64,000 nt of DNA from NCBI RefSeq assembly GCF_022808775.1, contig NZ_JAKZLA010000001.1, positions 496,001 to 560,000 of the forward strand. Direction: 5' to 3'. Shown piece by piece: positions 1-64,000 of this stretch (within the stretch, counting starts at the first letter, position 1; each line of letters begins with the position of its first letter). Position numbers and translations under genes: made by a program. The notes beneath the pieces were generated by a model. The model saw only the letters and a program-made list of their open reading frames with translations, had not been told where the DNA came from and ran no database searches. Origin of the DNA: Geothrix terrae. GTDB taxonomy: Bacteria > Acidobacteriota > Holophagae > Holophagales > Holophagaceae.

Positions 1-3000
1 CGCGCTTCGCCATGATCCACCGGCGGTTCAGCACCAACACCCGGACGTCCTGGGACAAGGCCCAGCCCTTCCGCCTCATCGCCCACAACGGCGAGATCAA
101 CACCATCGCGGGCAACCGGTCCCGGGCCATCTCGCGCGAGATGTCCATCGGCCTCAAGGCCGACCAGCTCGTGACCCACGGCTCCATCAGCGATTCCGGC
201 AGCCTCAACGAGATCGCCGAGGCCCTGCACTACCGCAGCAGCATCCCGCACATGGAGGACATCCTCGCGATCATGATGCCTCCCGCCGAGGGGCAGAGCG
301 CCTTCTACACCTTCTGGAGCCGCGCCATGGAGCCCTGGGACGGCCCGGCCTTCCTGGTCTTCTCCGACGGGAGCAGCGTGGGGGCGCGGTTGGACCGCAA
401 CGGCTTCCGCCCGGCCCGGTGGGCCATGACCGATGACCGCTTCTACCTGGCCTCCGAGGCCGGCTCCTTCCCCGTGGACGAGGCCGCCATCCGCCGCAAG
501 GGCATCCTCTACGCGGGCACCGGCGTGTCTCTCGACCTGGCCAGCGGCAGAGTCCACTTCCGCGACCCGGGCCGCTCCCGCGAGCACCGGGACGCCACCT
601 TCGACGCCCGCACCCGGCCCATCGGATCGCTCCCGGGGACCGATGCGGCCGGCCCTGTCAGCGCCTTCAAGAAGACCCTCTTCACCTGTTCCCGCGAGGA
701 ACTGGAGAAGATCCTGTACCCCATGGCCGTCACCGGCAAGGAGGCCATCGGCTCCATGGGTGACACCGCCCGGCCCAACGTCTTCTCCTCCGAGCCCCGT
801 CCCTTCTTCGACTACTTCTATCAGCACTTCGCGCAGGTCACGAACCCGCCCTTGGACTACATCCGGGAGGGCAATATCACCGACCTCCGGGTGTTCCTCG
901 GCCGGGCGCCGAACATCTTCTTCCCCAAGGACCTGGTGCCCCTGAACGAGGCGCTGGAGCTGCCACGGCCCATCCTCGACCTGGGGCAGATGCGCTTCCT
1001 GGAGCGGATGCAGAGCCTGCGACCCTCGGAATCCCACATCATCCCCCGCACCTTCCCCATGGTCTTCCGGAGGGAGGACGGCGTGGCCGGCTTCCATGCG
1101 GCCGTCGAGCAGCTGGCCGCGGACGTGCGGAAGGCCGTCGAGCAGGGCACCAGCGTCATCATCCTCAGCGACCGGGAAGCCAGCGTCGAGCGGCCGCCCA
1201 TCCCGGGCCTCATCGCCCTGCGGGCCGTCGTGCACACCCTCAACGAATCGGGACTGCGCCTCAACGCCTCCATCGTCATGCACACCGGCGAGGCCCGCAC
1301 CTCCCACCATCTGGCGGCCCTCATCAGTTTCGGCGCCTCGGCGGTCTGCCCGTACCTGGCCCTGGAGATCGCCCGCCAGGACCAGCACCCCAGCTTCGGG
1401 AGCCTGACGCCGGACCAGCGCGAGAAGCATTTCGTCGGAGCCCTGGAATCGGGCCTCCTGAAGATCATGGCCAAGAGCGGGATCTCGGTGGTGCAGAGCT
1501 ACATGAGCGCCAAGCTCTTCACCGCCATCGGTCTGGGGCCCGAGCTGATGGAGACCTTCTTCCCGGGCCACGCGAGCCCGCTGGGCGGCATCGGCTATGA
1601 AGAGCTGGCCGGCGACGTGCTTCGGAAGACCAGCCTGGCGGCCCAGGCCGGCTTCATGGACCGCCTGCTCCACACCCACCAGTTCCGTGAATCGCCCCGG
1701 CCCAGTGAAGGCGAGCACCACGGCATGACCTCTGCGCGGGCCCGGCTACTCCACCGCCTGGTGAAACTGGAACCGGGCTCGGAGGAAGCGAGGGCCTTGT
1801 ACCAGGAATACCTGGCCTCGCTGAAGGACGACGAGCCCATCAACCCGCGCCACCTGCTGGCCTTCCGGACCGCCGCGACGCCCCTGCCCATGGAGGCCGT
1901 GGAGGACGTGTCGGCCATCCTGCACCGCTTCGGCGCCGGCGCCATGTCCTTCGGGGCCGTCAGCGCGGAGAGCCAGCGCGACCTGATCCTGGCCATGGAG
2001 GCCGTGGGCGGCCGCAGCAACAGCGGCGAAGGCGGCGAGAACCCCTTCTACTGGACGGACGGTATCACCGCCTCCACCAAGCAGGTGGCCTCGGCCCGCT
2101 TCGGCGTCACGGCGGAGTACCTCATCTCCGGGGAGGAGATCCAGATCAAGGTGGCCCAGGGCGCCAAGCCCGGCGAGGGCGGCCAGCTCATGCGCGTGAA
2201 GGTGGACGCCACCATCGCGAAGGCGCGGTTCTCCCTGCCGGACGTGGACCTGATCTCCCCGCCGCCTCTCCACGACATCTACAGCATCGAGGATCTCAAG
2301 GAGCTCATCCATGAGCTGCGGCAGGTCCACCCCGGCGCGAAGATCAGCGTGAAGCTGGTGTCCGGCACGGGCATCGGCACCATCGCCGTGGGCGTCGCCA
2401 AGGCCGGGGCGGACATCATCTACATCGCCGGCGGCGACGGCGGCACGGGCGCCGCCACGCTGGGCTCCATGAAGCATGCGGGCCTCCCCTGGGAGTTCGG
2501 TCTCATCGAAGCCCACCAGGCCCTGCGGGAGAACCAGCTCCGAGGCCAGGTGGAGCTGCGCGTGGATGGCGGCCTCCTCACGGGCAAGGACCTGGTGACC
2601 GCGGCCATCCTGGGCGCCGAGGGATTCGAGTTCGGCAAGCTCCTGCTCGTGGCCGAGGGCTGCATGATGGCCCGCATCTGCGAGAAGAACACCTGCCCCG
2701 CGGGCATCGCCACCCACGATCCGAAGTTCAAGGCCCGCTACACGGGAAGCCCCGAGGCGGTCCAGCGCATGCTCGTCCACCTGGCGGAGGATGCGCGCCG
2801 CCACCTCGCCTCCCTGGGCATCAGCTCCCTTTCCGAGCTGCAGGACCGTGTGGAGCTGTTCCAGGTGTCCCCCGAGCACGCGACCTTCGTCAGGGATCGA
2901 AAGCTGGACCTGTCGGGCTTCCTGGAGCCCCGCCCCGCGACGAACGGAGCCTCGCCGATCCCCTTCAACCAGGAGGGGGTCGCCCCGCTGAACCAGCAGA

Positions 3001-3785
3001 TCTTGGCGGATGCGGAGGCCTTCCTCGCAGGAGGGGGGGGCCATCACCACAGCTACGCCATCACCACCGGCGATCGGGGCATCCTGGCCACCCTGGCCGG
3101 AGCCATCGCCCGCCAGGTGCGTGAGCGGCGCCGGCGGGGCGAGGATCCCACGGTTCCCGGCCAGCTGCGGCTCGACTTCATCGGCAGCGCGGGCCAGGGG
3201 TTCGGCGCCTTCCTCACCGAGGGGCTCGACGTCCGCCTGCAGGGCGAGGCCAACGACTCCGTCTGCAAGTCCATGTCCGGCGGCCGGGTCATCCTCGTGC
3301 CTCATCCGGAAGCCTCCTATACCCCCGAGACGAACGCCATCGTGGGCAACGGCGCCCTGTACGGCGCCACGGGCGGAACGCTGCTGGTGCTCGGCCTGGC
3401 CGGCGACCGTTTCGCAGTCCGCAACAGCGGCGCCTCGGCCGTGGTCGAAGGCGCGGGCCACCACGCCTGCGAGTACATGACCCGCGGAGCCGTGGCCATC
3501 CTCGGCCCCGTCCTCACCAACGCCGGTGCCGGCATGACCGGCGGCTGCCTGTTCCTTCGGCGGGAGCGCGGCGACCAGGTGAACCGCGACTACCTCGCCC
3601 CGATCTCCTGGCGGCCCGAAGAGGGGGCCCTCTTCCGCGACCTCCTCGAGGCCCACGCCGCTGGAACCGGGAGCCGCACCGCCACGGCCCTGCTGGAAGA
3701 CTGGCCCGCAGCCCTCGCCGCCTTCGCACCCTTCGTGCCCGTGGCTGTGGCGAAGGTCGCCAGTCCCCAGGCCCAGGTTCTCTAG
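1..3785 (+). CDS. gltB: Glutamate synthase (GOGAT) large subunit, 5'-truncated by window edge
   Basis: Makes glutamate from glutamine and 2-oxoglutarate in nitrogen assimilation. The reading frame is open back to base 3, and the ATG at 12 is internal: residues around it (RRFSTNT, AHNGEINTI) belong to the glutamine amidotransferase domain, which normally begins with the catalytic Cys about 200 residues earlier. About 1,260 residues are present against roughly 1,500 in the family. Seen in order: rest of the class II amidotransferase, central linker domain, FMN-binding synthase domain with GGDGGTGAA, a C-x5-C-x4-C cluster (GCMMARICEKNTCPAG) expected to bind the [3Fe-4S] centre, and the Gly-rich GXGXG C-terminal domain. 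The small subunit gltD is not in the window. Confidence 0.96.
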   Translation, partial: RFAMIHRRFSTNTRTSWDKAQPFRLIAHNGEINTIAGNRSRAISREMSIGLKADQLVTHGSISDSGSLNEIAEALHYRSSIPHMEDILAIMMPPAEGQSAFYTFWSRAMEPWDGPAFLVFSDGSSVGARLDRNGFRPARWAMTDDRFYLASEAGSFPVDEAAIRRKGILYAGTGVSLDLASGRVHFRDPGRSREHRDATFDARTRPIGSLPGTDAAGPVSAFKKTLFTCSREELEKILYPMAVTGKEAIGSMGDTARPNVFSSEPRPFFDYFYQHFAQVTNPPLDYIREGNITDLRVFLGRAPNIFFPKDLVPLNEALELPRPILDLGQMRFLERMQSLRPSESHIIPRTFPMVFRREDGVAGFHAAVEQLAADVRKAVEQGTSVIILSDREASVERPPIPGLIALRAVVHTLNESGLRLNASIVMHTGEARTSHHLAALISFGASAVCPYLALEIARQDQHPSFGSLTPDQREKHFVGALESGLLKIMAKSGISVVQSYMSAKLFTAIGLGPELMETFFPGHASPLGGIGYEELAGDVLRKTSLAAQAGFMDRLLHTHQFRESPRPSEGEHHGMTSARARLLHRLVKLEPGSEEARALYQEYLASLKDDEPINPRHLLAFRTAATPLPMEAVEDVSAILHRFGAGAMSFGAVSAESQRDLILAMEAVGGRSNSGEGGENPFYWTDGITASTKQVASARFGVTAEYLISGEEIQIKVAQGAKPGEGGQLMRVKVDATIAKARFSLPDVDLISPPPLHDIYSIEDLKELIHELRQVHPGAKISVKLVSGTGIGTIAVGVAKAGADIIYIAGGDGGTGAATLGSMKHAGLPWEFGLIEAHQALRENQLRGQVELRVDGGLLTGKDLVTAAILGAEGFEFGKLLLVAEGCMMARICEKNTCPAGIATHDPKFKARYTGSPEAVQRMLVHLAEDARRHLASLGISSLSELQDRVELFQVSPEHATFVRDRKLDLSGFLEPRPATNGASPIPFNQEGVAPLNQQILADAEAFLAGGGGHHHSYAITTGDRGILATLAGAIARQVRERRRRGEDPTVPGQLRLDFIGSAGQGFGAFLTEGLDVRLQGEANDSVCKSMSGGRVILVPHPEASYTPETNAIVGNGALYGATGGTLLVLGLAGDRFAVRNSGASAVVEGAGHHACEYMTRGAVAILGPVLTNAGAGMTGGCLFLRRERGDQVNRDYLAPISWRPEEGALFRDLLEAHAAGTGSRTATALLEDWPAALAAFAPFVPVAVAKVASPQAQVL

Positions 3786-3800
3786 AGAGCCGCCTTGGAA

Positions 3801-3817
3801 CGGAGGTTCCCCCTCCG
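3801..3817. terminator. Short hairpin between convergent gltB and radical SAM gene
   Basis: CGGAGG-TTCCC-CCTCCG forms a 6-bp GC stem in the 38-bp gap between two convergent genes. It has no T-run on either side, so terminator function is only plausible. Confidence 0.35.
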
Positions 3818-3823
3818 CCCGCC

Positions 3824-4711
3824 CTACCCCACCCGGTCGAACAGGCCGGGCTGGCGGATGGGTGGCGGTGGAGGCGGCGCAGGCTTCACGGGCCGCTCGC
3901 GAACGCGCCGCCGCGCCGGAAACGCGGCCCGGAAGGCCTCCCGGATGCCTTCCGCATAGGCGGGATCCAACACCTTCAGCCAGCCATGGTCCGCCAGCAC
4001 CTTGTAGAAAGGATCCTGCTTCAGGAGCCGGAGGCCGCCGACCCAGGCGCCGGAAGCTCCGCTGGCCTTGGCCCGCCGGGCGAAGGCCTGGGCGTCATGC
4101 ACAGCCATGAGGGGGGCCACGGCCACGGTCACCCCGATACCCGCGGCGGCCAGGCGCTCGACGGCGGCCCACCGGCTGGGGATGGCGGGAGCGTGGGGTT
4201 CCACCGCCTGTCGCACGGTGTCGTCATCCGTGGGAATGGACAGGCCCACGGTCAGCCGATCGCCAAAGGCCCGCAGCAGGTCGAGATCCTGGAGCACCAG
4301 GGGCGACCGGGTGTGGACGATCACGTCGGTGGTGGGGCAGAGCAGCAGCACCTCCAGGCAGCGGCGACTGAGGCGGTACTGCCGTTCCAGCGGCTGATAG
4401 GGATCCGTGGCCGAGGCCATGAAGACCCGCTCGCCATGCAGCCGGTGCCGCTGGGACCAGAGCAGCTCCGGCGCGTTCAGCTTGGGCGTCACCCAGTTGC
4501 CCCAGTCCTCGGGCCGGTGAAGGGCGTTGGGGTATTCGCGGACATAGCAGTAGCGGCACCCGTGGCTGCAGCCGCGGTAGGGGCTGAGGGCGAACCCGAA
4601 ACCGTAGCGCTCGTCCTTCTGGGGTCGCAGGATGGACCGCGCTTCTTCAGGCTCCACCAGCAGGCCCTGGAAGAGGGAGGGCGATTCCGAAGGCAGCGGC
4701 AGCGGCGTCAT
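3824..4711 (-). CDS. SPL-like radical SAM protein
   Basis: A 295-residue radical SAM enzyme of the spore-photoproduct-lyase-like / Rv2578c-like group. The cluster motif C-x3-C-x2-C (CSHGCRYC) lies near residue 50 and is followed by YVREYPNALHRPEDWG, typical of this group. A TIM-barrel core follows (VFMASATDPYQPLE, TVGLSIPTDDD). The C-terminus is basic and proline-rich. The substrate is unknown; members are often called DNA repair proteins without proof. It starts 30 bases downstream of the DUF421 gene stop and is probably the last gene of the minus-strand run. The Shine-Dalgarno is weak, so the start is moderately sure. Confidence 0.85.
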   Translation of the reverse strand: MTPLPLPSESPSLFQGLLVEPEEARSILRPQKDERYGFGFALSPYRGCSHGCRYCYVREYPNALHRPEDWGNWVTPKLNAPELLWSQRHRLHGERVFMASATDPYQPLERQYRLSRRCLEVLLLCPTTDVIVHTRSPLVLQDLDLLRAFGDRLTVGLSIPTDDDTVRQAVEPHAPAIPSRWAAVERLAAAGIGVTVAVAPLMAVHDAQAFARRAKASGASGAWVGGLRLLKQDPFYKVLADHGWLKVLDPAYAEGIREAFRAAFPARRRVRERPVKPAPPPPPPIRQPGLFDRVG

Positions 4712-4741
4712 GCCTTCAGTTTTCGCTTTTTATTCGTCGAG

Positions 4742-5263
4742 TCAAGGGGTGGCTGGCGGTTTGGGGATCACATTGATGCGGCCGTTGGTCTCGAGGATGG
4801 CCACTCGCACGTCCGCGAGATCCGCCACGCCCGCCTGCCGGACCGCCGCCATGAGCTCATGGTGGGTGATCCGCTCGGCGGCGAGCATGGCCTCGTCCGG
4901 GACGCCATGATGCACGAGGATCTGGGGCCTCCCTTCCAGAAAGGTCTCCGCCCGCTTGCTGCGCCATGTGAACCATGCCATCAGGGCGTTCAGCACCAGG
5001 AGGGTGCCCACCAGGATGAAGCCCGCCGACACCGTGTTGTCGCCGGCGTTCATGCTGTTCTGGACGGCGTTGCTCAGGACCAGCAGCATCACGAAGTCGA
5101 AGGGGGCCAGCTGGCCCACCTGGCGCTTGCCCGTGAGGCGCAGCATCACCATCAAGAACCCGTAGACCAGCAGGGCCCGGAGGACGAATTCCCACCAAGG
5201 CTGCGCGAGGCGCCACATGGAAGAGCCCACAGGCAGGGCGTCGATGAGCGCGGCGACGGGCAT
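4742..5263 (-). CDS. DUF421 (YetF-like) membrane protein
   Basis: A 173-residue inner-membrane protein. Two to three hydrophobic helices in the first half contain the family pattern LTGKRQVGQLAPFDFV, and a soluble C-terminal DUF421 domain follows (GRPQILVHHG, ending GRINVIPK). The family is known as YetF/YdfS-like and has no firmly assigned biochemical role. The start at 5263 is preferred over an upstream in-frame start at 5302 because GGGAGGGCCC sits directly before it and the upstream stretch is not conserved-looking. It is followed closely by the radical SAM gene. Confidence 0.85.
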   Translation of the reverse strand: MPVAALIDALPVGSSMWRLAQPWWEFVLRALLVYGFLMVMLRLTGKRQVGQLAPFDFVMLLVLSNAVQNSMNAGDNTVSAGFILVGTLLVLNALMAWFTWRSKRAETFLEGRPQILVHHGVPDEAMLAAERITHHELMAAVRQAGVADLADVRVAILETNGRINVIPKPPATP

Positions 5264-5281
5264 GGGCCCTCCCACACGAAG

Positions 5282-5307
5282 GGGCGGTGCCGGCCGCGGC
5301 ACCGCCC
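5282..5307. terminator. Perfect 10-bp hairpin between DUF2914 and DUF421 genes
   Basis: GGGCGGTGCC and GGCACCGCCC form a perfect stem with a 6-base loop in the 74-bp gap between two minus-strand genes. There is no T-run after it on the minus strand. It could attenuate or terminate transcription, or stabilise the upstream message. Confidence 0.45.
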
Positions 5308-5337
5308 TCGTCGGACATCAGGATCGAGGCTGGCTTC

Positions 5338-5772
5338 CTACTGGATCTCGACGGAGAAATCCGCCTTGCCCAGTTCCGCCCCGTCCGCGCCCAGCACCTT
5401 CACCGTCCAATCGCCCGCATCGCCGGCCCGGAACGTGCGATAGGCGTTGGTGCGATAGGGCGAGCGGGGCACCTTCAGCTCCTGCTTCGAGGTGCGCTCG
5501 CCCTTGCTGAACACCACCGTGACCGTGCTGTCGGCGGCGCCGGCGACCTTCGTCCAGGCATAGATCTTCGTGCCGGCGGGCACCTTGAACGAGGTGGACT
5601 CGCCCTGGATCTCCATCTTCTCCACGCCGGTGCCGACCTTGACTTCGGCGCTGGCCTTGGTTTCCGCCTTGGCCTCCGCCATCGCCGCGGGCTTGGGTTC
5701 AGCCTTGGGCGCCGGCGCCTGGGCGAAGAGGGCCGCAGAGGCAAGGATGGGAAGGAACAGGTTCTTGCGCAT
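5338..5772 (-). CDS. DUF2914 domain protein, exported
   Basis: A 144-residue protein with an N-terminal signal peptide (MRKNLFLPILASAALFAQA), an Ala/Lys/Glu-rich linker of about 35 residues, then a DUF2914 domain from about residue 55 to the end (PAGTKIYAWTKVAG, PRSPYRTNAYRTFRAGDAGD). DUF2914 is a small beta-rich domain of unknown role in secreted or membrane proteins. AGGAG stands 7 bases before the ATG, so the start is well supported even though the frame stays open upstream into the next gene. It lies downstream of the DUF481 gene in the same direction. Confidence 0.87.
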   Translation of the reverse strand: MRKNLFLPILASAALFAQAPAPKAEPKPAAMAEAKAETKASAEVKVGTGVEKMEIQGESTSFKVPAGTKIYAWTKVAGAADSTVTVVFSKGERTSKQELKVPRSPYRTNAYRTFRAGDAGDWTVKVLGADGAELGKADFSVEIQ

Positions 5773-5831
5773 GGGAGACTCCTGAAAAGGTGGCCCCATT
5801 CTGCGCCTGCCGGCGCCGGGTGTCACCAGGA

Positions 5832-6695
5832 TCAGAAGCTGATCACCAGGGAGGTGGTGAACACGGTGTCGGTCTTCTTCAACTGGAAGGGCACCTGGCC
5901 CAGGATCACGGGGGGCGTGGCGACGGGCGTCTGCACGACGTCCACTCCTACGGAAGCGGGCTTGTTCTTGTAGGTCACGTCGTAGCCGACCTTCAGGGCC
6001 AGCCGCGAGGACAGGTTCGTGGTGAAGCCGTTCCGCCATACCGCCAGGTAGTTCTGGGTGTCCTTGAAGCTGTCGGAGAGGTTCAACTCCGAGGTGAAGG
6101 CGGAGGTGGCGAAGATCTTCTTTTCGAATTTGGCGCCCAGCCGGAAGGTGGCGAACCCGTCCTCCGTGCCCACGGGCCGGAACACCGGCGTCTCCTTGGT
6201 ATAGCCCACGCCGGCATCCGTGAAGAACTTGGTGCGATCCTCCTTGATCCACCAGTACCCCAGGCCCGCCAGCCCCATGTAGCGTGCTTCCAGTCCCGCG
6301 GGGAGGTTGCGCTCCCATCCGGCGGCACCGAACCACAGGAGGCGCTCGGTGATGTTGTGGTCGTAGCGGAGGTTCGCGTAGTAGGTCTCCGTGCTGGTCT
6401 TGGTGGTGCGGGTCTCCTGGACCGTGGCCGTGGCCAAGCTCGATCCCAGGGCGCTGCGGTCGATGGTGGTGGTGGCCACCCGCACGCCCCCCACGTTGAA
6501 GGCGAAGGTCGCATCAACCCAGGTGTATTTGAACTCGTTGGTGAAGCCCAGGCTCTGGCTGGAGGCGTTCCCGCCCACGGCCACGTAGCTCAGGGCCGCC
6601 TTGTCCGACCAGGGCCGCTTGGGAGCTGCCGCCTCCTGGGCGGCCAGTGACAGTAGGGCCAGCGGAATGGCCAACAGGAAAAGGCCCGTCTTCAT
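5832..6695 (-). CDS. DUF481 outer-membrane barrel protein
   Basis: A 287-residue exported protein: signal peptide (MKTGLFLLAIPLALLSLAAQ) followed by alternating beta strands and a terminal phenylalanine (SLVISF), the usual signature of an outer-membrane barrel. The opening WSDKAALSYVAVGGNASSQS is the typical DUF481 entry (salt-stress-induced outer-membrane protein family, YdiY-like). The start at 6695 is chosen because CAGGAG precedes it at good spacing and the signal peptide begins there; an in-frame start 9 codons upstream is less likely. It is 54 bases after hemG and probably in the same transcript. Confidence 0.85.
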   Translation of the reverse strand: MKTGLFLLAIPLALLSLAAQEAAAPKRPWSDKAALSYVAVGGNASSQSLGFTNEFKYTWVDATFAFNVGGVRVATTTIDRSALGSSLATATVQETRTTKTSTETYYANLRYDHNITERLLWFGAAGWERNLPAGLEARYMGLAGLGYWWIKEDRTKFFTDAGVGYTKETPVFRPVGTEDGFATFRLGAKFEKKIFATSAFTSELNLSDSFKDTQNYLAVWRNGFTTNLSSRLALKVGYDVTYKNKPASVGVDVVQTPVATPPVILGQVPFQLKKTDTVFTTSLVISF

Positions 6696-6749
6696 GGCCG
6701 GCTCCTGGAAATTCCCGGCCATGCTAGCAGCCTCGTGTCGAAAGCAGTC

Positions 6750-8009
6750 TCAGGAGACCCAGGTCTCCAGACCTTCCAGGATGTCCCGCACCCCCGGCCC
6801 GAAGCGGGCGTTGCTCAGCCAGTCCACGCCAGCGGGCAGGCCTTCCAGGGCGGTCTTCACCCGGGCGCGGTGGCCCAGCTCGGGGCGTGGGATGGCCCGC
6901 TCGGCGCGCTCGTGGCGCACGGCCGCAGGGTCGCTGAGGGCGGGGACCCAGTGCTTGAGGCGGGCGTACACGCCCTCCCAGGCCTCCAGGTCCGCCGGCT
7001 TGCCGAAGGCCCCGCCAATGAAGCTGCGGAGCTGCATGGCGCCCTCCGGCGCGCTCTGGGGATCCATCCAGGAGGGCACCAGGGAACCCAGGTAGCCCCG
7101 CCCTTCCGGGGGATGGATGAGGAAGCCGAAGCTGTCCTTCAGAGCGGGCAGCGGGGTGTGGCGGCTGTGCCAGAGGTCCACGGAGGTGTAAGGGATGGCC
7201 GCCAGGGCTTCGGCACTCTTCGGCGCCACGGGCCCGAGGAGGGTCGCCGCCTCGTAGGCGGGCAGCGCCAGCACCACGCGATCCGCCTCGCGCACCTCGC
7301 CCCCGCCGCTCACGCGCCAGCGGCCATCCGGCAGGGCCTCCAGGCGCTCGGCCCGCAGGCCCGCGCGCACGGCGCCGAGCTTCGAAGCCAGACGGATGGG
7401 CAGCTGCCCCATGCCGCCCTCAGGCACCACCATGTGGCTCACGCCGCCCTTGCGGATCCCGTTCACCAGGCTGCCCGTGGCTTCCCACTGACGCAGCTTG
7501 GGGATGGCGTCCACGGAGAGGACCTCCGCCGGGGCCGCCAGGACGCCAGCGATCATGGACGGCAGCAGCTCCGTGGCCACGCCCTTGCCCAGACGGCGCT
7601 CGATGAAGGCCGACAGGCCCTCCTCGGGCTCGGCCGGACGCACCGGCTGGAAGGGCTCCAGCATCATCCGGAGCTTGGCGCCGACAGACATCAGCGGCGA
7701 GGTCATCAGGCCCACGGGCGAAGCGGGAACGGGGATCAGGCGTCCGCCCTTCCCCACCCAGCGGGCGCCGGTCCCGGGTGACTTGAAGGGCAGCTCGATG
7801 GCGCTGAAGAGGCGGTCCACCGCGGTCCCCTTTTGCCAGAGCACGCCCTGGGGGCCCGTCTCGAAGTGGCCGCCTTCCCAGGGCAGGGTCTTCATCCAGC
7901 CGCCCACGGAGGCCGCGGCTTCCCACACTTCGACGGATTCGCCCTTCCGCTGCAGGTGCCAAGCCGCGGCCAGGCCCGTCACGCCGCCGCCGAGAATGAG
8001 GGTGCTCAT
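6750..8009 (-). CDS. hemG: Protoporphyrinogen oxidase, FAD-dependent (HemY type)
   Basis: Oxidises protoporphyrinogen IX (or coproporphyrinogen III) to the porphyrin in late haem synthesis. The 419 residues open with the dinucleotide-binding motif ILGGGVTGLAAAWHL and end with a second FAD contact region (GVDWLSNARFGPGVRDI). Size and layout fit the HemY/PPOX flavoprotein family, not the small HemG flavodoxin. Its ATG overlaps the hemH stop codon (ATGA), so the two are translationally coupled. Which of the two oxidase substrates it prefers cannot be told from sequence alone. Confidence 0.92.
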   Translation of the reverse strand: MSTLILGGGVTGLAAAWHLQRKGESVEVWEAAASVGGWMKTLPWEGGHFETGPQGVLWQKGTAVDRLFSAIELPFKSPGTGARWVGKGGRLIPVPASPVGLMTSPLMSVGAKLRMMLEPFQPVRPAEPEEGLSAFIERRLGKGVATELLPSMIAGVLAAPAEVLSVDAIPKLRQWEATGSLVNGIRKGGVSHMVVPEGGMGQLPIRLASKLGAVRAGLRAERLEALPDGRWRVSGGGEVREADRVVLALPAYEAATLLGPVAPKSAEALAAIPYTSVDLWHSRHTPLPALKDSFGFLIHPPEGRGYLGSLVPSWMDPQSAPEGAMQLRSFIGGAFGKPADLEAWEGVYARLKHWVPALSDPAAVRHERAERAIPRPELGHRARVKTALEGLPAGVDWLSNARFGPGVRDILEGLETWVS

Positions 8010-8953
8010 GGGAGGATCTCCAGGACACGCCGCGTCAGGCAGCGGATGTAGGCCGGGTCGGTGCCCGGCGTGGGCACGCGGCGGTAGGTGCGGATGCCCG
8101 CCTGGTCGGCCACGTGGCGGTATTCGATATCGAGCTCGTGCAGGGTCTCGATGTGCTCGCTCACGAAGCTCATGGGCACGACGATCACGTCCTTGCCGCC
8201 CATGGATTCCAGCACCGACTTCAGGGGCGGCTCCAGCCAACGCACAGGGCCCGTGCGGCTCTGATAGGCCTGGAGGTAGCCGCCGGGAACGGGTCCGATG
8301 CGCGCGATCAGGGCCTCGCGGGTGGCCGTGATCTCCTTCTCGTAGGGATCCCCGGCCTCGATCTGGCGCACGGGCAGGCTGTGGGCGCTGAAGATCACCG
8401 TGGCCTCGGGCAGGTCTTTCAGCGCCGCGCGCAGGGGCCGTTCCAGAGCGTCCAGGTAGTCGGGGTCCGTGGCGTAGTGCTCAATCCCCGGCAGGATCTC
8501 GATCCCCGCCTTCGCGGCCTCGACGACCAGTTCGCGCAGACTGGAACCCGTGGTGGCGCGGCAGTCGTGGGGATACAGGGTCACGGGCACCAGCTTGCGG
8601 ACGCCGTCGCGCTTCAGGGCCTTCAGCAGGCCCTCGGCCCGGGGGGCGGCATAGCGGAAGCACAGCTTCACCAGCTCGGGACGGCCGGCGGCGCGGAGGG
8701 CGGCCCGCAGCTCCGCGGCCTGGAGGGCGCTCTCCCGAAGCAGCGGTGAGCCGCCCCCGATCTGCCCGTAACGGACCTTCGCGCCGGGCGCCCGGAGTCG
8801 GGCGATGAGCCGCGACAAGGGGCCCTGGAGCCAGGCGGGCCCGGGCAGCCGGATCAGGTCCCGGTCGCCGAACAAGGCCGCGAGGAAGGGTTCAACCTGG
8901 TCCAGGTTCACTGGACCGCCGAGGTTCAGGAGCAGGATCGCCGTATCTCGCAT
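8006..8953 (-). CDS. hemH: Ferrochelatase
   Basis: Inserts ferrous iron into the porphyrin ring. The 315-residue protein starts with LLLNLGGP and contains FSAHSLPVRQIEAGDPY, holding the catalytic His, and a later acidic iron-binding stretch (SFVSEHIETLHELDIEY). The ATG at 8953 follows AAGGTGG; an alternative ATG 8 codons upstream (8977) has a poorer ribosome site. It is first gene of the hemH-hemG pair, and a divergent gene starts 111 bases away. Strictly it could be a coproporphyrin ferrochelatase, depending on which haem branch this organism uses. Confidence 0.93.
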   Translation of the reverse strand: MRDTAILLLNLGGPVNLDQVEPFLAALFGDRDLIRLPGPAWLQGPLSRLIARLRAPGAKVRYGQIGGGSPLLRESALQAAELRAALRAAGRPELVKLCFRYAAPRAEGLLKALKRDGVRKLVPVTLYPHDCRATTGSSLRELVVEAAKAGIEILPGIEHYATDPDYLDALERPLRAALKDLPEATVIFSAHSLPVRQIEAGDPYEKEITATREALIARIGPVPGGYLQAYQSRTGPVRWLEPPLKSVLESMGGKDVIVVPMSFVSEHIETLHELDIEYRHVADQAGIRTYRRVPTPGTDPAYIRCLTRRVLEILP

Positions 8954-9064
8954 CACCTTCCACCTTACGCGAGACATGGCGGAACTTTCGTCACGGAAAC
9001 CCGGACTCGGCATGACGCCGGAATGACCGACATCCCATAAACTGTCCTGACACTGGAGTCCGCC

Positions 9065-9586
9065 ATGGCCACCCCCGCCTCTCTGTCCGCCTTCGCCGCC
9101 TTGCCCGATGAGGCCCGGCTCTGGCTCGTGGCCTTCGACCGGCCGGTGGACGCGGCGCTCCTGGCCCCGGATCTGGACGCGCTCATGGGCCGCTGGCGCC
9201 ACAAGGGCGTCCAGTACCAGGGGACCTGGACCCTGCTGGAGGATCGCATCCTGGCCATCGCGGAGCCCACCCTGGCTTCGAATCCCTCGGGCTGCGCCAT
9301 CGACGGCATGCTCCGGAGCGTCGGGCAGACGGCCGGGCGCCTGGGTCTCGGGCTCCTCGATCCGCAGGTGGTGGTGGCCCGCCTGTCCGGGGCCCTGCGG
9401 GCCTTCACCCGCCCAGAACTCGAGTCCCGCCTTGCGGATGGCACGCTGGGCGCCACCACGCCGATCCTGGATCTGGCCCTGCTGACCCTCGGAGATCTGC
9501 GGCACGGCCGGTTCGAGCGTCCCCTCTCCACCACGTGGATTGGCCGTAAGTACAAGGTTCAGGCCCCGGTTTCCGCCGAGGCCTGA
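9065..9586 (+). CDS. Conserved protein of unknown function (WxxKG/SGCxID family)
   Basis: A 173-residue soluble protein. LPDEARLWLVAFDR near the start, WRHKGV at about residue 44 and NPSGCAIDGM near residue 77 match the pattern of a small family often labelled 'ABC transporter ATPase' in databases, although no Walker motif is present here. I recall the family mainly from Bacteroidota. The Cys of SGCxID and the Trp/Lys pair are the most conserved-looking points. It is transcribed divergently from hemH. Confidence 0.72.
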   Translation: MATPASLSAFAALPDEARLWLVAFDRPVDAALLAPDLDALMGRWRHKGVQYQGTWTLLEDRILAIAEPTLASNPSGCAIDGMLRSVGQTAGRLGLGLLDPQVVVARLSGALRAFTRPELESRLADGTLGATTPILDLALLTLGDLRHGRFERPLSTTWIGRKYKVQAPVSAEA

Positions 9587-9592
9587 GTCAAA

Positions 9593-9606
9593 CCGGCAGC
9601 TGCCGG
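9593..9606. other. 14-bp perfect palindrome between convergent genes
   Basis: CCGGCAGCTGCCGG lies in the 27-bp gap between the convergent genes ending at 9586 and 9614. It may be a weak shared terminator stem; no T-run is present. Confidence 0.35.
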
Positions 9607-9613
9607 CGGGCGG

Positions 9614-10015
9614 CTAGAAGATCGATTCGCCCGGCTTGCGGCGCCAGGCTTCAGAGCGCTTGGGCCCGTCGGTCTTGGGCTTGGCATCCTTGGCGGCAGC
9701 CAGGGTCTGCAGCAGGGAGCCGCCCACCTTGGAGGCCACACTCTTGGCCAGGGCCGGGGCGGCGGGGACCGCGGGGGCGCTTACCGGACCGGCGGCGGGG
9801 GCTTCAGGAGCGGCGGCCTTCGCCGTGATCTCCTTCAGGCGCTTCTCGTACCAGACCTTCCGCTTGGGATCGATGGTCCGAGTGTTCGCGGCCTTCTCCC
9901 CCTTCTTGAGAACCTTGGGCTTGGGCTTCTCGCGGTCTTCACGCAATACGGAATCGGGCTTTGCTGCTTCTTCGAGGATTTTCGCCAGGTTTCCAAGGCC
10001 ACGCAGGTTCATCAT
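9614..10015 (-). CDS. Hypothetical Lys/Ala/Pro-rich protein
   Basis: A 133-residue protein that I do not recognise. The N-terminal 50 residues are basic (LREDREKPKPKVLKKGEKA), a short KRKVWYEKRLKEI helix follows, then a low-complexity Ala/Pro linker and a basic C-terminal tail (KRSEAWRRKPGESIF). No signal peptide or membrane segment is seen. Two adjacent ATGs (10015 and 10012) are possible starts. The composition suggests a nucleic-acid-associated or scaffold-like protein, but that is only inference. Confidence 0.6.
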   Translation of the reverse strand: MMNLRGLGNLAKILEEAAKPDSVLREDREKPKPKVLKKGEKAANTRTIDPKRKVWYEKRLKEITAKAAAPEAPAAGPVSAPAVPAAPALAKSVASKVGGSLLQTLAAAKDAKPKTDGPKRSEAWRRKPGESIF

Positions 10016-10151
10016 GTGCGGTTGCTTCTCCCAATGGGGCCACGGGCCACCGTTGATCAGAATAACGGCAACGCATTTGCTTACATAGTGATTTTAGACA
10101 CGAGGTGCGGTTTTTTGCCGCCGACGCCCGCCTGCTGGGACACTGGACGGG

Positions 10152-11024
10152 ATGGGAACCTCGCGCTCCACCCTGAAAGCCCGCCTGGATGGTCTGTGCG
10201 ACCGATACGACACGGCCGGGGCCCTGGCCAGGGATCCCCTCTCCGTGGCATTGGCTTATGACGCGCCGCTGGACAGGGAGGTGGCCGCGTTCGTGGCGGC
10301 CCATCTCGCCTATGGCCGGGTCGATCCCATGATCCGGGCCGTGCGGGCCGCGTTGGCGCCCCTTGGCCGCGCACCGGCCGCCTGGCTCCGCGAGCGGACC
10401 GAGGCGGAGCTCAGGCGGAGCCTGAGCCGCGCGCTGGCCGGTTGGGCCTGGCGGTTCCATACGGCCGACGATCTCGCGGCCTGGCTGCTGGCCTGGAAAC
10501 GGCTGGATGCGGAGAGCGGGAGCGGCCTGGAGGCCCACCTCCAGCCCCAGCCCACCCAAGATCCCGATATCGCCCTCTCCGGGCTGGTGCAGCGCCTCCG
10601 GAACGAGCTGCCGGATTCCTACGGATCCCGGTTCTCCCTGCCCGACCCCCTGGAAGGCGCCGCCTGCAAGCGCTGGCGCATGTTCCTGCGCTGGATGGTC
10701 CGCCCGGGCTGGCCCGACCTCGGCCTCTGGAACCGCTATCCGGCCCGTCAGCTGGTGATCCCCCTGGATACCCACGTGGCCCGCGTCTCGCGGTTCATCG
10801 GTCTCACCCGCCGCGCCACCCCCGACGGCAAGATGGCGCGGGAGATCACCGAGGCCCTGCGCCGCCTGGATCCCGTCGATCCCCTCCGCTACGACTTCGC
10901 GCTCAGCCATCTCGGCATCCTGGGCGATTGCCCTGGGGTGCGTCACCGGAGCACGTGCGCGAAGTGTCCGCTGTACACCGTGTGTCGCGCCGGCTTGGAA
11001 TCCGCCGCGCGGAGTCCAAGATAG
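10152..11024 (+). CDS. TIGR02757 (DUF2400) family protein, HhH-GPD-like
   Basis: A 290-residue conserved protein of unknown function. Family hallmarks are DREVAAFVAAHLAYGRV near residue 41, AACKRWRMFLRWMVR near 173 and LVIPLDTHVARVSRFIGLTRR near 203. The LDTHVARV segment resembles the catalytic-Asp loop of HhH-GPD DNA glycosylases. The C-terminus carries four cysteines in the order C-x8-C-x2-C-x5-C (C260, C269, C272, C278), close to the endonuclease III [4Fe-4S] loop spacing. That likeness is my inference. The ribosome-binding site is weak. Confidence 0.85.
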   Translation: MGTSRSTLKARLDGLCDRYDTAGALARDPLSVALAYDAPLDREVAAFVAAHLAYGRVDPMIRAVRAALAPLGRAPAAWLRERTEAELRRSLSRALAGWAWRFHTADDLAAWLLAWKRLDAESGSGLEAHLQPQPTQDPDIALSGLVQRLRNELPDSYGSRFSLPDPLEGAACKRWRMFLRWMVRPGWPDLGLWNRYPARQLVIPLDTHVARVSRFIGLTRRATPDGKMAREITEALRRLDPVDPLRYDFALSHLGILGDCPGVRHRSTCAKCPLYTVCRAGLESAARSPR

Positions 11025-11110
11025 GAAAAGCAAATCAAGTCCAGGGTCCGTATTCCAGTCATCTTGCGATCGTTGGAATCGAGGGCCGGGCGGGCCATGT
11101 GCGCGATCTA

Positions 11111-11177
11111 AGTGGGTCGCGGAGCAAAGCCCGGGGGGCTCTGCGGAGCGGGGACCCACTGGAAGCGTAGGCCAGTG
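11111..11177. other. Structured non-coding stretch of unknown role
   Basis: Within the 220 bases between the TIGR02757 gene and the SRP RNA, AGTGGGTC (11111-11118) pairs with GACCCACT (11153-11160), and CACTGG (11157-11162) pairs with CCAGTG (11172-11177). The two hairpins overlap and are mutually exclusive. I see no open frame with a ribosome site, no tRNA shape and no known riboswitch core here. Confidence 0.3.
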
Positions 11178-11219
11178 CCGACCCGTGAGCGCAAGCCGCA
11201 GGCGCCGTGCGAACGGACG

Positions 11220-11265
11220 GCAAGCCCGGCCCTTCTGCGCAGGCGCAAAAGGGCCGGGCTTGCCA
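11220..11265. terminator. 16-bp hairpin at the 3' end of the SRP RNA gene
   Basis: GGCAAGCCCGGCCCTT and AAGGGCCGGGCTTGCC form an uninterrupted 16-bp stem around a 14-base loop. On the minus strand it begins within the 3' strand of the SRP RNA, so it is the probable terminator, though no T-run follows the second arm. Confidence 0.5.
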
Positions 11266-11346
11266 CGGCACTCGGGGGAACGACTTAGGGCTGCTTCTTC
11301 CGACCTGACCCGGTTCATCGCACCCCGATGCATGGGGCCCGGCTTG
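11247..11346 (-). ncRNA. ffs: Signal recognition particle RNA (4.5S-type)
   Basis: On the minus strand the apical domain is clear: GGTCAGGTCGGAAGAAGCAG (Ffh-binding loop with GGAA tetraloop and conserved AGCAG). On its two sides GCGATG/GTCG, CGGGG/CCCCG, CCATG/CGTGG and GCCGGGC/GCCCGGC pair into one long rod, giving a molecule of about 100 nt of the short 4.5S type without an Alu domain. It works with Ffh and FtsY in co-translational targeting to the membrane. Ends are estimated from base pairing, plus or minus about 8 bases. Confidence 0.85.
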
Positions 11347-11472
11347 GGTACAGGGTAGTCCGGAAGGGGGAGATCGCGCCAGGGAAAGGGACCGTCGCGG
11401 AGGCGCACCGGTTCTCGAAGTGACGGATTTCATGGGCTTTTTTAATTGCTGGAAAAATCCGGTGGGGCGCCC

Positions 11473-11501
11473 TTGACACCCCCACATGTTGGGGCCATCC
11501 T
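11473..11501 (+). promoter_or_regulatory. Predicted sigma-70-type promoter for nrdJ
   Basis: A perfect TTGACA (11473-11478) and CATCCT (11496-11501) are 17 bases apart in the AT-richer part of the gap, leaving a leader of about 118 bases before the nrdJ ATG. The -10 box is weak (A and final T kept). Confidence 0.5.
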
Positions 11502-11626
11502 TTTCTCCCGGCACAACCCATAGAGGTCACCCCCCAAAGCGCCCCGGAACAGGGGATGGCTTTGCGCGCCTCCGGGAAAGCCTTCTCCTCGACCCGTCCC
11601 CCCCACCCCGACCCCCAGGACCGACC

Positions 11627-15031
<3,405 letters not shown>

Positions 15032-15040
15032 CAGAGCCAT

Positions 15041-15892
15041 ATGTATTCGCTCTACGTGGATGACTCGTCGCAAGACCATCCGACTAGGGTGGGTTTGGGG
15101 CCCATGTTTTCTCTCGGTGGGGCAATCGTTTCTAACGAGATAAAAGTCACCTTAGAACATCAACTCGATACTCTTTGCGAACAGTTCGGATTCCCACCTG
15201 GGGAAGAATTCAAGTGGTCCCCAAGCCGTAAACATTGGATGATATCGAACTTAACAGGATCTCGCCGTGATGCATTCTTCAGAAGAGTGCTACTTCTGGC
15301 TACCATGCATGACGTAAGGGCGGTTGTAGTAGCGGAGGATTGCACCGCCAACTACTGCCGTGCCAATTGCCAAACAAGCCCTCAAGATGATGCTGTTGAT
15401 CTGCTTCTAGAGCGAGCCGACCTTCACTGCCGTAGAAATAACCATCTATGCCAAATTATAATTGACAATCCAAGCGGTAATGGAAGAAATGCTCGAATCT
15501 TGACGAAACGTATTAAATCCTTGTTAAGAGATGGAACCAAAGTTTTGAAATTTAAAAAATTATCTAGTAATGTCATTACTAGTGACTCAAAGACCTTCAG
15601 ATTGCTTCAATTAGCAGATGTTATTACAAGTTGTTCTTGCGCTCGAATATGTGGAGAATCTAGATTTTCACCTCAGCTATTTAAATTCATTGTCCCAATG
15701 TTACTCCGCCACCCAATTCATGATCAAATAGGCGGAGTAGGGCTAAAAATTCATCCTTCAAAATTCACCAATCTTTATCATTGGCTATGTGGTGATTCCT
15801 TCTATATCGCCAACAAAACACAGATACAACTACCCTCACCATTTCAACTGTATTATGCGGACCCAAATCAACGACCAGCTGAGATCGCCTAA
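15041..15892 (+). CDS. DUF3800 domain protein, probably acquired
   Basis: A 283-residue soluble protein. The start MYSLYVDDSSQ and later IIIDNPSG and LLQLADVITS match the DUF3800 pattern, a nuclease-like fold (RNase H-like by family reputation) with conserved acidic residues. The exact activity is unknown; relatives occur in mobile and defence regions. It begins 9 bases after the nrdJ stop, yet its base composition (about 43-45% GC, A/T-ending codons) differs sharply from every neighbour, which suggests recent transfer. It ends just before a long palindrome. Confidence 0.82.
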   Translation: MYSLYVDDSSQDHPTRVGLGPMFSLGGAIVSNEIKVTLEHQLDTLCEQFGFPPGEEFKWSPSRKHWMISNLTGSRRDAFFRRVLLLATMHDVRAVVVAEDCTANYCRANCQTSPQDDAVDLLLERADLHCRRNNHLCQIIIDNPSGNGRNARILTKRIKSLLRDGTKVLKFKKLSSNVITSDSKTFRLLQLADVITSCSCARICGESRFSPQLFKFIVPMLLRHPIHDQIGGVGLKIHPSKFTNLYHWLCGDSFYIANKTQIQLPSPFQLYYADPNQRPAEIA

Positions 15893-15900
15893 TTGCATCT

Positions 15901-15952
15901 ACGGATGAAGACGGAAGGGCGGGAGCGATCCCGCCCTTCCGTCTTCATCCGT
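15901..15952. terminator. 23-bp perfect palindrome closing DUF3800 and nudC
   Basis: Bases 15901-15923 pair perfectly with 15930-15952 around the 6-base loop AGCGAT. The element lies between convergent genes, and the nudC stop codon (15945-15947) is inside the right arm. A further partial copy of the arm (GTTCATCCGTGG) follows at about 15963. Probable bidirectional terminator or REP-like repeat. Confidence 0.65.
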
Positions 15953-16727
15953 GTGAAGCCGTGTTCATCCGTGGCTGATCTGCCTTGCCCGCCACGGCCG
16001 CATCCAGCATCCACCTCGCGATGCTGAGGGGGGCGGGCAGGTCGGGGAGCGCGTCGAGGCGGAACCAGCGGGCGTCCTCCAGTTCGGTGGGATCGGGCCG
16101 CAGGTCACCGTCGAGGTGGTCCGCCAGGAAGGCCACCATGAGGCCGTTGGGGAAGGGCCAGGGCTGGCTGCCGAAGTAGCGCAGGCGGTGGACGCGGATG
16201 CCCAGCTCCTCGGCCACCTCCCGGTGGACGGCCTGCTCCAGGGATTCCCCGGGCTCGGTGAAGCCCGCGATGGCGCTGTACACGCCGGGCTTGAAGTGGG
16301 GCGAGCGTGCCAGGGCCAGCTCGCGCTCCGCCCCTGCCCCGCGCTGGATGAGCACGATGATGGCCGTGGCATTGGAGGGGAACACCGTGCGGCCGCAAGC
16401 CGGGCAACGGCGACCATGCCCTGCCTCGGGCCCTTCGCAAGGCTCCAGGGCCGTGGCGCAGCTCCCGCAGAAGCGGTGGCCGGCCGCCCACTCCAGCCAC
16501 TGGTAAGCGCGGCCCGCCCGGGTCCAGTCCTCCGGGTCCATGCGGGGGAAGGCGTCGCGCAGGCCAAGGGCTTCCACGCCCTCGGGCAGCGGGTGGTCCT
16601 CGGCCACCTTCAGCGCCAGGTGGCCCTCGGGCAGGCGCAGCCGAAGCTCCGCCTCGACCTCCGGAAGGACCGCCTCTGGCGCGAGCCAGAGGCGGTTGCC
16701 CTGGAAGATGATCCGCCGTTCACTCAC
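15945..16727 (-). CDS. nudC: NAD(+)/NADH diphosphatase / decapping Nudix hydrolase
   Basis: Cleaves NADH (and in E. coli removes NAD caps from RNA) to NMN(H) and AMP. The 260-residue length equals that of E. coli NudC. Seen: zinc ribbon C87, C90, C108, C111; Nudix box at residues 155-177 (starts GFTEPGESLEQ, ends EELGI); and the NudC-specific SQPWPFP at 187-193. A GTG start at 16727 is chosen because GAGGAG precedes it. The last dozen residues are encoded by the palindrome region and look like a recent replacement of the natural C-terminus. Confidence 0.93.
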   Translation of the reverse strand: MSERRIIFQGNRLWLAPEAVLPEVEAELRLRLPEGHLALKVAEDHPLPEGVEALGLRDAFPRMDPEDWTRAGRAYQWLEWAAGHRFCGSCATALEPCEGPEAGHGRRCPACGRTVFPSNATAIIVLIQRGAGAERELALARSPHFKPGVYSAIAGFTEPGESLEQAVHREVAEELGIRVHRLRYFGSQPWPFPNGLMVAFLADHLDGDLRPDPTELEDARWFRLDALPDLPAPLSIARWMLDAAVAGKADQPRMNTASHG

Positions 16728-16752
16728 GCCGTCTCTCCTCCTCGGCCAATCT

Positions 16753-16986
16753 CTAGTGCCGGTCATGCCCCTTGCGCTCCCGGCCCTCACGCTTCTCCTG
16801 GCCCTTGTGCTTGCCGTGGCCACGCTCCCGGCTGGGCTTCCGCTCGGCGCGGCGGCCGTCCCGGCTCGGCGCGGGGCTCTTGGAGAGGCCCAGGGGATCC
16901 GGCAGGCCCAGGGGATTCGGGAGCTGCGCCATCAGCAGGGTGCCGCCGAACATCAGGGCGGCCAGGGTGCGGGCGAAACGGGTCAC
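16753..16986 (-). CDS. Small exported basic protein, unknown
   Basis: A 77-residue protein that I do not recognise. GTG start at 16986 with GGAG 5 bases before it; hydrophobic signal peptide (RTLAALMFGGTLLMA), then PNPLGLPDPLGL and a tail of almost only Lys, Arg, Glu, Gly and His to the end. Such tails bind polyanions or metals in other proteins, but nothing specific can be said. It is 62 bases downstream of the BNR-repeat gene and 25 bases before nudC. Confidence 0.6.
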   Translation of the reverse strand: MTRFARTLAALMFGGTLLMAQLPNPLGLPDPLGLSKSPAPSRDGRRAERKPSRERGHGKHKGQEKREGRERKGHDRH

Positions 16987-17048
16987 GGATGCTCCAGGAA
17001 GCGACGGGCGGCGGATGCGCCGCGCCGGAGGTCCATGGTACCCGGCCG

Positions 17049-18155
17049 CTACACAAACAGTACCGCATGCACCGGCGGCAGATGCTCCGCGAGGGTGATC
17101 CAGTCGTCGCCGGCGTTCTCGCTGATCCACACGGAGCCCGTGGTGGAGCCGAAGGCCAGGCGCTCGCCGCTGTCGTCGAGATCCAGCCCATGGCGGTAGA
17201 CCAGGTCGTAGGCCCATGACTCGGGCAGGCCGCGACCCAGCGTCTCGAAGGTGCGCCCCCCGTCGCGAGTGCGGTTCACCACCACCCGGCCCTCCACGGG
17301 AATGCGGCGCTCGTCCTTGATGGCGGGCACGAACCAGGCCGTGTCGGGATCCTTCGGGTGCACCACCACGGGGAAGCCGAAGACCGAGGGCTTCACATCC
17401 TTGATCTCGGTCCAGGTCATGGCGTCATCGGTGCTGCGGAAGATGCCGTTGTGGTGCTGGACCCACCAGACGTTCGGCGCGCCGGGGCACTGCACCATGC
17501 GATGGGGGTCCTGGGATTCCGGCGCCTCCACCAGCTCGGGGGGCGCGTAGTCGGCGCGCATGCCCTTGGTGTGGGCTGTCCAAGTCTTCCCCAGGTCCTT
17601 CGTGTGCCACACGCCGCCGCTGGAGACGGCCACCACCACGCGGTTCCCGTCCCGGGGGTCCACGCAGATGGAGTGGATGCCGGGCGAGTCGGCGCCCCCA
17701 CCGGCCCACTTGCGGCGCTCCGGCATGTGCCAGAGCGATTCCACCAGGTGCCAGGTGGCGCCGGAGTCCTCGCTCCAGAAGAGGCCGCCCGGCAGCGTGC
17801 CCGCCCAGAGCAGCCCCGGTTGCGAGGCCAGTCCCGGCGTGAGGCACCAGAAGCGGATGAGGCGCCAGGGGATCTCCCGGCCCAGGAAGTCCTTCTCCAC
17901 GTGGCCCTCGGGAGGGGTGGGATAGGCGGGCACGCCGAGCTCCTCCCAGGTGGCGCCGCGGTCCTTCGAGCGGTGCAGCTTGGCCCCGAAGTGGCCGTGG
18001 TCCAGGGCGGCGTACCAGGCGCCATCGCGGGGGTCCTGCATGGCCAGCGAGACGTTGTCGCCCAGGAAGGACACGGACTCCAGGTCCCAGACACCACGCT
18101 TGGTACGGCGGGCGGAGAAGAGCCCCTTGCGGGTGGAAATCAGCAACTGGTCCAT
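17049..18155 (-). CDS. BNR/sialidase-like beta-propeller protein
   Basis: A 368-residue propeller. Repeated Asp-box motifs (SKDRGATW, SEDSGATWHL, TKDLGKTW, STDDAMTW, TRDGGRTF, SENAGDDW) mark about six blades. No sialidase catalytic set (Arg triad, Tyr/Glu) is evident, so a hydrolase name would be misleading; there is no signal peptide. Its ATG lies one base after the MoaD-like gene stop, so the two are co-translated. This pairing of a cytosolic BNR propeller with a MoaD/ThiS-like protein occurs in other bacteria as far as I recall; its function is unknown. Confidence 0.8.
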   Translation of the reverse strand: MDQLLISTRKGLFSARRTKRGVWDLESVSFLGDNVSLAMQDPRDGAWYAALDHGHFGAKLHRSKDRGATWEELGVPAYPTPPEGHVEKDFLGREIPWRLIRFWCLTPGLASQPGLLWAGTLPGGLFWSEDSGATWHLVESLWHMPERRKWAGGGADSPGIHSICVDPRDGNRVVVAVSSGGVWHTKDLGKTWTAHTKGMRADYAPPELVEAPESQDPHRMVQCPGAPNVWWVQHHNGIFRSTDDAMTWTEIKDVKPSVFGFPVVVHPKDPDTAWFVPAIKDERRIPVEGRVVVNRTRDGGRTFETLGRGLPESWAYDLVYRHGLDLDDSGERLAFGSTTGSVWISENAGDDWITLAEHLPPVHAVLFV

Positions 18156-18156
18156 C

Positions 18157-18426
18157 TCAGCCTCCGGAAAGGGCCTGCATGACGTAGATCTCGCTGGTTG
18201 TGGACACGGGATCGCTGAGCCCCCGGCGATCCGCGATGGGCACGCCGTCCACGAAGACGGCCATGTGGAACCTCAGGGCGCCATGCTCATCCAGCACGTA
18301 GCCCCGCAGCCTCGGGTACAGGATGAACGCCGCCTCCAGGCTCTCCCGCACCGTGCCGCCCGCCACCGCGCAGGGCGGGCAGGCCACGTGGCGCTGGAGG
18401 TTGCGGGTGAAGGCGACGTGGGCCAT
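18157..18426 (-). CDS. MoaD/ThiS-family ubiquitin-like protein
   Basis: An 89-residue beta-grasp protein ending in Gly-Gly (QALSGG), the tail that MoaD and ThiS need for adenylation and thiocarboxylation. VRESLEAAFILYPRLRGYVLDEHGALRFHMAVFV is typical of the family's middle part. No moaE, thiG or activating E1-like enzyme is nearby, so it may be a sulfur carrier or a modifier for another process. It is directly coupled to the BNR propeller gene. AGGA lies 5 bases before the ATG, inside a hairpin. Confidence 0.85.
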   Translation of the reverse strand: MAHVAFTRNLQRHVACPPCAVAGGTVRESLEAAFILYPRLRGYVLDEHGALRFHMAVFVDGVPIADRRGLSDPVSTTSEIYVMQALSGG

Positions 18427-18432
18427 GCGGAT

Positions 18433-18460
18433 CCTGGAGGCCCGGCCACTGTCCTCCAGG
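18433..18460 (-). promoter_or_regulatory. Hairpin covering the MoaD-like gene's ribosome site
   Basis: CCTGGAGG and CCTCCAGG pair around a 12-base loop. On the minus strand the second arm contains the AGGA Shine-Dalgarno of the MoaD-like gene, so the fold would hide it. It could equally be a terminator for the small gene upstream; there is no T-run. Confidence 0.4.
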
Positions 18461-18488
18461 GATTTCTACCTGTCAAGACACGAAAGAA

Positions 18489-18707
18489 CTAGTCGAACCA
18501 GTCCGGATCATCCTTCGGTTCGCCTTTCCTGGCGGCCTTCTTCCTGGCCGCATCGAGTTCGGCTTGGGCGGCCACGAATTCCTCGTCCTCCAGCCGCGTG
18601 GGATCCGGCAGGGGATGTCCGGCCAGATCGTGCAGCGGCGCCGCCCGCCGCTCCACTCCGACAATCCGGCTCCAGGGCTTCTTGCGCCGTTCGACCTGTT
18701 CGATCAT
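18489..18707 (-). CDS. Small acidic/basic hypothetical protein
   Basis: A 72-residue protein that I do not recognise: MIEQVERRKKPWSRIVGVER at the start, a Pro/Asp/Glu-rich middle and a Lys-rich end followed by DDPDWFD. A very good ribosome site (GGAGG, 6 bases before ATG) supports it as real. No signal or membrane segment. It lies between mdh with its terminator and the MoaD-like gene, all on the minus strand. Confidence 0.65.
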   Translation of the reverse strand: MIEQVERRKKPWSRIVGVERRAAPLHDLAGHPLPDPTRLEDEEFVAAQAELDAARKKAARKGEPKDDPDWFD

Positions 18708-18761
18708 GGTCCACCTCCGGCTCAAACCAAGCATAGGTTCCAGGCATCGGTCTGCCATTGT

Positions 18762-18796
18762 AAAAAAGCGCAGTGGGATCGCTCCCCCTGCGCTTT
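18762..18796 (-). terminator. Rho-independent terminator after mdh
   Basis: On the minus strand AAAGCGCAG pairs with CTGCGCTTT around GGGGAGCGATCCCA, whose GGG/CCC extends the stem; a run of T follows (TTTTTT including stem end). Classic intrinsic terminator shape, 28 bases after the mdh stop. Confidence 0.85.
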
Positions 18797-18823
18797 CACT
18801 TGGTTTCCCCCTGAAGGGGATTC

Positions 18824-19813
18824 CTACTTGACCAGGCCCAGATCCTTCACAGCCTGGCGCTCCTCTTCGAGCTCCTTGGCGGTGGCGTCCATCTTGGCGC
18901 GGCTGAAGGCGTTGATCTCCAGACCCTTCACGATCTCCACCTGGCCGTTCTTCACGGTGACGGGGTAGCCGTAGACCAGGCCCTGGGGCACGCCGTAGCT
19001 GCCGTCGGAGGGGAAGGCCATGCTGGTCCAGTCGCCCTCGGGGGTGCCCAGCGCCCAGGAGCGCATGTGGGCGATGGCGGCGCTGGCGGCGCTGGCGGCG
19101 CTGCTGAGGCCGCGGGCCTCGATGATGGCGGCGCCGCGCTTGGCGACGGTGGGGATGAAGGTCTTCTCGTACCACTCGTGGTCATTGACCAGGTCGTAGG
19201 CGTTCTTGCCGTCCACGGTTGCGTGGTAGAGGTCGGGGAACTGGGTGGTGCTGTGGTTGCCCCAGATGGTCATCTTCTGGATGGCGGTGACGGGCTTGCC
19301 GGTCTTCTCGGCCAGCTGGGAGATGGCGCGGTTGTGGTCCAGGCGCACCATGGCGTGGAACTGGCTGGGCTTGAGCTTGGGCGCGTTGGAGAGCGCGATC
19401 AGGGCGTTGGTGTTGGCGGGGTTGCCCACCACCAGCACCTTCACGTTGCGGCTGGCCACTTCGCTCAGGGCCTCGCCCTGGGGCTTGAAGATGCCGCCGT
19501 TGGCGTTCAGCAGGTCGCTGCGCTCCATGCCGGCCTTGCGCGGCAGGGCGCCCACGAGCAGCGCGTAATCCGCATCCTTGAAGGCGACCTTGGGATCATC
19601 GGAGGTGACGACGCCCGCCAGCAGGGGGAAGGCGCAATCCTTGAGTTCCATCACCACGCCGTTCAGCGCCTTCAGGGCCGGGGTGATCTCCAGGAGCTGC
19701 AGGATCACCGGCTGGTCCTCGCCCAGCATCGCGCCACTGGCGATGCGGAAGAGGATGCTGTATCCGATCTGGCCGGCTGCGCCGGTGACGGCCACGCGAA
19801 CGGGGGGCTTCAT
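18824..19813 (-). CDS. mdh: Malate dehydrogenase
   Basis: Interconverts malate and oxaloacetate with NAD(H) in the TCA cycle. The 329 residues start with the Rossmann motif [15 protein letters not shown] and contain the substrate loop [17 protein letters not shown] and the catalytic region VRLDHNRA, with the active His in [14 protein letters not shown]. This is the 'type 2' MDH similar to cytosolic enzymes, not the lactate-dehydrogenase-like form. Single-gene transcription unit: a promoter is predicted upstream and a strong terminator downstream. Confidence 0.96.
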
Positions 19814-19837
19814 GGGATTCCTCCTGGGAGATGGATT

Positions 19838-19865
19838 ATTCTATACCTCGCGCTGACACTGAAAA
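19838..19865 (-). promoter_or_regulatory. Predicted promoter of mdh
   Basis: On the minus strand TTTTCA (revcomp of 19860-19865) and TAGAAT (revcomp of 19838-19843) are 16 bases apart; 4/6 and 5/6 matches to sigma-70 boxes, 25 bases before the mdh ATG. Confidence 0.5.
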
Positions 19866-19971
19866 CCGGCAGGTCGGGAATCCGTGATCTAGATCCTCCC
19901 ACTGGTCAGTCCCATGGAAAGATTCGGTCATCCCACCAATAGGAAAGATCCGGCGTCCATCATCCGATAGG

Positions 19972-22900
19972 ATGGAATCTGACCGGTCCATGCGCCTCCT
20001 ACTCCACCTCGCCCGCCTCCTCCTGCTCGCCAGCCTCGCGCTGGGCGCTCCGGCTGCAGGCCTTCCCGTCTCCGGGCGCATGGTCTTCCGCAGCTATGGC
20101 CCGGCGGAGGGCCTGGAACACACGAGCCTCAGCACCATCGCCCAGGACGCGGAGGGCTTCCTGTGGGTGGGGACCGAAGGCGGCGCCTACCGCTTCGATG
20201 GGGCAGGTTTCCGCTTGTGGAGCCTCCCCGAAGGCCTGCCCTCGGCCTGGGTCCGCGCGTTCGGCCCCAACGAGGACGGCAGCCTCTGGATCGGCACCCG
20301 CGCAGGCCTCTGCCTGCTGCGCCAGGACAAGATCCAGACCCTCGATTCCGCGGATCCTCTGGCCAGGGCACAGATCCATCAGATCCTGCGCGACACCCAG
20401 GGCGGCGTCTGGGTCGCCGCGGAATCGGGCCTGTTCCAGAGCGAGGATGGCGGGCCCCACTTCAAACCGGCCGCGGGCTGGCCGGGCGGCCCGGCCTATT
20501 CGCTGGGCCTGGACGGCGAGACCCTCTGGGTGGGTGGATCATCCGTCCTCCACCAGCGCGGCGGGGATGGCACTTGGCAGACCTGGGCGGCCCGCGAAGG
20601 GGTGCCCGCCGAACCGGTGAAGGCCCTGGTGAAGACCCGCTCGGGCACCCTCTGGGTGCGGACGCCCAGCCAGCTGCGGGTGCTGGCCCCCAAGGCCGCG
20701 CGCCTGACCCTTCCGGCCCTGGGCCTCCCGCCCCTGGGCGTGAGCTTCTACGAGGAGTCCCTCTGCCCCGACGGCGATGGCGGCGTGTTCGTCCCCACCG
20801 CCAAAGGCCTCCTCCACTTCACCGACCGCTCCTGGAGGATCCTGGACGAAAGCCGCGGGCTGCCCTCGGGCTGGGCCAACCAGGCCTTCGTCGACTCCGC
20901 GGGCAACCTCTGGGTGGCCAGCCTGGGCCTGCACCGTCTCCTCGGCCACGGCGCCTGGGAGAACTTCACGCGGCTGGACGGCCTGCCGGCGGACAACATC
21001 TGGGGCCTGCTGCGGGACCGCTCCGGCGTGCTCTGGATCGACACCAGCGGCGGCCTCGCCCGCATGGAGGCCAAGGGCCCGGCACCCATCCCCGCCGCGG
21101 CAGGGCTGGTGCTCTATGCGCTCAGGGAAAGCCCGGATGGCTCCATCTGGGGGGGCGGCGAGCATCCCTTCCTGATCCGCATCAGCCCGGACCGGTCGCG
21201 GCTGACGCGGATACCGCTGCCTCCCTCGAAGGCTCCGGCGCTCCCCGTGGCGCTGGCTTTCGATCGGCACGGCGATCTGTGGGTGGGGACCAGCCATGAC
21301 GGCCTGTGGCGCGTCTCGGATCCCGCCGGGCATCCCGAATTCCACCGGGTGGAGATCCCTGGAACCGCCACCGAGGACGCCATCACCGCCCTTCACGAGG
21401 ACGCCCAGGGCCGTCTCTGGGCGGCCACGGGACAGGGACTGGCCCGCCGGGACGGCGACACCTGGCGGAGCTGGGGGGGGGACATCGGCCTCCGGCCAGC
21501 CCCCCTCGCGGCCCTGGCGCCTCTGCCCGACGGAACCGCCTGGGTGGCCTACCGGGAACCCATGGGCCTCACGCTCGTGGACCTCCGGGGCGAGGCGCCC
21601 AGGGTGGTGCGGCACTGGACCCGCAAGGAGGGCCTCGCCAGCGATTCGGTCTACAGCCTGGCGACGGATGCCGCAGGCCGCCTGTGGGTGGGTGGTCCCC
21701 GGGGCGTCCAGTGGGTGGAGGGGACGGAGCACCGCCTGTTCAGGCGGGAAGACGGCCTGACGAGCACGGACTGCAATCCCTTCTCCACCTGGGTGGACTC
21801 GGATGGAAGTGTCTGGTTTGGCTCCACGGCAGGGCTCCTCCATCACAGCCCCGAGCGGCGGTTCCAGGCCCAGAACCCGCCTTCGACCCTCTTCGTCTCC
21901 TTCAGGCTGGGGGACCGCCAATGGAACCACCCCTTCGCGGGCCCCGTGGACCTGGGGCCCGTGCCCTACGGGAACCGCACGCTGGCAGCCCACTTCACCT
22001 CCCTGACCTTCGAACACGAAGGACGGATCCGCTTCCAGTCCCGCCTGACCGGCCTCGACGAGGGCTGGGTGGACATCCCCACCCAGGACCTCCGCTACCA
22101 GGCCCTGCCGCCCGGTCCTTACCGGCTGGAAGTCCGGGCCCTGCTGGACGACGGCACGGCCGGGCCGGTGGCCGCCGTGACCTTCCTGGTGCTCCATCCC
22201 TGGTGGCTGCGCTGGTGGGCCTGGCCCGTCTGGGGCGGTCTGGCCGTGTGCGCCGGGTTGATGGCTTTCCGCTGGCGGCTGCGCCTCCTGGAGAAGCGCA
22301 ACGAAGAGCTGAAGGTTCTGGTCTACCAGCGCACCGAAGCCCTGGAGCTGAGCAACCTCGCCCTGGCCACCATCTCCACGACGGACCCCCTCACGGGCCT
22401 GCGCAACCGGCGCTACCTGGAGGAGGAGCTGCCCCCGGTCATCGCCCTCGTCCTGCGCGCCCAGCGCGATCATCTGGCCGCGGAGCACAGTCCCGGCGAG
22501 ACTTGCCTCGTCTTCGCCATGATCGACCTTGACCACTTCAAGCGCGTGAATGACACCTGGAGCCATGCCGCGGGCGACCTGGCCCTGAAGCAGGTGGCGG
22601 ACGTCCTCCGCCACGAGGCCCGCGAGTCCGACTTCCTCATCCGGTGGGGCGGCGAGGAGATCCTCTTCGTGGGCCACACCGCCGATCTCGACGGCGCCGC
22701 CACGGTGGTGGCGCGCCTCCACCAGGCCATCCGGGAGCACGCCTTCAACCTGGGCCTGCCGCAACCGATCCAGATCACCTGCTCCATCGGCTTCTCGCTC
22801 TTCCCCTTCCAGTCGGACCACCTCGAGGCCGCGTCCTGGGAGGACCAGGTGCGCGTGGCCGATCGCTGCCTCTACGCCGCCAAGCGCTCCGGCCGGGACG

Positions 22901-23040
22901 GCTGGGTAGGCGTCGCGGCGCATCCCGGCCTGCCGGAGGGCCTGGCCCAGCGCTTCGATCAGGGCCCCGCCCTCTGCGCCCAGGCCGGTGCCGTGGAGCT
23001 GCGCCACAGCCCCCGCGAGGGGGATCTGGTCTGGCACTGA
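19972..23040 (+). CDS. Two-component-regulator-propeller diguanylate cyclase
   Basis: A 1,022-residue membrane sensor predicted to make cyclic-di-GMP. Order: signal peptide (MRLLLHLARLLLLASLALG, so ATG 19990 is also possible); about a dozen Reg_prop propeller repeats (FLWVGTEGGAYRFDG, SLWIGTRAG, LWVGTSHDGLWR and others) to about residue 620; a Y_Y_Y-type beta-sandwich (about 640-735); one membrane helix (about 748-770); a short coiled coil; and GGDEF at about 800-985 with DPLTGLRNRRYLE and an intact active site WGGEEI. No clear RxxD inhibitory site before GGEEI was seen. Sensing is probably periplasmic. It is divergent from mdh. Confidence 0.93.
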   Translation: MESDRSMRLLLHLARLLLLASLALGAPAAGLPVSGRMVFRSYGPAEGLEHTSLSTIAQDAEGFLWVGTEGGAYRFDGAGFRLWSLPEGLPSAWVRAFGPNEDGSLWIGTRAGLCLLRQDKIQTLDSADPLARAQIHQILRDTQGGVWVAAESGLFQSEDGGPHFKPAAGWPGGPAYSLGLDGETLWVGGSSVLHQRGGDGTWQTWAAREGVPAEPVKALVKTRSGTLWVRTPSQLRVLAPKAARLTLPALGLPPLGVSFYEESLCPDGDGGVFVPTAKGLLHFTDRSWRILDESRGLPSGWANQAFVDSAGNLWVASLGLHRLLGHGAWENFTRLDGLPADNIWGLLRDRSGVLWIDTSGGLARMEAKGPAPIPAAAGLVLYALRESPDGSIWGGGEHPFLIRISPDRSRLTRIPLPPSKAPALPVALAFDRHGDLWVGTSHDGLWRVSDPAGHPEFHRVEIPGTATEDAITALHEDAQGRLWAATGQGLARRDGDTWRSWGGDIGLRPAPLAALAPLPDGTAWVAYREPMGLTLVDLRGEAPRVVRHWTRKEGLASDSVYSLATDAAGRLWVGGPRGVQWVEGTEHRLFRREDGLTSTDCNPFSTWVDSDGSVWFGSTAGLLHHSPERRFQAQNPPSTLFVSFRLGDRQWNHPFAGPVDLGPVPYGNRTLAAHFTSLTFEHEGRIRFQSRLTGLDEGWVDIPTQDLRYQALPPGPYRLEVRALLDDGTAGPVAAVTFLVLHPWWLRWWAWPVWGGLAVCAGLMAFRWRLRLLEKRNEELKVLVYQRTEALELSNLALATISTTDPLTGLRNRRYLEEELPPVIALVLRAQRDHLAAEHSPGETCLVFAMIDLDHFKRVNDTWSHAAGDLALKQVADVLRHEARESDFLIRWGGEEILFVGHTADLDGAATVVARLHQAIREHAFNLGLPQPIQITCSIGFSLFPFQSDHLEAASWEDQVRVADRCLYAAKRSGRDGWVGVAAHPGLPEGLAQRFDQGPALCAQAGAVELRHSPREGDLVWH

Positions 23041-23100
23041 GGACAGCCCGGCGCCTCGGCTCGCCCAGGGAAAGCCCCCCTAGGAATGATCCGGGGCGGA

Positions 23101-23826
23101 CTACAGCTTCGCCTCCATTTCCTTCACCATCTGCTCGCCGCCCAGCTGCCGCATCTGGTTCAGGATCCAGGCCTGGCGGCCCCGGATGTAGTCGCTGGGG
23201 GCGTTCGCGCGGAACTTGCGGGGGTTCGGCAGCACGGCCGCCAGCAGGGCCGCCTCGCCGGGCGTGAGGCGCTTGGCGGGCTTCCCGAAGTAGGTGCGGG
23301 CGGCGGCCTCGGCGCCGTAGACGCCATCCCCGAACTCCACGATGTTCAGGTAGACCTCCAGGATCCGCTTCTTCGACCAGCCCAGCTCGATCATCAGCGT
23401 GAACCAGGCTTCCGCGCCCTTCCGGGTCCAGGAGCGGCTGTTCCAGAGGAAGAGGTTCTTGGCCGTCTGCTGGGACACAGTGGAGGCGCCACGCTTCTTG
23501 CGGCTGTGCTCGTTGTGCTGGATGGCCTTCTCGATGGCGTCCCAGTCGAAGCCGAAGTGGTCCGGGAAGTTCTGGTCCTCGGCGGCGATCACCGCCGCGC
23601 CCAGGCTGGGCGAGATGTCCTCCAGGGGCACCCAGCGGTGGCGCGAGACGTAGGGCTTGCCGCTGGACCAGGATTCCACCCGGCGCTGCACCATGAGGGC
23701 CGACACGGGCACGGGCACGAAGCGGAATACCGCCACCAGCGTCACGCTGATCCCCACGAACAGGCCGATCATCCAGCCCAGGACCACCAGGGTCCGTCCG
23801 CCCCATCCGCGCTTCTTCTTCGCCAT
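23101..23826 (-). CDS. mtgA: Monofunctional peptidoglycan glycosyltransferase
   Basis: Polymerises lipid II glycan strands (GT51) at the inner membrane. The 241-residue protein has an N-terminal membrane helix ([21 protein letters not shown]), the catalytic-Glu motif [14 protein letters not shown], then [17 protein letters not shown] and [24 protein letters not shown]. No transpeptidase domain is attached, as expected for MtgA. GGAGA precedes the ATG at 23826. It is divergent from the aminopeptidase gene, 55 bases away. Confidence 0.94.
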
Positions 23827-23881
23827 CTCTCCAGGATGCCAGCCCAGCCGCCCTGTGGCATCCTCGCTGGCGGAGGACGGC

Positions 23882-25030
23882 ATGAGCGAAGCCCTGACGG
23901 GACCCGAACTGGTGGCGCTGGTGCGGCGGGTGTTCCAGCCGCGGCCAGAGGACAAGGCTCTGGCCATCCTGGTGGATCTTCCCGACTTGCAGGTGCCGGA
24001 CGACGCTGGCTGGATCGAGCGCCGCGCCATCGCCCAGGCCTGGGCCGCGGAGCTGAACGCCCACCGCGATGAGCTGGGGATGGAGACCCGCCTGGTGATC
24101 TACCCCAACGTCCACACCAACAACGGCGACCTGCCCGAGCGTGCCTGGATCCACGCCGGCGGCCCCCTGCCCTCCGCCGATTCGCTGGATCCCGAGGCCT
24201 CCGTGAGCCTCGCCGACCTCTACGCCAGCCACCCCATCCTCATCGCCCTCACGAAGTTCTCCGCCACGGCGCCCCTCAAGCTGGCCGCCAAGACCCACCC
24301 CATCCGCGCCGCCACCATGCCCGGCTTCCGCTCGGACATGATCCCCGCCCTGCGCCTGGACTACACCGAGGTGAACCGCCGTGTGAACCTCCTGAAGGAC
24401 CTGCTGGACCGGGCCGAGGGCGCCACCTTCCGCTTTGGCACCCCCGACGGTCCCTGCGACCTGCACGTGGACCTGCGCCACCGCACGGGCCACGCCTCCG
24501 GAGGCCTCCTGCCCACCCCGGGCGTGGCGGGCAACCTGCCCTCGGGCGAGGCCTACATCGTGCCCTACGAGGGCGAGCGCGACGGCGACCCCAGCCGCAC
24601 GGTGGGCGTGATGCCCGTGCAGTTCGGATCCGAGGTGGTGCGCTACCGCATCGAAGGCAACAGGGCCCTGGAAGTGATCAGCGAAGGCCCCAGATCCCGG
24701 GAGGAAGCGGCCCACCTCGCCAAGGAGCCCGCCTACGGCAACCTGGCGGAGCTGGGCCTGGGCGTGCTTGCCGCCTTCGGCGTGAAGCCCATCGGCGAGA
24801 TCCTCCTGGACGAGAAGCTTGGCCTCCACCTCGCCTTCGGCCGCAGCGACCACTTCGGCGGCCAGGTGGGACCCAAAGATTTCAGCGGCCCCGAGGCCGT
24901 CATCCACATCGACCGAGTCTACGTCCCCGAGACCCAGCCCGACGTGAAGCTGGAGGCCGTGGACCTGACCATGGCCGGCGGTAGCGCCGCGCCCCTCATG
25001 CGGGACGGAGCCTATTCGGTGGGGTTCTGA
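23882..25030 (+). CDS. M29-like aminopeptidase
   Basis: A 382-residue enzyme resembling the thermophilic M29 aminopeptidases (AmpS/AmpT type). The C-terminal half keeps the family pattern: [45 protein letters not shown] and [14 protein letters not shown], which supply the Glu/His/Asp ligands of a two-metal site. The N-terminal part is less typical. GGAGGACGGC before the ATG fixes the start. Likely cytosolic peptide turnover. Confidence 0.75.
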
Positions 25031-25048
25031 GGCGGGTCCAGCCCCTGG

Positions 25049-25549
25049 TCATCGGTTCCGCGTCAGCTCTGGCGCCATTTCCGCGAGCAGGTCCAAAGGG
25101 ACCGGTTCGTGGATGAGGCCTGCAAAAAAAGCGACCAGATCAGCCCGGTCTTTCGGTGAGATCTCGGGGGCCACCTTCACCCCCGCGCGGTCGATGTAAC
25201 CCTTCTCGAAGAGCGCCTCGAGGATTTTCCGCTGGGCGTCCGCGGGCCGGGTCATCTCGGCGGGAATCGCCTGGAACGCCTTCCCCAGGGCCTTGGACCA
25301 GGCCGAGCTGGTGGAGAAGAGCCCGGGGTCAGCGCCCTTCAAGCTGAGGGCGTAGGAGATCACCCGGACCGCGTCCGCTTTCGTGGTGATCCGCCGGCCC
25401 GTTCCCACGGCATAGGGCCAGAACTGCTGCAGTTTCTCTTCATAGGGGCGGTTCCCGGGAACCGATGAAGCCTCCGGGGACCTGCATCCGAGCCAGGCGA
25501 GCAGCCCGAAGGCAGCCAAAGCCGCGACCGGTCGGGTAGGGATAGGCAT
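25049..25549 (-). CDS. Putative lipoprotein, unknown
   Basis: A 166-residue protein with a lipoprotein signal peptide: a hydrophobic core ending in the lipobox LLAWLGC (Cys 22). The mature part is helical and charged (KADAVRVISYALSLKGADPGLF, RKILEALFEKGYIDRAGV). I recognise no family. It is convergent with the aminopeptidase gene, 18 bases apart. Confidence 0.65.
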   Translation of the reverse strand: MPIPTRPVAALAAFGLLAWLGCRSPEASSVPGNRPYEEKLQQFWPYAVGTGRRITTKADAVRVISYALSLKGADPGLFSTSSAWSKALGKAFQAIPAEMTRPADAQRKILEALFEKGYIDRAGVKVAPEISPKDRADLVAFFAGLIHEPVPLDLLAEMAPELTRNR

Positions 25550-25630
25550 GACGCACCTCGCGCTCCGGGCGGACCCACGATCCCACCGGAATCCGACGCT
25601 GTCCAGCCTCGCCCCTTTCGACCGGGCCCA

Positions 25631-25861
25631 TCAGGGTCGCGTTCCCGCCGGCGGCGCCTCGGCACAGCGGCGACAGAGGCAGACCACGTTCCGGAGTTCG
25701 TCTGGAACCAAGGCCAGGGAAGTCGGGTTGAAGGTGACGGTGGTGCACCAGCAGGGCACATCCGTGCGGCCGCAGGCGGAGGGCGCGCACCCGTTCGGCC
25801 CGCCGCAGAGGGGGCAGGTCTGCCTCTGGACGGCGGTCAGGCTCTGGTAGTCGAGGGGCAT
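25631..25861 (-). CDS. Cysteine-rich CWC family protein
   Basis: A 76-residue protein with ten cysteines, including CPLCGGPNGC, CWC and CLCRRC. The order matches the Cys_rich_CWC family, small presumed zinc-binding proteins of unknown role. It starts 20 bases after the thioesterase stop in the same direction and is probably its operon partner. No strong ribosome site, so the start is moderate. Confidence 0.75.
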   Translation of the reverse strand: MPLDYQSLTAVQRQTCPLCGGPNGCAPSACGRTDVPCWCTTVTFNPTSLALVPDELRNVVCLCRRCAEAPPAGTRP

Positions 25862-25881
25862 GGGGCGGAACTCGGGGAGAT

Positions 25882-26307
25882 TCAGGGTCGGATGGTGGCG
25901 ATGGTGGCCTGCATGAGGGCGACCACCTTGGGGGCGGCGGCCCCGGAGAAGGCCCGGACCTCGCCCGTGCAGACCGTGAGGGAGCGGCCCGCGTTCTGGA
26001 CCCGCCCGATGGCCAGGAAGCGGTCGCCGAGGGCGGGCCGCAGCAGGTTGATCTTGAACTCGGCGGTGACGACCTCGCACCCCGGCGGCGCCTTCGTCAG
26101 GGCCGCGTACCCGCAGGCGCTGTCGAGGATGCTGGTGATGGCGCCCGCATGCATATACCCGTGCTGCTGCGACAGCCGCTCCGAGAAGGGCAGCGCGATG
26201 TGGACCTCCCCCTCTGACACCAGGGCCAGCTCCGCCCCGAGCGTCGTCATCAGACCCTGGGCCTGGAAGCTGGTGGTGATGCGGTCCTGGAGATTCGTCA
26301 TCGGCAT
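25882..26307 (-). CDS. PaaI-family hotdog thioesterase
   Basis: A 141-residue acyl-CoA thioesterase-like protein. The hotdog core has QQHGYMHAGAITSILDSACGYAA, with the usual His/Gly and Asp active-site arrangement, and TAEFKINLLRPALGD. The substrate cannot be told from sequence. The first in-frame ATG is used; the third codon is also ATG (26301). It borders the cassette-like region on its upstream side. Confidence 0.85.
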   Translation of the reverse strand: MPMTNLQDRITTSFQAQGLMTTLGAELALVSEGEVHIALPFSERLSQQHGYMHAGAITSILDSACGYAALTKAPPGCEVVTAEFKINLLRPALGDRFLAIGRVQNAGRSLTVCTGEVRAFSGAAAPKVVALMQATIATIRP

Positions 26308-26319
26308 GGGATCGGTCGC

Positions 26320-26361
26320 GAAGGCAATGCAGCCGGCTGTGAATGGAGCGAAGGGTTGGGC
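26320..26361 (-). repeat. Degenerate half attC-like site after the DUF2200 gene
   Basis: On the minus strand it begins GCCCAACCCTTCGCTCC, fitting the attC R'' core (RYYYAAC), and ends GCATTGCCTTC as in the two full sites nearby. It lies 38 bases after the DUF2200 stop, where a cassette site is expected. The second half (L'-R') is not found. Confidence 0.4.
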
Positions 26362-26399
26362 ATTGTGCTGATTGGGCCTGTCATGCGATCAGGTCAGGT

Positions 26400-26750
26400 C
26401 TACTGGCGCAAAATCTTGTCCATGGATCTGCCCTTTGCGAGCTCATCAATGAGCTTGTCGAGGTACCTGATCTTCTGAGTGATGGGGTCCTGGATGTCCT
26501 CGACGCGAATGCCACAAACGACACCCTTGATTTGAGAACTGTTTGGGTGAATCGCCGGGGCCTGGTCAAAGAAACGCTGGAAATCAATGTTGACCGCTGC
26601 GTGGTGGCTGAGCTGCTCGCGACTGTAGCCCGTCAACCAGCAGATGATGGTGTCCACCTCCTCCTTCGTCCGATTCTTGCGTTCGGCCTTCTGCACGTAC
26701 AGCGGATAGACCGTCGTGAAAAGCAGCTTTGAGATTTCGCGTGTGGACAT
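26400..26750 (-). CDS. DUF2200 family protein (cassette gene)
   Basis: A 116-residue cytosolic protein that closely follows the DUF2200 pattern: VYPLYVQKAERKNRTKEEVD, ICWLTGYS, VVCGIRVEDIQDP and IRYLDKLIDELAKGRSMDKIL. No biochemical role is known. Base composition is lower in GC than the chromosome around it. It lies between two attC-like sites, which suggests it arrived as an integron-type gene cassette. Confidence 0.88.
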   Translation of the reverse strand: MSTREISKLLFTTVYPLYVQKAERKNRTKEEVDTIICWLTGYSREQLSHHAAVNIDFQRFFDQAPAIHPNSSQIKGVVCGIRVEDIQDPITQKIRYLDKLIDELAKGRSMDKILRQ

Positions 26751-26783
26751 GGTGGCGTCTCTTGGCTCGATCGTTTCAGGGAT

Positions 26784-26907
26784 GCCTAGAGAATGAAGCA
26801 AACCGGCCCCGCCTGCACCGAGGCGATGAGCAGAACCGAGGAAGCGCGAAGCAGAGAGAGGGCAGAAGGCAATCCAGGCTGGGTCCGGGTTGAGCGGAGG
26901 GTTAGGC
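26784..26907 (-). repeat. attC-like cassette recombination site 1
   Basis: 124 bp. On the minus strand it opens with GCCTAAC (fits RYYYAAC) and closes with TCTAGGC (degenerate GTTRRRY). Inside, CTCCGCTCAACCCGGACC faces GGGGCCGGTTTGCTTCATTC, giving the imperfect arms typical of attC. The preceding gene's TAA stop lies inside GCCTAAC, as is common in integron cassettes. About 80% identical by eye to site 2. Confidence 0.7.
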
Positions 26908-27435
26908 CATGATTGACCCGTCTCCAAGTCTGGTGTGAAGCCATGTTGTTAGATGCTCAGGCACCGAGATATCCGTGGCTGCTTCATCTGAGGAGGGCCA
27001 TTCGAACGATTCGAAATGCTCAAGCAACTGGGGCATGGATAGTGTTGGACGCTGTCCACTCAGGCTTAGCGCTGTGTGGCGAGCCTGAAGTTCTTCTTTC
27101 GTCACTGAGAGCAGCAATAGGTATGGCTTCAAACCATTGGCTTGAGCCTCATTCCGGAATCGGTCGCGAAGCCACCTGAAGCAGAGCGTGTCATCAATGA
27201 TGATCGAGTGGCTCTTGGTGGCATGTTCGCGGATTCTGCCAAGCATCATTTCGAGCGTTTCAGCCCATACCGACTGAGGCAATCCTTCAGCACCGAAAGG
27301 CAAGCCTCGTTCATGGTTGATCTCATCAGCAGAAATCACGACTGCCTGAAGTTCCTGAGCAATTCGTGCGCAGGCCGTCGATTTTCCCGCCAACGATGGC
27401 CCGCAAAGAAGGTACATGCTTTTTGAGCGCTGCAT
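26902..27435 (-). CDS. P-loop kinase-like protein (cassette gene)
   Basis: A 177-residue single-domain ATPase/kinase. Walker A GPSLAGKST is at residues 12-20, an ISADEINHERG segment follows, and IIIDDT looks like Walker B. Size and layout resemble small AAA_33-type (zeta-toxin/polynucleotide-kinase-like) kinases; the substrate is unknown. The ATG is only 4 bases after attC-like site 2 and the stop is in site 1, so gene plus site form a compact cassette. No partner antitoxin frame is visible. Confidence 0.8.
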   Translation of the reverse strand: MQRSKSMYLLCGPSLAGKSTACARIAQELQAVVISADEINHERGLPFGAEGLPQSVWAETLEMMLGRIREHATKSHSIIIDDTLCFRWLRDRFRNEAQANGLKPYLLLLSVTKEELQARHTALSLSGQRPTLSMPQLLEHFESFEWPSSDEAATDISVPEHLTTWLHTRLGDGSIMA

Positions 27436-27439
27436 GAAC

Positions 27440-27564
27440 GGCCTAACGAATGAAGCAAACCGGCCCCGCCTGCACCGAGACGATGAGCGGAGCCGAGGAA
27501 GCGGGAAACAGAGAGAGAACGGAAGACAATGCAGGCGGGGTCCGAGTTGAACGGAGGGCTAGGC
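27440..27564 (-). repeat. attC-like cassette recombination site 2
   Basis: 125 bp. On the minus strand it runs from GCCTAGC (one mismatch to RYYYAAC) to a perfect GTTAGGC. Internal arms pair as in site 1 (GCAGGCGGGGCCGG against GGACCCCGCCTGC). It separates the NTF2-like gene from the kinase gene in the same orientation as site 1. Confidence 0.7.
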
Positions 27565-27584
27565 GCCGAAACTTAAACGCCCAC

Positions 27585-27959
27585 CTATACTTTTTTTGGA
27601 GTGCGTTGCGCCGGGTCATAGAAAAACGTCTCTCCAATAATCCGCTGCCCATCCCAATTCTGATAAGCAATTTCTTCCATCTCAGTCACGGTTCCATCCA
27701 GCCACTCGAAACGAAAGACCCAGCGAATGACGACGCAATCTCCGTTTACGAAAACTGGCCTGATGCATGTAGAAGTGACGTTGCCGGCTCTCGCCATAAG
27801 TGCGCGCTCTCTACTTACAAGCGCCTCACGTCCAATCCTTGGCTCGGACTGGTTCTCCTGGATGTAGCCGTCCTCGGTATAGAACTCTTCGAGTGCCTCT
27901 GCGTGAGCATTCGATTCGATCCGAGCAATGAATCTCTCTAGTGTTTCGGGTGTCGGCAT
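27585..27959 (-). CDS. NTF2/SnoaL-like protein (cassette gene)
   Basis: A 124-residue cone-shaped alpha+beta protein of the NTF2/SnoaL group: ERFIARIESNAHAEALEEFYTEDGYIQEN at the start, then IGREALVSRE, VVIRWVFRFEWLDGT and an end at ETFFYDP. Such proteins act as small isomerases, hydrolases or ligand binders; the activity is not predictable. It is upstream of attC-like site 2, and a GTTAGGC 33 bases before its ATG marks the probable cassette boundary. Confidence 0.8.
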   Translation of the reverse strand: MPTPETLERFIARIESNAHAEALEEFYTEDGYIQENQSEPRIGREALVSRERALMARAGNVTSTCIRPVFVNGDCVVIRWVFRFEWLDGTVTEMEEIAYQNWDGQRIIGETFFYDPAQRTPKKV

Positions 27960-28182
27960 TGTGGTGACCTATGGAAATGTGCGGGTTTGCAGCCTAACCA
28001 CCTTTAGACGGTGAGGAACGAAGAGAAATGTGATGGGATCACTCCCCCTCCACCGTTCCTCCTCGTCCATCAGCAGCTTGCTTGGTCTTTTCATGGTGCT
28101 TCGGTGTCTTCTCGGCATCAGCTGCGCTGATACGCGAGACATACAGATATCTAGTGGTGAATTCCATTTCAATGCGGACGGC
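27960..28182. other. Gap between cassette cluster and tricorn gene
   Basis: On the minus strand GTTAGGC (27998-27992) looks like the R' end of a further attC or attI, but no matching 5' half was found. GAGGAACG and CGTTCCTC pair across a GGGGGAGTGATCCC core at about 28020-28068, possibly the tricorn terminator. A 67-codon frame here has no ribosome site and I do not call it. Confidence 0.4.
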
Positions 28183-31100
28183 TTACCGCTTCGGATAAGC
28201 CGGCACGGCCGGGAAACCCGGCGTCGGGTTCTCCTTGAGCTGCTTCAGCAGGGTCTCGATGCCCACTTCGAGCTGGCGGTCATGGCCCTGCAGGAGGCTG
28301 GCGGGGTCGTTCTCCACGGTGAGGTCGGGGTCGGCGCCGTGGTTCTCCACCCACCACTTCCCTTCCCGGCCGTAGAAGCCGTTGTTGCTCTGCTCGACGC
28401 GGCCACCGTCCAGGGTGAACTGCGTGTTGATGATGCCCACCAGGCCCCCCCAGCTGGGCACGCCCACGATGGTGCCGAGGTTCCGCGCCTTCACGTGCAT
28501 GAGGAAGGCCTCGCCGTCGCTGCCATTCTGCTCGTTGGTGAGGAAGACGTAGCGGCCGTCGCTGGCGGTGCCGGGGTAGCGGAAGGGACCCATGCCGCGC
28601 AGCACGTTGAAGCCCACCTGCTTGCGCTCCAGCTTGTCGATCATGAAGAACTCGGTCCAGCCACCGCCGTTGCCGCGCACGTCCACCACGATGCCCTTCT
28701 TGTAGCGGAAGGCGCGCCAGTACTTGTCGAACTGGCCGATGTTCTGGTCGCCCATGGCCGTGAGGTGCATGTAGCCGAGCTGGCCATGGGAGGCCTTGTC
28801 CACGGCGGCGATGTTGTCGGCCACCCAGTGTTCGTAGCGCAGGGACCCGTCATTGGGGACGGGCTCGACCTCGATGGTGCGGGCGCCGTCCAGGGTGGGC
28901 TTCGCGTTCACCGTCAGCGTGACCTTCTGGCCCTTGATGACCTGGAGACGCGACTCGATGGCCTCGGGGGCCTTCAGGGGCTTGCCGTCGATGGCCAGCA
29001 GGTAGTCACCCTCCTTCACCTTGGGCGCGGGGTCGGCCAGCGGGGCCTTGAGGTCGCGGGCGTAGGCCGTGGGGCCATAGACCTTGGCGAAGCGGTAGGC
29101 GCCGTTCTCGGCCTTGAAATCGGCGCCGAGGAACCCCGGATAGACCGGGCTCGGAGCCAGCTTGGCCGGTCCCAGGTCGCCGCCGGACACATAGGTGTGG
29201 CTCACGCACAGCTCGCCCACCATCTGGCTCAGCAGCCAGTTCAGTTCCTGGCGGGAGTTCAGCTCGGGGAGCCAGGCGCGGTACTTGGCGCCGATGGCGG
29301 CCCAGTCGTTGCCGTTCATGTTCACGTCATAAAAGAAGTCCCGGTACCAGCGCCAGGTGTCCTCGAAGATCTGCTTCCACTCGGCCCGGGGGTCGGCGGT
29401 CATGATCATCCGTTCCAGGTCCAGCTTCTCGGGCAGGGCCTTGGAGGTGAACACGGCCGCGGCCTCGCCCACGTGGAAGTTGGGCCCCTTGCGGAGGAGC
29501 AGGCGCCTGCCCTCGGCATCGAAGGTCCAGTCGCTGATGGCGTCGGCCAGCACCACCTCCTTGTCCTTCTTGGCGGTGGCATCATAGAGGTGCAGCTTCC
29601 ACTTGTCGGCGCCGCGCGGCGCGTAGAACTCCTCGACCACGTTGTCGTCCCAGCCCTCGACCTCGTCCCAGCCCACGATGCCGCGACCCGCCTTGAGGTG
29701 GAAGAGGTTGCCGGATTTCACCGGCAGGGGGGCGATGCGGTCGGAGAGACCCGCCACATCAATGCGGAAGGCCGAGGCGGACGAGAGCGATGACGCGGCC
29801 GACGCCTTGTCCTCGCCGGCCTTCAGCTTCACCGCCATGACCTGCACGGGCGCGGACTGGATGTGGTTGTCCTGGCTGGGGTCGAGCCTTGTATGGAAGT
29901 TGCTGTAGCTCAGGAAGTAGAGGGTGCTGCCGTCCTGGTCGAAAGTGGGGTCCACGCAGTCGTAGAACCCGTCCGTGAGGGCCACCTTCTGCTTCGTGGA
30001 CAGATTGAAGAGGTGGATGCGGCCGTTGCGGCTGGGCTCCACCACCGAGTAGGCCACCCACTGGGAGTCCGGCGACCAGGTGTAGTCGCTCACCTCCCAG
30101 GTGAACTGGTCGTTCTTCAGGTCGTGGAACTCATCCACCTTGGTGAGCTTCTTCGTGGCCACGTCCATGACGTAGATGGCGAAGCTCTTGTCGCCGAAGA
30201 GGATCTTCGTGCCGTCGGGGCTCCACTCCAGGTGGTAGAAGGCGGTCTTGAGGCCCGTGGGAATGCGCTCCGCCGCGCCACCGTCCGCGGGCTGCACGTA
30301 GAGGTCGTAGTCGCCGCTGGCGTCGCTGAAATAGGCCACGCGCTTGCCATCCGGCGACAGGCGCGGGAAGCGCTCGCGCACGCCGGGTGTCTGCGTGAGG
30401 TTCTTCGCGGGCTTCGCCGCATCCGTGGGCAGGAGGAAGACCTCGCCCCGGGCCTCGAAGACGGCGGTCTGGCCCGTCAGGCTCATGGCCTGGATCCACT
30501 CCTTGGGGTTCACGGGATGGGGCGCCACCTTCCAGCTGTCGCTGGCGGTGGTGACGGGGACGGCATGGACGGCCTTCGTGGCCAGGTCGAGGGCGTGGAG
30601 ATGGCCACCCTGCACGAAGACGACCGTACGGCCGTCCGTGCTGGGCTGCTGCACATCGAAGTCCTTGAGGTCCGTGAGCTGCTCCACCGCCTTGGTGGCG
30701 GGATCCACGGCGTAGAGGTTGGTGATGCCGTTGGCGCCGCGGTCGGATTCGAAGAGCACCCTGCCGTTCGCCCAGATGGGGGCGCCGTTGCGGCCCACGT
30801 AGTCCGTCAGCTTCGTGAAGCCGCCGGTCTTCAGGTCCGCCAGCCAGAGGTCCTGGTGCAGGCCTCCCTTGTAGCGTTTCCAGTAGTACTCGACATGCCC
30901 CTTGGAGCTGTAGGCCAGGCGCTGGCCATCTGGCGACAGGGTGCCCTGGACGGCGCGCGGAACCGCGAGGGCCGCGGGTTCGTGGCCTTCCAGATCGACG
31001 GTGAAGAGCCGTTCGATGGGACGACGGTCGTACCCACCGAGGGCCTTGATCACCACCTGGAGGCTATCCGGCGTCCAGCCCTGGACGGAGGCGTACCCGC

Positions 31101-31410
31101 TCCAGGTGAGGCGCTTCGGCGTGCCGCCCTCGGCGGGCATGACATAGGCCTCGGTGGCCCCGTCGTACTGGGCGGTGAAGGCGATCCACTTGCCATCGGG
31201 GCTGAAGCGGGCCGCGGTCTCCAGACCGGGATGCGTCGTCAGGCGACGGGCCTCGCCGCCCTTGAGAGAACCCAGCCAGAGGTCGCTTTCCCAGGTGAAC
31301 ACCACGCGGTCGCCGTGCACATCCGGCGAGCTGACGAAGCGGGGGGCGCGTTCCTGGGCCACGAGGGCGCAGGCCACGAGAAGCACAGCGGAAGCACGGA
31401 AGCGCGGCAT
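28183..31410 (-). CDS. Tricorn-type S41 protease, exported
   Basis: A 1,075-residue peptidase: signal peptide (MPRFRASAVLLVACALVAQ), N-terminal beta-propellers made of repeated WSPDGTKI/FSPDGKWIAF-like blades (to about residue 680), a tricorn C1-like helical region, a PDZ domain (YLLAIDGKPLKAPEAIESRL, about 800-880) and a C-terminal S41 domain with VRGNGGG and the presumed nucleophile Ser in NGSDGEAF. It degrades peptides, probably in the periplasm given the signal. CCGGAGT before the ATG sets the start at 31410. About the usual tricorn length. Confidence 0.92.
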   Translation of the reverse strand: MPRFRASAVLLVACALVAQERAPRFVSSPDVHGDRVVFTWESDLWLGSLKGGEARRLTTHPGLETAARFSPDGKWIAFTAQYDGATEAYVMPAEGGTPKRLTWSGYASVQGWTPDSLQVVIKALGGYDRRPIERLFTVDLEGHEPAALAVPRAVQGTLSPDGQRLAYSSKGHVEYYWKRYKGGLHQDLWLADLKTGGFTKLTDYVGRNGAPIWANGRVLFESDRGANGITNLYAVDPATKAVEQLTDLKDFDVQQPSTDGRTVVFVQGGHLHALDLATKAVHAVPVTTASDSWKVAPHPVNPKEWIQAMSLTGQTAVFEARGEVFLLPTDAAKPAKNLTQTPGVRERFPRLSPDGKRVAYFSDASGDYDLYVQPADGGAAERIPTGLKTAFYHLEWSPDGTKILFGDKSFAIYVMDVATKKLTKVDEFHDLKNDQFTWEVSDYTWSPDSQWVAYSVVEPSRNGRIHLFNLSTKQKVALTDGFYDCVDPTFDQDGSTLYFLSYSNFHTRLDPSQDNHIQSAPVQVMAVKLKAGEDKASAASSLSSASAFRIDVAGLSDRIAPLPVKSGNLFHLKAGRGIVGWDEVEGWDDNVVEEFYAPRGADKWKLHLYDATAKKDKEVVLADAISDWTFDAEGRRLLLRKGPNFHVGEAAAVFTSKALPEKLDLERMIMTADPRAEWKQIFEDTWRWYRDFFYDVNMNGNDWAAIGAKYRAWLPELNSRQELNWLLSQMVGELCVSHTYVSGGDLGPAKLAPSPVYPGFLGADFKAENGAYRFAKVYGPTAYARDLKAPLADPAPKVKEGDYLLAIDGKPLKAPEAIESRLQVIKGQKVTLTVNAKPTLDGARTIEVEPVPNDGSLRYEHWVADNIAAVDKASHGQLGYMHLTAMGDQNIGQFDKYWRAFRYKKGIVVDVRGNGGGWTEFFMIDKLERKQVGFNVLRGMGPFRYPGTASDGRYVFLTNEQNGSDGEAFLMHVKARNLGTIVGVPSWGGLVGIINTQFTLDGGRVEQSNNGFYGREGKWWVENHGADPDLTVENDPASLLQGHDRQLEVGIETLLKQLKENPTPGFPAVPAYPKR

Positions 31411-31435
31411 CAAAGACTCCGGTGAGGGGTGGACC

Positions 31436-31456
31436 ACTATACATCGCTTAACGATG
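31436..31456 (-). promoter_or_regulatory. Putative -10 box and palindrome upstream of tricorn gene
   Basis: On the minus strand TATAGT (revcomp of 31436-31441) sits 26 bases before the ATG, directly after the inverted repeat CATCG-CTTAA-CGATG (31442-31456). No good -35 is visible; the palindrome may bind an activator. Confidence 0.35.
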
Positions 31457-31517
31457 AAGGAGCGAGCCCTGCCTTCGCGGGCACGCAAAATCGCCGTGGG
31501 CGGACACGCGAATCGCC

Positions 31518-31546
31518 TTGTGGCGCCTGGAAATCGGTGCTAGTTT
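31518..31546 (+). promoter_or_regulatory. Predicted extended -10 promoter of the ilvA leader
   Basis: TTGTGG (31518-31523), a 17-base spacer, and TGCTAGTTT with TAGTTT at 31541-31546. Transcription would start about 10-15 bases before the leader peptide ATG. Confidence 0.5.
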
Positions 31547-31566
31547 GACCTTCCAACAGGGTTCCC

Positions 31567-31635
31567 ATGTCCCACGCCGGTTCCGCCATCATTAGCGCCG
31601 CCATCGCGATCATTTCGTCGCGCGAGGGGGCATAG
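31567..31635 (+). CDS. Isoleucine-rich leader peptide of ilvA
   Basis: A 22-codon frame, ATG to TAG, encoding MSHAGSA-IISAAIAII-SSREGA. Five of nine consecutive codons specify isoleucine, the end product of the pathway begun by ilvA. It ends 25 bases before a strong intrinsic terminator and is the expected sensor of charged tRNA-Ile in transcription attenuation. The ribosome site is weak (CAGGG). Too short for standard gene finders. Confidence 0.8.
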   Translation: MSHAGSAIISAAIAIISSREGA

Positions 31636-31660
31636 GCCGGATCCGATCCACGATTCCAAG

Positions 31661-31694
31661 CCCCCCGCACCGCAAGGTCGGGGGGTTCTTCTTT
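31661..31694 (+). terminator. Attenuator terminator before ilvA
   Basis: CCCCCC-G-C-ACC, GCAA loop, GGT-C-GGGGGG, then TTCTTCTTT: a GC-rich stem with a pyrimidine tail between the leader peptide and ilvA. When ribosomes stall at the Ile codons an earlier antiterminator could form; when they pass, this hairpin would stop transcription. Confidence 0.82.
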
Positions 31695-31708
31695 ATCCAG
31701 GAGCACCC

Positions 31709-33247
31709 ATGAGCCCAGATCCCGTCCAGCCGCCCACAGACCTCCTCGAGCGCATCCTCACGGCCCTTGTCTACGACGTGGCCATCGAGTCGCCCCTGGA
31801 GCATGCACCGCGCCTGTCGGGCCGGGTGGGATGCCCCGTGTGGCTGAAGCGCGAGGACCTCCAGCCGGTGTTCTCCTTCAAGCTCCGGGGTGCCTACAAC
31901 AAGATCGCCCAGCTCGAGCCGGCCGAGCGGGCCCGGGGCGTCATCGCCGCCTCCGCGGGCAACCACGCGCAAGGCGTGGCCCTGTCCGCCCGCAAGCTGG
32001 GCTGCGACGCCGTCATCGTCATGCCCGTGACCACGCCCCGCATCAAAGTGGACGCCGTGCGCCGCCTGGGCGCAGAGGTGGTCCTCCACGGGGACTCCTT
32101 CGACGAGGCCTACGCCCACTCCCAGGCCCTCATGGCGGCCGAGGGCAAGGTCTACATCCACCCCTACGACGATCCCGACGTGATCGCGGGCCAGGGCACT
32201 ATCGGCCTGGAGCTGCTGCGCCAGATGCCCCGGGGCCTGCGGGCCGTCTTCGTGCCCGTGGGCGGCGGAGGCCTCATCGCGGGCATCGCCGCCTACCTGA
32301 AGCGGCTCCGGCCAGAGATCCGGATCATCGGTGTGGAGCCCACGGACGCGGACGCCATGACCCGCTCCCTGGCGGCGGGCCATCGGGTGCGGCTGGAGCG
32401 GGTGGGCCTCTTCGCGGACGGTGTCGCCGTCAGCCAGGTGGGCGCCCTGCCCTTCGAGCTCTGCCGGCAGTACGTGGACGAGATGGTGCGGGTGGACACG
32501 GACGAGATCTGCGCCGCCATCAAGGATGTCTTCGAGGAGAACCGCTCCATCCTAGAGCCCTCGGGGGCCCTGGCCCTGGCGGGACTCAAGGCCTGGGCGG
32601 CCCGCCAGGGCACGGACCCCGCTGGAGGGAACCTGGTGGCGATCCTCTCCGGCGCCAACGCCAATTTCGACCTTCTCCGCTTCGTGGCCGAACAGGCCGA
32701 GCTGGGCGAGAAGCGGGAGGCCATCCTCGCCGTCACCATCCCCGAGCGGCCCGGCAGCTTCAAGGCTTTCTGCGAGCTCATCGGCGCCCGGGCCATCACC
32801 GAGTTCAACTACCGCCTGGCGGACCCGGACCGGGCCCACATCTTCGTGGGCCTGCAGATGGCGGACCGTTCGGAGCTGCCGCCCCTGCTGGCGCGCCTGC
32901 GGGCCGAGGGCTTGGAGGCCCAGGACCTGAGCGACAACGAGATGGCCAAGCTCCATGTCCGCCACCTGGTGGGCGGCCGGGCCCCTGCGGCGACCCACGA
33001 GCGGCTCTACCGCTTCGAGTTTCCCGAGCGGCCCGGCGCCCTGCTCCGCTTCCTGGAGCGCATGAGCCGCGGCTGGAACATCTCCCTCTTCCACTACCGG
33101 AACCACGGCGCCGACTACGGCCGCGTCCTGGCCGGCATCCAGGTCCCCCCCGAAGACCAGGCCCCCTTCCAGGCCTTCCTGGACGGCCTGGGCTACCGGT
33201 TCGTGGATGAAGGCGACAACCCGGCGTACCGGCTGTTCCTGGGCTAG
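31709..33247 (+). CDS. ilvA: Threonine ammonia-lyase (dehydratase), biosynthetic
   Basis: Deaminates threonine to 2-oxobutyrate, the committed step to isoleucine. The 512-residue protein has the PLP-lysine motif FSFKLRGAYNK at about residue 52, the phosphate loop PVGGGGLIAG, and two C-terminal ACT-like regulatory domains (from about residue 335 and 430) with the repeated signature IPERPGS/FPERPGA. That two-domain tail is the feedback-inhibited biosynthetic form, not the catabolic TdcB. AGGAG lies 7 bases before the ATG. Regulation by attenuation is indicated by the leader upstream. Other ilv genes are not in the window. Confidence 0.95.
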   Translation: MSPDPVQPPTDLLERILTALVYDVAIESPLEHAPRLSGRVGCPVWLKREDLQPVFSFKLRGAYNKIAQLEPAERARGVIAASAGNHAQGVALSARKLGCDAVIVMPVTTPRIKVDAVRRLGAEVVLHGDSFDEAYAHSQALMAAEGKVYIHPYDDPDVIAGQGTIGLELLRQMPRGLRAVFVPVGGGGLIAGIAAYLKRLRPEIRIIGVEPTDADAMTRSLAAGHRVRLERVGLFADGVAVSQVGALPFELCRQYVDEMVRVDTDEICAAIKDVFEENRSILEPSGALALAGLKAWAARQGTDPAGGNLVAILSGANANFDLLRFVAEQAELGEKREAILAVTIPERPGSFKAFCELIGARAITEFNYRLADPDRAHIFVGLQMADRSELPPLLARLRAEGLEAQDLSDNEMAKLHVRHLVGGRAPAATHERLYRFEFPERPGALLRFLERMSRGWNISLFHYRNHGADYGRVLAGIQVPPEDQAPFQAFLDGLGYRFVDEGDNPAYRLFLG

Positions 33248-33951
33248 AACAGCTTCCCCACCAGCGCCGCCAGGGCGGTCTCGGTGCGGAGGATGCGGGG
33301 GCCGAGGTCGAGTGGATGCAGGCCTGCCTTGAGGAGGCTCTGCACTTCGGCCTCCACCCAGCCGCCCTCGGGGCCGATGGCGAGGGTGACGGGGGCGGCC
33401 AGGACCTTCGGGGCCCCGGCGCCCGTGCCGGGATGGGCCATGAGGCCCGTGCCGCCCGCCAGCAGGCCGGGCAGCTCGTCCTCCACGAAGGGCCGGAAGA
33501 GGCGCGCCAGGCGCAGCTCCGGCAGCACCGTGTCCTTGGCCTGCTCCAGGCCCAGGATCAACTGCTCGCGCAGGTTCTCGGGCTTCATCTTCGGGCTGGC
33601 CCAGTAGGCCCTCTCCACCTTCCAGGCGTTCAGCAGGACGATTCGGGCCGCGCCCAGGCTGGCGGCCGCAGCCACCACGCGGTTCAGCACCTTGGGTCGC
33701 GGCACGGCGATGAGCAGCGTCAGCGGCAGCTTGGGCGGCGGCGCCTGGTCCAGCGTCAGATCCAGCTCCAGGGCCTCGTCGTCCAGGCGCAGCACCCGAC
33801 CCCGGCCCATCTTCCCGTCCAGCAGGCCCACGGCCAGTTCGTCGTCCACCTCGGCGCGATGGACCTCGCGGACATGGGCCAGGCGCCGGCCCGTGAGGCG
33901 GGCCCGGGCCGGAGCCGTCAGATCCTCCGGCAGCAGCAGCACCAGGTTCAA
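33244..33951 (-). CDS. rsmE: 16S rRNA m3U1498 methyltransferase
   Basis: A 235-residue SPOUT-class RNA methyltransferase. The N-terminal PUA-like part (RRLAHVREVHRAEVDDELAV) is followed by the knotted SAM-binding part with IAVPRPKVLNRVV, LAIGPEGGW and LGPRILRTETA, the family signature. The start is TTG at 33951, which overlaps the stop of the GNAT gene (TTGA), a coupled arrangement; residues after it match the usual family N-terminus. It is the last gene of a TfoX-GNAT-rsmE run and convergent with ilvA (4-base overlap of the ends). Confidence 0.9.
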   Translation of the reverse strand: MNLVLLLPEDLTAPARARLTGRRLAHVREVHRAEVDDELAVGLLDGKMGRGRVLRLDDEALELDLTLDQAPPPKLPLTLLIAVPRPKVLNRVVAAAASLGAARIVLLNAWKVERAYWASPKMKPENLREQLILGLEQAKDTVLPELRLARLFRPFVEDELPGLLAGGTGLMAHPGTGAGAPKVLAAPVTLAIGPEGGWVEAEVQSLLKAGLHPLDLGPRILRTETALAALVGKLF

Positions 33952-34481
33952 GACAGGTCCCGGCCCAGGTCCAGGGCCATGATCAGGTCGCGATCGACCT
34001 GGTCCCCGATCTGGAAGATGTGCTCGCCCACCTCGCGGAAGCCCGTCCGGCCGTAGAAGGCCAGGGCTTTGTGGTTGTTCTCCCACACGCCCAGCCAGAG
34101 GGTATCCGCGCCCCAGGCCCGCGCCATCTCCATCGCCTCCGCCATCAGGGCCGCGCCGCGGCCGCCGCCCTGGGCCTCGCGCAGCACGTAGATGCGCTGC
34201 AACTCGACCGGGCGCTCGCCGGGGACGCCGGGCTCCCGATGGCCCAGGCGCAATTGGAGGAAGCCCGCAGGCACCCCATCGACCTCCAGGATCCGGGCGG
34301 GCCTGGAAGGATCCGTCAGCTCGGCGCGCTGGATGGCCTCGCCATAGGCGGCCGCCAGGAAAGCCTCCAGGTCCGGGCCGGAGGTGTGCGGCTCGAAGGT
34401 CTCACGGAAGGTGCGGGCGCCGAGATCCGCGAGGATGGCGGCATCCTTCGGGGTGGCGGTTCGGATGGTGATGGCGGACAT
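33948..34481 (-). CDS. GNAT-family N-acetyltransferase
   Basis: A 177-residue acetyltransferase: TIRTATPKDAAILADLGARTFRETF at the start, the acetyl-CoA loop YVLREAQGGGRGAALM (Q/RxxGxG/A-like), and ending strands LGVWENNHKALAFYGRTGFREVG. Similar to PaiA/RimI-like acetyltransferases acting on polyamines or protein N-termini, but the substrate is not defined. It is 5 bases after the TfoX-like gene and coupled to rsmE. Confidence 0.88.
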   Translation of the reverse strand: MSAITIRTATPKDAAILADLGARTFRETFEPHTSGPDLEAFLAAAYGEAIQRAELTDPSRPARILEVDGVPAGFLQLRLGHREPGVPGERPVELQRIYVLREAQGGGRGAALMAEAMEMARAWGADTLWLGVWENNHKALAFYGRTGFREVGEHIFQIGDQVDRDLIMALDLGRDLS

Positions 34482-34486
34482 GGGCA

Positions 34487-34843
34487 CTACATTCCTTTGT
34501 TCCTGGGACGGGTTTTCGTTTTGGCGCGGCCGGCCACGGCGATGGCCTTGGCCATCCAGACCGCGAGCTGGTCCGGGTCCTCCAGCACCTCGACAGGCAG
34601 CTCGTAGTACTGCATGGGCCGCGCGGGATCGCCGAAGGGCATGAAGGGCCCCATGCCCGCGACCTCGAAGTCGGGGCGGTTCGTGTCGTCCGTCTTGAAG
34701 TAGAGCGTGTCGTCCGCGGCCAGGGCGAAGGCGCGTCCGTCGGCGAAGAAGCAGAGACCGCCGAACATCCGCCGGGAGTCCACGGGGCGGATCTGCCCCA
34801 TCTGCTCCAGGAGGTATGTGCGGTAGCTCACGGAAACGGCCAT
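34487..34843 (-). CDS. TfoX/Sxy N-terminal domain protein
   Basis: A 118-residue protein of the TfoX_N family: YLLEQMGQIRPVDSRRMFGGLCFFADGRAFALAADDTLYFKTD is the family core. In gammaproteobacteria TfoX activates competence together with CRP, but stand-alone N-domain proteins like this one are widespread and mostly of unknown role. No TfoX C-terminal domain. First gene of a three-gene minus-strand run. Confidence 0.85.
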   Translation of the reverse strand: MAVSVSYRTYLLEQMGQIRPVDSRRMFGGLCFFADGRAFALAADDTLYFKTDDTNRPDFEVAGMGPFMPFGDPARPMQYYELPVEVLEDPDQLAVWMAKAIAVAGRAKTKTRPRNKGM

Positions 34844-34904
34844 GGCGCCATGGTACTCTCCTCGCGGCACCGCCGGGACGCCCGGCGTTTTCACAGGATC
34901 CCCC

Positions 34905-35807
34905 ATGCGGATCAACACCCTCGACGACCTGCTCTGTGCCGTGAAGGACCGCCCCCGCAAGCGCCTGGTGGTGGCCTGGGCCAACGACGCCCACACCCTC
35001 GAGGCCGTGAACGCCGCCGTGGAGGCGGGCCTGGTGGAGGCCATCCTCGTGGGCGATGAACCCCTGATGGTGAAGGTCTGTGGCGAGCAGGGCATGCCGA
35101 AGGAGCGCTTCCGCATGGTCCACGCCGCCACGGACACGGAGGCCGCGGACAAGGCCGTGGCCATGGTGCGCTTCGGCGAAGCGGACCTGCTGATGAAGGG
35201 ACTGCTCAGCACCGAGAAGTACATGAAGGCCATCCTGAACAAGGACCAGGGCCTGCTGGACCCCGGCGCCATCCTCAGCCACGTGACCGTGATGGAGCAT
35301 CCCGGCCACCCCAAGCTGCTCATCGCGGGCGACGTGGCCGTAATCCCCGAGCCGGAGTTCAAGGAGAAGGTGGCCATCCTCGGCTACCTGGTGCGGACCG
35401 CGAAGGCCCTGGGCATCGAGACCCCCAAGGTGGCCGTGCTGGCCGCCTCCGAGCAGGTGCAGCCGAAGATGCGCGCTAGCGCCGAGGCGGCCCTGCTCTC
35501 GAAGATGGCGGACCGCGGCCAGATCAAGGGCGCCCTGGTGGATGGCCCCATGGCCCTGGACGGCGCCATCGACCCCGATTCCGCCCGCATCAAGGGCATG
35601 ACCGGCCCCGTGGCCGGCGACGCGGACTGCCTGCTCTTCCCCAACCTGGAGGCCGGCAACACCTTCTACAAGGCCGGCACCAAGCTGGGCGGCGCCGAGA
35701 TCGCCGCCGTGGTGGCCGGCGCCAAGGTCCCCTGCGTGCTCAGCAGCCGGGGCGACACCGCCAAGACCAAGCTCAGCTCCATCGCCCTGGCTGCCCTGCT
35801 GGCCTAG
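34905..35807 (+). CDS. Phosphate butyryl/acetyltransferase family protein
   Basis: A 300-residue PTA_PTB enzyme transferring an acyl group between CoA and phosphate. Signatures: ADLLMKGLLSTEKYMKAIL, HVTVMEHPGHPKLLIAGDVAV, DGPMALDGAID and ADCLLFPNLEAGNTFYKAG. Size fits Ptb-type, shorter than acetate-type Pta. AGGATC is 5 bases before the ATG. It is 1 kb from a butyrate-kinase fusion, so it probably supplies acyl phosphate for ATP formation from butyryl-CoA or branched acyl-CoA. Its stop codon is part of an inverted-repeat element. Confidence 0.9.
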   Translation: MRINTLDDLLCAVKDRPRKRLVVAWANDAHTLEAVNAAVEAGLVEAILVGDEPLMVKVCGEQGMPKERFRMVHAATDTEAADKAVAMVRFGEADLLMKGLLSTEKYMKAILNKDQGLLDPGAILSHVTVMEHPGHPKLLIAGDVAVIPEPEFKEKVAILGYLVRTAKALGIETPKVAVLAASEQVQPKMRASAEAALLSKMADRGQIKGALVDGPMALDGAIDPDSARIKGMTGPVAGDADCLLFPNLEAGNTFYKAGTKLGGAEIAAVVAGAKVPCVLSSRGDTAKTKLSSIALAALLA

Positions 35808-35874
35808 AGTGCCCAACATCACCCTGGCTTTCTCCCTCTGGGCGAGGGCCGACGGGGGTGAGGTTAGGCACTCT
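35806..35874. repeat. Short inverted-repeat element (69 bp), copy 1
   Basis: Ends AGAGTGCCCAACATCACCC and GGGTGAGGTTAGGCACTCT are inverted repeats (17 of 19 match). The core CTGGCTTTCTCCC-tct-GGGCGAGGGCCG recurs, inverted, in the element at 62313-62583. It lies between convergent genes, and the left end supplies the TAG of the upstream gene. Probably a MITE/REP-like element that also terminates transcription. Confidence 0.65.
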
Positions 35875-35880
35875 TAGCGT

Positions 35881-36750
35881 CTACTTCTTCTCCAGGGTCA
35901 TCCCGGAAAAGGTCATCAGGATCTGCTGCCTGGCCCCTTCCCCCATCCAGACGCTGAGGTCCAGGGCCACGGGGAGCGGAAGGTCCTGGATGGCCTGGTT
36001 CCTGATCTGGACCTTCAGGCGCAGGGAGGAGGCCGTGGACAGGTACTCGGCGTCGTAACCAGCCAGCACCAGGCCGCCCGGCTGATGTTCGAAGGAGGGC
36101 CGGATGGTGGAGTCGAAGGCCGGGCTCTTCACCTTCATCTCGGTGATGGTGAAGGTCCGGTCCATCTGGAGGTGGACCTTGACGTCCCCCGTCTCCTCCC
36201 AGTCCACCAGGTAGTGGGAGCCTGTGTCCTCCACCCGGGCAGGGGTGCCCGCGGGTGGGAACGGGGTGTTCACCATGAAGGGGGCCCAGGTCTGGAAGAA
36301 GCCCGTGAGGGTCTGCTCCATGCCGCTGTAGACCTGGTTCAGCCCGGCCGTGGTCTGGGGATTCGGGCTGTCCACGGTGTTGTGCGAGACCTGGGCGTCG
36401 CCCTGGGGGCCCACCAGCACGTCGAACCGGACCTTCGCGAAGAGGTCCAGGGCCGCCCGGTATCCCTCCGGGTTCGTCTTCGCCTGCTCCGCCAGCATGG
36501 CAGCCCAATCCGGCGTCGCGACGAAGCGGCAGCGGTTGAAGCCCTTCCCGGCCAGGTTCACGTAGGCCGCGCGCGCCTTCTGGAGCACCCCTTCGGAGTC
36601 GGCCACGACCTTGGGTGCCGTTGCCTTGGATGCCGTCACCTTGGATGCCGCCTTGGGGGGCGCCGCCAGGAGCGCGGGTCCCCAGGCCGCCGGGCCAATC
36701 CCGGCCGAGGCGAGGAGGAAAATCGGGGCAAGACGGCGGCGGTGGCTCAA
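35881..36750 (-). CDS. Exported hypothetical protein
   Basis: A 289-residue protein that I do not recognise. Signal peptide (LAPIFLLASAGIGPAAWG), a linker with short KVTASKATAPK repeats, then a mixed alpha/beta domain with many beta strands (VRFDVLVGPQGDAQVSH, VKVHLQMDRTFTITEMKV, LVLAGYDAEYLST). It could be a lipid- or substrate-carrying periplasmic protein (LolA/DUF-like), but that is a guess. It is downstream of the acyltransferase-kinase fusion in the same direction. Confidence 0.7.
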   Translation of the reverse strand: MSHRRRLAPIFLLASAGIGPAAWGPALLAAPPKAASKVTASKATAPKVVADSEGVLQKARAAYVNLAGKGFNRCRFVATPDWAAMLAEQAKTNPEGYRAALDLFAKVRFDVLVGPQGDAQVSHNTVDSPNPQTTAGLNQVYSGMEQTLTGFFQTWAPFMVNTPFPPAGTPARVEDTGSHYLVDWEETGDVKVHLQMDRTFTITEMKVKSPAFDSTIRPSFEHQPGGLVLAGYDAEYLSTASSLRLKVQIRNQAIQDLPLPVALDLSVWMGEGARQQILMTFSGMTLEKK

Positions 36751-36806
36751 GGGGCCCTCCGGAAGGTCAGGTTTCGACGATGGATGGCCCCAGTCTAAGG
36801 GCGTTC

Positions 36807-39014
36807 TCAGGCCGGCGGGTAATCCTTGGCCGTTTCCCGGCCGGAGAGGACCCGCAGGGCACCCTTGGCGAGGGCGGCCATCTCGTTCTCGCCGGGGTAG
36901 ACCTTCACGGGGCAGCCGAGGGCGGCGGTCAGGCGGGTCAGCTCCGCCACCAGCTTCGGGGAGCGGGCCATGCCTCCCGTGAGGAGGATGGCGTCGATGG
37001 AGGCGCCCTCGAAGGCGGGCGCCAGCGCCGTGATGGCCTTGGCGATCTGGTAGATCATGGCGTCATAGACCAGCGTGGCTTCGGCATCCCCGGCCTCCAC
37101 GCGGCGCTCCACCTCGCGCATGTCCGAGGTGCCCAGCAGGTCGATCATGCCGCCGCGCCCCTTGTTCTTGAGCTTCAGCTCCGCCCGGGTGTACTTGCCG
37201 GAGAAGCAGAGGTCGATGAGCTGGCCCGCGGGCAGGGTCCCCGTGCGCTGGGGGGAGAAGGGCCCTTCCCCATCCAGGCCGTTGTTCACGTCGATGTAGC
37301 GGCCCTTGCGGTGGGCGCCCACGGTGATGCCGCCGCCCATGTGGGCCACGATGACATTCACGCGCTCGTAGAAAGTCTCGTGCTCCTCGGCGTAGCGCCG
37401 GGCCGTGGCGATCTGGTTCAGAGCATGGCTGATCACGCGGCGGGGCAGCTCCTTCAGGCCGGATATCTTCACCTTCGGATCGGCCTCGTCCACCACCACA
37501 GGGTCCACGATGTAGGCCGGAGTGCCCGTGCCGGCCACCAGCTCGGCGGCGATGAGGGCCCCCAGGTTCGAGGCATGCTCACCTCGGGTCCCTTGTTTCA
37601 GGTCCTCCAGCATGGGGGGTCCCACCCGCCAGGTGCCGTGGGGGATGGGCCGCAACAGGCCGCCCCGCCCCGCCACGGCGTCGAGGTCCGCCGGGGTGAG
37701 GCCCCGATCCCGCAGGAAGCACAGGACCGCCTCCTTGCGGAAGGCGAACTGCTCGGTGATGGGATGGCCCTCGAAGGGCTTCAGCTCTTCGGCGGAGTGC
37801 TGGAGCTCCTCCGTGAACCGCTCCTCGTCGCCTTCGAAGATCGAGGTCTTGGTGGATGTCGATCCGGGGTTCAGCACCAGCACGCGATGACGCCGGAAGA
37901 AGGTGTCCTTGGGCGTCCGCTTCCATTCGCCGTAGGCGTGGAGGCGCATGATGGACGCCTTGATGGCCAGGCGGATGTCCTCGGGCGTGCAGTCCATGGG
38001 CAGATCCACGCCCTGGAACCAGAGGCCGAACATGACGGGGAACTTCTTCGCCTCGGGGAAGCGCGTGGCGTAGAGGTGGTACAACAGGTTCCCCATGTCC
38101 AGGTTGGGGCACACGATCACGTTGGGCACGCCCTCCCAGGGCAGGCCGTCCGCGTGGTACAGATCCGCCGAGCGGCGCGAGAGGGCCACGCTGACCTTCA
38201 CCTCGCCGCGGATGTGGATGCTGGCGTAGCGCGTGTGGTGGGCGATGCGTTCCGCGAGGATCTCCGGCACCAGCTCGGCGGCCTGCCGCACCAGCTCGGG
38301 CGAGGGCCCCTCGTCGCTGCCGCGGTTGGAGTAGGACACCATGGCGCAGCGGATCTCCGGCAGCACCTCCTCGGGAATGAGGTCGCGGGCCACCGCGCAG
38401 GTGCCCACGGCCACTTCCGCCAGCGTGCGCGGCGTCATCGTCGCGTTCACGCCCACGTCGCCGAACACCACGATGTTGCGGGGGTAGACCTCCTCGGGAT
38501 GCTCGTCCGGCAACACGAACACGCCCGCCTCGCAGGCGACGCTGCGCTGGGACAGGATGTCCACCATGGGACGGAAGAAGGCCTTGGGCTCGTGGATGGC
38601 GCCACCCACCACCAGATCGGCATGCCCGAGCTTCACCGCCCAGATGCCGAAGCGACCCGGCTCCCGGACCAGGTCCCGGGCCTCCGCCATCCCGATGGGC
38701 CGCTGGTGGGTCCTCCCGAACTCCACGCAGGCCGCGGCGAAGGACTCCACCAGGTCCGGTCGGGAGGCGGGATCGACGAAGGCGCTCTCGGAGAGGGTGT
38801 AGGCCACCCGGTCCGCGCCAAGGTGCGCCAGCCGTTGGGCAGCCACGGCCCGGACCTCGGCCTCTGGCGCGAGGAAGACCGGGCGGATGAAGCGCCCAAG
38901 GAAACAGGCGGCTTCGAGGGTGCGGGGATCCAGGGCCTCCGGGAACATCACCGTGGGGCGGTTCCGGGGCACGGCCAGCAGACGGCTTTCGAGGGACGCT
39001 TCGATGTCAAACAT
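36807..39014 (-). CDS. Phosphotransacylase-butyrate kinase fusion protein
   Basis: A 735-residue protein with two enzymes in one chain. Residues 1-370 or so are a PTA_PTB-type phosphotransacylase (ADLVVGGAIHEPKAFFRP, VFGDVGVNATMTP, MVSYSNRGSDEGPS, PNVIVCPNLDMGNLLYHLY). From about 380 a complete butyrate kinase follows (VLVLNPGSTSTKTSIFEGDEE, AGRGGLLRPIPHG, NVIVAHMGGGITVGAHRKGR, GTLPAGQLIDLCFSGKYT, ILLTGGMARS). Together they would turn acyl-CoA, Pi and ADP into acid, CoA and ATP. The ATG at 39014 has GCGGAG before it; an ATG 4 codons upstream lacks a ribosome site. Confidence 0.9.
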   Translation of the reverse strand: MFDIEASLESRLLAVPRNRPTVMFPEALDPRTLEAACFLGRFIRPVFLAPEAEVRAVAAQRLAHLGADRVAYTLSESAFVDPASRPDLVESFAAACVEFGRTHQRPIGMAEARDLVREPGRFGIWAVKLGHADLVVGGAIHEPKAFFRPMVDILSQRSVACEAGVFVLPDEHPEEVYPRNIVVFGDVGVNATMTPRTLAEVAVGTCAVARDLIPEEVLPEIRCAMVSYSNRGSDEGPSPELVRQAAELVPEILAERIAHHTRYASIHIRGEVKVSVALSRRSADLYHADGLPWEGVPNVIVCPNLDMGNLLYHLYATRFPEAKKFPVMFGLWFQGVDLPMDCTPEDIRLAIKASIMRLHAYGEWKRTPKDTFFRRHRVLVLNPGSTSTKTSIFEGDEERFTEELQHSAEELKPFEGHPITEQFAFRKEAVLCFLRDRGLTPADLDAVAGRGGLLRPIPHGTWRVGPPMLEDLKQGTRGEHASNLGALIAAELVAGTGTPAYIVDPVVVDEADPKVKISGLKELPRRVISHALNQIATARRYAEEHETFYERVNVIVAHMGGGITVGAHRKGRYIDVNNGLDGEGPFSPQRTGTLPAGQLIDLCFSGKYTRAELKLKNKGRGGMIDLLGTSDMREVERRVEAGDAEATLVYDAMIYQIAKAITALAPAFEGASIDAILLTGGMARSPKLVAELTRLTAALGCPVKVYPGENEMAALAKGALRVLSGRETAKDYPPA

Positions 39015-39090
39015 GGGGCTCCGCATAGCTTGAAAAGCCTTGCAGCGCAGAGTCTAGCAGGCAGCGGATTCTATTTTGCCGATCCCTTGG

Positions 39091-39726
39091 TCACATATCC
39101 GGCGACCGGTCTGCGACTTGGGCCGACTCCACCCAGATCACCTCGCAGGAACCGTCTCCGGTATCCGTCCGGCTCAGGCTGCTCACCCAGTGCCAGCCGT
39201 CCTTCCCGTCCGCCCGAACAAGCCGGCCCTTCAGGTGGACCAGCTGTCCCACCCGGGCCGCCTTCAGGCGCCGGGCGACACCCTCGTCCGCAGGGATCAT
39301 GTGCATGTTGGCGCTGTGGCTGACGACCTGGGCTTCCGGTATGGGCATGCGCTCCGATCGCCAGAAGTACCAACGGTCCCGCTGGTCGATGGTGAAGGCC
39401 CCCAGAACGCGCGAATCGGACATGGGCCCCCATCCCAGGGCCAGGTCCACGGGTGACAGCTCCGCCGGCCGATCGAAGCGGTAGCGCTCCTTGCCCAGGA
39501 TGCGCGCATGGATGTCGAAGGCGGCGAGAGGCGTGAGGGTGTGGTTCTTGAAGGTCCATGCCGCCGTCGATTCCGGAGGTTCCTGGACCGGTTCCTCCGG
39601 CGCGAGGACGCCTGCGGGCTGGGATACGGCCCGCCCCTCCCACCACCAGAGACCGGCGATCAAGACCAGGGTCGCCATGACCAGGCTTGCCCGGCGTTCG
39701 CGCCATCTCTCGAGCCATTCATCCAT
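39091..39726 (-). CDS. Membrane-anchored conserved hypothetical protein
   Basis: A 211-residue protein: one N-terminal helix (RASLVMATLVLIAGLWWW) places the rest in the periplasm. The domain contains FDIHARILGKERYRF, ALGWGPMSD, YFWRSERMPIP, HSANMHMIPAD and VHLKGRLVRADGKDGWHW. I recall similar unnamed proteins of about 200 residues in Proteobacteria, function unknown. The conserved His and Trp positions suggest a defined fold. Confidence 0.72.
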   Translation of the reverse strand: MDEWLERWRERRASLVMATLVLIAGLWWWEGRAVSQPAGVLAPEEPVQEPPESTAAWTFKNHTLTPLAAFDIHARILGKERYRFDRPAELSPVDLALGWGPMSDSRVLGAFTIDQRDRWYFWRSERMPIPEAQVVSHSANMHMIPADEGVARRLKAARVGQLVHLKGRLVRADGKDGWHWVSSLSRTDTGDGSCEVIWVESAQVADRSPDM

Positions 39727-39764
39727 GGCCCAAGGCTACCCTGACCGGAGGCCCGGGCCCCGGA

Positions 39765-41414
39765 TCAGAACTTCACGACATCCGTGGCGACGAACTGGTG
39801 GTGCTCCGTGCCCGGCTCCCGAACCAGCGGGTAGGCGATGGTCAACAGGAACACCCGCCCGACCGAACTCTTCAGGTTGCCCAGGCGCAGGCCGCCCCCC
39901 ACGTCCACGTAGGTGCGGCTCCATCGCCCGGTGTCGGTCCGGTGGATGGCGCCGGCGTCCGCGTAGGCCACGAACCCGAGCCGCAGGATGCCGAGCCAGT
40001 CGTAGGACGTATTGACCCGCTCCTCGAGGGAGGCCATCCACCGGCGATCACCCAGCAGCAGGTGATTCCCATACCCCCGCATCCCGTCCATCCCGCCCAG
40101 GTAGAGATAGGACTCGGGCTCCGGCCGGCGGACCGCGTCCAGCTGCACGTAGGCCGCCTGGGTCTGCGCCCGGAAACCCTGGTAGTAGCTGGTCAGGCTG
40201 AGGGTCGCGAAGGCGTCCCGCCAGCCGTCGGGCTCATGCCGGGCCGCTCCCTTGGTTCGAAGCAGGATGAGGGAGCTGTCTCCCAGCGCCCATCCCTTGG
40301 AGGCGCTGACCCGGAGGAAGGGCGAGTCGAGGTCGCTCCCCAGGCTCTTCAGGTGGGAGCCCACGCTGAGGTTCGCCTCCCACCCGAGGTTGTAGTCCTC
40401 GGAGTGGGTCATGCCCGCGAGGTCCCGGAAAGTCCGGAACTGGTCCTCGAAGAGGCTCCACGAGACATGGAGGCCCCGCAGCCGGCGATCCGTCAGCGCC
40501 GGGGCGGGAAGGTTCCCCGCATCCAGGGTCTGGATCGGTCCGTACTCGGACCGGCTCAGGTCCACCCCGCCGCCCAGCCTCACGGCCCGCCCGTCCACCA
40601 CCCCGGTGGCCATGGAACCTTCGGCCAGGAGGCCCTCCTGCCGGGAGGCAAAGGCGTAGGCCGTGCGTTCCTGGTTGTAGACGGACTGGATGGCGTCCGA
40701 GGACGAGGCCCTGAACGTCATGGACCAGGGCGTTTCCAGCCCTCGGTACGGTTTCGAGAGCTCGAGGTAGCGCGTCTTCCCGTCCGAGAGCACCTGATAG
40801 CGTGAATCCAGCGTCCATTGGGTTCCCAGGATCTGCCGGTCCAGGTACTGCATCGTCTCGATGGAGCGCTCGGGAGTGCGCTCGTGGGACAGGATCAGGT
40901 CTTTCCCGTAGCCCAGGAAGTTGGCCTCGTGGAGGGAGAACCCGAAATTCCGCTGTCCCCCCACCTGGGTGAAGCCCGCGCTGCCCTTCAAGGTCCAGGC
41001 GTCCCGGGTGCGGACCACCGCCCTGACCGCCCCCGTCTCGTCCACCTGGGGATCGATCTGAGCGTCCTTGAAGAACCGGAAGGTCCGCAGGTTCCGCTCG
41101 GCTTCATGGATCAGCCGGGCGTTCACCGGATCGCCCGGCTTGAAGGGGATCTCCCGGCGCACCACCTGCTCGCGTGTCTGGATGTGCAGGAAGTTCGCGG
41201 TGCGTCCGATCCAGTGGTTCTCGTTGGGAAGGGAGAGATCGAAGACATCGCCCACGCGGACGTCGATGCCCGCGATGCGGGCCTGCCGGGCCTCCAGCTC
41301 CTCCCAGGTGGGCGGCGTCTGGGCGGCGAGCGTGGCGCCGGCCATGAACACCGCCACGATAGCCCTCCGGCAGAAGCGATCCGGACGTCGGCCCCTTTCC
41401 TGCGTGATGGACAT
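39765..41414 (-). CDS. Omp85-like outer-membrane protein with POTRA domain
   Basis: A 549-residue exported protein: signal peptide (AIVAVFMAGATLAAQ), a POTRA-like domain (about 65-140: IPFKPGDPVNARLIHEAERNLRTFRFFKDAQI), then a 16-strand-like barrel with GGMDGMRGYGNHLLLGDRR, close to the VRGF/Y-type lid motif of the family, and a final Phe. Only one POTRA is seen, so it is smaller than BamA and closer to TamA/TpsB-like or patatin-associated barrels. Substrate unknown. Confidence 0.82.
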   Translation of the reverse strand: MSITQERGRRPDRFCRRAIVAVFMAGATLAAQTPPTWEELEARQARIAGIDVRVGDVFDLSLPNENHWIGRTANFLHIQTREQVVRREIPFKPGDPVNARLIHEAERNLRTFRFFKDAQIDPQVDETGAVRAVVRTRDAWTLKGSAGFTQVGGQRNFGFSLHEANFLGYGKDLILSHERTPERSIETMQYLDRQILGTQWTLDSRYQVLSDGKTRYLELSKPYRGLETPWSMTFRASSSDAIQSVYNQERTAYAFASRQEGLLAEGSMATGVVDGRAVRLGGGVDLSRSEYGPIQTLDAGNLPAPALTDRRLRGLHVSWSLFEDQFRTFRDLAGMTHSEDYNLGWEANLSVGSHLKSLGSDLDSPFLRVSASKGWALGDSSLILLRTKGAARHEPDGWRDAFATLSLTSYYQGFRAQTQAAYVQLDAVRRPEPESYLYLGGMDGMRGYGNHLLLGDRRWMASLEERVNTSYDWLGILRLGFVAYADAGAIHRTDTGRWSRTYVDVGGGLRLGNLKSSVGRVFLLTIAYPLVREPGTEHHQFVATDVVKF

Positions 41415-41434
41415 GCCCAAGCCTAGGCGAAATG

Positions 41435-41448
41435 GTGACGGCCGTCAC
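41435..41448. promoter_or_regulatory. Perfect palindrome resembling a CRP/FNR-type site
   Basis: GTGACGGCCGTCAC, with the core GTGA-N6-TCAC expected for CRP/FNR-family regulators, in the divergent gap between the Omp85-like gene and the SPFH gene. It is 20 bases upstream of the Omp85-like start. Confidence 0.4.
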
Positions 41449-41453
41449 GGCGG

Positions 41454-41472
41454 ATAGGCGGGATCCGCCTAT
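41454..41472. promoter_or_regulatory. Second inverted repeat in the Omp85/SPFH gap
   Basis: ATAGGCGG-GAT-CCGCCTAT, 8-bp arms, 5 bases after the CRP-like palindrome. Possible operator or hairpin. Confidence 0.35.
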
Positions 41473-41624
41473 GATTCGTGCCTTCGTATGGTTCTTTCCG
41501 CGCAGGATCCCAGCCATCCGCTCCGACAGGAGCCGGGACGCAGGACCGCGGAAAGCTCCCCGAATCCACGCGGGACGGCGCGCTGGACCGGTACACTTCC
41601 TGAAACCCGTCCCCTGGAGTCCTC

Positions 41625-43658
41625 ATGGACCTCACCTGGCTATCCGCCAACCCCGGCCTGACCTTGCTGGCCTTTCTCGCCGCCGCCTTCACAGCGATCC
41701 TCCTCAGCAAGTGGATCCGCTACATCCCCAACAACCGCGTGGGCATCGTCGAAAAGCTCATCAGCCGGAAGGGCTCGGTCAAGACCGGCCTCATCGCCCT
41801 CAACGGCGAGGCCGGCTATCAGCCCCAGCTCCTGCGCGGCGGTTGGCACCTGCTCACGCCCTTCCAGTACCGCATCCACAAGATGCCCCTGGTGACCATC
41901 CCCCAGGGCAAGATCGGCTACATCTTCGCCCGCGACGGCAAGGACCTGCCCCCCACCCAGGCCCTGGCCAGCAACACCCACGGCGCGGACTTCCAGGATG
42001 TGGTGGCCTTCCTCCAGAACGGCGGCCAGAAGGGCCCCCAGCGCCAGATCCTGCGTGAGGGCATCTACGCCATCAACCTGGTGCAGTTCGTGGTGCTCAC
42101 CGAGGACCGGCTCTTCTACCTCCCCCTGGATCCGGGTGAGCTGGACACCTTCCAGAAGATGAGCGCCATCATCACCGAGCGGGCCGGCTGGCGGCCCGTG
42201 ATCATCAAGGGCACGGACGACGCCGTGGGCATCGTGACCGTCCATGACGGGCCCAGCCTGGCCAGCGGCGAGATCATCGCCTCCACCGTGGGCGAGGATC
42301 CCCACCAGGCCCCGACCTACCACAACAATTTCCAGGATGCCGACAAGTTCCTGGTGGCGGGCGGCCAACGCGGGCGCCAGTACCAGGTGCTGGTGGAAGG
42401 CACCTACTACATCAACCGCCTCTTCGCCACGGTGGAGCTGATCCCCAAGACCGTGGTGGAGGTGGGCACCGTGGGCGTGGTGGTGAGCTACACCGGCGCC
42501 ATCGGCGCCGATATCAGCGGCCAGGAGTATCGCCACGGGGAGCTGGTGGCCAAGGGCAGCCGCGGCGTGTGGAGCGAGCCCCTGCTGCCCGGCAAGTACG
42601 CATTCAACACCTACGCCGGCAAGGTGCTCATGGTGCCCACCACCAACTTCATTTTGAAGTGGTCCAAGGGCGAGGTGGGCAGCCACAAGTTCGACGAGAA
42701 CCTGGCGGAGGTGAGCCTCATCACCAAGGACGCCTTCGAGCCCAGCCTGCCGCTCTCCGTGGTGGTGCACATCGACTACCGAAAGGCGCCCCTGGTCATC
42801 CAGCGCTTCGGCGACATCAAGAAGCTGGTGGAGCAGACCCTGGATCCCATGGTCAGCGCCTACTTCAAGAACATCGGCCAGACGCGCACCCTCATCCAGC
42901 TCATCCAGGACCGAAGCGCCATCCAGGAACAGAGCGGCACCCAGATGAAGGAGAAGTTCGCCCAGTACAACCTCGAGCTGCAGGAAGTTCTCATCGGCAC
43001 GCCCACCAGCGGCGCGCCCGGCGGGCAGATCGAGCAGATCCTCGTCCAGCTCCGCAGCCGCCAGATCGCCGATGAGCAGGTGGAGACCTATGGCCGCCAG
43101 CAGAGCGCCGCGGTGAAGGAGCGGGAGCTGCGCGAGGCCGAGGCCCGCGCCAAGCAGCAGACCCTGCTCACGGAATCCGCCATCGGCATCGAGGTGCAGA
43201 GCAACCAGGGCAAGGCCGAGTACGCCAAGGCCCAACAGCAGGCGGCCCAGATCCAGACACTGGCCGGCGCCGAAGCGGAGAAGGTGCGCCTCATGGGTGA
43301 AGGCGAGGCCAAGCGCATCAAGGTCATGGCCGAGGCCCAGGCCGAGCAGGCCGCCCGGGTGGGCATCGCCCAGGCCATGGCCATCGAGGAGCAGGTCCGC
43401 GCCTACGGCGGTCCCCAGTTCCAGCTGGTGCAGCAGGTCATGAACCGCTTCGCCGAGGCCATCGAGAAGTCCCAGGTGGATGTCGTTCCCAAGATCCATA
43501 TGGGCGGCGGCGACAAGGGCGGCGGCAGCCTCATCGAGAGCCTGCTGGGCCTCCTCCTCAGCGAGAAGGCCGGCCAGCTCGCGGGCGTGGTGCCCACCGC
43601 GGCCAATCCCGAGGCCGAGGCGCTGAAGACGGCCCTGAGGCAGAACCTCACGAAGTAG
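41625..43658 (+). CDS. SPFH/flotillin-like membrane protein
   Basis: A 677-residue protein: one N-terminal membrane helix (LTLLAFLAAAFTAILLSKWI), duplicated beta-rich SPFH-like segments (GQKGPQRQILREGIYAINLV near residue 130 and GQRGRQYQVLVEGTYYINRL near residue 245), then a long Ala/Glu/Gln-rich coiled coil (about 480-610, KQQTLLTESAIGIEVQ, AQIQTLAGAEAEKVRLMGEGEA) and a Gly-rich tail. This is flotillin architecture, a membrane scaffold that oligomerises. The NfeD partner common beside such genes is not here. CTGGAG precedes the ATG. Confidence 0.85.
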   Translation: MDLTWLSANPGLTLLAFLAAAFTAILLSKWIRYIPNNRVGIVEKLISRKGSVKTGLIALNGEAGYQPQLLRGGWHLLTPFQYRIHKMPLVTIPQGKIGYIFARDGKDLPPTQALASNTHGADFQDVVAFLQNGGQKGPQRQILREGIYAINLVQFVVLTEDRLFYLPLDPGELDTFQKMSAIITERAGWRPVIIKGTDDAVGIVTVHDGPSLASGEIIASTVGEDPHQAPTYHNNFQDADKFLVAGGQRGRQYQVLVEGTYYINRLFATVELIPKTVVEVGTVGVVVSYTGAIGADISGQEYRHGELVAKGSRGVWSEPLLPGKYAFNTYAGKVLMVPTTNFILKWSKGEVGSHKFDENLAEVSLITKDAFEPSLPLSVVVHIDYRKAPLVIQRFGDIKKLVEQTLDPMVSAYFKNIGQTRTLIQLIQDRSAIQEQSGTQMKEKFAQYNLELQEVLIGTPTSGAPGGQIEQILVQLRSRQIADEQVETYGRQQSAAVKERELREAEARAKQQTLLTESAIGIEVQSNQGKAEYAKAQQQAAQIQTLAGAEAEKVRLMGEGEAKRIKVMAEAQAEQAARVGIAQAMAIEEQVRAYGGPQFQLVQQVMNRFAEAIEKSQVDVVPKIHMGGGDKGGGSLIESLLGLLLSEKAGQLAGVVPTAANPEAEALKTALRQNLTK

Positions 43659-43707
43659 ACCGCGAACCGAGCACCCACCAGGGGCGGCACCCGCCGCTCC
43701 TGGCCCT

Positions 43708-43717
43708 GTGCTAGTTT
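43708..43717 (+). promoter_or_regulatory. Extended -10 element before the TPR gene
   Basis: GTGCTAGTTT, identical to the extended -10 element before the ilvA leader (31537-31546), 58 bases before the TPR gene's ATG. No good -35 is visible. Confidence 0.35.
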
Positions 43718-43774
43718 GGTAACCGATTCCCGGCGCCTCTTCCCTTCCACCATCCTCCAGGGTGCCCTTTACCG

Positions 43775-44608
43775 ATGCTGCTCCAATCCCCCCCGGCCCA
43801 GATCCAGACCCTGGCCATCCTCCCGCAGCTTCCGCCCGTCCCCGACGCTCTCGTCAAGGCGAAGGACTGGGCCGGCCTGGCCGATTGGTTCGAAACCGTC
43901 GCGCCCGCCACCCGCGGCGCCTACTATGAGTGGTGGCTGCTGGGCCTCAAACGGAGCCAGCGCTGGGATCGTCTCCTGACGGTTTGCGAGGCACTGCAAC
44001 CCCAGGTTGAAGCCAAGACCGGCCCCCGCCTCGCCTCGTACCGGGTCTACCGGGCCCAAGCCCTGGGCCAGCTGGGGCGGCACGCCGAGGCGGCCCGGGC
44101 CCAGGCCGAGAATGGCCGGCTTGGCGACCTCGACGGCCTCTCCAATGCGTGCGTGGAGGCCCGGATGGCCGAGGACTGGGCGGCCCTCCTGACCTACGCC
44201 GACGAGCTGCGCGCCAAGAATCCGGAGGACGCCAACGGCCTGGCCTGGAAAGGCGAAGCCCTGGCCCGCATGAACCGCTTCACCGACGCCGAGCCCATCC
44301 TCAGGGAAGCGCTGGCGAAGAATCCAAAGATCGCCTATGCCTGGAACAACCTCGGCCGCTGCCTGAACGAGCGGAAGGCCTGGGCCGAGGCTGCCGAGTC
44401 GCTGGACCGCGCCCTCACTCTGGAACCGAACCAGCTCGAGGCTCTGTTCAACCGGGGTCGAGCCCGGTTCGAGCTGAAGCGCTACCAGGAGAGCCGTGAC
44501 GACTTCCGCGCGGCCCTGGCCCTTCAACCTGACAATCTCGTGCTTGCCGAGAACCTCCGCCAGGCCGAGCGCTACGCCGCCCTCCCCGCGCCGAAGAAAC
44601 GGCGCTGA
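43775..44608 (+). CDS. Tetratricopeptide-repeat protein
   Basis: A 277-residue cytosolic protein built of TPR helix pairs. The C-terminal repeats are clear: NGLAWKGEALARMNRFTDAE, IAYAWNNLGRCLNERKAWAEA and LEALFNRGRARFELKRYQES. The earlier part (to about 120) is helical and more diverged. No signal or enzymatic domain. Likely a protein-interaction adaptor; partner unknown. Convergent with the Cache-HAMP receptor gene (22-bp gap). Confidence 0.82.
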   Translation: MLLQSPPAQIQTLAILPQLPPVPDALVKAKDWAGLADWFETVAPATRGAYYEWWLLGLKRSQRWDRLLTVCEALQPQVEAKTGPRLASYRVYRAQALGQLGRHAEAARAQAENGRLGDLDGLSNACVEARMAEDWAALLTYADELRAKNPEDANGLAWKGEALARMNRFTDAEPILREALAKNPKIAYAWNNLGRCLNERKAWAEAAESLDRALTLEPNQLEALFNRGRARFELKRYQESRDDFRAALALQPDNLVLAENLRQAERYAALPAPKKRR

Positions 44609-44630
44609 GAGGGCGGCGGCGGGCCCATGC

Positions 44631-45806
44631 TCAGTCGTTCCGGCTGAGCATGGCCATGGACTTCTTGAGGCTCACCCGCATCCGCTCGAAGGCGCGGATG
44701 AGCAGGCCGATCTCATCCTCCCGCTCGGTTTCGAGCTTCAGCTCCACATTGCCCATGCTGATCTCCTTGGCCTGCCCGGCGAGCCGGACCAGGGGGCCGA
44801 CGATCTCGGCCCGGAGGTAGGCCGCGCCCACCAGGAAGCTGCCCGCGAACACCAGGAGCGTGATGAGGACCAAGGTCCACAGGGCCATGCGCTCGTTCCG
44901 GACCTGGTCGGTCACGTCGTTGAGCGTGAGCACCACGCCCACCTGCTTGCCGGAGGAATCCTTGAGCGGGAAGGCCCCCTTGGCAAGGCTGGCCCCGCCC
45001 CGGTCCAGGGTTCCGAAGTACTCGGGCGCCGCCGTCTTGCGGAAGTCATCCTCGGAGACCAGAGCCGCCGCGGTCTTGGCATCCGGCAGGGTGGTGCTGA
45101 CCATGACGAAGCCCTTGAACTGGTTCCAGGTGTCGGGCTTGCCCGAAGCCTTCATGGTCTTGTGGTACTGCTCCTCGTCCAGGAAGCGCTTGTCGACCAT
45201 CACGGCCACGTCCACGCCGGTCTCACGCTTCACCAGCTGGTCGAAGTGGTCGATCTCCTCGCCGAATTCGAGGAACCCGATCAGGTTCCCGCCATGGAGG
45301 TACGGGGTGACCACTCGCAAGGCGAAGGCGGTCTTCCCAAGCTCGATCCCGCTGATGGTCTTCCCCGCGGCCCGGGACTGGAGGAACGTGTCCCGCTGGA
45401 TCTGGTCCCCGAAGTTCCCCGTGTCATGGGCCCTCAGGAAGCAGGTGCCGTCCTTGTCGATGAAGTAGAGGTGGGTGATCCCGTAGCGGGTCTTGTTGAT
45501 CCGGTAGGCGTCCTGCACGGCATCCAGGAGCTTCTGGCGATCCTGATGCTCCGCGTAGATCTGGCGCACCGCGGCGTTGGTGGCGAAACAGTCCATGGCC
45601 GCAGCGAGCATCTTGGCGTCGCCCTGGAGGATGAGGTTGTAGGCGCCCTGGGATCGCTCCACCGCCTTCGTGGCGTTCAGGGCGAGATCCTTGCGCGCGG
45701 ACACCAGGAGGACCCCGGAGAAGACCGCCACCATCAACAGTTCCAGAATGAGGATTCCGCCCAGCATCTTGAAACGGATGCTTCGCTTGAGGGCTCCAAA
45801 GTCCAT
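44631..45806 (-). CDS. Cache-HAMP membrane receptor without output domain
   Basis: A 391-residue sensor: membrane helix 1 (FKMLGGILILELLMVAVFSGVLLV), a large periplasmic double-Cache-type domain (about 35-285) with YGITHLYFIDKDGTCFLRAHDTGNFGD and GKTISGIELGKTAFALRVVTPY, which fits the dCache_3-like group, helix 2 (WTLVLITLLVFAGSFLVGAAYL), and one HAMP domain ending near the C-terminus (EDEIGLLIRAFERMRVSLKKSM). No kinase, MCP or GGDEF domain follows, so it must act through a partner. Last gene of an operon with roadblock and DUF4388 proteins. GGAGG precedes the start. Confidence 0.88.
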   Translation of the reverse strand: MDFGALKRSIRFKMLGGILILELLMVAVFSGVLLVSARKDLALNATKAVERSQGAYNLILQGDAKMLAAAMDCFATNAAVRQIYAEHQDRQKLLDAVQDAYRINKTRYGITHLYFIDKDGTCFLRAHDTGNFGDQIQRDTFLQSRAAGKTISGIELGKTAFALRVVTPYLHGGNLIGFLEFGEEIDHFDQLVKRETGVDVAVMVDKRFLDEEQYHKTMKASGKPDTWNQFKGFVMVSTTLPDAKTAAALVSEDDFRKTAAPEYFGTLDRGGASLAKGAFPLKDSSGKQVGVVLTLNDVTDQVRNERMALWTLVLITLLVFAGSFLVGAAYLRAEIVGPLVRLAGQAKEISMGNVELKLETEREDEIGLLIRAFERMRVSLKKSMAMLSRND

Positions 45807-45828
45807 GCATGACCTCCAGGTGTCGGGT

Positions 45829-46419
45829 TCAGCCGAGGATGGCGCGGGCTTCCTGCAGGAAGGCCTTCTGGTCGGCGGGGTCGTCGAGTTCCTTCGCAAG
45901 GCGGGCCGCGAACTCGCTTGGATCCCCCGCCCCGCAGCCGGAGGACCAGTCGGCCTGGATCCTCGTGAAGAGGAGGTCGCCAATGGGGCCGATGCGGACC
46001 ACGAAGGCCTCCTTCAGCGCACCCAGGGCCGAGTACTTCGGGGGGGCCGACGGAGGCAGGGATCGGGACGGTGCCGTCTCCGCCTTCTCGAGCCTGTGCG
46101 CGGCCTGGACCAGAGCCAGGCTCACGAGCTGGATATTGGTGGCGCCGCCGCAGAGGGCGAGGATCGCCCCTTTCGAGAAGGGGCGGAGGACCAGGCGTCC
46201 CCCGTTGTACCGGAGGTCCAGACCACCCCCATCACCCTGGAGGGCCTGCTGGACCATGAAGTCCTCTGCGAGGAGCCGGGCCATTCCCCGGAGGCTCTCC
46301 ATGGGATAGCTGGCGGGAAAGTCAGCGGCCAGGATCGCACCTTCCGGACTGTAGGCCATGGCCCCGACCGCTCCCGGAATGCTGAGGACCTGATGGAGGA
46401 TCTCGCGGGCGTCGGTCAT
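45829..46419 (-). CDS. Roadblock/LC7-domain protein
   Basis: A 196-residue cytosolic protein. The first 110 residues fit the Roadblock/LC7 (MglB-like) fold: REILHQVLSIPGAVGAMAYSPEGAILAADFP and GRLVLRPFSKGAILALCGG. The remainder is a helical region after a Pro/Ser linker. Such proteins bind or activate small Ras-like GTPases or assemble as dimers on signalling complexes. Its ATG overlaps the DUF4388 gene stop (ATGA). No GTPase gene is nearby. Confidence 0.82.
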   Translation of the reverse strand: MTDAREILHQVLSIPGAVGAMAYSPEGAILAADFPASYPMESLRGMARLLAEDFMVQQALQGDGGGLDLRYNGGRLVLRPFSKGAILALCGGATNIQLVSLALVQAAHRLEKAETAPSRSLPPSAPPKYSALGALKEAFVVRIGPIGDLLFTRIQADWSSGCGAGDPSEFAARLAKELDDPADQKAFLQEARAILG

Positions 46420-47201
46420 CGACCGGCCCTCTGCGGCGCCAGGGCCCGTCGGATCCCGGCCTCCACGGCCTCATGGGCGGCTCCTTCCGCCAGGCTGACC
46501 GCGAGGCTCGTCTCCTTGGACCGGAACAGCAGCATCCGGTCCGGTCCGCCGTGCGTCGCGGCGACCTGGAATTCACCCAGGCCGAAGGCCTCCCCGAGCG
46601 GCTCCGCCACCATGCTCGCGAGATACGCCCCACGGGCTGCCAGCCCCTCGGTCTCGGAACCGGTGCGGCCGCGAGGTGAGCCGTGGCGGTCCATGAAGAT
46701 GCCGAGGGCGACGCCGCTGACGTGTTCGACGGCCTTCAGGGGATCGTTGGAATGGGCGGAGGAGGAATGGTCGTGAGACACCCCGGCCCTGGACTCGGCC
46801 AGGCCATGGCGGCTCTCGTCGAGCCACTGGTGGGCCGACAGGAGCAGGTGCTCGCGGCGCTTCTGGATGGACCGGCGCAGGCTCGTCACATTGGGCTGCA
46901 GCCGGAAGTTCCCTCCAGGCCAGCCCATGATGTGGTTGAAGGCCTCCTCGCCGCTGAGGCTGCCCACCTCGGCATGCACCACCTCGCCCTGCTGGAAGAA
47001 GATCTGCCCTTCCCGCTCCTGGTAGGTGACGAGGATGGAACCCGAGAACAGGTTCTGCCCCTCCAGCTGGATCACGTCTGCCAGGGCGAGGTGCGAGATG
47101 GCCCCTTCGAACCCAGCCCGATCCTGGTCCCCGGGTTCCCCGACCAGGTCGGTCGAAGGTTCTGGATGGGTGGGAAACATGTCTTTCGCCGCCATCGCCA
47201 T
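46416..47201 (-). CDS. DUF4388 (PatA N-terminal-like) protein with roadblock-like tail
   Basis: A 261-residue cytosolic protein. Residues 30-125 or so match the DUF4388 pattern: FEGAISHLALADVIQLEGQNLFSGSILVTYQEREGQIFFQQGEVVHAEVG and the GEEAFNHIMGWPGGNFRL continuation (split here by reading). The C-terminal 120 residues (VSGVALGIFMDRHGS, DRMLLFRSKETSLAVSLAEG) look like a diverged Roadblock/LC7 fold. First gene of the DUF4388-roadblock-receptor operon; a promoter with an operator-like palindrome lies upstream. Confidence 0.8.
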   Translation of the reverse strand: MAMAAKDMFPTHPEPSTDLVGEPGDQDRAGFEGAISHLALADVIQLEGQNLFSGSILVTYQEREGQIFFQQGEVVHAEVGSLSGEEAFNHIMGWPGGNFRLQPNVTSLRRSIQKRREHLLLSAHQWLDESRHGLAESRAGVSHDHSSSAHSNDPLKAVEHVSGVALGIFMDRHGSPRGRTGSETEGLAARGAYLASMVAEPLGEAFGLGEFQVAATHGGPDRMLLFRSKETSLAVSLAEGAAHEAVEAGIRRALAPQRAGR

Positions 47202-47292
47202 GGGAATGCCTCAAGAGGAGGTTTTCGAGAGAGGCCCATCCAGGATCTGCTTCTCCCCAGCGGGAGGGCAGCCGTATTCTTTACCAAAAGGT

Positions 47293-47320
47293 ATTGTATT
47301 TTTTCACCCCTCCGGGTGAA
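47293..47320 (-). promoter_or_regulatory. Promoter and palindrome before the DUF4388 operon
   Basis: On the minus strand TTCACC (revcomp of 47315-47320) and TACAAT (revcomp of 47293-47298) are 16 bases apart. The perfect inverted repeat TTCACCC-CTCC-GGGTGAA (47303-47320) covers the -35 box, as an operator would. Confidence 0.5.
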
Positions 47321-47402
47321 CTGTGCCCAAAATCACGCCCTTTCACGCCCCGGCCGGCCCAGACCCACGCTGCCTGGAGGCGGGCACCCTACACTGGATC
47401 CC

Positions 47403-48050
47403 ATGTCCGACGCCCTCCTCATCGACCTCCTCGACGGCTGCCACCGGCTCCATGCGGGCGGTCTTCTGGCGGCCTCGGACGGCAACCTCTCGGTGCGCCT
47501 GCCCAACGGCCTCATCGCCATGACGCCCAGCGGCGTCCCCAAGGCCAAGGTGCGAATGGAGGATCTGGCACACCTCACTCTGGCCGGCGAGGTCCTCTCC
47601 GGCCGTCCCAGCAGCGAGCGGGCCATGCACCTGGCCATCTACCGGGCGGTACCGGAAGCGAAGGCCGTAGTCCACGCCCACCCGCCCACGGCCATCGCCT
47701 GGACCCTGGCCCGGCCTGACCTGGCGGAGCTGCCCTCGGACGGCCTGCCCGAGGTGATCCTCGCCGCGGGCCGCATCCCCGTCGTGCCCATGGCCATTCC
47801 CGGCACCGAGGCCATGGGGACGAACCTCCTGCCGTTCCTGCCCGGACACCGACTCATGCTCCTGGCCCGTCACGGCGGCCTCTGCTGGGGCGAGCACCTG
47901 GACGAGGCCGTGGGCGGCCTCGAGCGCCTGGAGCAGGTGGCCCAGATCCTGTGGAAGGCCGAGGCCCTGGGCGGCGCCAAGCCGCTGGCTCACTCCGAAC
48001 TCGAAGAGCTTCGGGCCCTGCGCGCAAAGATCGGACCGAGGATCATCTGA
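47403..48050 (+). CDS. Class II aldolase, probable sugar-1-phosphate aldolase of salvage pathway
   Basis: A 215-residue class II aldolase/adducin-family enzyme: GGLLAASDGNLSVRLPNGLIAMTPSG near the start, the metal-ligand pair VVHAHPPTAIA and a third His in LLARHGGLCWG. It overlaps mtnA by one base (TGATG). Next to mtnA, such an aldolase is expected to split 5-methylthioribulose-1-phosphate or 5-deoxyribulose-1-phosphate to DHAP and an aldehyde (the 'DHAP shunt'), instead of MtnB dehydratase chemistry. That assignment rests on context; MtnB belongs to the same superfamily. Confidence 0.85.
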   Translation: MSDALLIDLLDGCHRLHAGGLLAASDGNLSVRLPNGLIAMTPSGVPKAKVRMEDLAHLTLAGEVLSGRPSSERAMHLAIYRAVPEAKAVVHAHPPTAIAWTLARPDLAELPSDGLPEVILAAGRIPVVPMAIPGTEAMGTNLLPFLPGHRLMLLARHGGLCWGEHLDEAVGGLERLEQVAQILWKAEALGGAKPLAHSELEELRALRAKIGPRII

Positions 48051-49060
48051 TGAACGCCTTCGAATCTCTGGGCCTGAAACACGATGGCCACGCCCTCTGG
48101 GTGCTGGATCAGACGCAGCTTCCGGACGCGGAGGTGTGGCTGGACGGCAGCGATCCGGCGGTCATGGTGGGTCTCATCAAGCGGCTGGCCGTGCGCGGGG
48201 CGCCGCTCATCGGCGTGGCGGCGGCGGCGAGCCTGGCCACCTTCGCCCAGCAGGGCGCCTCCGCTTCCGAGTACGCGACCGCTTGCGCGGCCTTGCGCGC
48301 GGCCCGGCCCACAGCCGTGAACCTCATGTGGGCCATGGACCGCATGAAGGGCGCCGCCGATCCCCTCACCGAGGCCCAGGCCATCTTCGAGGAGGATGTA
48401 CGACTCTGCGAAGGCATGGCCCAGCACGGCGCGGTGCTCATCCAGGACGGCGAAGGAATCCTCACCCACTGCAACACCGGCGGCCTCGCTACCGCGGGCA
48501 TCGGCACGGCCCTGGGCGTCATCCGGCGGGCGCACGAGCAGGGCAAGCGCATCCACGTGTATGCGGACGAGACACGGCCCCTGCTGCAGGGCGGCCGTCT
48601 CACGGCCTGGGAGCTGCGCAAGCTGGGCATCCCCTCGACGCTCATCACCGACAGCATGGCGGCCCTGCTCCTGCGTGACGGCAAGGTGCAGCGTGTGCTG
48701 GTGGGCTCGGACCGCGTGGCCGCCAACGGCGACTTCGCCAACAAGGTGGGCACCTATGGCGTGGCCGTGCAGGCACGGCACCACGGCGTGCCCTTCCATC
48801 CCGTGGCCCCTTCCAGCACGGTGGACCTCGCCTGCCCCAACGGCACCGCCATCCCCATCGAGCTTCGGGATGAGGCCGAGGTGCGCGGCTATGGGGCCTG
48901 GCGCTGGGCGCCGGAAGGCATGCCCGCCTGGAACCCCAGCTTCGACGTCACCCCCGTGGACCTCGTCACCAGCCTCGTTCTCGACCGCGGCGTGTATCCC
49001 CGCGCCGAACTCCAACGCGGCGTGCTTTCTGAAGCTCTGGGGAAGAAAAGAATCAGATAA
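48050..49060 (+). CDS. mtnA: S-methyl-5-thioribose-1-phosphate isomerase
   Basis: Isomerises methylthioribose-1-phosphate (or 5-deoxyribose-1-phosphate) to the ribulose form in salvage of methylthioadenosine and 5'-deoxyadenosine. The 336-residue protein has IKRLAVRGAPLIGVAAA, the active Cys region ILTHCNTGGLATAG, VYADETRPLLQGGRLTAWEL and VGSDRVAANGDFANKVGTY. The stop codon TAA is at the edge of a long palindrome. The radical SAM and B12 enzymes in the window could be one source of 5'-deoxyadenosine. Confidence 0.95.
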   Translation: MNAFESLGLKHDGHALWVLDQTQLPDAEVWLDGSDPAVMVGLIKRLAVRGAPLIGVAAAASLATFAQQGASASEYATACAALRAARPTAVNLMWAMDRMKGAADPLTEAQAIFEEDVRLCEGMAQHGAVLIQDGEGILTHCNTGGLATAGIGTALGVIRRAHEQGKRIHVYADETRPLLQGGRLTAWELRKLGIPSTLITDSMAALLLRDGKVQRVLVGSDRVAANGDFANKVGTYGVAVQARHHGVPFHPVAPSSTVDLACPNGTAIPIELRDEAEVRGYGAWRWAPEGMPAWNPSFDVTPVDLVTSLVLDRGVYPRAELQRGVLSEALGKKRIR

Positions 49061-49147
49061 GCGGAGGAAAGCAGAGCGACGGAGGAAAGCGGAGAAAGAT
49101 TCATTTTCTTCTCCGCTTTCCTCCGCTTCTCCGTTGTCCTCCGCTTC
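49059..49147. terminator. Long imperfect palindrome closing mtnA and purF
   Basis: The arms at 49059-49096 and about 49109-49147 pair over nearly 40 bases. The inner 17 bp are perfect (CGGAGGAAAGCGGAGAA with TTCTCCGCTTTCCTCCG) around a 12-base AT-rich loop. Each arm contains two tandem copies of a CGGAGGAAAGC-like unit. Probable bidirectional terminator built from a repeat. Confidence 0.7.
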
Positions 49148-49168
49148 AAGACTTCTTTTCTCAAAACC

Positions 49169-50599
49169 CTACCTCGCCTCCGGCGTGTTGGTCTTCGCGG
49201 CAAAGCCTTCGGGCGGGTAGATGTAGTCCAGGTCGAAGCAGGCCGTGCAGAACTCCTGGCGACGGCCCGGCAGCAGGCCCTCGAAGTCCGCCACGTCCAG
49301 CCAGCGCAGGCTGTCAGCGCCCAGGTACTCGCAGATCTCCGCTTCGGACATGCGGTTGGCGATGAGCTCTTCCCGGGTGGGGGTGTCGATGCCGTAGAAG
49401 CAGGGGCCGATGACCTTGGGGGAGCCGATGCGGACGTGGATCTCCTTCGCGCCGGCGGACCTCACCATCCGCACGATCTTGCGCAGGCTGGTCCCCCGCA
49501 CGATGGAGTCGTCGATGAGCACCACCCGCTTACCCGGAAAGAAATCCGGCAGCGGATTGAACTTCTGCTTCACGCCCTCGTCCCGGCTGGCCTGGGTGGG
49601 CTTGATGAAGGTGCGGCCCACGTAGTGGTTCCGCAGCAGTCCCATGCCGAACTCGGCCTTCTTGGTCCTAGCGTACCCCAGGGCGATGAAGTTGGAGGAG
49701 TCCGGGACAGGCATCACCACCAGGTCCCCGCCGTTGGCCAGGGCGCCATCCTTGGCGGCCATGCAGGCTCCGATGCGCTCCCGGGCCTGGTAGACCGATT
49801 CCCCGAAGATGGTGCTGTCGGGTCGGGAGAAGTAGATGAGCTCGAAGACACAATGGCGGGCCTGAAGCGGGGCAGAGGCCACCGACACCACGGGCCGGCC
49901 CTTCTCCAGGCGCAGGATCTCGCCTGGCTTCACTTCCCGCAGACGGCGGGCTCCGATGATGCCGAAGCCGCAGCACTCGGACGCGAAGACTGTTCCCTCG
50001 CTGGCTGGCTCGCCCTCCCCATCGTGTCCCAGGTGGCCCATGACGAAGGGGCGGAAACCATGAGGATCGCGGAAGGCATAGAGGCGGTCCTTGTACATCA
50101 GCACCGTGGAGAACGCGCCCTTCAGCTCGCCCTGGACCCGGGCGATGGCCTGCTCGATGCTCATCCCGTCCCGCACGTGGTAGAGGGCGATGAGGCGGCC
50201 GATCAGCTCGGCGTCGTTGTCGCTCTTGAAGACCACGCCGTCCCGCTCCATGCGCGCCCGCAGCTCTCCATAGTTGATGAGGTCGCCATTGGAGGCGATG
50301 GCCATGACCGGCCCTTCCGCCAGTTCGATGGCGTGGGGTTGGGCGTTCGCCACGTCACTGCAGCCTGCGGTGGGATACCGGACGTGCCCGATCGCCGTCG
50401 CGCCGGAGAGACGGGCCTGGGCTTCCTCGTCGAGCACCTGCTTCACGAGTCCCATGCCCTTGTGGGCCACGATGCGGCCCGCGGTATCCCGGGCGGCGGC
50501 TCCGCAGCTCTCCTGCCCCCGGTGCTGGATGGCGAAGAGGATGGAGGAGACGATCGACGTGGCTCCCTCGGCTTCAAACACACCTGCGATGCCACACAC
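49169..50599 (-). CDS. purF: Amidophosphoribosyltransferase
   Basis: First committed step of purine synthesis: PRPP plus glutamine to phosphoribosylamine. The 476-residue protein starts at a GTG (50599) with GGGAGG 6 bases before it, so Cys2 (MCGIAGVF) becomes the N-terminal nucleophile after Met removal. The PRPP loop VVLIDDSIVRGTSLRKIV is present. Cysteines in RHCVFELIYF, GPCFYGID and EFCTACFD match the Bacillus-type enzyme with a structural [4Fe-4S] cluster. A longer upstream frame lacks sense. Confidence 0.95.
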   Translation of the reverse strand: MCGIAGVFEAEGATSIVSSILFAIQHRGQESCGAAARDTAGRIVAHKGMGLVKQVLDEEAQARLSGATAIGHVRYPTAGCSDVANAQPHAIELAEGPVMAIASNGDLINYGELRARMERDGVVFKSDNDAELIGRLIALYHVRDGMSIEQAIARVQGELKGAFSTVLMYKDRLYAFRDPHGFRPFVMGHLGHDGEGEPASEGTVFASECCGFGIIGARRLREVKPGEILRLEKGRPVVSVASAPLQARHCVFELIYFSRPDSTIFGESVYQARERIGACMAAKDGALANGGDLVVMPVPDSSNFIALGYARTKKAEFGMGLLRNHYVGRTFIKPTQASRDEGVKQKFNPLPDFFPGKRVVLIDDSIVRGTSLRKIVRMVRSAGAKEIHVRIGSPKVIGPCFYGIDTPTREELIANRMSEAEICEYLGADSLRWLDVADFEGLLPGRRQEFCTACFDLDYIYPPEGFAAKTNTPEAR

Positions 50600-50666
50600 G
50601 CTCAGCCTCCCGGGACAGATCCTCCAGGATACCAAGCCGGCCCGCGGCCTCCGGAGACCAGTATGT

Positions 50667-51044
50667 TCAGTGTCCTCGGCCGCTCAGGGCCTGAAGTCCC
50701 ACGCCGACGACGATGATCGTGAGGGCCACCCAGCGCATGGGGGTCATGGCCTCGCCGAGGAAGGTCCGGGCCATGAGGGCGTTGGCGACGAACCCGAGCG
50801 CCAGGAAGGGATAGGCGTAGTTCACCTGCACCATGGACAGGGCGCCGAGCCACACGACCACGCTCACGGCGTAGCAGGCGAGACCGGCCAGCACCCAAGG
50901 CTCAAGCATCAGCCTGAACAGCGGCCCCACGGCCAGCTGCATGCCGCCTGCGGCCTGGAGGCCCTTCTTCAGGCAGATCTGCGCGGCCGCATTCAGCAGC
51001 ACGCCCAGCACAATCAGGGGAATGGCCTTCACATTGGGGCTCAC
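50667..51044 (-). CDS. SMR/EamA-type small transporter, ArnE/F-like
   Basis: A 125-residue four-helix membrane protein. LNAAAQICLKKGL in helix 1, VVVWLGALSMVQVNYAYPFLALGFV and PMRWVALTIIVVGVGL follow the layout of ArnE/ArnF, which flip undecaprenyl-phosphate-aminoarabinose. GTG start at 51044 with GGAG 5 bases before; the GTGA overlaps the GT9 gene stop. Within this envelope-glycan cluster, a lipid-linked sugar flippase subunit is a reasonable reading, though a drug or other small-molecule exporter cannot be excluded. Confidence 0.82.
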   Translation of the reverse strand: MSPNVKAIPLIVLGVLLNAAAQICLKKGLQAAGGMQLAVGPLFRLMLEPWVLAGLACYAVSVVVWLGALSMVQVNYAYPFLALGFVANALMARTFLGEAMTPMRWVALTIIVVGVGLQALSGRGH

Positions 51045-52060
51045 GGGGTCTCCGGGACAGGGGCGGCGAGGTGGGCTTCCAGGGCGTCCCAGATGATGCC
51101 GGCGGGCACCTGGGTCATGCAGGGGTGGTCGGGCAGCGGGCAGTGCCACTTCTGGCACTCGAGGCAGGCGAGGTCCTCCTTGCGCACCACGGTCACCTTC
51201 GGCCCCCGGGGCGCCGTATGCCGTGGGATGGTGGGCCCGAACACCACCACCAGGGGGGTGCCGACGGCCGCCGCCAGGTGGGCCAGCCCGGAATCGTTGG
51301 CCAGCACCGCCTGGGCGCCCGCCAGCCACGCGGCGCTCTGGGACCAGGGGATCCGCGCCGTCAGGTCCAGCGCCTCGGGCACACGCTGGCGGAAGGCCTC
51401 GGCCCGGGTCACGTCGTCCCCGGGGCCGCCCAGCACCACGATGCGCAAGCCTGCCGCCAGCGTGCGATGGGCGAGATCCACCAGGAGATCCAGGCCCAGT
51501 CGCTTGGCCCCCGCCGCCGCGCCCATGGCAAAGGCCACATAGGGATCCCGATCGAGGCCGTGGTCTCGACGGGCCGCCTCCACGCAGGCGAGGCTCTCCT
51601 CCCTGGGGCGGAAGGGGAGGAAAGCCGGGGAGCCAAGCTCGGGATAGCCGAGGCTCACGATGTCGCGGTAGCGGTCGAGGGAATGGTCATCCCGCTTCCA
51701 GTACTTGAGGCTGGACGTGAGCAGCAGGGAGGCCCCCCCGTCTCCGCAGCCCACCCGCCGCGGCACCCTCGCCACGAAGGCGGCGGCCGGGGCGCGCAGG
51801 CTCTTGGCCAGGGCCAGCACCGAGGCCGGCTGGTGGATCCGCAGCAACCGGGCTCCCTCCAGCAGGCCCGCCTTCTTCGGGGGATCGGCCACGACGCCGG
51901 CGTAGCCTGGGGATCCTTCGAACAGCTCCACCGTGGCCGCCGGCCCCCAGGCCACCAGGGGCTGGCCCGCGGCCAGAAGGGGCGCGGCGGCCTGATGCAT
52001 CAGGATGGCGTCGCCTACGAAGCGCGGCATGCGGATCCAGTGGGCGCCGGCCGGTATCAC
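51041..52060 (-). CDS. Glycosyltransferase family 9 (heptosyltransferase-like)
   Basis: A 339-residue GT-B enzyme: WIRMPRFVGDAILM at the start (phosphate-binding loop of GT9), the donor-site motif VLANDSGLAHLAAAVGTPLVVVFGPT, and the C-terminal Cys pattern CLECQKWHCPLPDHPCM common in heptosyltransferase II relatives. It adds heptose or a similar sugar to the lipopolysaccharide core. GTG start at 52060 with AGGAGGAG before it, overlapping the preceding gene's stop (GTGA). Confidence 0.9.
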   Translation of the reverse strand: MIPAGAHWIRMPRFVGDAILMHQAAAPLLAAGQPLVAWGPAATVELFEGSPGYAGVVADPPKKAGLLEGARLLRIHQPASVLALAKSLRAPAAAFVARVPRRVGCGDGGASLLLTSSLKYWKRDDHSLDRYRDIVSLGYPELGSPAFLPFRPREESLACVEAARRDHGLDRDPYVAFAMGAAAGAKRLGLDLLVDLAHRTLAAGLRIVVLGGPGDDVTRAEAFRQRVPEALDLTARIPWSQSAAWLAGAQAVLANDSGLAHLAAAVGTPLVVVFGPTIPRHTAPRGPKVTVVRKEDLACLECQKWHCPLPDHPCMTQVPAGIIWDALEAHLAAPVPETP

Positions 52061-53745
52061 GGCCTCCTCCTGAGGAGCAGGATCTCGCCACCGCCCGTGG
52101 GCACCGCCAGCAGCACCTCGAACCGGCCGCGCAGAGCCGGGGTCATGCCCCAGGCGTCCTGCTCCCACTCACTGCGCTGGGCCACCAGGCGGGCCTCCGG
52201 ACCGAGGGTCTCCAGGGCTTCGGCCCGCCGCAGCTCGGGCATGAGGTGGTCCGTGTAGACCATGACCCCACTGCGGATGGTCTGCCAGTAGAAGACCTGC
52301 CGTCCGGCGATCAGGGGTTGGACAGCCACGGTCCAGCGGCGGTAGCTCTTCTGCGGATCCAGCAGTCGGAAACCCCAGGTGCCGCCCACCAGGTAGAGCA
52401 GCCCCAGACCCAGGGCCGCCGCCGGCACGAGGCTCCTGGAGCGCTGCCTCCAGGCCAGGACCGCCACGGCGATCGTTCCCGCCACCAGGACCAGGGCCAT
52501 GAGGCGGATCGGTCCTTGGAAGGCCGCCAGCTGGGTCTGCATCTTCGCTCCGCCCGCCCCCGTCGCCGCGGCAGCCAGGGCCAGGGCCGGCAGCGCGAGG
52601 CCAGCCGTGAGCAGAAGGCCCAGCCGCCGGGCGCGGGCGCCCTCCAACCGCCGGAACAGGTCCCCGACGAGCAGGGCCAGGAAAGGGTAGCCCATGAGCA
52701 GGTACTTGCCCTGCTTGCTCTGCACAGCGCTGAGGAAGACGAAGGGCACCAGGAAGGCCAGTAGGGCGAAGCGCTTCGCGGGGTCTCCCAGGCACCGCTC
52801 CCGGCGCAGGTGCAGGGCCAGGGCCGGCAGCAGGAGCACCCAGGGGAAGAAGTCGCCCAAGAGGTATTCGAAGTACCGCCACCAGGGCTGGATGTGGTCC
52901 CAGGCATGCGTGGCGCGCTGGAAGTTCTGGAAGATGATCAGCTCGTAGGCGTAGTGGGCTCCGCCCTTGAGGCCCGCAGCCACGTACCAGGGCGCCACCA
53001 GCAGCAGGGTGAGGCAGAGGCCGGCGACGATGCCGGCGCGCCGCAGCACCGCGAGGTCCCTCTGCCAGGCCAGAAAGGCCGCCAGCACCAGTACGGACAG
53101 CACCGGTGCCAGCGGCCCCTTGGCGAGGAAGGCCAGGGCCAGCCAGAAATAGGCCTTGAGGAACCAGCGGCGGTGCTCGCCGGGCGTGGCCTCAGCGCTG
53201 TGGCCGCGCAGGAGGAGGTAGCCCCCCAGCCAGGCCAGCCAGCTCCAGGCCAGCAGGGCGGAAAAGAGCATGTCGATCTGGATGAACTGGGCCTGCCAGA
53301 ACCAGAGGGGCGTGGTGGCGAGGACCAGAGCCGCGGGCTCCGCCGTCCCCGGCTCCAGGAAACGGACAGCCCAGCGCCGGAAGGCGGACAGGAAGGCCAC
53401 CGCGGCGATCACGGAGGGAAGACGGAGGGCCCAGGCGGCCACGCCCTGGGTGAACCCGAGCCCGCCGGTGAGCGCGTCCAGCAGCACCGAGGAACCCTTC
53501 ATCACCCAGTAGTAGAGGATGGGCTTCTCGCTGTAGGGAACCCCGTTCAGGTAGGGCAGCAGCCAGTCACCGCGAAGACGCATCTCCTTCACGCACTGAG
53601 CGAAGTCCGGCTCGTCCGGGGCCCAGAGGTCCCGCATGGGCAACACCGCCAGCAGCAGCAGGGCGAAGAGCAGCTCGGGCGCGTGGGCCCGCAGCCATTC
53701 CGCGAGGCGGCCCCTGGAGGGCGAGGCGTTCGGATGTCCGTCCAT
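52057..53745 (-). CDS. PMT-family (ArnT-like) glycosyltransferase
   Basis: A 562-residue membrane enzyme with 10-12 helices. The first periplasmic loop carries DLWAPDEPDFAQCVKEMRLRGDWLLPYLNGVPYSEKPILYYW (read in parts), the acidic site of GT83/PMT_2 transferases that use polyprenyl-phosphate sugars. A soluble periplasmic tail follows. Likely transfers a sugar to lipid A or another envelope glycan. The start at 53745 (MDGHPN) is chosen over 53763 because of the purine-rich GGAAGATGGAGGG before it. First gene of the PMT-GT9-SMR operon. Confidence 0.86.
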   Translation of the reverse strand: MDGHPNASPSRGRLAEWLRAHAPELLFALLLLAVLPMRDLWAPDEPDFAQCVKEMRLRGDWLLPYLNGVPYSEKPILYYWVMKGSSVLLDALTGGLGFTQGVAAWALRLPSVIAAVAFLSAFRRWAVRFLEPGTAEPAALVLATTPLWFWQAQFIQIDMLFSALLAWSWLAWLGGYLLLRGHSAEATPGEHRRWFLKAYFWLALAFLAKGPLAPVLSVLVLAAFLAWQRDLAVLRRAGIVAGLCLTLLLVAPWYVAAGLKGGAHYAYELIIFQNFQRATHAWDHIQPWWRYFEYLLGDFFPWVLLLPALALHLRRERCLGDPAKRFALLAFLVPFVFLSAVQSKQGKYLLMGYPFLALLVGDLFRRLEGARARRLGLLLTAGLALPALALAAAATGAGGAKMQTQLAAFQGPIRLMALVLVAGTIAVAVLAWRQRSRSLVPAAALGLGLLYLVGGTWGFRLLDPQKSYRRWTVAVQPLIAGRQVFYWQTIRSGVMVYTDHLMPELRRAEALETLGPEARLVAQRSEWEQDAWGMTPALRGRFEVLLAVPTGGGEILLLRRRP

Positions 53746-53798
53746 CCCTCCATCTTCCCCCATCGTGGGGAGATCCCCAAAGGGCTTACAATGAAGGC

Positions 53799-54041
53799 AT
53801 GGCGCCCGCCCTCCTCAGCCTCCTGCTCCTGGCCGCCCCGGTTCCGGCGGATGGCGTGAAGGAGGATATCAAGCAGGCCGCCCGGCAGATCGGCCAGGGC
53901 TTCAAGAAGGGCGGCAAGGCGGTGGGCCACGCGGCCAAGGAAGGTGGCAAGGCCGTCGGCCGCGGCGCCAAGACCGCCGGCAAGGGCGTGGCCAAAGGCG
54001 CCAAGGAAGCCGGACACGGCGTCAAAGAGGCCGTGAAGTAG
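53799..54041 (+). CDS. Small exported Gly/Lys/Ala repeat protein
   Basis: An 80-residue protein that I do not recognise: signal peptide (PALLSLLLLAAPVPADG), then a single long amphipathic region with a recurring unit of about 8 residues such as GGKAVGHAAK, GGKAVGRGAK and GKGVAKGAK. The composition resembles LEA/apolipoprotein-like helices or DNA-binding Lys/Ala repeats. Divergent from the PMT operon, 53 bases away. Good codon use supports a real gene, but the ribosome site is weak. Confidence 0.6.
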   Translation: MAPALLSLLLLAAPVPADGVKEDIKQAARQIGQGFKKGGKAVGHAAKEGGKAVGRGAKTAGKGVAKGAKEAGHGVKEAVK

Positions 54042-54109
54042 GCCAACTCTCCGCCGGGGCTGGAGTGCGAAGGGACCCGACCCGCAGGAGGGACGATGAA
54101 GGTGCGGAC

Positions 54110-55777
54110 CTACCGCCGCCTTGCCACCACCGCGGCCGGGCTCTGGCCCACCACCTCCCAGCGCGCCCTTTCCTCCGGGGGGAGCCCCTTCCAGTTGGCG
54201 GCCTTGGCCATGACGAAGACGGGGCGCTCCGGCGCCTCGGCCCTCAGGCGATCGGCCATGCCACCCAGAGCCTCGGGGTTTTCATTGAACCAGCGGGGCG
54301 CCGCCGGACCCAGGTGATCGCGGCCATAGGCCAGCTCGCCGGTGCCCGCCACCACCACCGCCCGGGTGCGGGCGTAGAAGGGGAGGCCCTGGAAATAGTT
54401 GCCGTAGCTGATCCACTGGGCTCCCGGGGGCGCCGAGCGGGCGAGATCGGCCACGGACTTGCCGGGGCCCACGGCCACCTGAGCGGTGACCGTCAGCAGC
54501 CACAAGGCGATCCCCACGGAGACCATGAGGCGCGGCCCGGTGAGGGCCTTGAGATGACGGGCCCAGAGGCCCAGCCCGATGAAGGCCAGGCCGGGAAGCC
54601 CCAACCACCAGGATCCGCTCATGCCAGTGCGGAGGGCCACAGCGGCCAGGAGGAGGAGGGCGCCGAGCCCCATCAGCTCCCAGCCCATGCGACGCAGGGC
54701 CGCGGGAGCTTCATCCTCGCGCTCGAAGGCGCAGGCCAGGGCGGCCAGGGGCACAAGGACGGGCAGGATGTAGGGCGGCAGCTTGGAGCCGGACAGGCTG
54801 AAGAAGAAGAGGGGCCAGACGAATCCCACGAAGGTGGCGCCGACGATCCACCGGGCCAGGGGATCCAGGGCCTGCGGCCCCCTGCCCTTCAGGAAGGTCC
54901 AGGCACGCCTGAGGCCGGCCATTGAGATCGACAGCCAGGGCAGCAGCCCCACCGCGAGGATCCCGATGAAATAGAGCTTGTCCAGCAGCCAGTTGTTCGA
55001 GCCCTGGCGGGCATGTTCATGGGTCAGGAAGCGGGTGAAGTGCTCGTGGATGAAGAAGAAATGCGCGTGGCCGGGATTGGCGCGGTCCACGAACCAGAAC
55101 CAGGGCGACACCAGGACCAGGTAGAGCAGCCATCCCAGGGGATCGAAGGCCGTCCGCAGGATGGCCCTGCGGAGGGCGGCGTCCTTCCAGCCGAAGGGCA
55201 GCGAGAACACCAGGATGCCGCCCACGAGGATCACCTGGGCCAGCCCCTTGGTGAGCATGGCCCCGGCCATGAGCGTGAAGGCCGCCAGCGTCCAGCCCAG
55301 GCCGCCCTTCCCTTCCCGGCGCTGAGCCACCGCCTCGACCAGGGCCGCCAGGGCCGCCACCAGGAAGGCGCTGAACAGAGCATCCAGCGTGAGGAGCTGC
55401 CCCACGAGGAACGCCAGCAGTCCGGTCGCGGCCATGAAGGGCGCCCAGCGGGCGTCCCGCGCGCCGAGGCGCTTGGCCAGCCGCCAGGCCGCCCAGATCA
55501 TGAGCCCCGAGGCCAAGGCCAGGGGGAGCCGGGCGGCGGCGCCGTTCAGTCCGAAGAGCTTCATGCCGAGGGCGGACAGCCAGTACTGCAGCGGCGGCTT
55601 CTCGAAGTAGAGCACCCCGTTGAGGCGGGGTGTCAGCCAGTCGCCCGTGGCCAGCATCTCCCGCGGGATCTCCGCATAGCGCCCCTCGTCCGGCTCCCAC
55701 AGGGGCCGCACCAGCAGGGGCAGCAGGCCCAGGAAGACCCAGAGGGCGAGGAGCGTGTAGCGTTCGCGGCGCGTCAT
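54110..55777 (-). CDS. arnT: ArnT-like lipid A glycosyltransferase
   Basis: A 555-residue GT83 membrane enzyme. PLWEPDEGRYAEIPREMLATGDWLTPRLNGVLYFEKPPLQYW (parts of one continuous loop) is the ArnT signature, with acidic residues that bind polyprenyl-phosphate aminoarabinose. About 12 helices and a periplasmic C-terminal domain follow. In enterobacteria ArnT puts L-Ara4N on lipid A and gives polymyxin resistance. Here it follows an ArnA-type decarboxylase by 17 bases, which supports a pentose-type donor sugar; the actual sugar is not proven. Confidence 0.86.
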   Translation of the reverse strand: MTRRERYTLLALWVFLGLLPLLVRPLWEPDEGRYAEIPREMLATGDWLTPRLNGVLYFEKPPLQYWLSALGMKLFGLNGAAARLPLALASGLMIWAAWRLAKRLGARDARWAPFMAATGLLAFLVGQLLTLDALFSAFLVAALAALVEAVAQRREGKGGLGWTLAAFTLMAGAMLTKGLAQVILVGGILVFSLPFGWKDAALRRAILRTAFDPLGWLLYLVLVSPWFWFVDRANPGHAHFFFIHEHFTRFLTHEHARQGSNNWLLDKLYFIGILAVGLLPWLSISMAGLRRAWTFLKGRGPQALDPLARWIVGATFVGFVWPLFFFSLSGSKLPPYILPVLVPLAALACAFEREDEAPAALRRMGWELMGLGALLLLAAVALRTGMSGSWWLGLPGLAFIGLGLWARHLKALTGPRLMVSVGIALWLLTVTAQVAVGPGKSVADLARSAPPGAQWISYGNYFQGLPFYARTRAVVVAGTGELAYGRDHLGPAAPRWFNENPEALGGMADRLRAEAPERPVFVMAKAANWKGLPPEERARWEVVGQSPAAVVARRR

Positions 55778-55793
55778 GGGCGCGGATCAGGGC

Positions 55794-56846
55794 CTAATTC
55801 TCGGTCTCGACGACCTTCTCGAGGGCCTTGTGCTCTTCCACGAAGAAGTCGATGGCCTTCTTGAGGGAGTCCTTCATGGAGACCTTGGGCTGGAAGCCGA
55901 AGGTCTGCTGCATGCGCTTGATGCTGGGGGTGCGCCGGGCCACGTCCTGGTAGCCCTTGCCGTAGAAGTCGCCGCTGCTGGCCTCGACCATGCGGCCTTC
56001 CGGAATGCCGCGCTCGATGCGGAAGGGGTGGTCCTTCCAGATGGCGATCATCATCTCGGCGATCTCGCGCACGCTGTAGTCGTTGGCGGGGTTGCCGATG
56101 TTGAAAATCTGGCCGTCGGCCTTGCCGCCCTCGTTGCGCAGCACGGCCATGAGGCCGTCCAGGGCGTCAGCCACGTCGATGAAGCAGCGTCGCGCCGTGC
56201 CGCCGTCCACCAGCTGCAGAGGCTCGCCGTTGAACAGGTTCCAGCTGAACTGCGTCACCAGGCGGCTGCTGCCCTCCTTGGCGGTGTTCAGGCTGTCGAG
56301 CTTGGGGCCCATCCAGTTGAAGGGGCGGAAGAGCGTGAATTTCAGGCCCTGCTGGAAGCCGTAGGCCCAGATCACACGGTCGAGCAGCTGCTTGCTGGTG
56401 CTGTAGATCCAGCGGTTCATGGGGATGGGGCCCGTCACCAGGGGCGACTCGTGCTCGTCGAACTCCGCGTCCGGGCACATGCCGTAGACCTCGGAGGTGC
56501 TGGGGAACACCACGCGCTTCTTGTACTTCACGCACTGGCGGACCACCCGGAGGTTCTCCTCGAAGTCCAGCTCGAAGACGCGCAGGGGGTCGGTCACGTA
56601 GACCTTGGGCGTGGCGATGGCCACCAGGGGCAGCACCACGTCGCACTTCTTGATGTGGTACTCGATCCACTCCTTGGAGATCGTGACGTCGCCCTCCACG
56701 AAGTGGAAGCGAGGATTGGCGAGGTGGTCGGACACCTTGTGCGTGCCCAGGTCCAGACCGTACACCTCCCAGTCCGTGTCCTGCATGATGCGGTCCACCA
56801 GATGGGATCCGATGAATCCATTGACACCGAGGATGAGGACCTTCAC
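55794..56846 (-). CDS. ArnA C-domain-type UDP-glucuronate decarboxylase
   Basis: A 350-residue short-chain dehydrogenase fold enzyme that aligns along its whole length with the dehydrogenase half of ArnA: VLILGVNGFIGSHL, VEGDVTISKEWIEYHIKKCD, VVFPSTSEVYGMC (catalytic Ser/Thr), WIYSTSKQLLDRVIWAYG (Tyr-x3-Lys) and TLFRPFNWMGPKLD. It oxidatively decarboxylates UDP-glucuronate to UDP-4-keto-pentose. The formyltransferase half of ArnA is absent, and arnB and arnC are not in the window. In the same direction as arnT, probably one operon. Confidence 0.9.
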   Translation of the reverse strand: MKVLILGVNGFIGSHLVDRIMQDTDWEVYGLDLGTHKVSDHLANPRFHFVEGDVTISKEWIEYHIKKCDVVLPLVAIATPKVYVTDPLRVFELDFEENLRVVRQCVKYKKRVVFPSTSEVYGMCPDAEFDEHESPLVTGPIPMNRWIYSTSKQLLDRVIWAYGFQQGLKFTLFRPFNWMGPKLDSLNTAKEGSSRLVTQFSWNLFNGEPLQLVDGGTARRCFIDVADALDGLMAVLRNEGGKADGQIFNIGNPANDYSVREIAEMMIAIWKDHPFRIERGIPEGRMVEASSGDFYGKGYQDVARRTPSIKRMQQTFGFQPKVSMKDSLKKAIDFFVEEHKALEKVVETEN

Positions 56847-56906
56847 GGGAGCTCCTTGCGCAAACGTTTCAGTCTAGCCGCTTGCCCGGATCGGCGCAGC
56901 AGGCGC

Positions 56907-57809
56907 CTATTTCAGCCAGCCCCTCCGGCGGAACCAGGCCCAGATGGCCAAGGCGGTGAGGAGCATGGCGCCGATGACCAGGGGGTAGCCGAAGCGGTGT
57001 TCCAATTCGGGCATCCGCCGGAAGTTCATGCCATAGACCCCCGCGATGAACGTGAGGGGCAGGAAAAAGGCGCTGAAGACCGTGAGCACCCGCATGACCT
57101 CGTTCGTCCGCTGGCTGGCCAGGCTGATCTCCAGGTTCATGAGGTGGGTGGCGCTCTCCAGCAGCTCGTCGGCCCAGGTGTGCAGGCGGTCGGCCTCCTC
57201 CACCACGTCCGCCAGCAGGCCCTGGTCGTCCCGGGCCTGCTCCTTGAGCGGGCCCAGGGCCGTCGTGATGCGCCCGAGGGTCCGCTTGATGACCGCGCAG
57301 CGGCGCTTGAGCCCGTAGACCTGCCGGACGCCCTGGTGGGGGATCTTGCGGTTGAAGAGGGCGGCCTCGATCTGGTCGAGCTTCTCCTCGCTCTCGCGCA
57401 GGGGCTCGTCGAAGGAGGCCACGGCCTTGGCGCAGAGGGCCAGCACCAGCTGTTCCGGGCGGAGGGGCTGCCCTGCGGCCGCGCGCTCGGCTGCCTGGGC
57501 GAAGAAGGGCTGCTCCCGGCGGTGGACGGTGATGACCGCACCCTCCATCATCAGCACCACCAGGCGGCGGGTCATGGCCTGGATGGTATCCCCTCGCTTG
57601 GCCACTTCGTCGTAGGCCCGCAGGATGAGCAACTGCTGCCCAGGTAGCCGCTCGAATTTGGGCAGGTGGGGCTGGTTGAGCAGGTCCCGCACCGCCGCGG
57701 GGTGGAGCCCGTACTGGCCGGCCACCTCGGCCATTTCGGCGGCCGTGGGGTCCACCAGATCCACCCAGGTGAAGGTCGAGCCTTCCGGAAGCGGCAGGTT
57801 CCTCAGCAT
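56907..57809 (-). CDS. corA: CorA-family magnesium/divalent cation transporter
   Basis: A 300-residue ion channel: cytoplasmic alpha/beta funnel (FTWVDLVDPTAAEMAEVAGQYGLHP), long stalk helices, then two C-terminal membrane helices with the selectivity motif GMN (IAGVYGMNFRRMPE). The positively charged C-terminus (WFRRRGWLK) fits the basic sphincter. The ATG overlaps the MDR gene stop (TGATG), and no separate ribosome site is present, so translation is coupled. Confidence 0.93.
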   Translation of the reverse strand: MLRNLPLPEGSTFTWVDLVDPTAAEMAEVAGQYGLHPAAVRDLLNQPHLPKFERLPGQQLLILRAYDEVAKRGDTIQAMTRRLVVLMMEGAVITVHRREQPFFAQAAERAAAGQPLRPEQLVLALCAKAVASFDEPLRESEEKLDQIEAALFNRKIPHQGVRQVYGLKRRCAVIKRTLGRITTALGPLKEQARDDQGLLADVVEEADRLHTWADELLESATHLMNLEISLASQRTNEVMRVLTVFSAFFLPLTFIAGVYGMNFRRMPELEHRFGYPLVIGAMLLTALAIWAWFRRRGWLK

Positions 57810-58873
57810 CAGGGCACCCGGCACACCACCTTGCCGAAGCCCTGGCCGGCCTCGAGGTGGCGCTGGGCCTCGGGGTACTCCGCCAGGTCGAAGATGCGGT
57901 CGATGACGGGCCGGAAGGGCGGATTGGTGGGGTTCTTCTTCAGCAGGGACAGCAGGGTCCACAGGTGCTCGCGCCGGCCCATGTACGAGCCGCGGATCTG
58001 GATCTGCTTGGCGAAGAGGGCCCGCAGGTCGAAGGAGGTCTCGCGCCCCGTGGTGGCCCCGCAGGTGACGATGCGGCCCCCGCGCGCGCAGACGCTGAGG
58101 CTGGTGGCCCACGTGGCGGCCCCGGTGTGCTCGAACACCACGTCCACTCCGCGCTTGCCGGTCAGGTCGCGCACCTTGGAAGCCAAGGCCTTGAGGTCGC
58201 CCCGGACGAGGACATGCTCGGCGCCCAGGTCCCAGCACTTCATGGCCTTGGCCTCGCTGCCCACCACGGCGATGGCGGTGCCTCCCAGGGCCTTCACCAG
58301 CTGGATGGCCGCGCTGCCCACCCCGCTGCCCCCGCCCCACACGAGGGCGGTCTCGCCGGGCCGGAAATCGACTTTGTGGACAAGCATCTCCCAGGCCGTG
58401 AGGAAGACCAGGGGAAAGGCCGCGGCCTGGTCGAAGTCCCAGTTCGGTGGGATGGGCAGCAGGTTGGCGGCGGGCACCAGCACGTGGGTGGCCGCCGTGC
58501 CGTCGCAGACATGCCCCAGCACGCCGTAGGAAGGGCAGAGCATGTCGTCACCCCGCAGGCAGGCGGGGCACACGCCGCAGCTCAGGCCCGGCGCGATCAT
58601 GGCGCTGCCGCCCACCTCCACGCCCGGAGGCAGGACCGTCCCGTCGCCCGCGGCCGCCACCACACCCGCACCATCGCAACCCGGGGTGAGGGGAAGCGGC
58701 AGGGGAAACCCCGGCAGGCCGAACGTGGTCCATAGATCCAGGTGGTTGAGCGCCATGGCCTTCAATTCCAGGCGGACCCAACCCGGTCTCGGCTCCGTGG
58801 GGGCGAAGGCTTCACGGACGGGCGAGCCCGCGGGGCCGTGCTGGAGGATGCGGAAACGGAACGGATCGGCCAT
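57809..58873 (-). CDS. Zinc-binding MDR alcohol dehydrogenase/quinone reductase-like protein
   Basis: A 354-residue medium-chain dehydrogenase. HLDLWTTFGLPG and PGCDGAGVV lead the catalytic domain, the structural zinc lobe has four cysteines (SCGVCPACLRGDDMLC), and the NAD(P) site is VWGGGSGVGSAAIQLVKALG. The spacing fits the 'zinc-binding alcohol dehydrogenase' subfamily. Substrate unknown. It lies between gpsA and corA in one minus-strand run (10-bp gap to gpsA). Confidence 0.88.
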   Translation of the reverse strand: MADPFRFRILQHGPAGSPVREAFAPTEPRPGWVRLELKAMALNHLDLWTTFGLPGFPLPLPLTPGCDGAGVVAAAGDGTVLPPGVEVGGSAMIAPGLSCGVCPACLRGDDMLCPSYGVLGHVCDGTAATHVLVPAANLLPIPPNWDFDQAAAFPLVFLTAWEMLVHKVDFRPGETALVWGGGSGVGSAAIQLVKALGGTAIAVVGSEAKAMKCWDLGAEHVLVRGDLKALASKVRDLTGKRGVDVVFEHTGAATWATSLSVCARGGRIVTCGATTGRETSFDLRALFAKQIQIRGSYMGRREHLWTLLSLLKKNPTNPPFRPVIDRIFDLAEYPEAQRHLEAGQGFGKVVCRVP

Positions 58874-58883
58874 GGGAGGCCTC

Positions 58884-59882
58884 CTATTCGGACTTCAACG
58901 ACCTCGTCATCAACCGCCGCACGGCCTCCTCGGGGCGCTCGCCGTTGAGGAGGCGGTGGACTTCGGCGGCGATGGGCAGGTCCAGACCGTGTTCCTTGGC
59001 CAGGGCCAGGGCCGCGTCCGTGGTGAACATGCCCTCGATGATCTGGCCGCCGAGCGCGTCCCGGGCCGCCTCCACGCTGTTGCCCTTCCCCACCAGCTCG
59101 CCGAAGGTGCGGTTGCGGCTCTGGGGTCCCGTGGCCGTGAGCAGCAGGTCGCCCATGCCCGCCAGGCCCATCACCGTGGACGGCTGGCCGCCCAGCACCT
59201 CCACCAGGCGGGCCATCTCGGCCAGGCCGCGGGTGATGAGGGCCGCCCGGGCGTTGTAGCCCAGTTTCAGGCCGTCCACCAGGCCTGCCGCGATGGCGAG
59301 GACGTTCTTGAGGGCGCCGCAGAGCTCCGTGCCGACCACGTCCCGGCTGAGGTAGATGCGCAGTCTCTCGGAAGAGAGCTGCGCCTGGAGCGCCATGGCC
59401 CGCGCATCGCTCACGGTGGGCGGCAGGGCCATCACGATGGCCGAGGGCACCCCCCGGCTGACCTCGTCGGCGAAGGTGGGCCCGGAGAGGACGCCCACGG
59501 GCACGTCCAGCACCCCCGTCAGCGCCTGGGACAGGGTCTGGTGGGTGCTCTGGAGGATGCCCTTGCTGACGTGGATGACGAGCTCGGCCGCCTGCGGTGC
59601 CTTCGGACGCAGCATCCTCCAGGCATCCGGCGTCACCTGCGTCGGCATGGCCGAGATCCACAGCGGGGCGCGGAAGGCTTCGGTCGGATCGTCCGACGTC
59701 TGCAGGTTCTCGGGGAATGCCACGTCCTTCAGGCGGAGGTGCCTGCGCGTGGCGGCCATCTGGGCCATTTCGTCGGGGAAGTTGCCCCAGAGCGCCACCT
59801 TCGCGCCCGCCCGGGCCCAGGTGATGGCCAGGGCCGTGCCCCAGGCGCCGGAGCCGAAGACGCCGATGTCAGCCCTGGACAT
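58884..59882 (-). CDS. gpsA: Glycerol-3-phosphate dehydrogenase (NAD(P)+)
   Basis: Reduces dihydroxyacetone phosphate to sn-glycerol-3-phosphate for phospholipid synthesis. The 332 residues begin with IGVFGSGAWGTALAITWA (Rossmann) and contain HVSKGI, VLSGPTFADEVSRG, the active-site Lys region LCGALKNVLAIAAGLVDGL and NARAALITRGLAEM. The second ATG (59882) is chosen because GGAGG is 6 bases before it; an ATG two codons upstream sits on the ribosome site. Overlaps plsY by 14 bases, so the pair feeds acyl-glycerol-phosphate synthesis. Confidence 0.95.
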   Translation of the reverse strand: MSRADIGVFGSGAWGTALAITWARAGAKVALWGNFPDEMAQMAATRRHLRLKDVAFPENLQTSDDPTEAFRAPLWISAMPTQVTPDAWRMLRPKAPQAAELVIHVSKGILQSTHQTLSQALTGVLDVPVGVLSGPTFADEVSRGVPSAIVMALPPTVSDARAMALQAQLSSERLRIYLSRDVVGTELCGALKNVLAIAAGLVDGLKLGYNARAALITRGLAEMARLVEVLGGQPSTVMGLAGMGDLLLTATGPQSRNRTFGELVGKGNSVEAARDALGGQIIEGMFTTDAALALAKEHGLDLPIAAEVHRLLNGERPEEAVRRLMTRSLKSE

Positions 59883-60534
59883 GGACATCCTCCTTCTTCG
59901 CGCCCCACAGCTTGGATTCCGTTCCCGCCTGCAGGCGCAGGATGTTCTCGCGGTGCTTCCAGATCACCAGGACGGCCAGGGCGGCCCAGGGAAGAACCGG
60001 CGCCGGCCCCTGGCCGAGCAGCTCCGCCACGGGGCGGTGCGCGCCCCGGGTCAGGAAGAGCTGCACGGGCACCATGGCCGCGGCCAGGATGCTGCCCAGG
60101 CTCACATGGCGGGTGAGCCACAGGGCGAAGATGAAGATGCCCAGTGGCAGGAGGACCATGGCGGCATCCGCGGCCAGGATCACGCCCAAGGCGGTGGCCA
60201 CCCCCTTCCCGCCCTGGAATTTCAGCCAGGGGGTGAACACGTGCCCCAGCACGGCGGCCAGGGCCATGAGGGCCAGAAGGTCGACGCCCACACCCGCCTT
60301 CCTCGCCAGGAACACGGGCAGGAAGCCCTTGGCGATGTCGAGCAGCAGCGTGACGACGCCCAGGACCTTGCCACCCACCCGACTCACGTTGGTCGCGCCG
60401 ATGTTGCCGCTGCCATGGGCGCGCACATCCCCCTTCCCGGCCAGCTTCACCAGCAGGAGGCCGAAGGGGATGCTGCCGCACAGGAAGGCGGCAAGGCACC
60501 AGAGGATCGGGGAAGGCACGAGTGGCGATGGCAT
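59869..60534 (-). CDS. plsY: Acyl-phosphate:glycerol-3-phosphate acyltransferase
   Basis: First acylation of glycerol-3-phosphate with acyl-phosphate as donor. A 221-residue integral membrane enzyme with the three family motifs: CGSIPFGLLLVKLAGKGDVRAHGSGNIGATNV (read in parts; SGNIGATN is the hallmark), FQGGKGVATALG and the late KHRENILRL. Five hydrophobic helices. Directly upstream of gpsA, whose product is its acceptor substrate. plsX is not in the window. Confidence 0.95.
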   Translation of the reverse strand: MPSPLVPSPILWCLAAFLCGSIPFGLLLVKLAGKGDVRAHGSGNIGATNVSRVGGKVLGVVTLLLDIAKGFLPVFLARKAGVGVDLLALMALAAVLGHVFTPWLKFQGGKGVATALGVILAADAAMVLLPLGIFIFALWLTRHVSLGSILAAAMVPVQLFLTRGAHRPVAELLGQGPAPVLPWAALAVLVIWKHRENILRLQAGTESKLWGAKKEDVHVQG

Positions 60535-60546
60535 GGACGCAGTGTA

Positions 60547-61773
60547 TCAGCCGATCCGCGAGACCCGCCTTAGCAGGTCCAAAGCCCAGGCCATGCCCCG
60601 GAGCTGCACGTCCACCCGGTCACCGGGGATGGTCAGGGCTTTCGAGACCGTTCCCTCTGGTCCGGCCAGGGCGATGAACAGGGCCCCCACGGGCGCGCCC
60701 CCTTCGGCACTCGGGCCGGCATTGCCGGTGATCCCCAGGCCCCAGGCGGCGCCCAGCCGGGCCCGGACCTTCTCGGCCAGCTCGCGGCTGGTGGCTTCGG
60801 ACACGGTGCCATCCTGGGCCAGTTGGGCCGCATCCAGCCCCAGCAGGGCCACCTTGGCTTTCGCTGAATAGACCGTGGCGCCCCCCAGGAACACCTCGCT
60901 GGCTCCGGGAATCGCCGTAAGGCGGGACGCCAGCAGGCCACCCGTCACGCTCTCGGCCACGGCCAGCGTCTCTCCCCGGGCCTTCAGGCCCGCCAACACC
61001 GCATCTTCGAGGTTGCCCTCCCCCACGCCCACCAGGTCCTCGCCCAGCACGGGCTGGAAGTCGGCCCGGGCGGCCTCCAGGGCTGCGGGATCGGAGCCGC
61101 GGGCCAGCAGCTCTACCTGGGTGAGGCTGGCGAGGATGGTCCAGTCCAGGTGGCTGTGCCGCTCCCGGACCGCGCGGATCCGCTCGTCCAGGGCGCTCTC
61201 GGGCACGCCCGCCACCACCATGCGCAGCGTATGCGTGGGAGTCCCCGCAAGGGCACGCAGGCGGGGCTCCACCTGGTCCTCCCACATGCGCTTCATCTCC
61301 CGGGGCACCCCCGGCATCATCACGATGCGCACGCCGGGATGCCCTTTCGGGTTCTCCCACCACACCCCGGGAGCGGTTCCCACAGGATTGCGCAGCGCCT
61401 CCGCCCCTTCCGGCAGCAGGGCCTGCTTGAAGTTGGAGGCCGGAGGCACCCGCTTGCGGGCGGCATAGAAAGCCAGCATGTCCTCGCGGCTCTGCGCGTC
61501 CTCGCGCAGTTCCGCGCCCAGGACTTCCGCGAAGCACTCCTTGGTGAAGTCGTCGAAGGTGGGCCCCAGCCCGCCGGTGGTGAGGATGAGATCGGAGCGC
61601 GTCAGGGCCTCGCGGAAGAGAGCCGCCAAGTCCTCATGGCTGTCCCCCACGGCGGTCTTGCGGTGGAAGGCCAGACCCAGGGAGGCCAGGCGTTCCCCCA
61701 GCCACACGGAATTCGTATCCAGGCGGCGCGTGGTGAGCAGCTCGGTGCCGATGGCGATGCATTCGATGCGCAT
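60547..61773 (-). CDS. cinA: CinA-family protein (nicotinamide mononucleotide deamidase / ADP-ribose pyrophosphatase)
   Basis: A 408-residue two-domain protein. The N-terminal MoCF/COG1058 domain has AIGTELLTTRRLDTN and TTGGLGPTFDDFTKE; the C-terminal CinA/PncC domain has TLAVAESVTGGLLASRLTAIPGAS and ITGNAGPSAEGG. In other bacteria the C-domain deamidates NMN in pyridine nucleotide recycling and the N-domain hydrolyses ADP-ribose. The start is set at MRIECIAIG (61773); an ATG five codons upstream is also possible. A small membrane protein gene precedes it. Confidence 0.93.
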   Translation of the reverse strand: MRIECIAIGTELLTTRRLDTNSVWLGERLASLGLAFHRKTAVGDSHEDLAALFREALTRSDLILTTGGLGPTFDDFTKECFAEVLGAELREDAQSREDMLAFYAARKRVPPASNFKQALLPEGAEALRNPVGTAPGVWWENPKGHPGVRIVMMPGVPREMKRMWEDQVEPRLRALAGTPTHTLRMVVAGVPESALDERIRAVRERHSHLDWTILASLTQVELLARGSDPAALEAARADFQPVLGEDLVGVGEGNLEDAVLAGLKARGETLAVAESVTGGLLASRLTAIPGASEVFLGGATVYSAKAKVALLGLDAAQLAQDGTVSEATSRELAEKVRARLGAAWGLGITGNAGPSAEGGAPVGALFIALAGPEGTVSKALTIPGDRVDVQLRGMAWALDLLRRVSRIG

Positions 61774-61814
61774 GCCTGATGGAACCATGGCCGCGGCGAA
61801 AGCTCAAAGGCCGG

Positions 61815-61979
61815 TCAGGATTCCAGCCACCGCTGCGCAGCCCAGCGCCCCGCCCAGATGCCGGCGCCCGTGCCCACCATGCTGAGCACCACCGCGGTCG
61901 CGATCCCGACGAGGTCGCCCAGGTACCAGCCGACGAGGCTGCCCAGGGTGGCGCCGACGAACCCCATGAGCTTTTCCAC
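61815..61979 (-). CDS. Small glycine-rich membrane protein
   Basis: A 54-residue protein missed by length filters. GTG start at 61979 with GGAGG 7 bases before it. MEKLMGFVGATLGSLVGWYLGD, then ATAVVLSMVGTGAGIWAGRW and AQRWLES: two short Gly-spaced hydrophobic helices, typical of glycine-zipper small membrane proteins. It ends 41 bases before cinA in the same direction. No specific role can be given. Confidence 0.72.
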   Translation of the reverse strand: MEKLMGFVGATLGSLVGWYLGDLVGIATAVVLSMVGTGAGIWAGRWAAQRWLES

Positions 61980-62029
61980 GAAGAGGCCTCCAGGGAACTT
62001 AGGATGAAGGAACTGAGCGAGGTGTTCCC

Positions 62030-62314
62030 ATGATCATCCCGGATCTCGACGACCTGGTGCTGGAATCCGACGAGGAGTCCGGCATCCAGGAGCTGGGCCG
62101 CCGGTTTCTGGCCCGCGGTCCCTGGACCACCGTGGCCTTCCTCGTGAAGACGAAGGCCGATCCCGAAGGCGACTGGGAGGGCCCTTCCCTCTGGCTGCAC
62201 CGGTATCAGAAGGTGGCCCAGGGATGGAAGCTGGTGAGCCGCTTCCGCACCACGGAGCCCGCCCAGCTGGAGAAGCTGGCAGACGCCCTGGATGGCTGGA
62301 AGGGTTACTTTTAG
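62030..62314 (+). CDS. Small conserved hypothetical protein
   Basis: A 94-residue soluble protein that I do not recognise: acidic start (IIPDLDDLVLESDEESGIQELG), then VAFLVKTKADPEGDWEGPSLWLHRYQKVAQGWKLVSRF (read in parts), a beta-rich half with several Trp, and a short helix near the end. GAGG lies 8 bases before the ATG. Its TAG stop is formed by the first bases of the 62313-62583 repeat element. Confidence 0.68.
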   Translation: MIIPDLDDLVLESDEESGIQELGRRFLARGPWTTVAFLVKTKADPEGDWEGPSLWLHRYQKVAQGWKLVSRFRTTEPAQLEKLADALDGWKGYF

Positions 62315-62583
62315 AGTGCCTAACAACACCCCCACGGGGCCGGGCGAGGGCCGCCGGGCGAGCGAGGGAGGAAGGCGAGGAGACGCGTAGCGGGTACTAC
62401 GTGCGACGAGCGTGACGCGGCATCGCGACGCCCGCCGGCCCTCGCCCGACGGGAGAAAGCCAGGCAGGCGCCCCGCGGCGTCATGGCCCTTGAACGATGA
62501 ACCACATCGCCCTGCGGGCCCTTCCTTGCGGTGCATCTCGTCTGGCTTTCTCGCGGCCCCGTCGGGGTTCTGTTAGGCACTCT
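62313..62583. repeat. Inverted-repeat element (271 bp), copy 2 (MITE/REP-like)
   Basis: The terminal arms, about 30 bases each, begin AGAGTGCCTAACA on both sides (right side in reverse complement) and continue through ACCCC and CGGGGCCG. Inside are an inverted copy of the 35.8 kb element's core (CTGGCTTTCTCCC-gtc-GGGCGAGGGCCG), a CGTAG-CGGGTA-CTACG hairpin and no gene. It fills the 258-base gap between convergent genes and supplies the stop codons of both (TAG at 62312-62314, TAA at 62573-62575). Confidence 0.72.
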
Positions 62584-63106
62584 TAAGCGCCGGCAGGTAG
62601 CGCTCGCGGATCACCGTCAGGTGGTGGGCCGCGTGGCCCTGAGTGATGTAGGGGATGCAGCGGGCCGTGATGGCCCGGTTGTTGGTGGTGCCCTGGTTCC
62701 CCCAGGCTGCGTCCGGCAGGCTGCGGAACAGCGCGAGGCTGGCAGTCCGCAGGGCTCGCCATTCCGCGATCAGATCGGCCAGGGACCGTCCGTCGGCTCC
62801 GGCGGCCGCAGCGTAGTCGTCCTCCTCGAAGCCTGGCATGGGGGTGGCGTCCCCCCGTCCGATGCGCAGGCAGCGGTAGGTGAAGATGCGCTCGGCATCG
62901 ATGATGTGCTGGAGCAGGTCCTTCAGGCTCCACTTCCCGGGGGCGTAGCGGAATCCGCCCTGGGCGTCGGACAGCCCCTCGAACAGGGCCACCACCTCCT
63001 CCAGTTGCGCCTGGAGGAGGGCCAGCACATCGCCCTCGCCAGCCTCGGCGATGTAGGTCGCATAGCCTTCGGCGTATTCACCGGGGAGCGGACGTGTGAG
63101 GCTCAT
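62573..63106 (-). CDS. DinB-family protein
   Basis: A 177-residue four-helix protein of the DinB/YfiT-like group: YAPGKWSLKDLLQHIIDAERIFTYRCLRIGRGD carries the first conserved metal-type His (in LLQHIIDAERI), and GHAAHHLTVIRERYL near the C-terminus carries the others. These are metal-dependent enzymes, often thiol transferases, with varied substrates. The last residues (LKSA-stop) are encoded by the end of the repeat element. Downstream of pyk in the same direction. Confidence 0.9.
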   Translation of the reverse strand: MSLTRPLPGEYAEGYATYIAEAGEGDVLALLQAQLEEVVALFEGLSDAQGGFRYAPGKWSLKDLLQHIIDAERIFTYRCLRIGRGDATPMPGFEEDDYAAAAGADGRSLADLIAEWRALRTASLALFRSLPDAAWGNQGTTNNRAITARCIPYITQGHAAHHLTVIRERYLPALKSA

Positions 63107-63116
63107 GGGCCCTCCT

Positions 63117-64000
63117 TCAGAAGGTCATCACCTTCATGGTGTTCGTGCTGCCGGTCTTCCACAAGGGCAGACCCATGGTCATGACGACGCGATCGAGGCC
63201 CCCCAGCTCATGCTTGGCCACCAGCAGCTCGCGCACCACGGACACCATCTCGTCCGTGCTGCTCACCCGGGGGATCAGCAGGGCCGTGACGCCCCGCAGG
63301 AGGCCCATGCGCCGAGCGGTGACCTCGTCCACCGTGGCCCCCAGCACCGGTGTCCGGCCCGCCAGGCGGCTCACCATGCGGGCCGTGCCGCCACCCTCGG
63401 TGAAGGCCACGATCCAGCGGGCGTTGATCTCGTCCGCCGTGCGGCAGGCGGCGAAGGCCACGGAAATGTCCGTGCGGGAAAGCACCTTCTCGGCCAGCTC
63501 GTCGGGCAGTGTGGGGGTGCGCTGCTTCACGTTGCTGTCCGCCTCCGCCGCGATGCGGGCCAGCCACTGGACGGCTTCCACGGGGTGGGCTCCCGTGGCG
63601 CTCTCGGCGCTGAGCATGACGGCGTCCGTGCCGTCCCAGATGGCGTTCGCCACATCGCTGGCCTCGGCGCGGGTGGGCTGCGCGTGCTCGATCATGCTCT
63701 CCAGCATCTGGGTCGCGGTGATCACCGGCTTCAGGGCCCTGCGGGCGGCCCGGATGATCTCCTTCTGCAGGCCGGGAACCCGCTCCACGCCGAGCTCCAC
63801 GCCCAGGTCGCCGCGAGCCACCATCACGCCCCAGGAGACGTCGAGGATCTCGCCCAGGTGGGCCAGGGCCGTGGGGTGCTCGATCTTGGCGATGATGGGC
63901 TGAGTTCCGCCCAGGTGCTGGATGATCGCCTGGAGCTGCTGCACGTCGGAGGCCCGGCGGACGAAGCTCTGGGCGAAGAGATCCACCTCGTGCTCCACCC
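63117..64000 (-). CDS. pyk: Pyruvate kinase, N-terminally truncated by window edge
   Basis: Converts phosphoenolpyruvate and ADP to pyruvate and ATP. Only the C-terminal 294 residues are inside the window. They begin in the barrel (DLFAQSFVRRASDV, IIAKIEHPTALAHL) and include VMVARGDLGVELG, the substrate loop KPVITATQMLESMI and DAVMLSAESATGAHPVEAV, then the regulatory C-terminal domain (VAFTEGGGTARMVSRLAGRTPVLGAT, read in parts). The frame stays open past base 63998. The ribosome site and start lie outside. Confidence 0.95.
   Translation of the reverse strand, partial: VEHEVDLFAQSFVRRASDVQQLQAIIQHLGGTQPIIAKIEHPTALAHLGEILDVSWGVMVARGDLGVELGVERVPGLQKEIIRAARRALKPVITATQMLESMIEHAQPTRAEASDVANAIWDGTDAVMLSAESATGAHPVEAVQWLARIAAEADSNVKQRTPTLPDELAEKVLSRTDISVAFAACRTADEINARWIVAFTEGGGTARMVSRLAGRTPVLGATVDEVTARRMGLLRGVTALLIPRVSSTDEMVSVVRELLVAKHELGGLDRVVMTMGLPLWKTGSTNTMKVMTF

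Follow-up and report, generated by a model that had tools for sequence, protein, structure and literature searches.

The integrase-less cassette cluster of Geothrix terrae described here is probably, at a probability of about 0.78, an array at a conserved satellite platform of a multi-platform chromosomal integron that is loaded in trans by a distant integron integrase (IntI). The cluster lies in the stretch of DNA that we analysed, called the window below (64,000 nt; assembly GCF_022808775.1, contig NZ_JAKZLA010000001.1, positions 496,001-560,000). We propose that a single IntI, encoded next to the main attI on another contig, would act in trans and place cassettes at an attI-like core that lies between a tricorn-protease gene and a thioesterase gene. 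New cassettes would enter at the head, which would explain why the head gene varies in almost every species, and the tail, a DUF2200 gene behind a degenerate attC, would be frozen. From the comparison of sequences we infer that IntI is the enzyme acting at the window site and that it is still acting there.

Results

A cassette array between two host genes

The cluster lies on the minus strand, as do all window features below unless marked otherwise. It is flanked upstream by a gene for a tricorn-type protease (28183..31413; Pfam PD40, Tricorn_C1, PDZ_Tricorn and Peptidase_S41), whose product is 95-96% identical to the corresponding protein in four Geothrix genomes, and downstream by a thioesterase gene (25882..26307; 4HBT, 52.3 bits). 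Between them we found three cassettes. The head cassette encodes a SnoaL-like protein of 124 aa (27585..27959; SnoaL_2, 30.7 bits, cut-off 27), the second a P-loop kinase-like protein of 177 aa (26902..27435; AAA_33, 60.9 bits) and the third, the tail gene, a DUF2200 protein of 116 aa (26400..26750; DUF2200, 169.8 bits). An earlier note on this DNA, made from the letters alone, had named three minus-strand genes as NTF2-like, P-loop kinase and DUF2200, and the Pfam matches bear this out, SnoaL_2 having the NTF2-like fold. Relatives of the P-loop cassette were present in 2 of 47 genomes, the window's own and one at 50% identity. When nine proteins were submitted to PADLOC, none of the three window genes matched and two head cassettes of relatives did. 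The GC content of the array, which had been noted as low, is 0.546 vs 0.705 and 0.686 in the flanks. A bacterial small SRP RNA at window 11249-11344 (-), with 65.6 bits, was the sole Rfam match.

The first two cassettes are each followed by a full attC site of 124 bp (attC 1, 27441..27564; attC 2, 26784..26907), with ends GCCTAGC/GTTAGGC and GCCTAAC/TCTAGGC, respectively, just as the earlier note had read them (124-125 bp). These follow the inverted attC consensus, RYYYAAC for the R'' box and GTTRRRY for the R' box, with a deviation at one end of each site, which in attC 2 is the degenerate R' box (TCTAGGC). The attC sites of the same genome usually end GCCTAAC...GTTAGGC. The degenerate half site predicted after DUF2200 was also found (26319..26361); from the sequence and the comparison with relatives we read it as an R'' box GCCCAAC (26355-26361) with part of an arm. 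Related half sites occur at two other loci, L061 and L170, and L059/L165 shows a short match to it. The kinase stop codon, TAA, does lie inside the attC core, in the R'' box, as had been claimed, but the start codon of this gene, ATG, is 5 bases past GTTAGGC rather than 4. The lone GTTAGGC at the upstream edge is present (27992..27998), and the relatives' comparison assigns its G to the chromosome side and its TTAGGC to the cassette side.

An attC covariance model, R1, was built from 49 sites, both window sites among them. As the earlier note had suggested, we scored the window with such a model and obtained 139.3 bits for attC 1 and 124.7 bits for attC 2, scores that are not independent because both sites were in the building set. 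A blastn search of the window's own genome with attC 1 gave 82 candidates, the best 40 of which were 86-100% identical, and R1 found at least 81 sites there at E ≤ 0.01 with the best 150 of 2149 candidates scored, or about 80. Since 150 candidates were scored per genome in all R1 genome searches, the attC counts per genome are lower bounds. The common fold of these sites has 27 pairs, with 91.7% of cells paired vs 23-46% in slid controls, and 7 of the 27 pairs change on both sides. The bottom strand of attC 1 folded better than 200 of 200 shuffles (z -3.3) and left unpaired bases within the stem, and four other attC sites folded at z -2.8 to -4.1, again with extrahelical bases in the stem. The folding expected in the note was thus seen for site 1 but not for site 2, whose fold was no better than shuffles (z +0.81; 156 of 200 equally good), with the outer stem still in the centroid. 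Given its likeness to the other attC sites of the genome and the covarying common fold, the window cluster is more than chance.

With two attC sites and no integron integrase nearby, the locus is a cluster of attC sites lacking an integrase (CALIN), and the earlier label of a CALIN in an acidobacterial chromosome fits as a description. No match to the integron integrase family TIGR02249 was found in the 64-kb window, which agrees with that account, and tblastn (E ≤ 1) over -4/+3 kb around the window head revealed no remnant of intI. A complete chromosomal integron, with intI next to attI and an array, is absent at the window locus and present on contig C9 of the same genome.

A conserved locus with a variable head

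Our genus sample consisted of 47 genomes including the window's own, each counted once. The window locus was inspected in 14 genomes (the window, L057-L063, L163, L164 and L170-L173). At least one attC-like site was present in 10 of the 14, G023 holding a degenerate one alone (E 0.0022), and the remaining four had no cassette. Among 34 tricorn loci, blastn detected attC at 6; the remaining loci are for the most part more distant, with no thioesterase gene beside them. Mean pairwise identity in the 10 genomes was 0.76 over the 100 bp upstream of the crossover (27998..28097) vs 0.19 over the 100 bp after TTAGGC, so that the flank is kept up to an attI-like core, CGTCTAAAGGTGG (27998..28010), and is unrelated beyond it. 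We infer that the crossover lies after the last G of this core, between 27998 and 27997. No exact empty window site was found in the genomes inspected.

Head cassettes at this locus encode nine unrelated proteins in the 10 genomes, and the only head protein common to two genomes is that of G. oryzisoli and G033 (86%). Their Pfam matches over the cut-off were HEPN_LA2681, HSDR_N_2 and HNH in relatives and SnoaL_2 in the window. Read by eye, the second and third cassettes are common to G. campi and G. oryzisoli. The sister-genome search proposed in the earlier note therefore returned the same locus with other cargo, and the invariant gene order that it had named as evidence against its interpretation was not what we saw. 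Six of the 10 cassette-bearing genomes retain the DUF2200 tail; five of these six have a degenerate R' box ahead of it, and G018 has GTTAGGC there. The far end of the window array looks frozen. Entry of cassettes at the head would be expected to give just this combination of a variable head and a conserved tail.

The spacer of the window core is one base below that of the commonest attI, as in the main attI of G. rubra, and the core lacks the extended module described below. In an ungapped comparison, 9 of its 13 positions agree in at least 8 of the 10 genomes. Its L box, CGTCTAA, is conserved and stands at attI-like spacing; it has diverged from attI, and intI is not adjacent. Conservation is higher in the L-box columns than in the five bases directly before them. 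The core is further diverged in G001 and G023. As read from this comparison, the window core is weaker than the other attI-like cores. We also considered the flank as a dispersed repeat and rejected this: its eight other matches in the own genome are short (18-45 bp, 79-95% identity), and none extends over the landing core.

attI-like cores at array heads

We compared 11 intI-linked heads and found the core CGTCCAATTCAAAG in seven and a close variant in four. Proceeding from arrays to their heads, and with the window locus excluded, 20 of 24 intI-less heads had the core (8/8, 7/9 and 5/7 by set), a count that leans towards the core because most listings showed L-box-like candidates alone; this prefilter applied to the 7/9 and 5/7 sets. 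The four heads lacking the core are those at 3180 kb in G023 and 1005 kb in G033 and a pair from G046; an attC-like sequence is still present upstream of one of the G046 heads.

The reverse approach, from pattern to array, overlaps this set and is the cleaner test. The pattern CGYCYAATNYAAAGTT gave 32 matches in 17 genomes, four of which (G034, G036, G046 and G048) had none, and the reversed control gave 0. In the window's genome it marked exactly four heads, A, B, E and F, and left the window core unmatched. In 27 of the 30 matches with loci, an attC lies downstream on the same strand, no more than 1.5 kb away; two of the others were cut by a contig end and one was without attC. An intI stood beside 9 of the 30, and attC was near 19 of the 21 without it. 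No intI remnant was detected at 28 intI-less head sequences (tblastn, E ≤ 1), which comprised 15 heads, the window and 12 further loci with at least one repeat among them. An upstream module of more than 100 bp is common to some heads, and others share the core alone.

Several satellite heads carry CCCACGG...TCAACACTTAC about 80 bp before the core, perhaps a promoter, which is absent from the main attI. At the window locus of G018 (L170), the second cassette has CGTCCAATTCAAAG inside its gene, followed by GGTA, not TT. In G030, the main attI reads ATTACTAG and three satellites read the same, with two others that do not; such tracking of a genome's own main attI spelling was not seen in G. rubra or G. 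fermentans, and we did not use it as an argument.

One integrase and several arrays

The genome of the window contains one TIGR02249 match over the cut-off (462.6 bits), on contig C9 and 410 bp from the contig end, and the main attI core beside this intI reads CGTCCAATTCAAAG^TTAGGG. The genome has at least five array heads, with intI beside one of them (C9). The intI-less heads are on C13 (B), on C14 (E), on C1 near 29.6 kb (F) and in the window.

Assemblies break at attC repeats, so we also examined relatives with long contigs. In the single contig of G023, which has one intI, at least 36 attC sites lie by intI and at least 35 in an array about 1 Mb off, and smaller sets of 1-3 sites occur at each of four more places, in addition to the degenerate one at the window locus. 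In G033, with two contigs and one intI, there are at least 22 attC sites by intI, at least 22 and 30 in two other large arrays and at least 5 in a small one. G030 (single contig, one intI) likewise has several further arrays. At E ≤ 1e-60, intI was present in 30 of the 47 genus genomes, three of which had two copies.

The single-contig genome G048 has a truncated intI (G048:C1:774509-775153; 252 bits, below the cut-off) and at least 11 attC sites, mostly isolated; this one case is a possible natural intI knock-out. A second integrase lineage, 66-70% identical to the intI of the window's genome, occurs in G027, G034 and G046 (L229, L228 and L226). The attI beside it, read in G034 and G027, ends GCAGAATCC[CA]TAG^TTAGGC. 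We considered this lineage as the origin of the satellite attI and rejected it, its attI in these two genomes being unlike the satellite cores.

Other platforms and cassette exchange

Three further platforms can be recognised as orthologous from the genes upstream of them and have unrelated heads: P1 in four genomes, P2 in three and P3 in two. Upstream similarity reaches the crossover in P2, P3 and one P1 pair and stops about 145-255 bp short of it in the other P1 pairs; in the first 230 bp past the crossover we found nothing in common at any of the three. The gene upstream of P2 had 29 matches in 21 of the 47 genomes, paralogs included, and attC followed 3 of the 29. Window 44144-44599 (+) is the ortholog of the gene preceding P2 in G007, G023 and G033, and no attC follows this window copy. 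The G023 flank past its P2 array matches window 47415-48282. P2 and the window locus are within about 20 kb of each other.

Among 234 cassettes from three genomes there were 15 similar within-genome pairs, 8 of them between different arrays or contigs; one of these 8 joins contig pieces and may belong to a single array. In G033, a block of 534 bp running from GTTAGGC to GTTAGGC occurs with 0 mismatches in two intI-less arrays with different neighbours. The intI array of G023 shares two identical cassette bodies, of 218 and 395 bp, with an intI-less array. The window array has no near-identical cassette in the other arrays of its own genome, and the case for activity at the window site therefore rests on comparison between species.

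Behind the main attI of G. paludis there are 213 bp and then a second attI-like core (L105:2571-2783, G001:C2). Aligned with the P2 head of G007, this segment matches over 211 bp at 77.7%, the similarity starting at the TTAGGC boundary. It has the look of a cassette carrying attI and may be a route by which attI spreads, with a presumed direction and mechanism. The main array and a satellite array of G. rubra (L115 and L116) and a contig-edge head, G016:C9 (L196), have the same sequence past the crossover.

Discussion

The earlier note had left two origins for the array, capture from elsewhere or a relic. This is now the poorer reading, since there is an intact intI on another contig, the insertion point is conserved and the head varies by species. 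If the locus had begun as a complete integron whose intI was later lost, so that attI and a decaying array stayed behind, it would be an instance of the degraded integrons that CALINs are proposed to be in the accessible text of PMC9024848. The tail attC, degenerate in five of the six DUF2200 genomes, and the degenerate attC that is all G023 keeps here would suit such a history. We regard it as quite improbable, given that no intI remnant lies within -4/+3 kb, that intI is at the window locus in none of the 10 genomes and that the intI of the main heads compared adjoins shared neighbours elsewhere. Heads have moreover been replaced in nearly every species, and intI-less arrays elsewhere in the genus match the intI array in size. 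A chance event is a different matter: IntI might have put one cassette at an attG-type GTT site long ago, with later entry by attC x attC recombination and the core not guiding it. Such insertion is known for other integrons, and the window core is diverged and without the extended module. However, head junctions fall at the same base in 10 genomes, the L-box columns are better conserved than the five preceding bases, and near-perfect attI cores stand at other intI-less heads, so that we think this origin unlikely.

Cassettes could also have moved between arrays without IntI, by homologous recombination at the attC repeats or because array segments were duplicated. The attC copies within the own genome are mostly 86-90% alike (best 40 of 82); the common start of the main and a satellite array in G. 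rubra points the same way. However, shared cassettes are single units whose neighbours differ, and the G033 pair is bounded by GTTAGGC with differing left arms. At the window and three other loci, upstream similarity stops at or before the crossover with nothing common past it, and we consider this explanation very improbable. That one big array, broken into contigs, merely mimics several has a negligible chance of being true. Several array pieces of the own genome do end at contig edges, but the window array lies in the interior of a 671-kb contig, and the same spread of arrays in single-contig G023, G030 and G046 rules the artefact out. An array loaded in trans at a satellite platform thus remains our preferred account.

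Sedentary chromosomal integrons of the Vibrio type consist of intI, one attI and one large array of similar attC sites. Geothrix resembles them in having intI, attI and a large array, and differs in that one intI goes with several attI-headed arrays. Loot et al. 2024 reportedly described attG sites, at which cassettes enter the chromosome away from attI at G^TT, and attG insertion is established for other integrons. It is cited in PMC12444791 and PMC12901181, and the accessible text of the latter describes attG as clearly diverged from classical att sites. As far as these texts go, the Geothrix heads share with attG the chromosomal entry away from attI and differ in being attI-like and reused over species. 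The Delta-attI gene cassettes of mobile integrons, in which part of attI travels on a cassette (PMC12901181, same portion), recall the module in the main array of G. paludis. By that source, Delta-attI is a partial attI1 of resistance integrons and was assayed, whereas the Geothrix module is longer, heads satellite arrays and is a candidate for such movement.

As far as the accessible text of PMC12444791 goes, the nearest precedent is that of Xanthomonas CALINs at conserved secondary loci. These too are intI-less attC clusters off the main integron, at positions common to species. Unlike in Geothrix, that text shows no attI-like heads and no feeding by a single integrase, and many of the intI are inactive; most Geothrix heads have an attI core, and their arrays can equal the main one in size. 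Off-target insertion, loss of intI and rearrangement are the origins proposed for CALINs in the available part of PMC8618304, and that of PMC10127599 treats off-target and attI-like reactions of IntI1. Among the titles searched, which left out most subscription papers, none dealt with a single integrase serving several attI platforms, and the one paper naming both Geothrix and integron is, by its abstract, about sewage.

We tentatively suggest, at somewhat less than even odds, that Geothrix has a distributed integron, in which one integrase would stock several attI-type platforms from a common pool and the attI module would spread on a cassette. How integrase-less arrays arise is an open question, and it is directly testable in Geothrix because the genus includes genomes assembled into one contig that have one intI as well as several satellite platforms orthologous between species. 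If our account holds, arrays now classed as degraded integrons may be functional platforms. They would go unrecognised as such, since no search is made for attI sites outside class 1, as stated in the accessible text of PMC9024848. Our account suggests how integron arrays without an enzyme of their own can arise and persist.

Follow-up and report, generated by a model that had tools for sequence, protein, structure and literature searches.

A receptor ending at its HAMP domain and a candidate adaptor domain in a kinase-free roadblock/DUF4388 operon of Geothrix

Introduction

How can a transmembrane receptor pass on its signal if its polypeptide stops directly behind the HAMP domain, i.e., if no output domain is attached? 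The question is raised by a three-gene operon of Geothrix terrae, for which an earlier reading of the sequence (in the following, the original prediction) suggested signalling through a Ras-like GTPase or through direct protein contacts. The first HAMP structure stems from a protein of similar architecture, namely AF1503 of Archaeoglobus fulgidus. So far, receptors that end at HAMP are on record as isolated examples to which no partner has been assigned (PMC3585426, PMC12889525). Both AF1503, described as lacking an output domain (PMC3585426), and a heme-Cache-HAMP protein of P. azotoformans (PMC12889525) have a cytoplasmic part that consists of HAMP and little more, as does the receptor considered here.

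We analysed a window of 64,000 nucleotides from a Geothrix genome (Acidobacteriota; 3.43 Mb, 14 contigs), with all positions counted from its first letter. Below, we describe the operon, its conservation, and a small helical domain, termed CT, that we propose as the partner of the receptor.

Results

Gene layout of the operon

The three genes form a single minus-strand operon with the gene content and coordinates that the original prediction had given. Gene 1 (46416-47201, identified by its ORF, the Pfam DUF4388 match and orthologues) encodes a DUF4388-roadblock protein of 261 aa. It is followed by gene 2 (45829-46419; ORF and orthologues) for a roadblock-CT protein of 196 aa and by gene 3 (44631-45806; ORF, Pfam and orthologues) for a dCache_3-HAMP receptor of 391 aa, which terminates after HAMP. 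Genes 1 and 2 share an ATGA overlap (46416-46419), and the roadblock gene is separated from the receptor gene by a gap of 22 bp that holds a GGAGG site. Ahead of gene 1, a consensus scan places one sigma-70-like promoter on the minus strand (47293-47320), where 0.1 sites are expected from shuffling. This only promoter-like site of the trio is overlapped by a perfect inverted repeat, TTCACCC-GGAG-GGGTGAA (47303-47320), a possible operator.

The opposite strand carries a 677-aa band 7/SPFH protein and a TPR protein next to the trio (41625-44608). The convergent TPR gene (43775-44608; Pfam, E 8e-18) stops 22 bp past the receptor stop, and a TPR gene adjoins the trio in two further genomes (G008, G015) as well. 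Besides, ten DUF4388 proteins were counted in one 3.4-Mb genome (G000), several of them on frames of 300-580 aa.

The receptor ends at HAMP

With regard to the receptor, Pfam finds two significant domains, i.e., an extracytoplasmic dCache_3 sensor domain (PF14827, residues 58-300, minus strand 44907-45635; 64.2 bits at a cut-off of 25.7) and a HAMP domain (PF00672, residues 333-381 of 391, minus strand 44664-44810; 41.5 bits at a cut-off of 25), and neither an MCP signalling nor a histidine-kinase domain. The ten residues that remain behind HAMP (minus strand 44634-44663) lie within an end motif, ERMRxSLKxAxxxL, that is shared in an alignment of 27 receptor ends. Searches against NCBIfam gave weak, HAMP-driven matches for the receptor and no match for the DUF4388 protein or the 196-aa protein. 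Among plasmid sequences, the receptor of the window has partial matches, mostly to annotated MCPs, i.e., its sensor half is MCP-like; no further HAMP-terminal partners emerged from this search.

The end of the protein is well defined. All five orthologues have exactly 391 aa with a nearly invariant C-terminal end, such that the Cache-HAMP receptor does stop right after HAMP, as had been proposed. We also looked for an MCP or kinase domain split off by a frameshift, which had been named as the case that would speak against this architecture. It is absent, and we reject it given the constant length in 5/5 orthologues and the convergent TPR gene that comes next. According to family searches, the trio receptor is the only one among the HAMP proteins examined in its own genome that ends at HAMP.

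Folds of the cytoplasmic proteins

The N-terminal part of gene 1 is a DUF4388 domain (PF14332, residues 32-130, minus strand 46812-47108; 62.6 bits at a cut-off of 25), which InterPro names 'PatA-like, N-terminal' and which we take to be of the PATAN type. Roadblock proteins have been reported to be encoded near PATAN proteins (PMC4316618). For the remaining parts of both cytoplasmic proteins, Pfam is of little help: no family exceeds its cut-off for the 196-aa protein, and the label 'roadblock' finds no support in either protein of the window, with DUF2173 at E 0.08 as the only hit. Weak Robl_LC7 matches occur in six relatives of the roadblock protein and in seven of the DUF4388 protein.

We thus turn to AlphaFold2 models, each built from ten sequences and of moderate confidence (mean pLDDT 77 and 72). 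Both predict the roadblock topology, i.e., a helix, two strands, a second helix, three strands and a final helix. In the 196-aa protein it spans residues 4-113, and in the DUF4388 protein residues 154-254. When compared with known structures, the model of the roadblock protein reaches Z 16.0 over 112 residues to 3kye and Z 13.5 to 3leq, which are both Streptomyces roadblock domains; the C-terminus of the DUF4388 protein reaches Z 11.9 over 106 residues against roadblock structures. The best structural matches of the two models comprise a Streptomyces roadblock domain, MglB, archaeal roadblocks and Ragulator subunits. Furthermore, a sequence profile of the DUF4388 protein family matches solved roadblock proteins in the PDB, including CvnB5. 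We therefore assign predicted roadblock-fold domains to residues 1-116 of gene 2 (minus strand 46072-46419; model and 3kye match) and to residues 150-256 of gene 1 (minus strand 46434-46754; model, Foldseek, VIA-align and PDB profile matches). That is, model topology and structure matches bear out the Roadblock/LC7 protein of the original prediction and its guess that the DUF4388 protein ends in such a fold.

Conservation within Geothrix

Among 77 searched genomes of the family, the receptor is encoded in 5 of the 47 Geothrix genomes and is absent from the 30 genomes of other genera at E 1e-20. In all five receptor-bearing genomes the trio is contiguous, i.e., the operon is kept in those relatives that have the receptor, and no kinase gene is found at any of these loci. 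The five receptors are 66-87% identical, a higher conservation than that of their partners; e.g., the DUF4388 protein of Geothrix fermentans DSM 14018 (locus L044) is 74% identical.

Seven further Geothrix loci encode a related DUF4388-roadblock/roadblock pair and no receptor. The roadblock proteins of these pairs are without CT, the helical extension of about 65 aa at the C-terminus of the 196-aa protein. The same holds for a receptor-less pair in another genus of the family (L095).

The CT domain and its linkage to HAMP-terminal receptors

In the window, CT covers residues 130-195 of gene 2 (minus strand 45835-46032). It is predicted to be helical, carries the motif IGPI...LLF...LAKELDDP, and is delimited by alignments, the helices of the AlphaFold2 model and a match to the DUF4388-CT profile introduced below. 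There is no Pfam match for CT. Its common features in the alignment are a GP(I/M/L) motif and a subsequent acidic-F segment. A CT profile from Geothrix only has no match outside the genus at E 0.001; the wider set opened once two divergent members had joined it. The roadblock and CT profiles that led to further loci contain no receptor sequence, while the HMMs used for the subsequent census include some of the receptors and adaptors that are counted.

For the census, an ORF was considered HAMP-terminal if it ends within 20 residues of its HAMP domain. Such an ORF is adjacent in 27/27 CT loci (12 families, window included) compared to 0/32 controls, i.e., 0/24 DUF4388 loci without CT and 0/8 receptor-less pairs. 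The respective Fisher test yields p 2e-17 for loci that are related by descent; since they share ancestry, the 12 families are a fairer count than the 27 loci.

The carrier of CT varies. It is the roadblock protein in the window and in three further loci (L096, L097, L144), all three of which have a Ser/Thr kinase within the same cluster. Among these, L096 (another genus of the family) and L097 (another family) combine roadblock-CT and a HAMP-terminal receptor with further roadblocks and the kinase. CT is located on a DUF4388 protein in L140-L143, L145, L146, L150, L151, L153 and L155-L162. Finally, it is part of a Ser/Thr kinase beside a Tll0287-HAMP receptor in L147, where the kinase lies downstream of the receptor on the same strand, and in L148, where the two are convergent.

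Two of these loci show additional features. At L097 (G097, 2302-9034), a kinase and several roadblocks occur together with a HAMP-terminal receptor, a Cache-like protein that is exported, and a receiver-DUF4388 protein whose end is roadblock-like; apparently, the module has been duplicated here. The Ser/Thr kinase of L096 (7100-8407) has a C-terminus that by eye resembles another roadblock domain, which parallels the DUF4388-roadblock fusion of the window.

A wider operon with DUF4388-linked CT is found in several families (e.g., L140-L143, L145, L150, L151, L153). It begins with DUF4388-roadblock, usually followed by a protein of about 340-420 aa; roadblock, DUF4388-wHTH-CT and a HAMP-terminal receptor of about 400-425 aa come next. 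Domains and gene order agree with the trio, while the carrier of CT is a second DUF4388 protein rather than the roadblock protein, and the extra protein is present in most copies. To relate both operon types, we compared homology profiles for which the window group and the wider-operon group were kept separate. The DUF4388-roadblock protein of the window group matches the first gene of the wider operon with E 1.8e-25, the roadblock proteins match each other with E 6.6e-8, and Geothrix CT matches DUF4388-CT with E 2.3e-6 over 67 columns. The trio represents a compact form of a module that extends over at least 12 families of Acidobacteriota. No kinase gene occurs in the wider DUF4388-CT operons examined. 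On plasmids, the receptor of the wider operon has no relatives, and its DUF4388-CT protein has only a partial DUF4388 match in Thermomicrobium.

CT kinases on proteobacterial plasmids

Outside Acidobacteriota, HAMP-terminal Tll0287 (heme-Cache) receptors are encoded on plasmids of Skermanella, three Caballeronia, Paraburkholderia and Rhodovulum, each with a Ser/Thr kinase directly downstream. All six of these kinases contain CT in tandem, i.e., two domains (full-sequence E 1e-9 to 1e-16), and in five of them CT is also detected by a profile built from Geothrix, G052 and G097 sequences only. CT was found in none of 8 control plasmid kinases without a neighbouring HAMP-terminal receptor. A search of 72,556 plasmids with the CT region returned four records, all receptor-adjacent, compared to 817 records for the kinase domain alone. 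An exception to the linkage is a cyanobacterial HAMP-terminal receptor on a Rippkaea plasmid, which has no CT neighbour.

As a further observation, CT kinases and HAMP-terminal heme-Cache receptors adjoin type VI secretion genes (tagF, tssM, tssH or tssBC) in L188, L189, L190, L191 and L201, sometimes together with a PP2C phosphatase. We found no open-licence paper that combines DUF3365 with roadblock or with type VI secretion, although such absence is weak evidence.

Discussion

Taken together, we consider it probable that the trio is a split, kinase-free transmembrane module in which the signal runs from the HAMP end of the receptor via the CT adaptor to a roadblock/DUF4388 scaffold. We infer the direction of signalling, the contact of CT, the pairing of the roadblocks and the output from comparative evidence. 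First, dCache_3 would sense a small molecule outside the membrane, and the signal would travel through the membrane helices to the HAMP bundle and the conserved tail. The central step follows from the linkage of CT to receptors of this kind: because the receptor has no output domain of its own, its HAMP end and tail may contact CT on the roadblock protein, such that CT would act as a detachable adaptor standing in for a covalent output domain. Here, gene neighbourhood speaks for functional linkage; it does not identify the touching surfaces. The predicted roadblock of gene 2 would then pair with the C-terminal roadblock of the DUF4388 protein into a scaffold, similar to the dimers of MglB or MP1/p14. 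The last step is the least certain one, i.e., the scaffold may act by protein contacts via DUF4388/PATAN and/or via an unlinked MglA GTPase. In related operons, a Ser/Thr kinase or a DUF4388-wHTH protein would receive the signal from CT.

A more specific form of the last step is that the receptor controls the roadblock pair as GAP, GEF or recruiter of MglA and thereby polarity or pilus activity. This route, which is compatible with a receptor-CT contact, appears rather unlikely to us, albeit the best of the alternatives. The model-based matches of both cytoplasmic proteins to MglB-type folds fit it, and a canonical mglBA pair is present in all genomes with the trio. Conservons link a receptor to roadblock and GTPase, and PATAN genes are sometimes found near mglA (PMC4316618). 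However, no GTPase gene occurs in the trio, beside it or in the wider operons examined. In the window genome, mglBA is located on another contig; mglA is already paired with its own adjacent mglB, and the pair is equally kept in Geothrix genomes without the receptor (G016, G019). Moreover, roadblock domains also serve as plain scaffolds, as in Ragulator. Since MglA is unlinked and equally present without the receptor, a GTPase output is possible but unsupported. Of the two routes originally proposed, direct contacts are the probable one.

Still more doubtful is a scenario in which the trio works as sensor and adaptor for a Ser/Thr kinase from another genomic locus, which would provide the output. 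The fusions of CT to kinases in L147, L148 and the six proteobacterial loci, as well as the kinases clustered with the module in L096, L097 and L144, would agree with such a route in trans. Against it, neither the five Geothrix trios nor the wider DUF4388-CT operons examined hold a kinase gene, and no candidate kinase was identified. With respect to this operon, the original claim of a system lacking any catalytic output is correct; it does not extend to the module, because CT in its sister systems is fused to or encoded with Ser/Thr kinases.

We regard it as highly improbable that the trio is a degenerate remnant of the longer Acidobacteriota operon that has lost signalling. While the second DUF4388 protein and the protein of 340-420 aa are missing and the trio occurs in few Geothrix genomes, the receptor is of full length and well conserved in all five, and its partners are intact and translationally coupled. 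Mere adjacency of three unrelated signalling genes, for which nothing more than the small number of trio-bearing genomes could be cited, is refuted by the five contiguous copies and by other families in which this set of domains recurs in an identical order.

We return to the split module of receptor, CT adaptor and scaffold, and relate it to known systems. Conservons (CvnA-D) are operons that similarly combine a HAMP membrane receptor with a roadblock protein and a functionally uncharacterised partner (PMC4316618, PMC13343842). They differ by the histidine-kinase module of CvnA and the operon-encoded Ras-like GTPase CvnD; the trio has neither and shows DUF4388 and CT instead. Because conservons have kinase and GTPase, we reject the trio as a member; only the roadblock component (CvnB) is found. 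MglB shares the roadblock/LC7 fold with gene 2, which is, however, not encoded with mglA. The MglA-MglB-RomR/RomX network of Myxococcus xanthus, which controls type IV pili, also uses roadblock proteins, but its centre is the GTPase, and it has neither a HAMP-terminal receptor nor CT. The cyanobacterial regulators PixE, PixG and LsiR resemble the trio in using a PATAN-type domain as protein-contact output (PMC7690835, PMC10519157); they are controlled by a phosphorylatable receiver domain rather than by a roadblock scaffold and receptor. In contrast to AF1503, which has no assigned partner, we propose the neighbouring CT as partner of the receptor. Within the open-licence literature, only PMC4316618 combines roadblock, HAMP domain and Acidobacteria. 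We found no description of CT or of such an operon there, absence again being weak evidence.

With regard to the output, PATAN proteins have emerged as candidates for pilus regulation (PMC11580455), and cyanobacterial PATAN regulators bind the type IV pilus motor PilB (PMC7690835, PMC10519157). The receptor-less DUF4388-roadblock/roadblock pair of L095 (G052, 1829-9922) is located beside a PilT-like T2SSE ATPase and a cheA/cheW cluster. Both hint at an output in the direction of type IV pili.

The original prediction knew of no described system with exactly these three parts. The trio is real, but it is no one-off: the module is found in at least 12 families, always together with CT, which had been overlooked. 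CT would probably read the HAMP end and relay to whatever partner it is fused to, i.e., to roadblock/PATAN here and to a Ser/Thr kinase elsewhere. More tentatively, and with somewhat less confidence than doubt, we suggest that CT is a general adaptor, unnamed so far, which in various phyla takes over the role of a covalent output domain for HAMP-terminal receptors, with Ser/Thr kinase, roadblock and DUF4388/PATAN as interchangeable outputs on separate proteins. The pairing of CT and receptor may well form a separate class. If CT is the dedicated and swappable partner (kinase, roadblock, PATAN) of receptors ending at HAMP, it would explain how these receptors signal. It would also tie bacterial roadblock proteins, which are usually discussed together with GTPases, to transmembrane receptors without a kinase.
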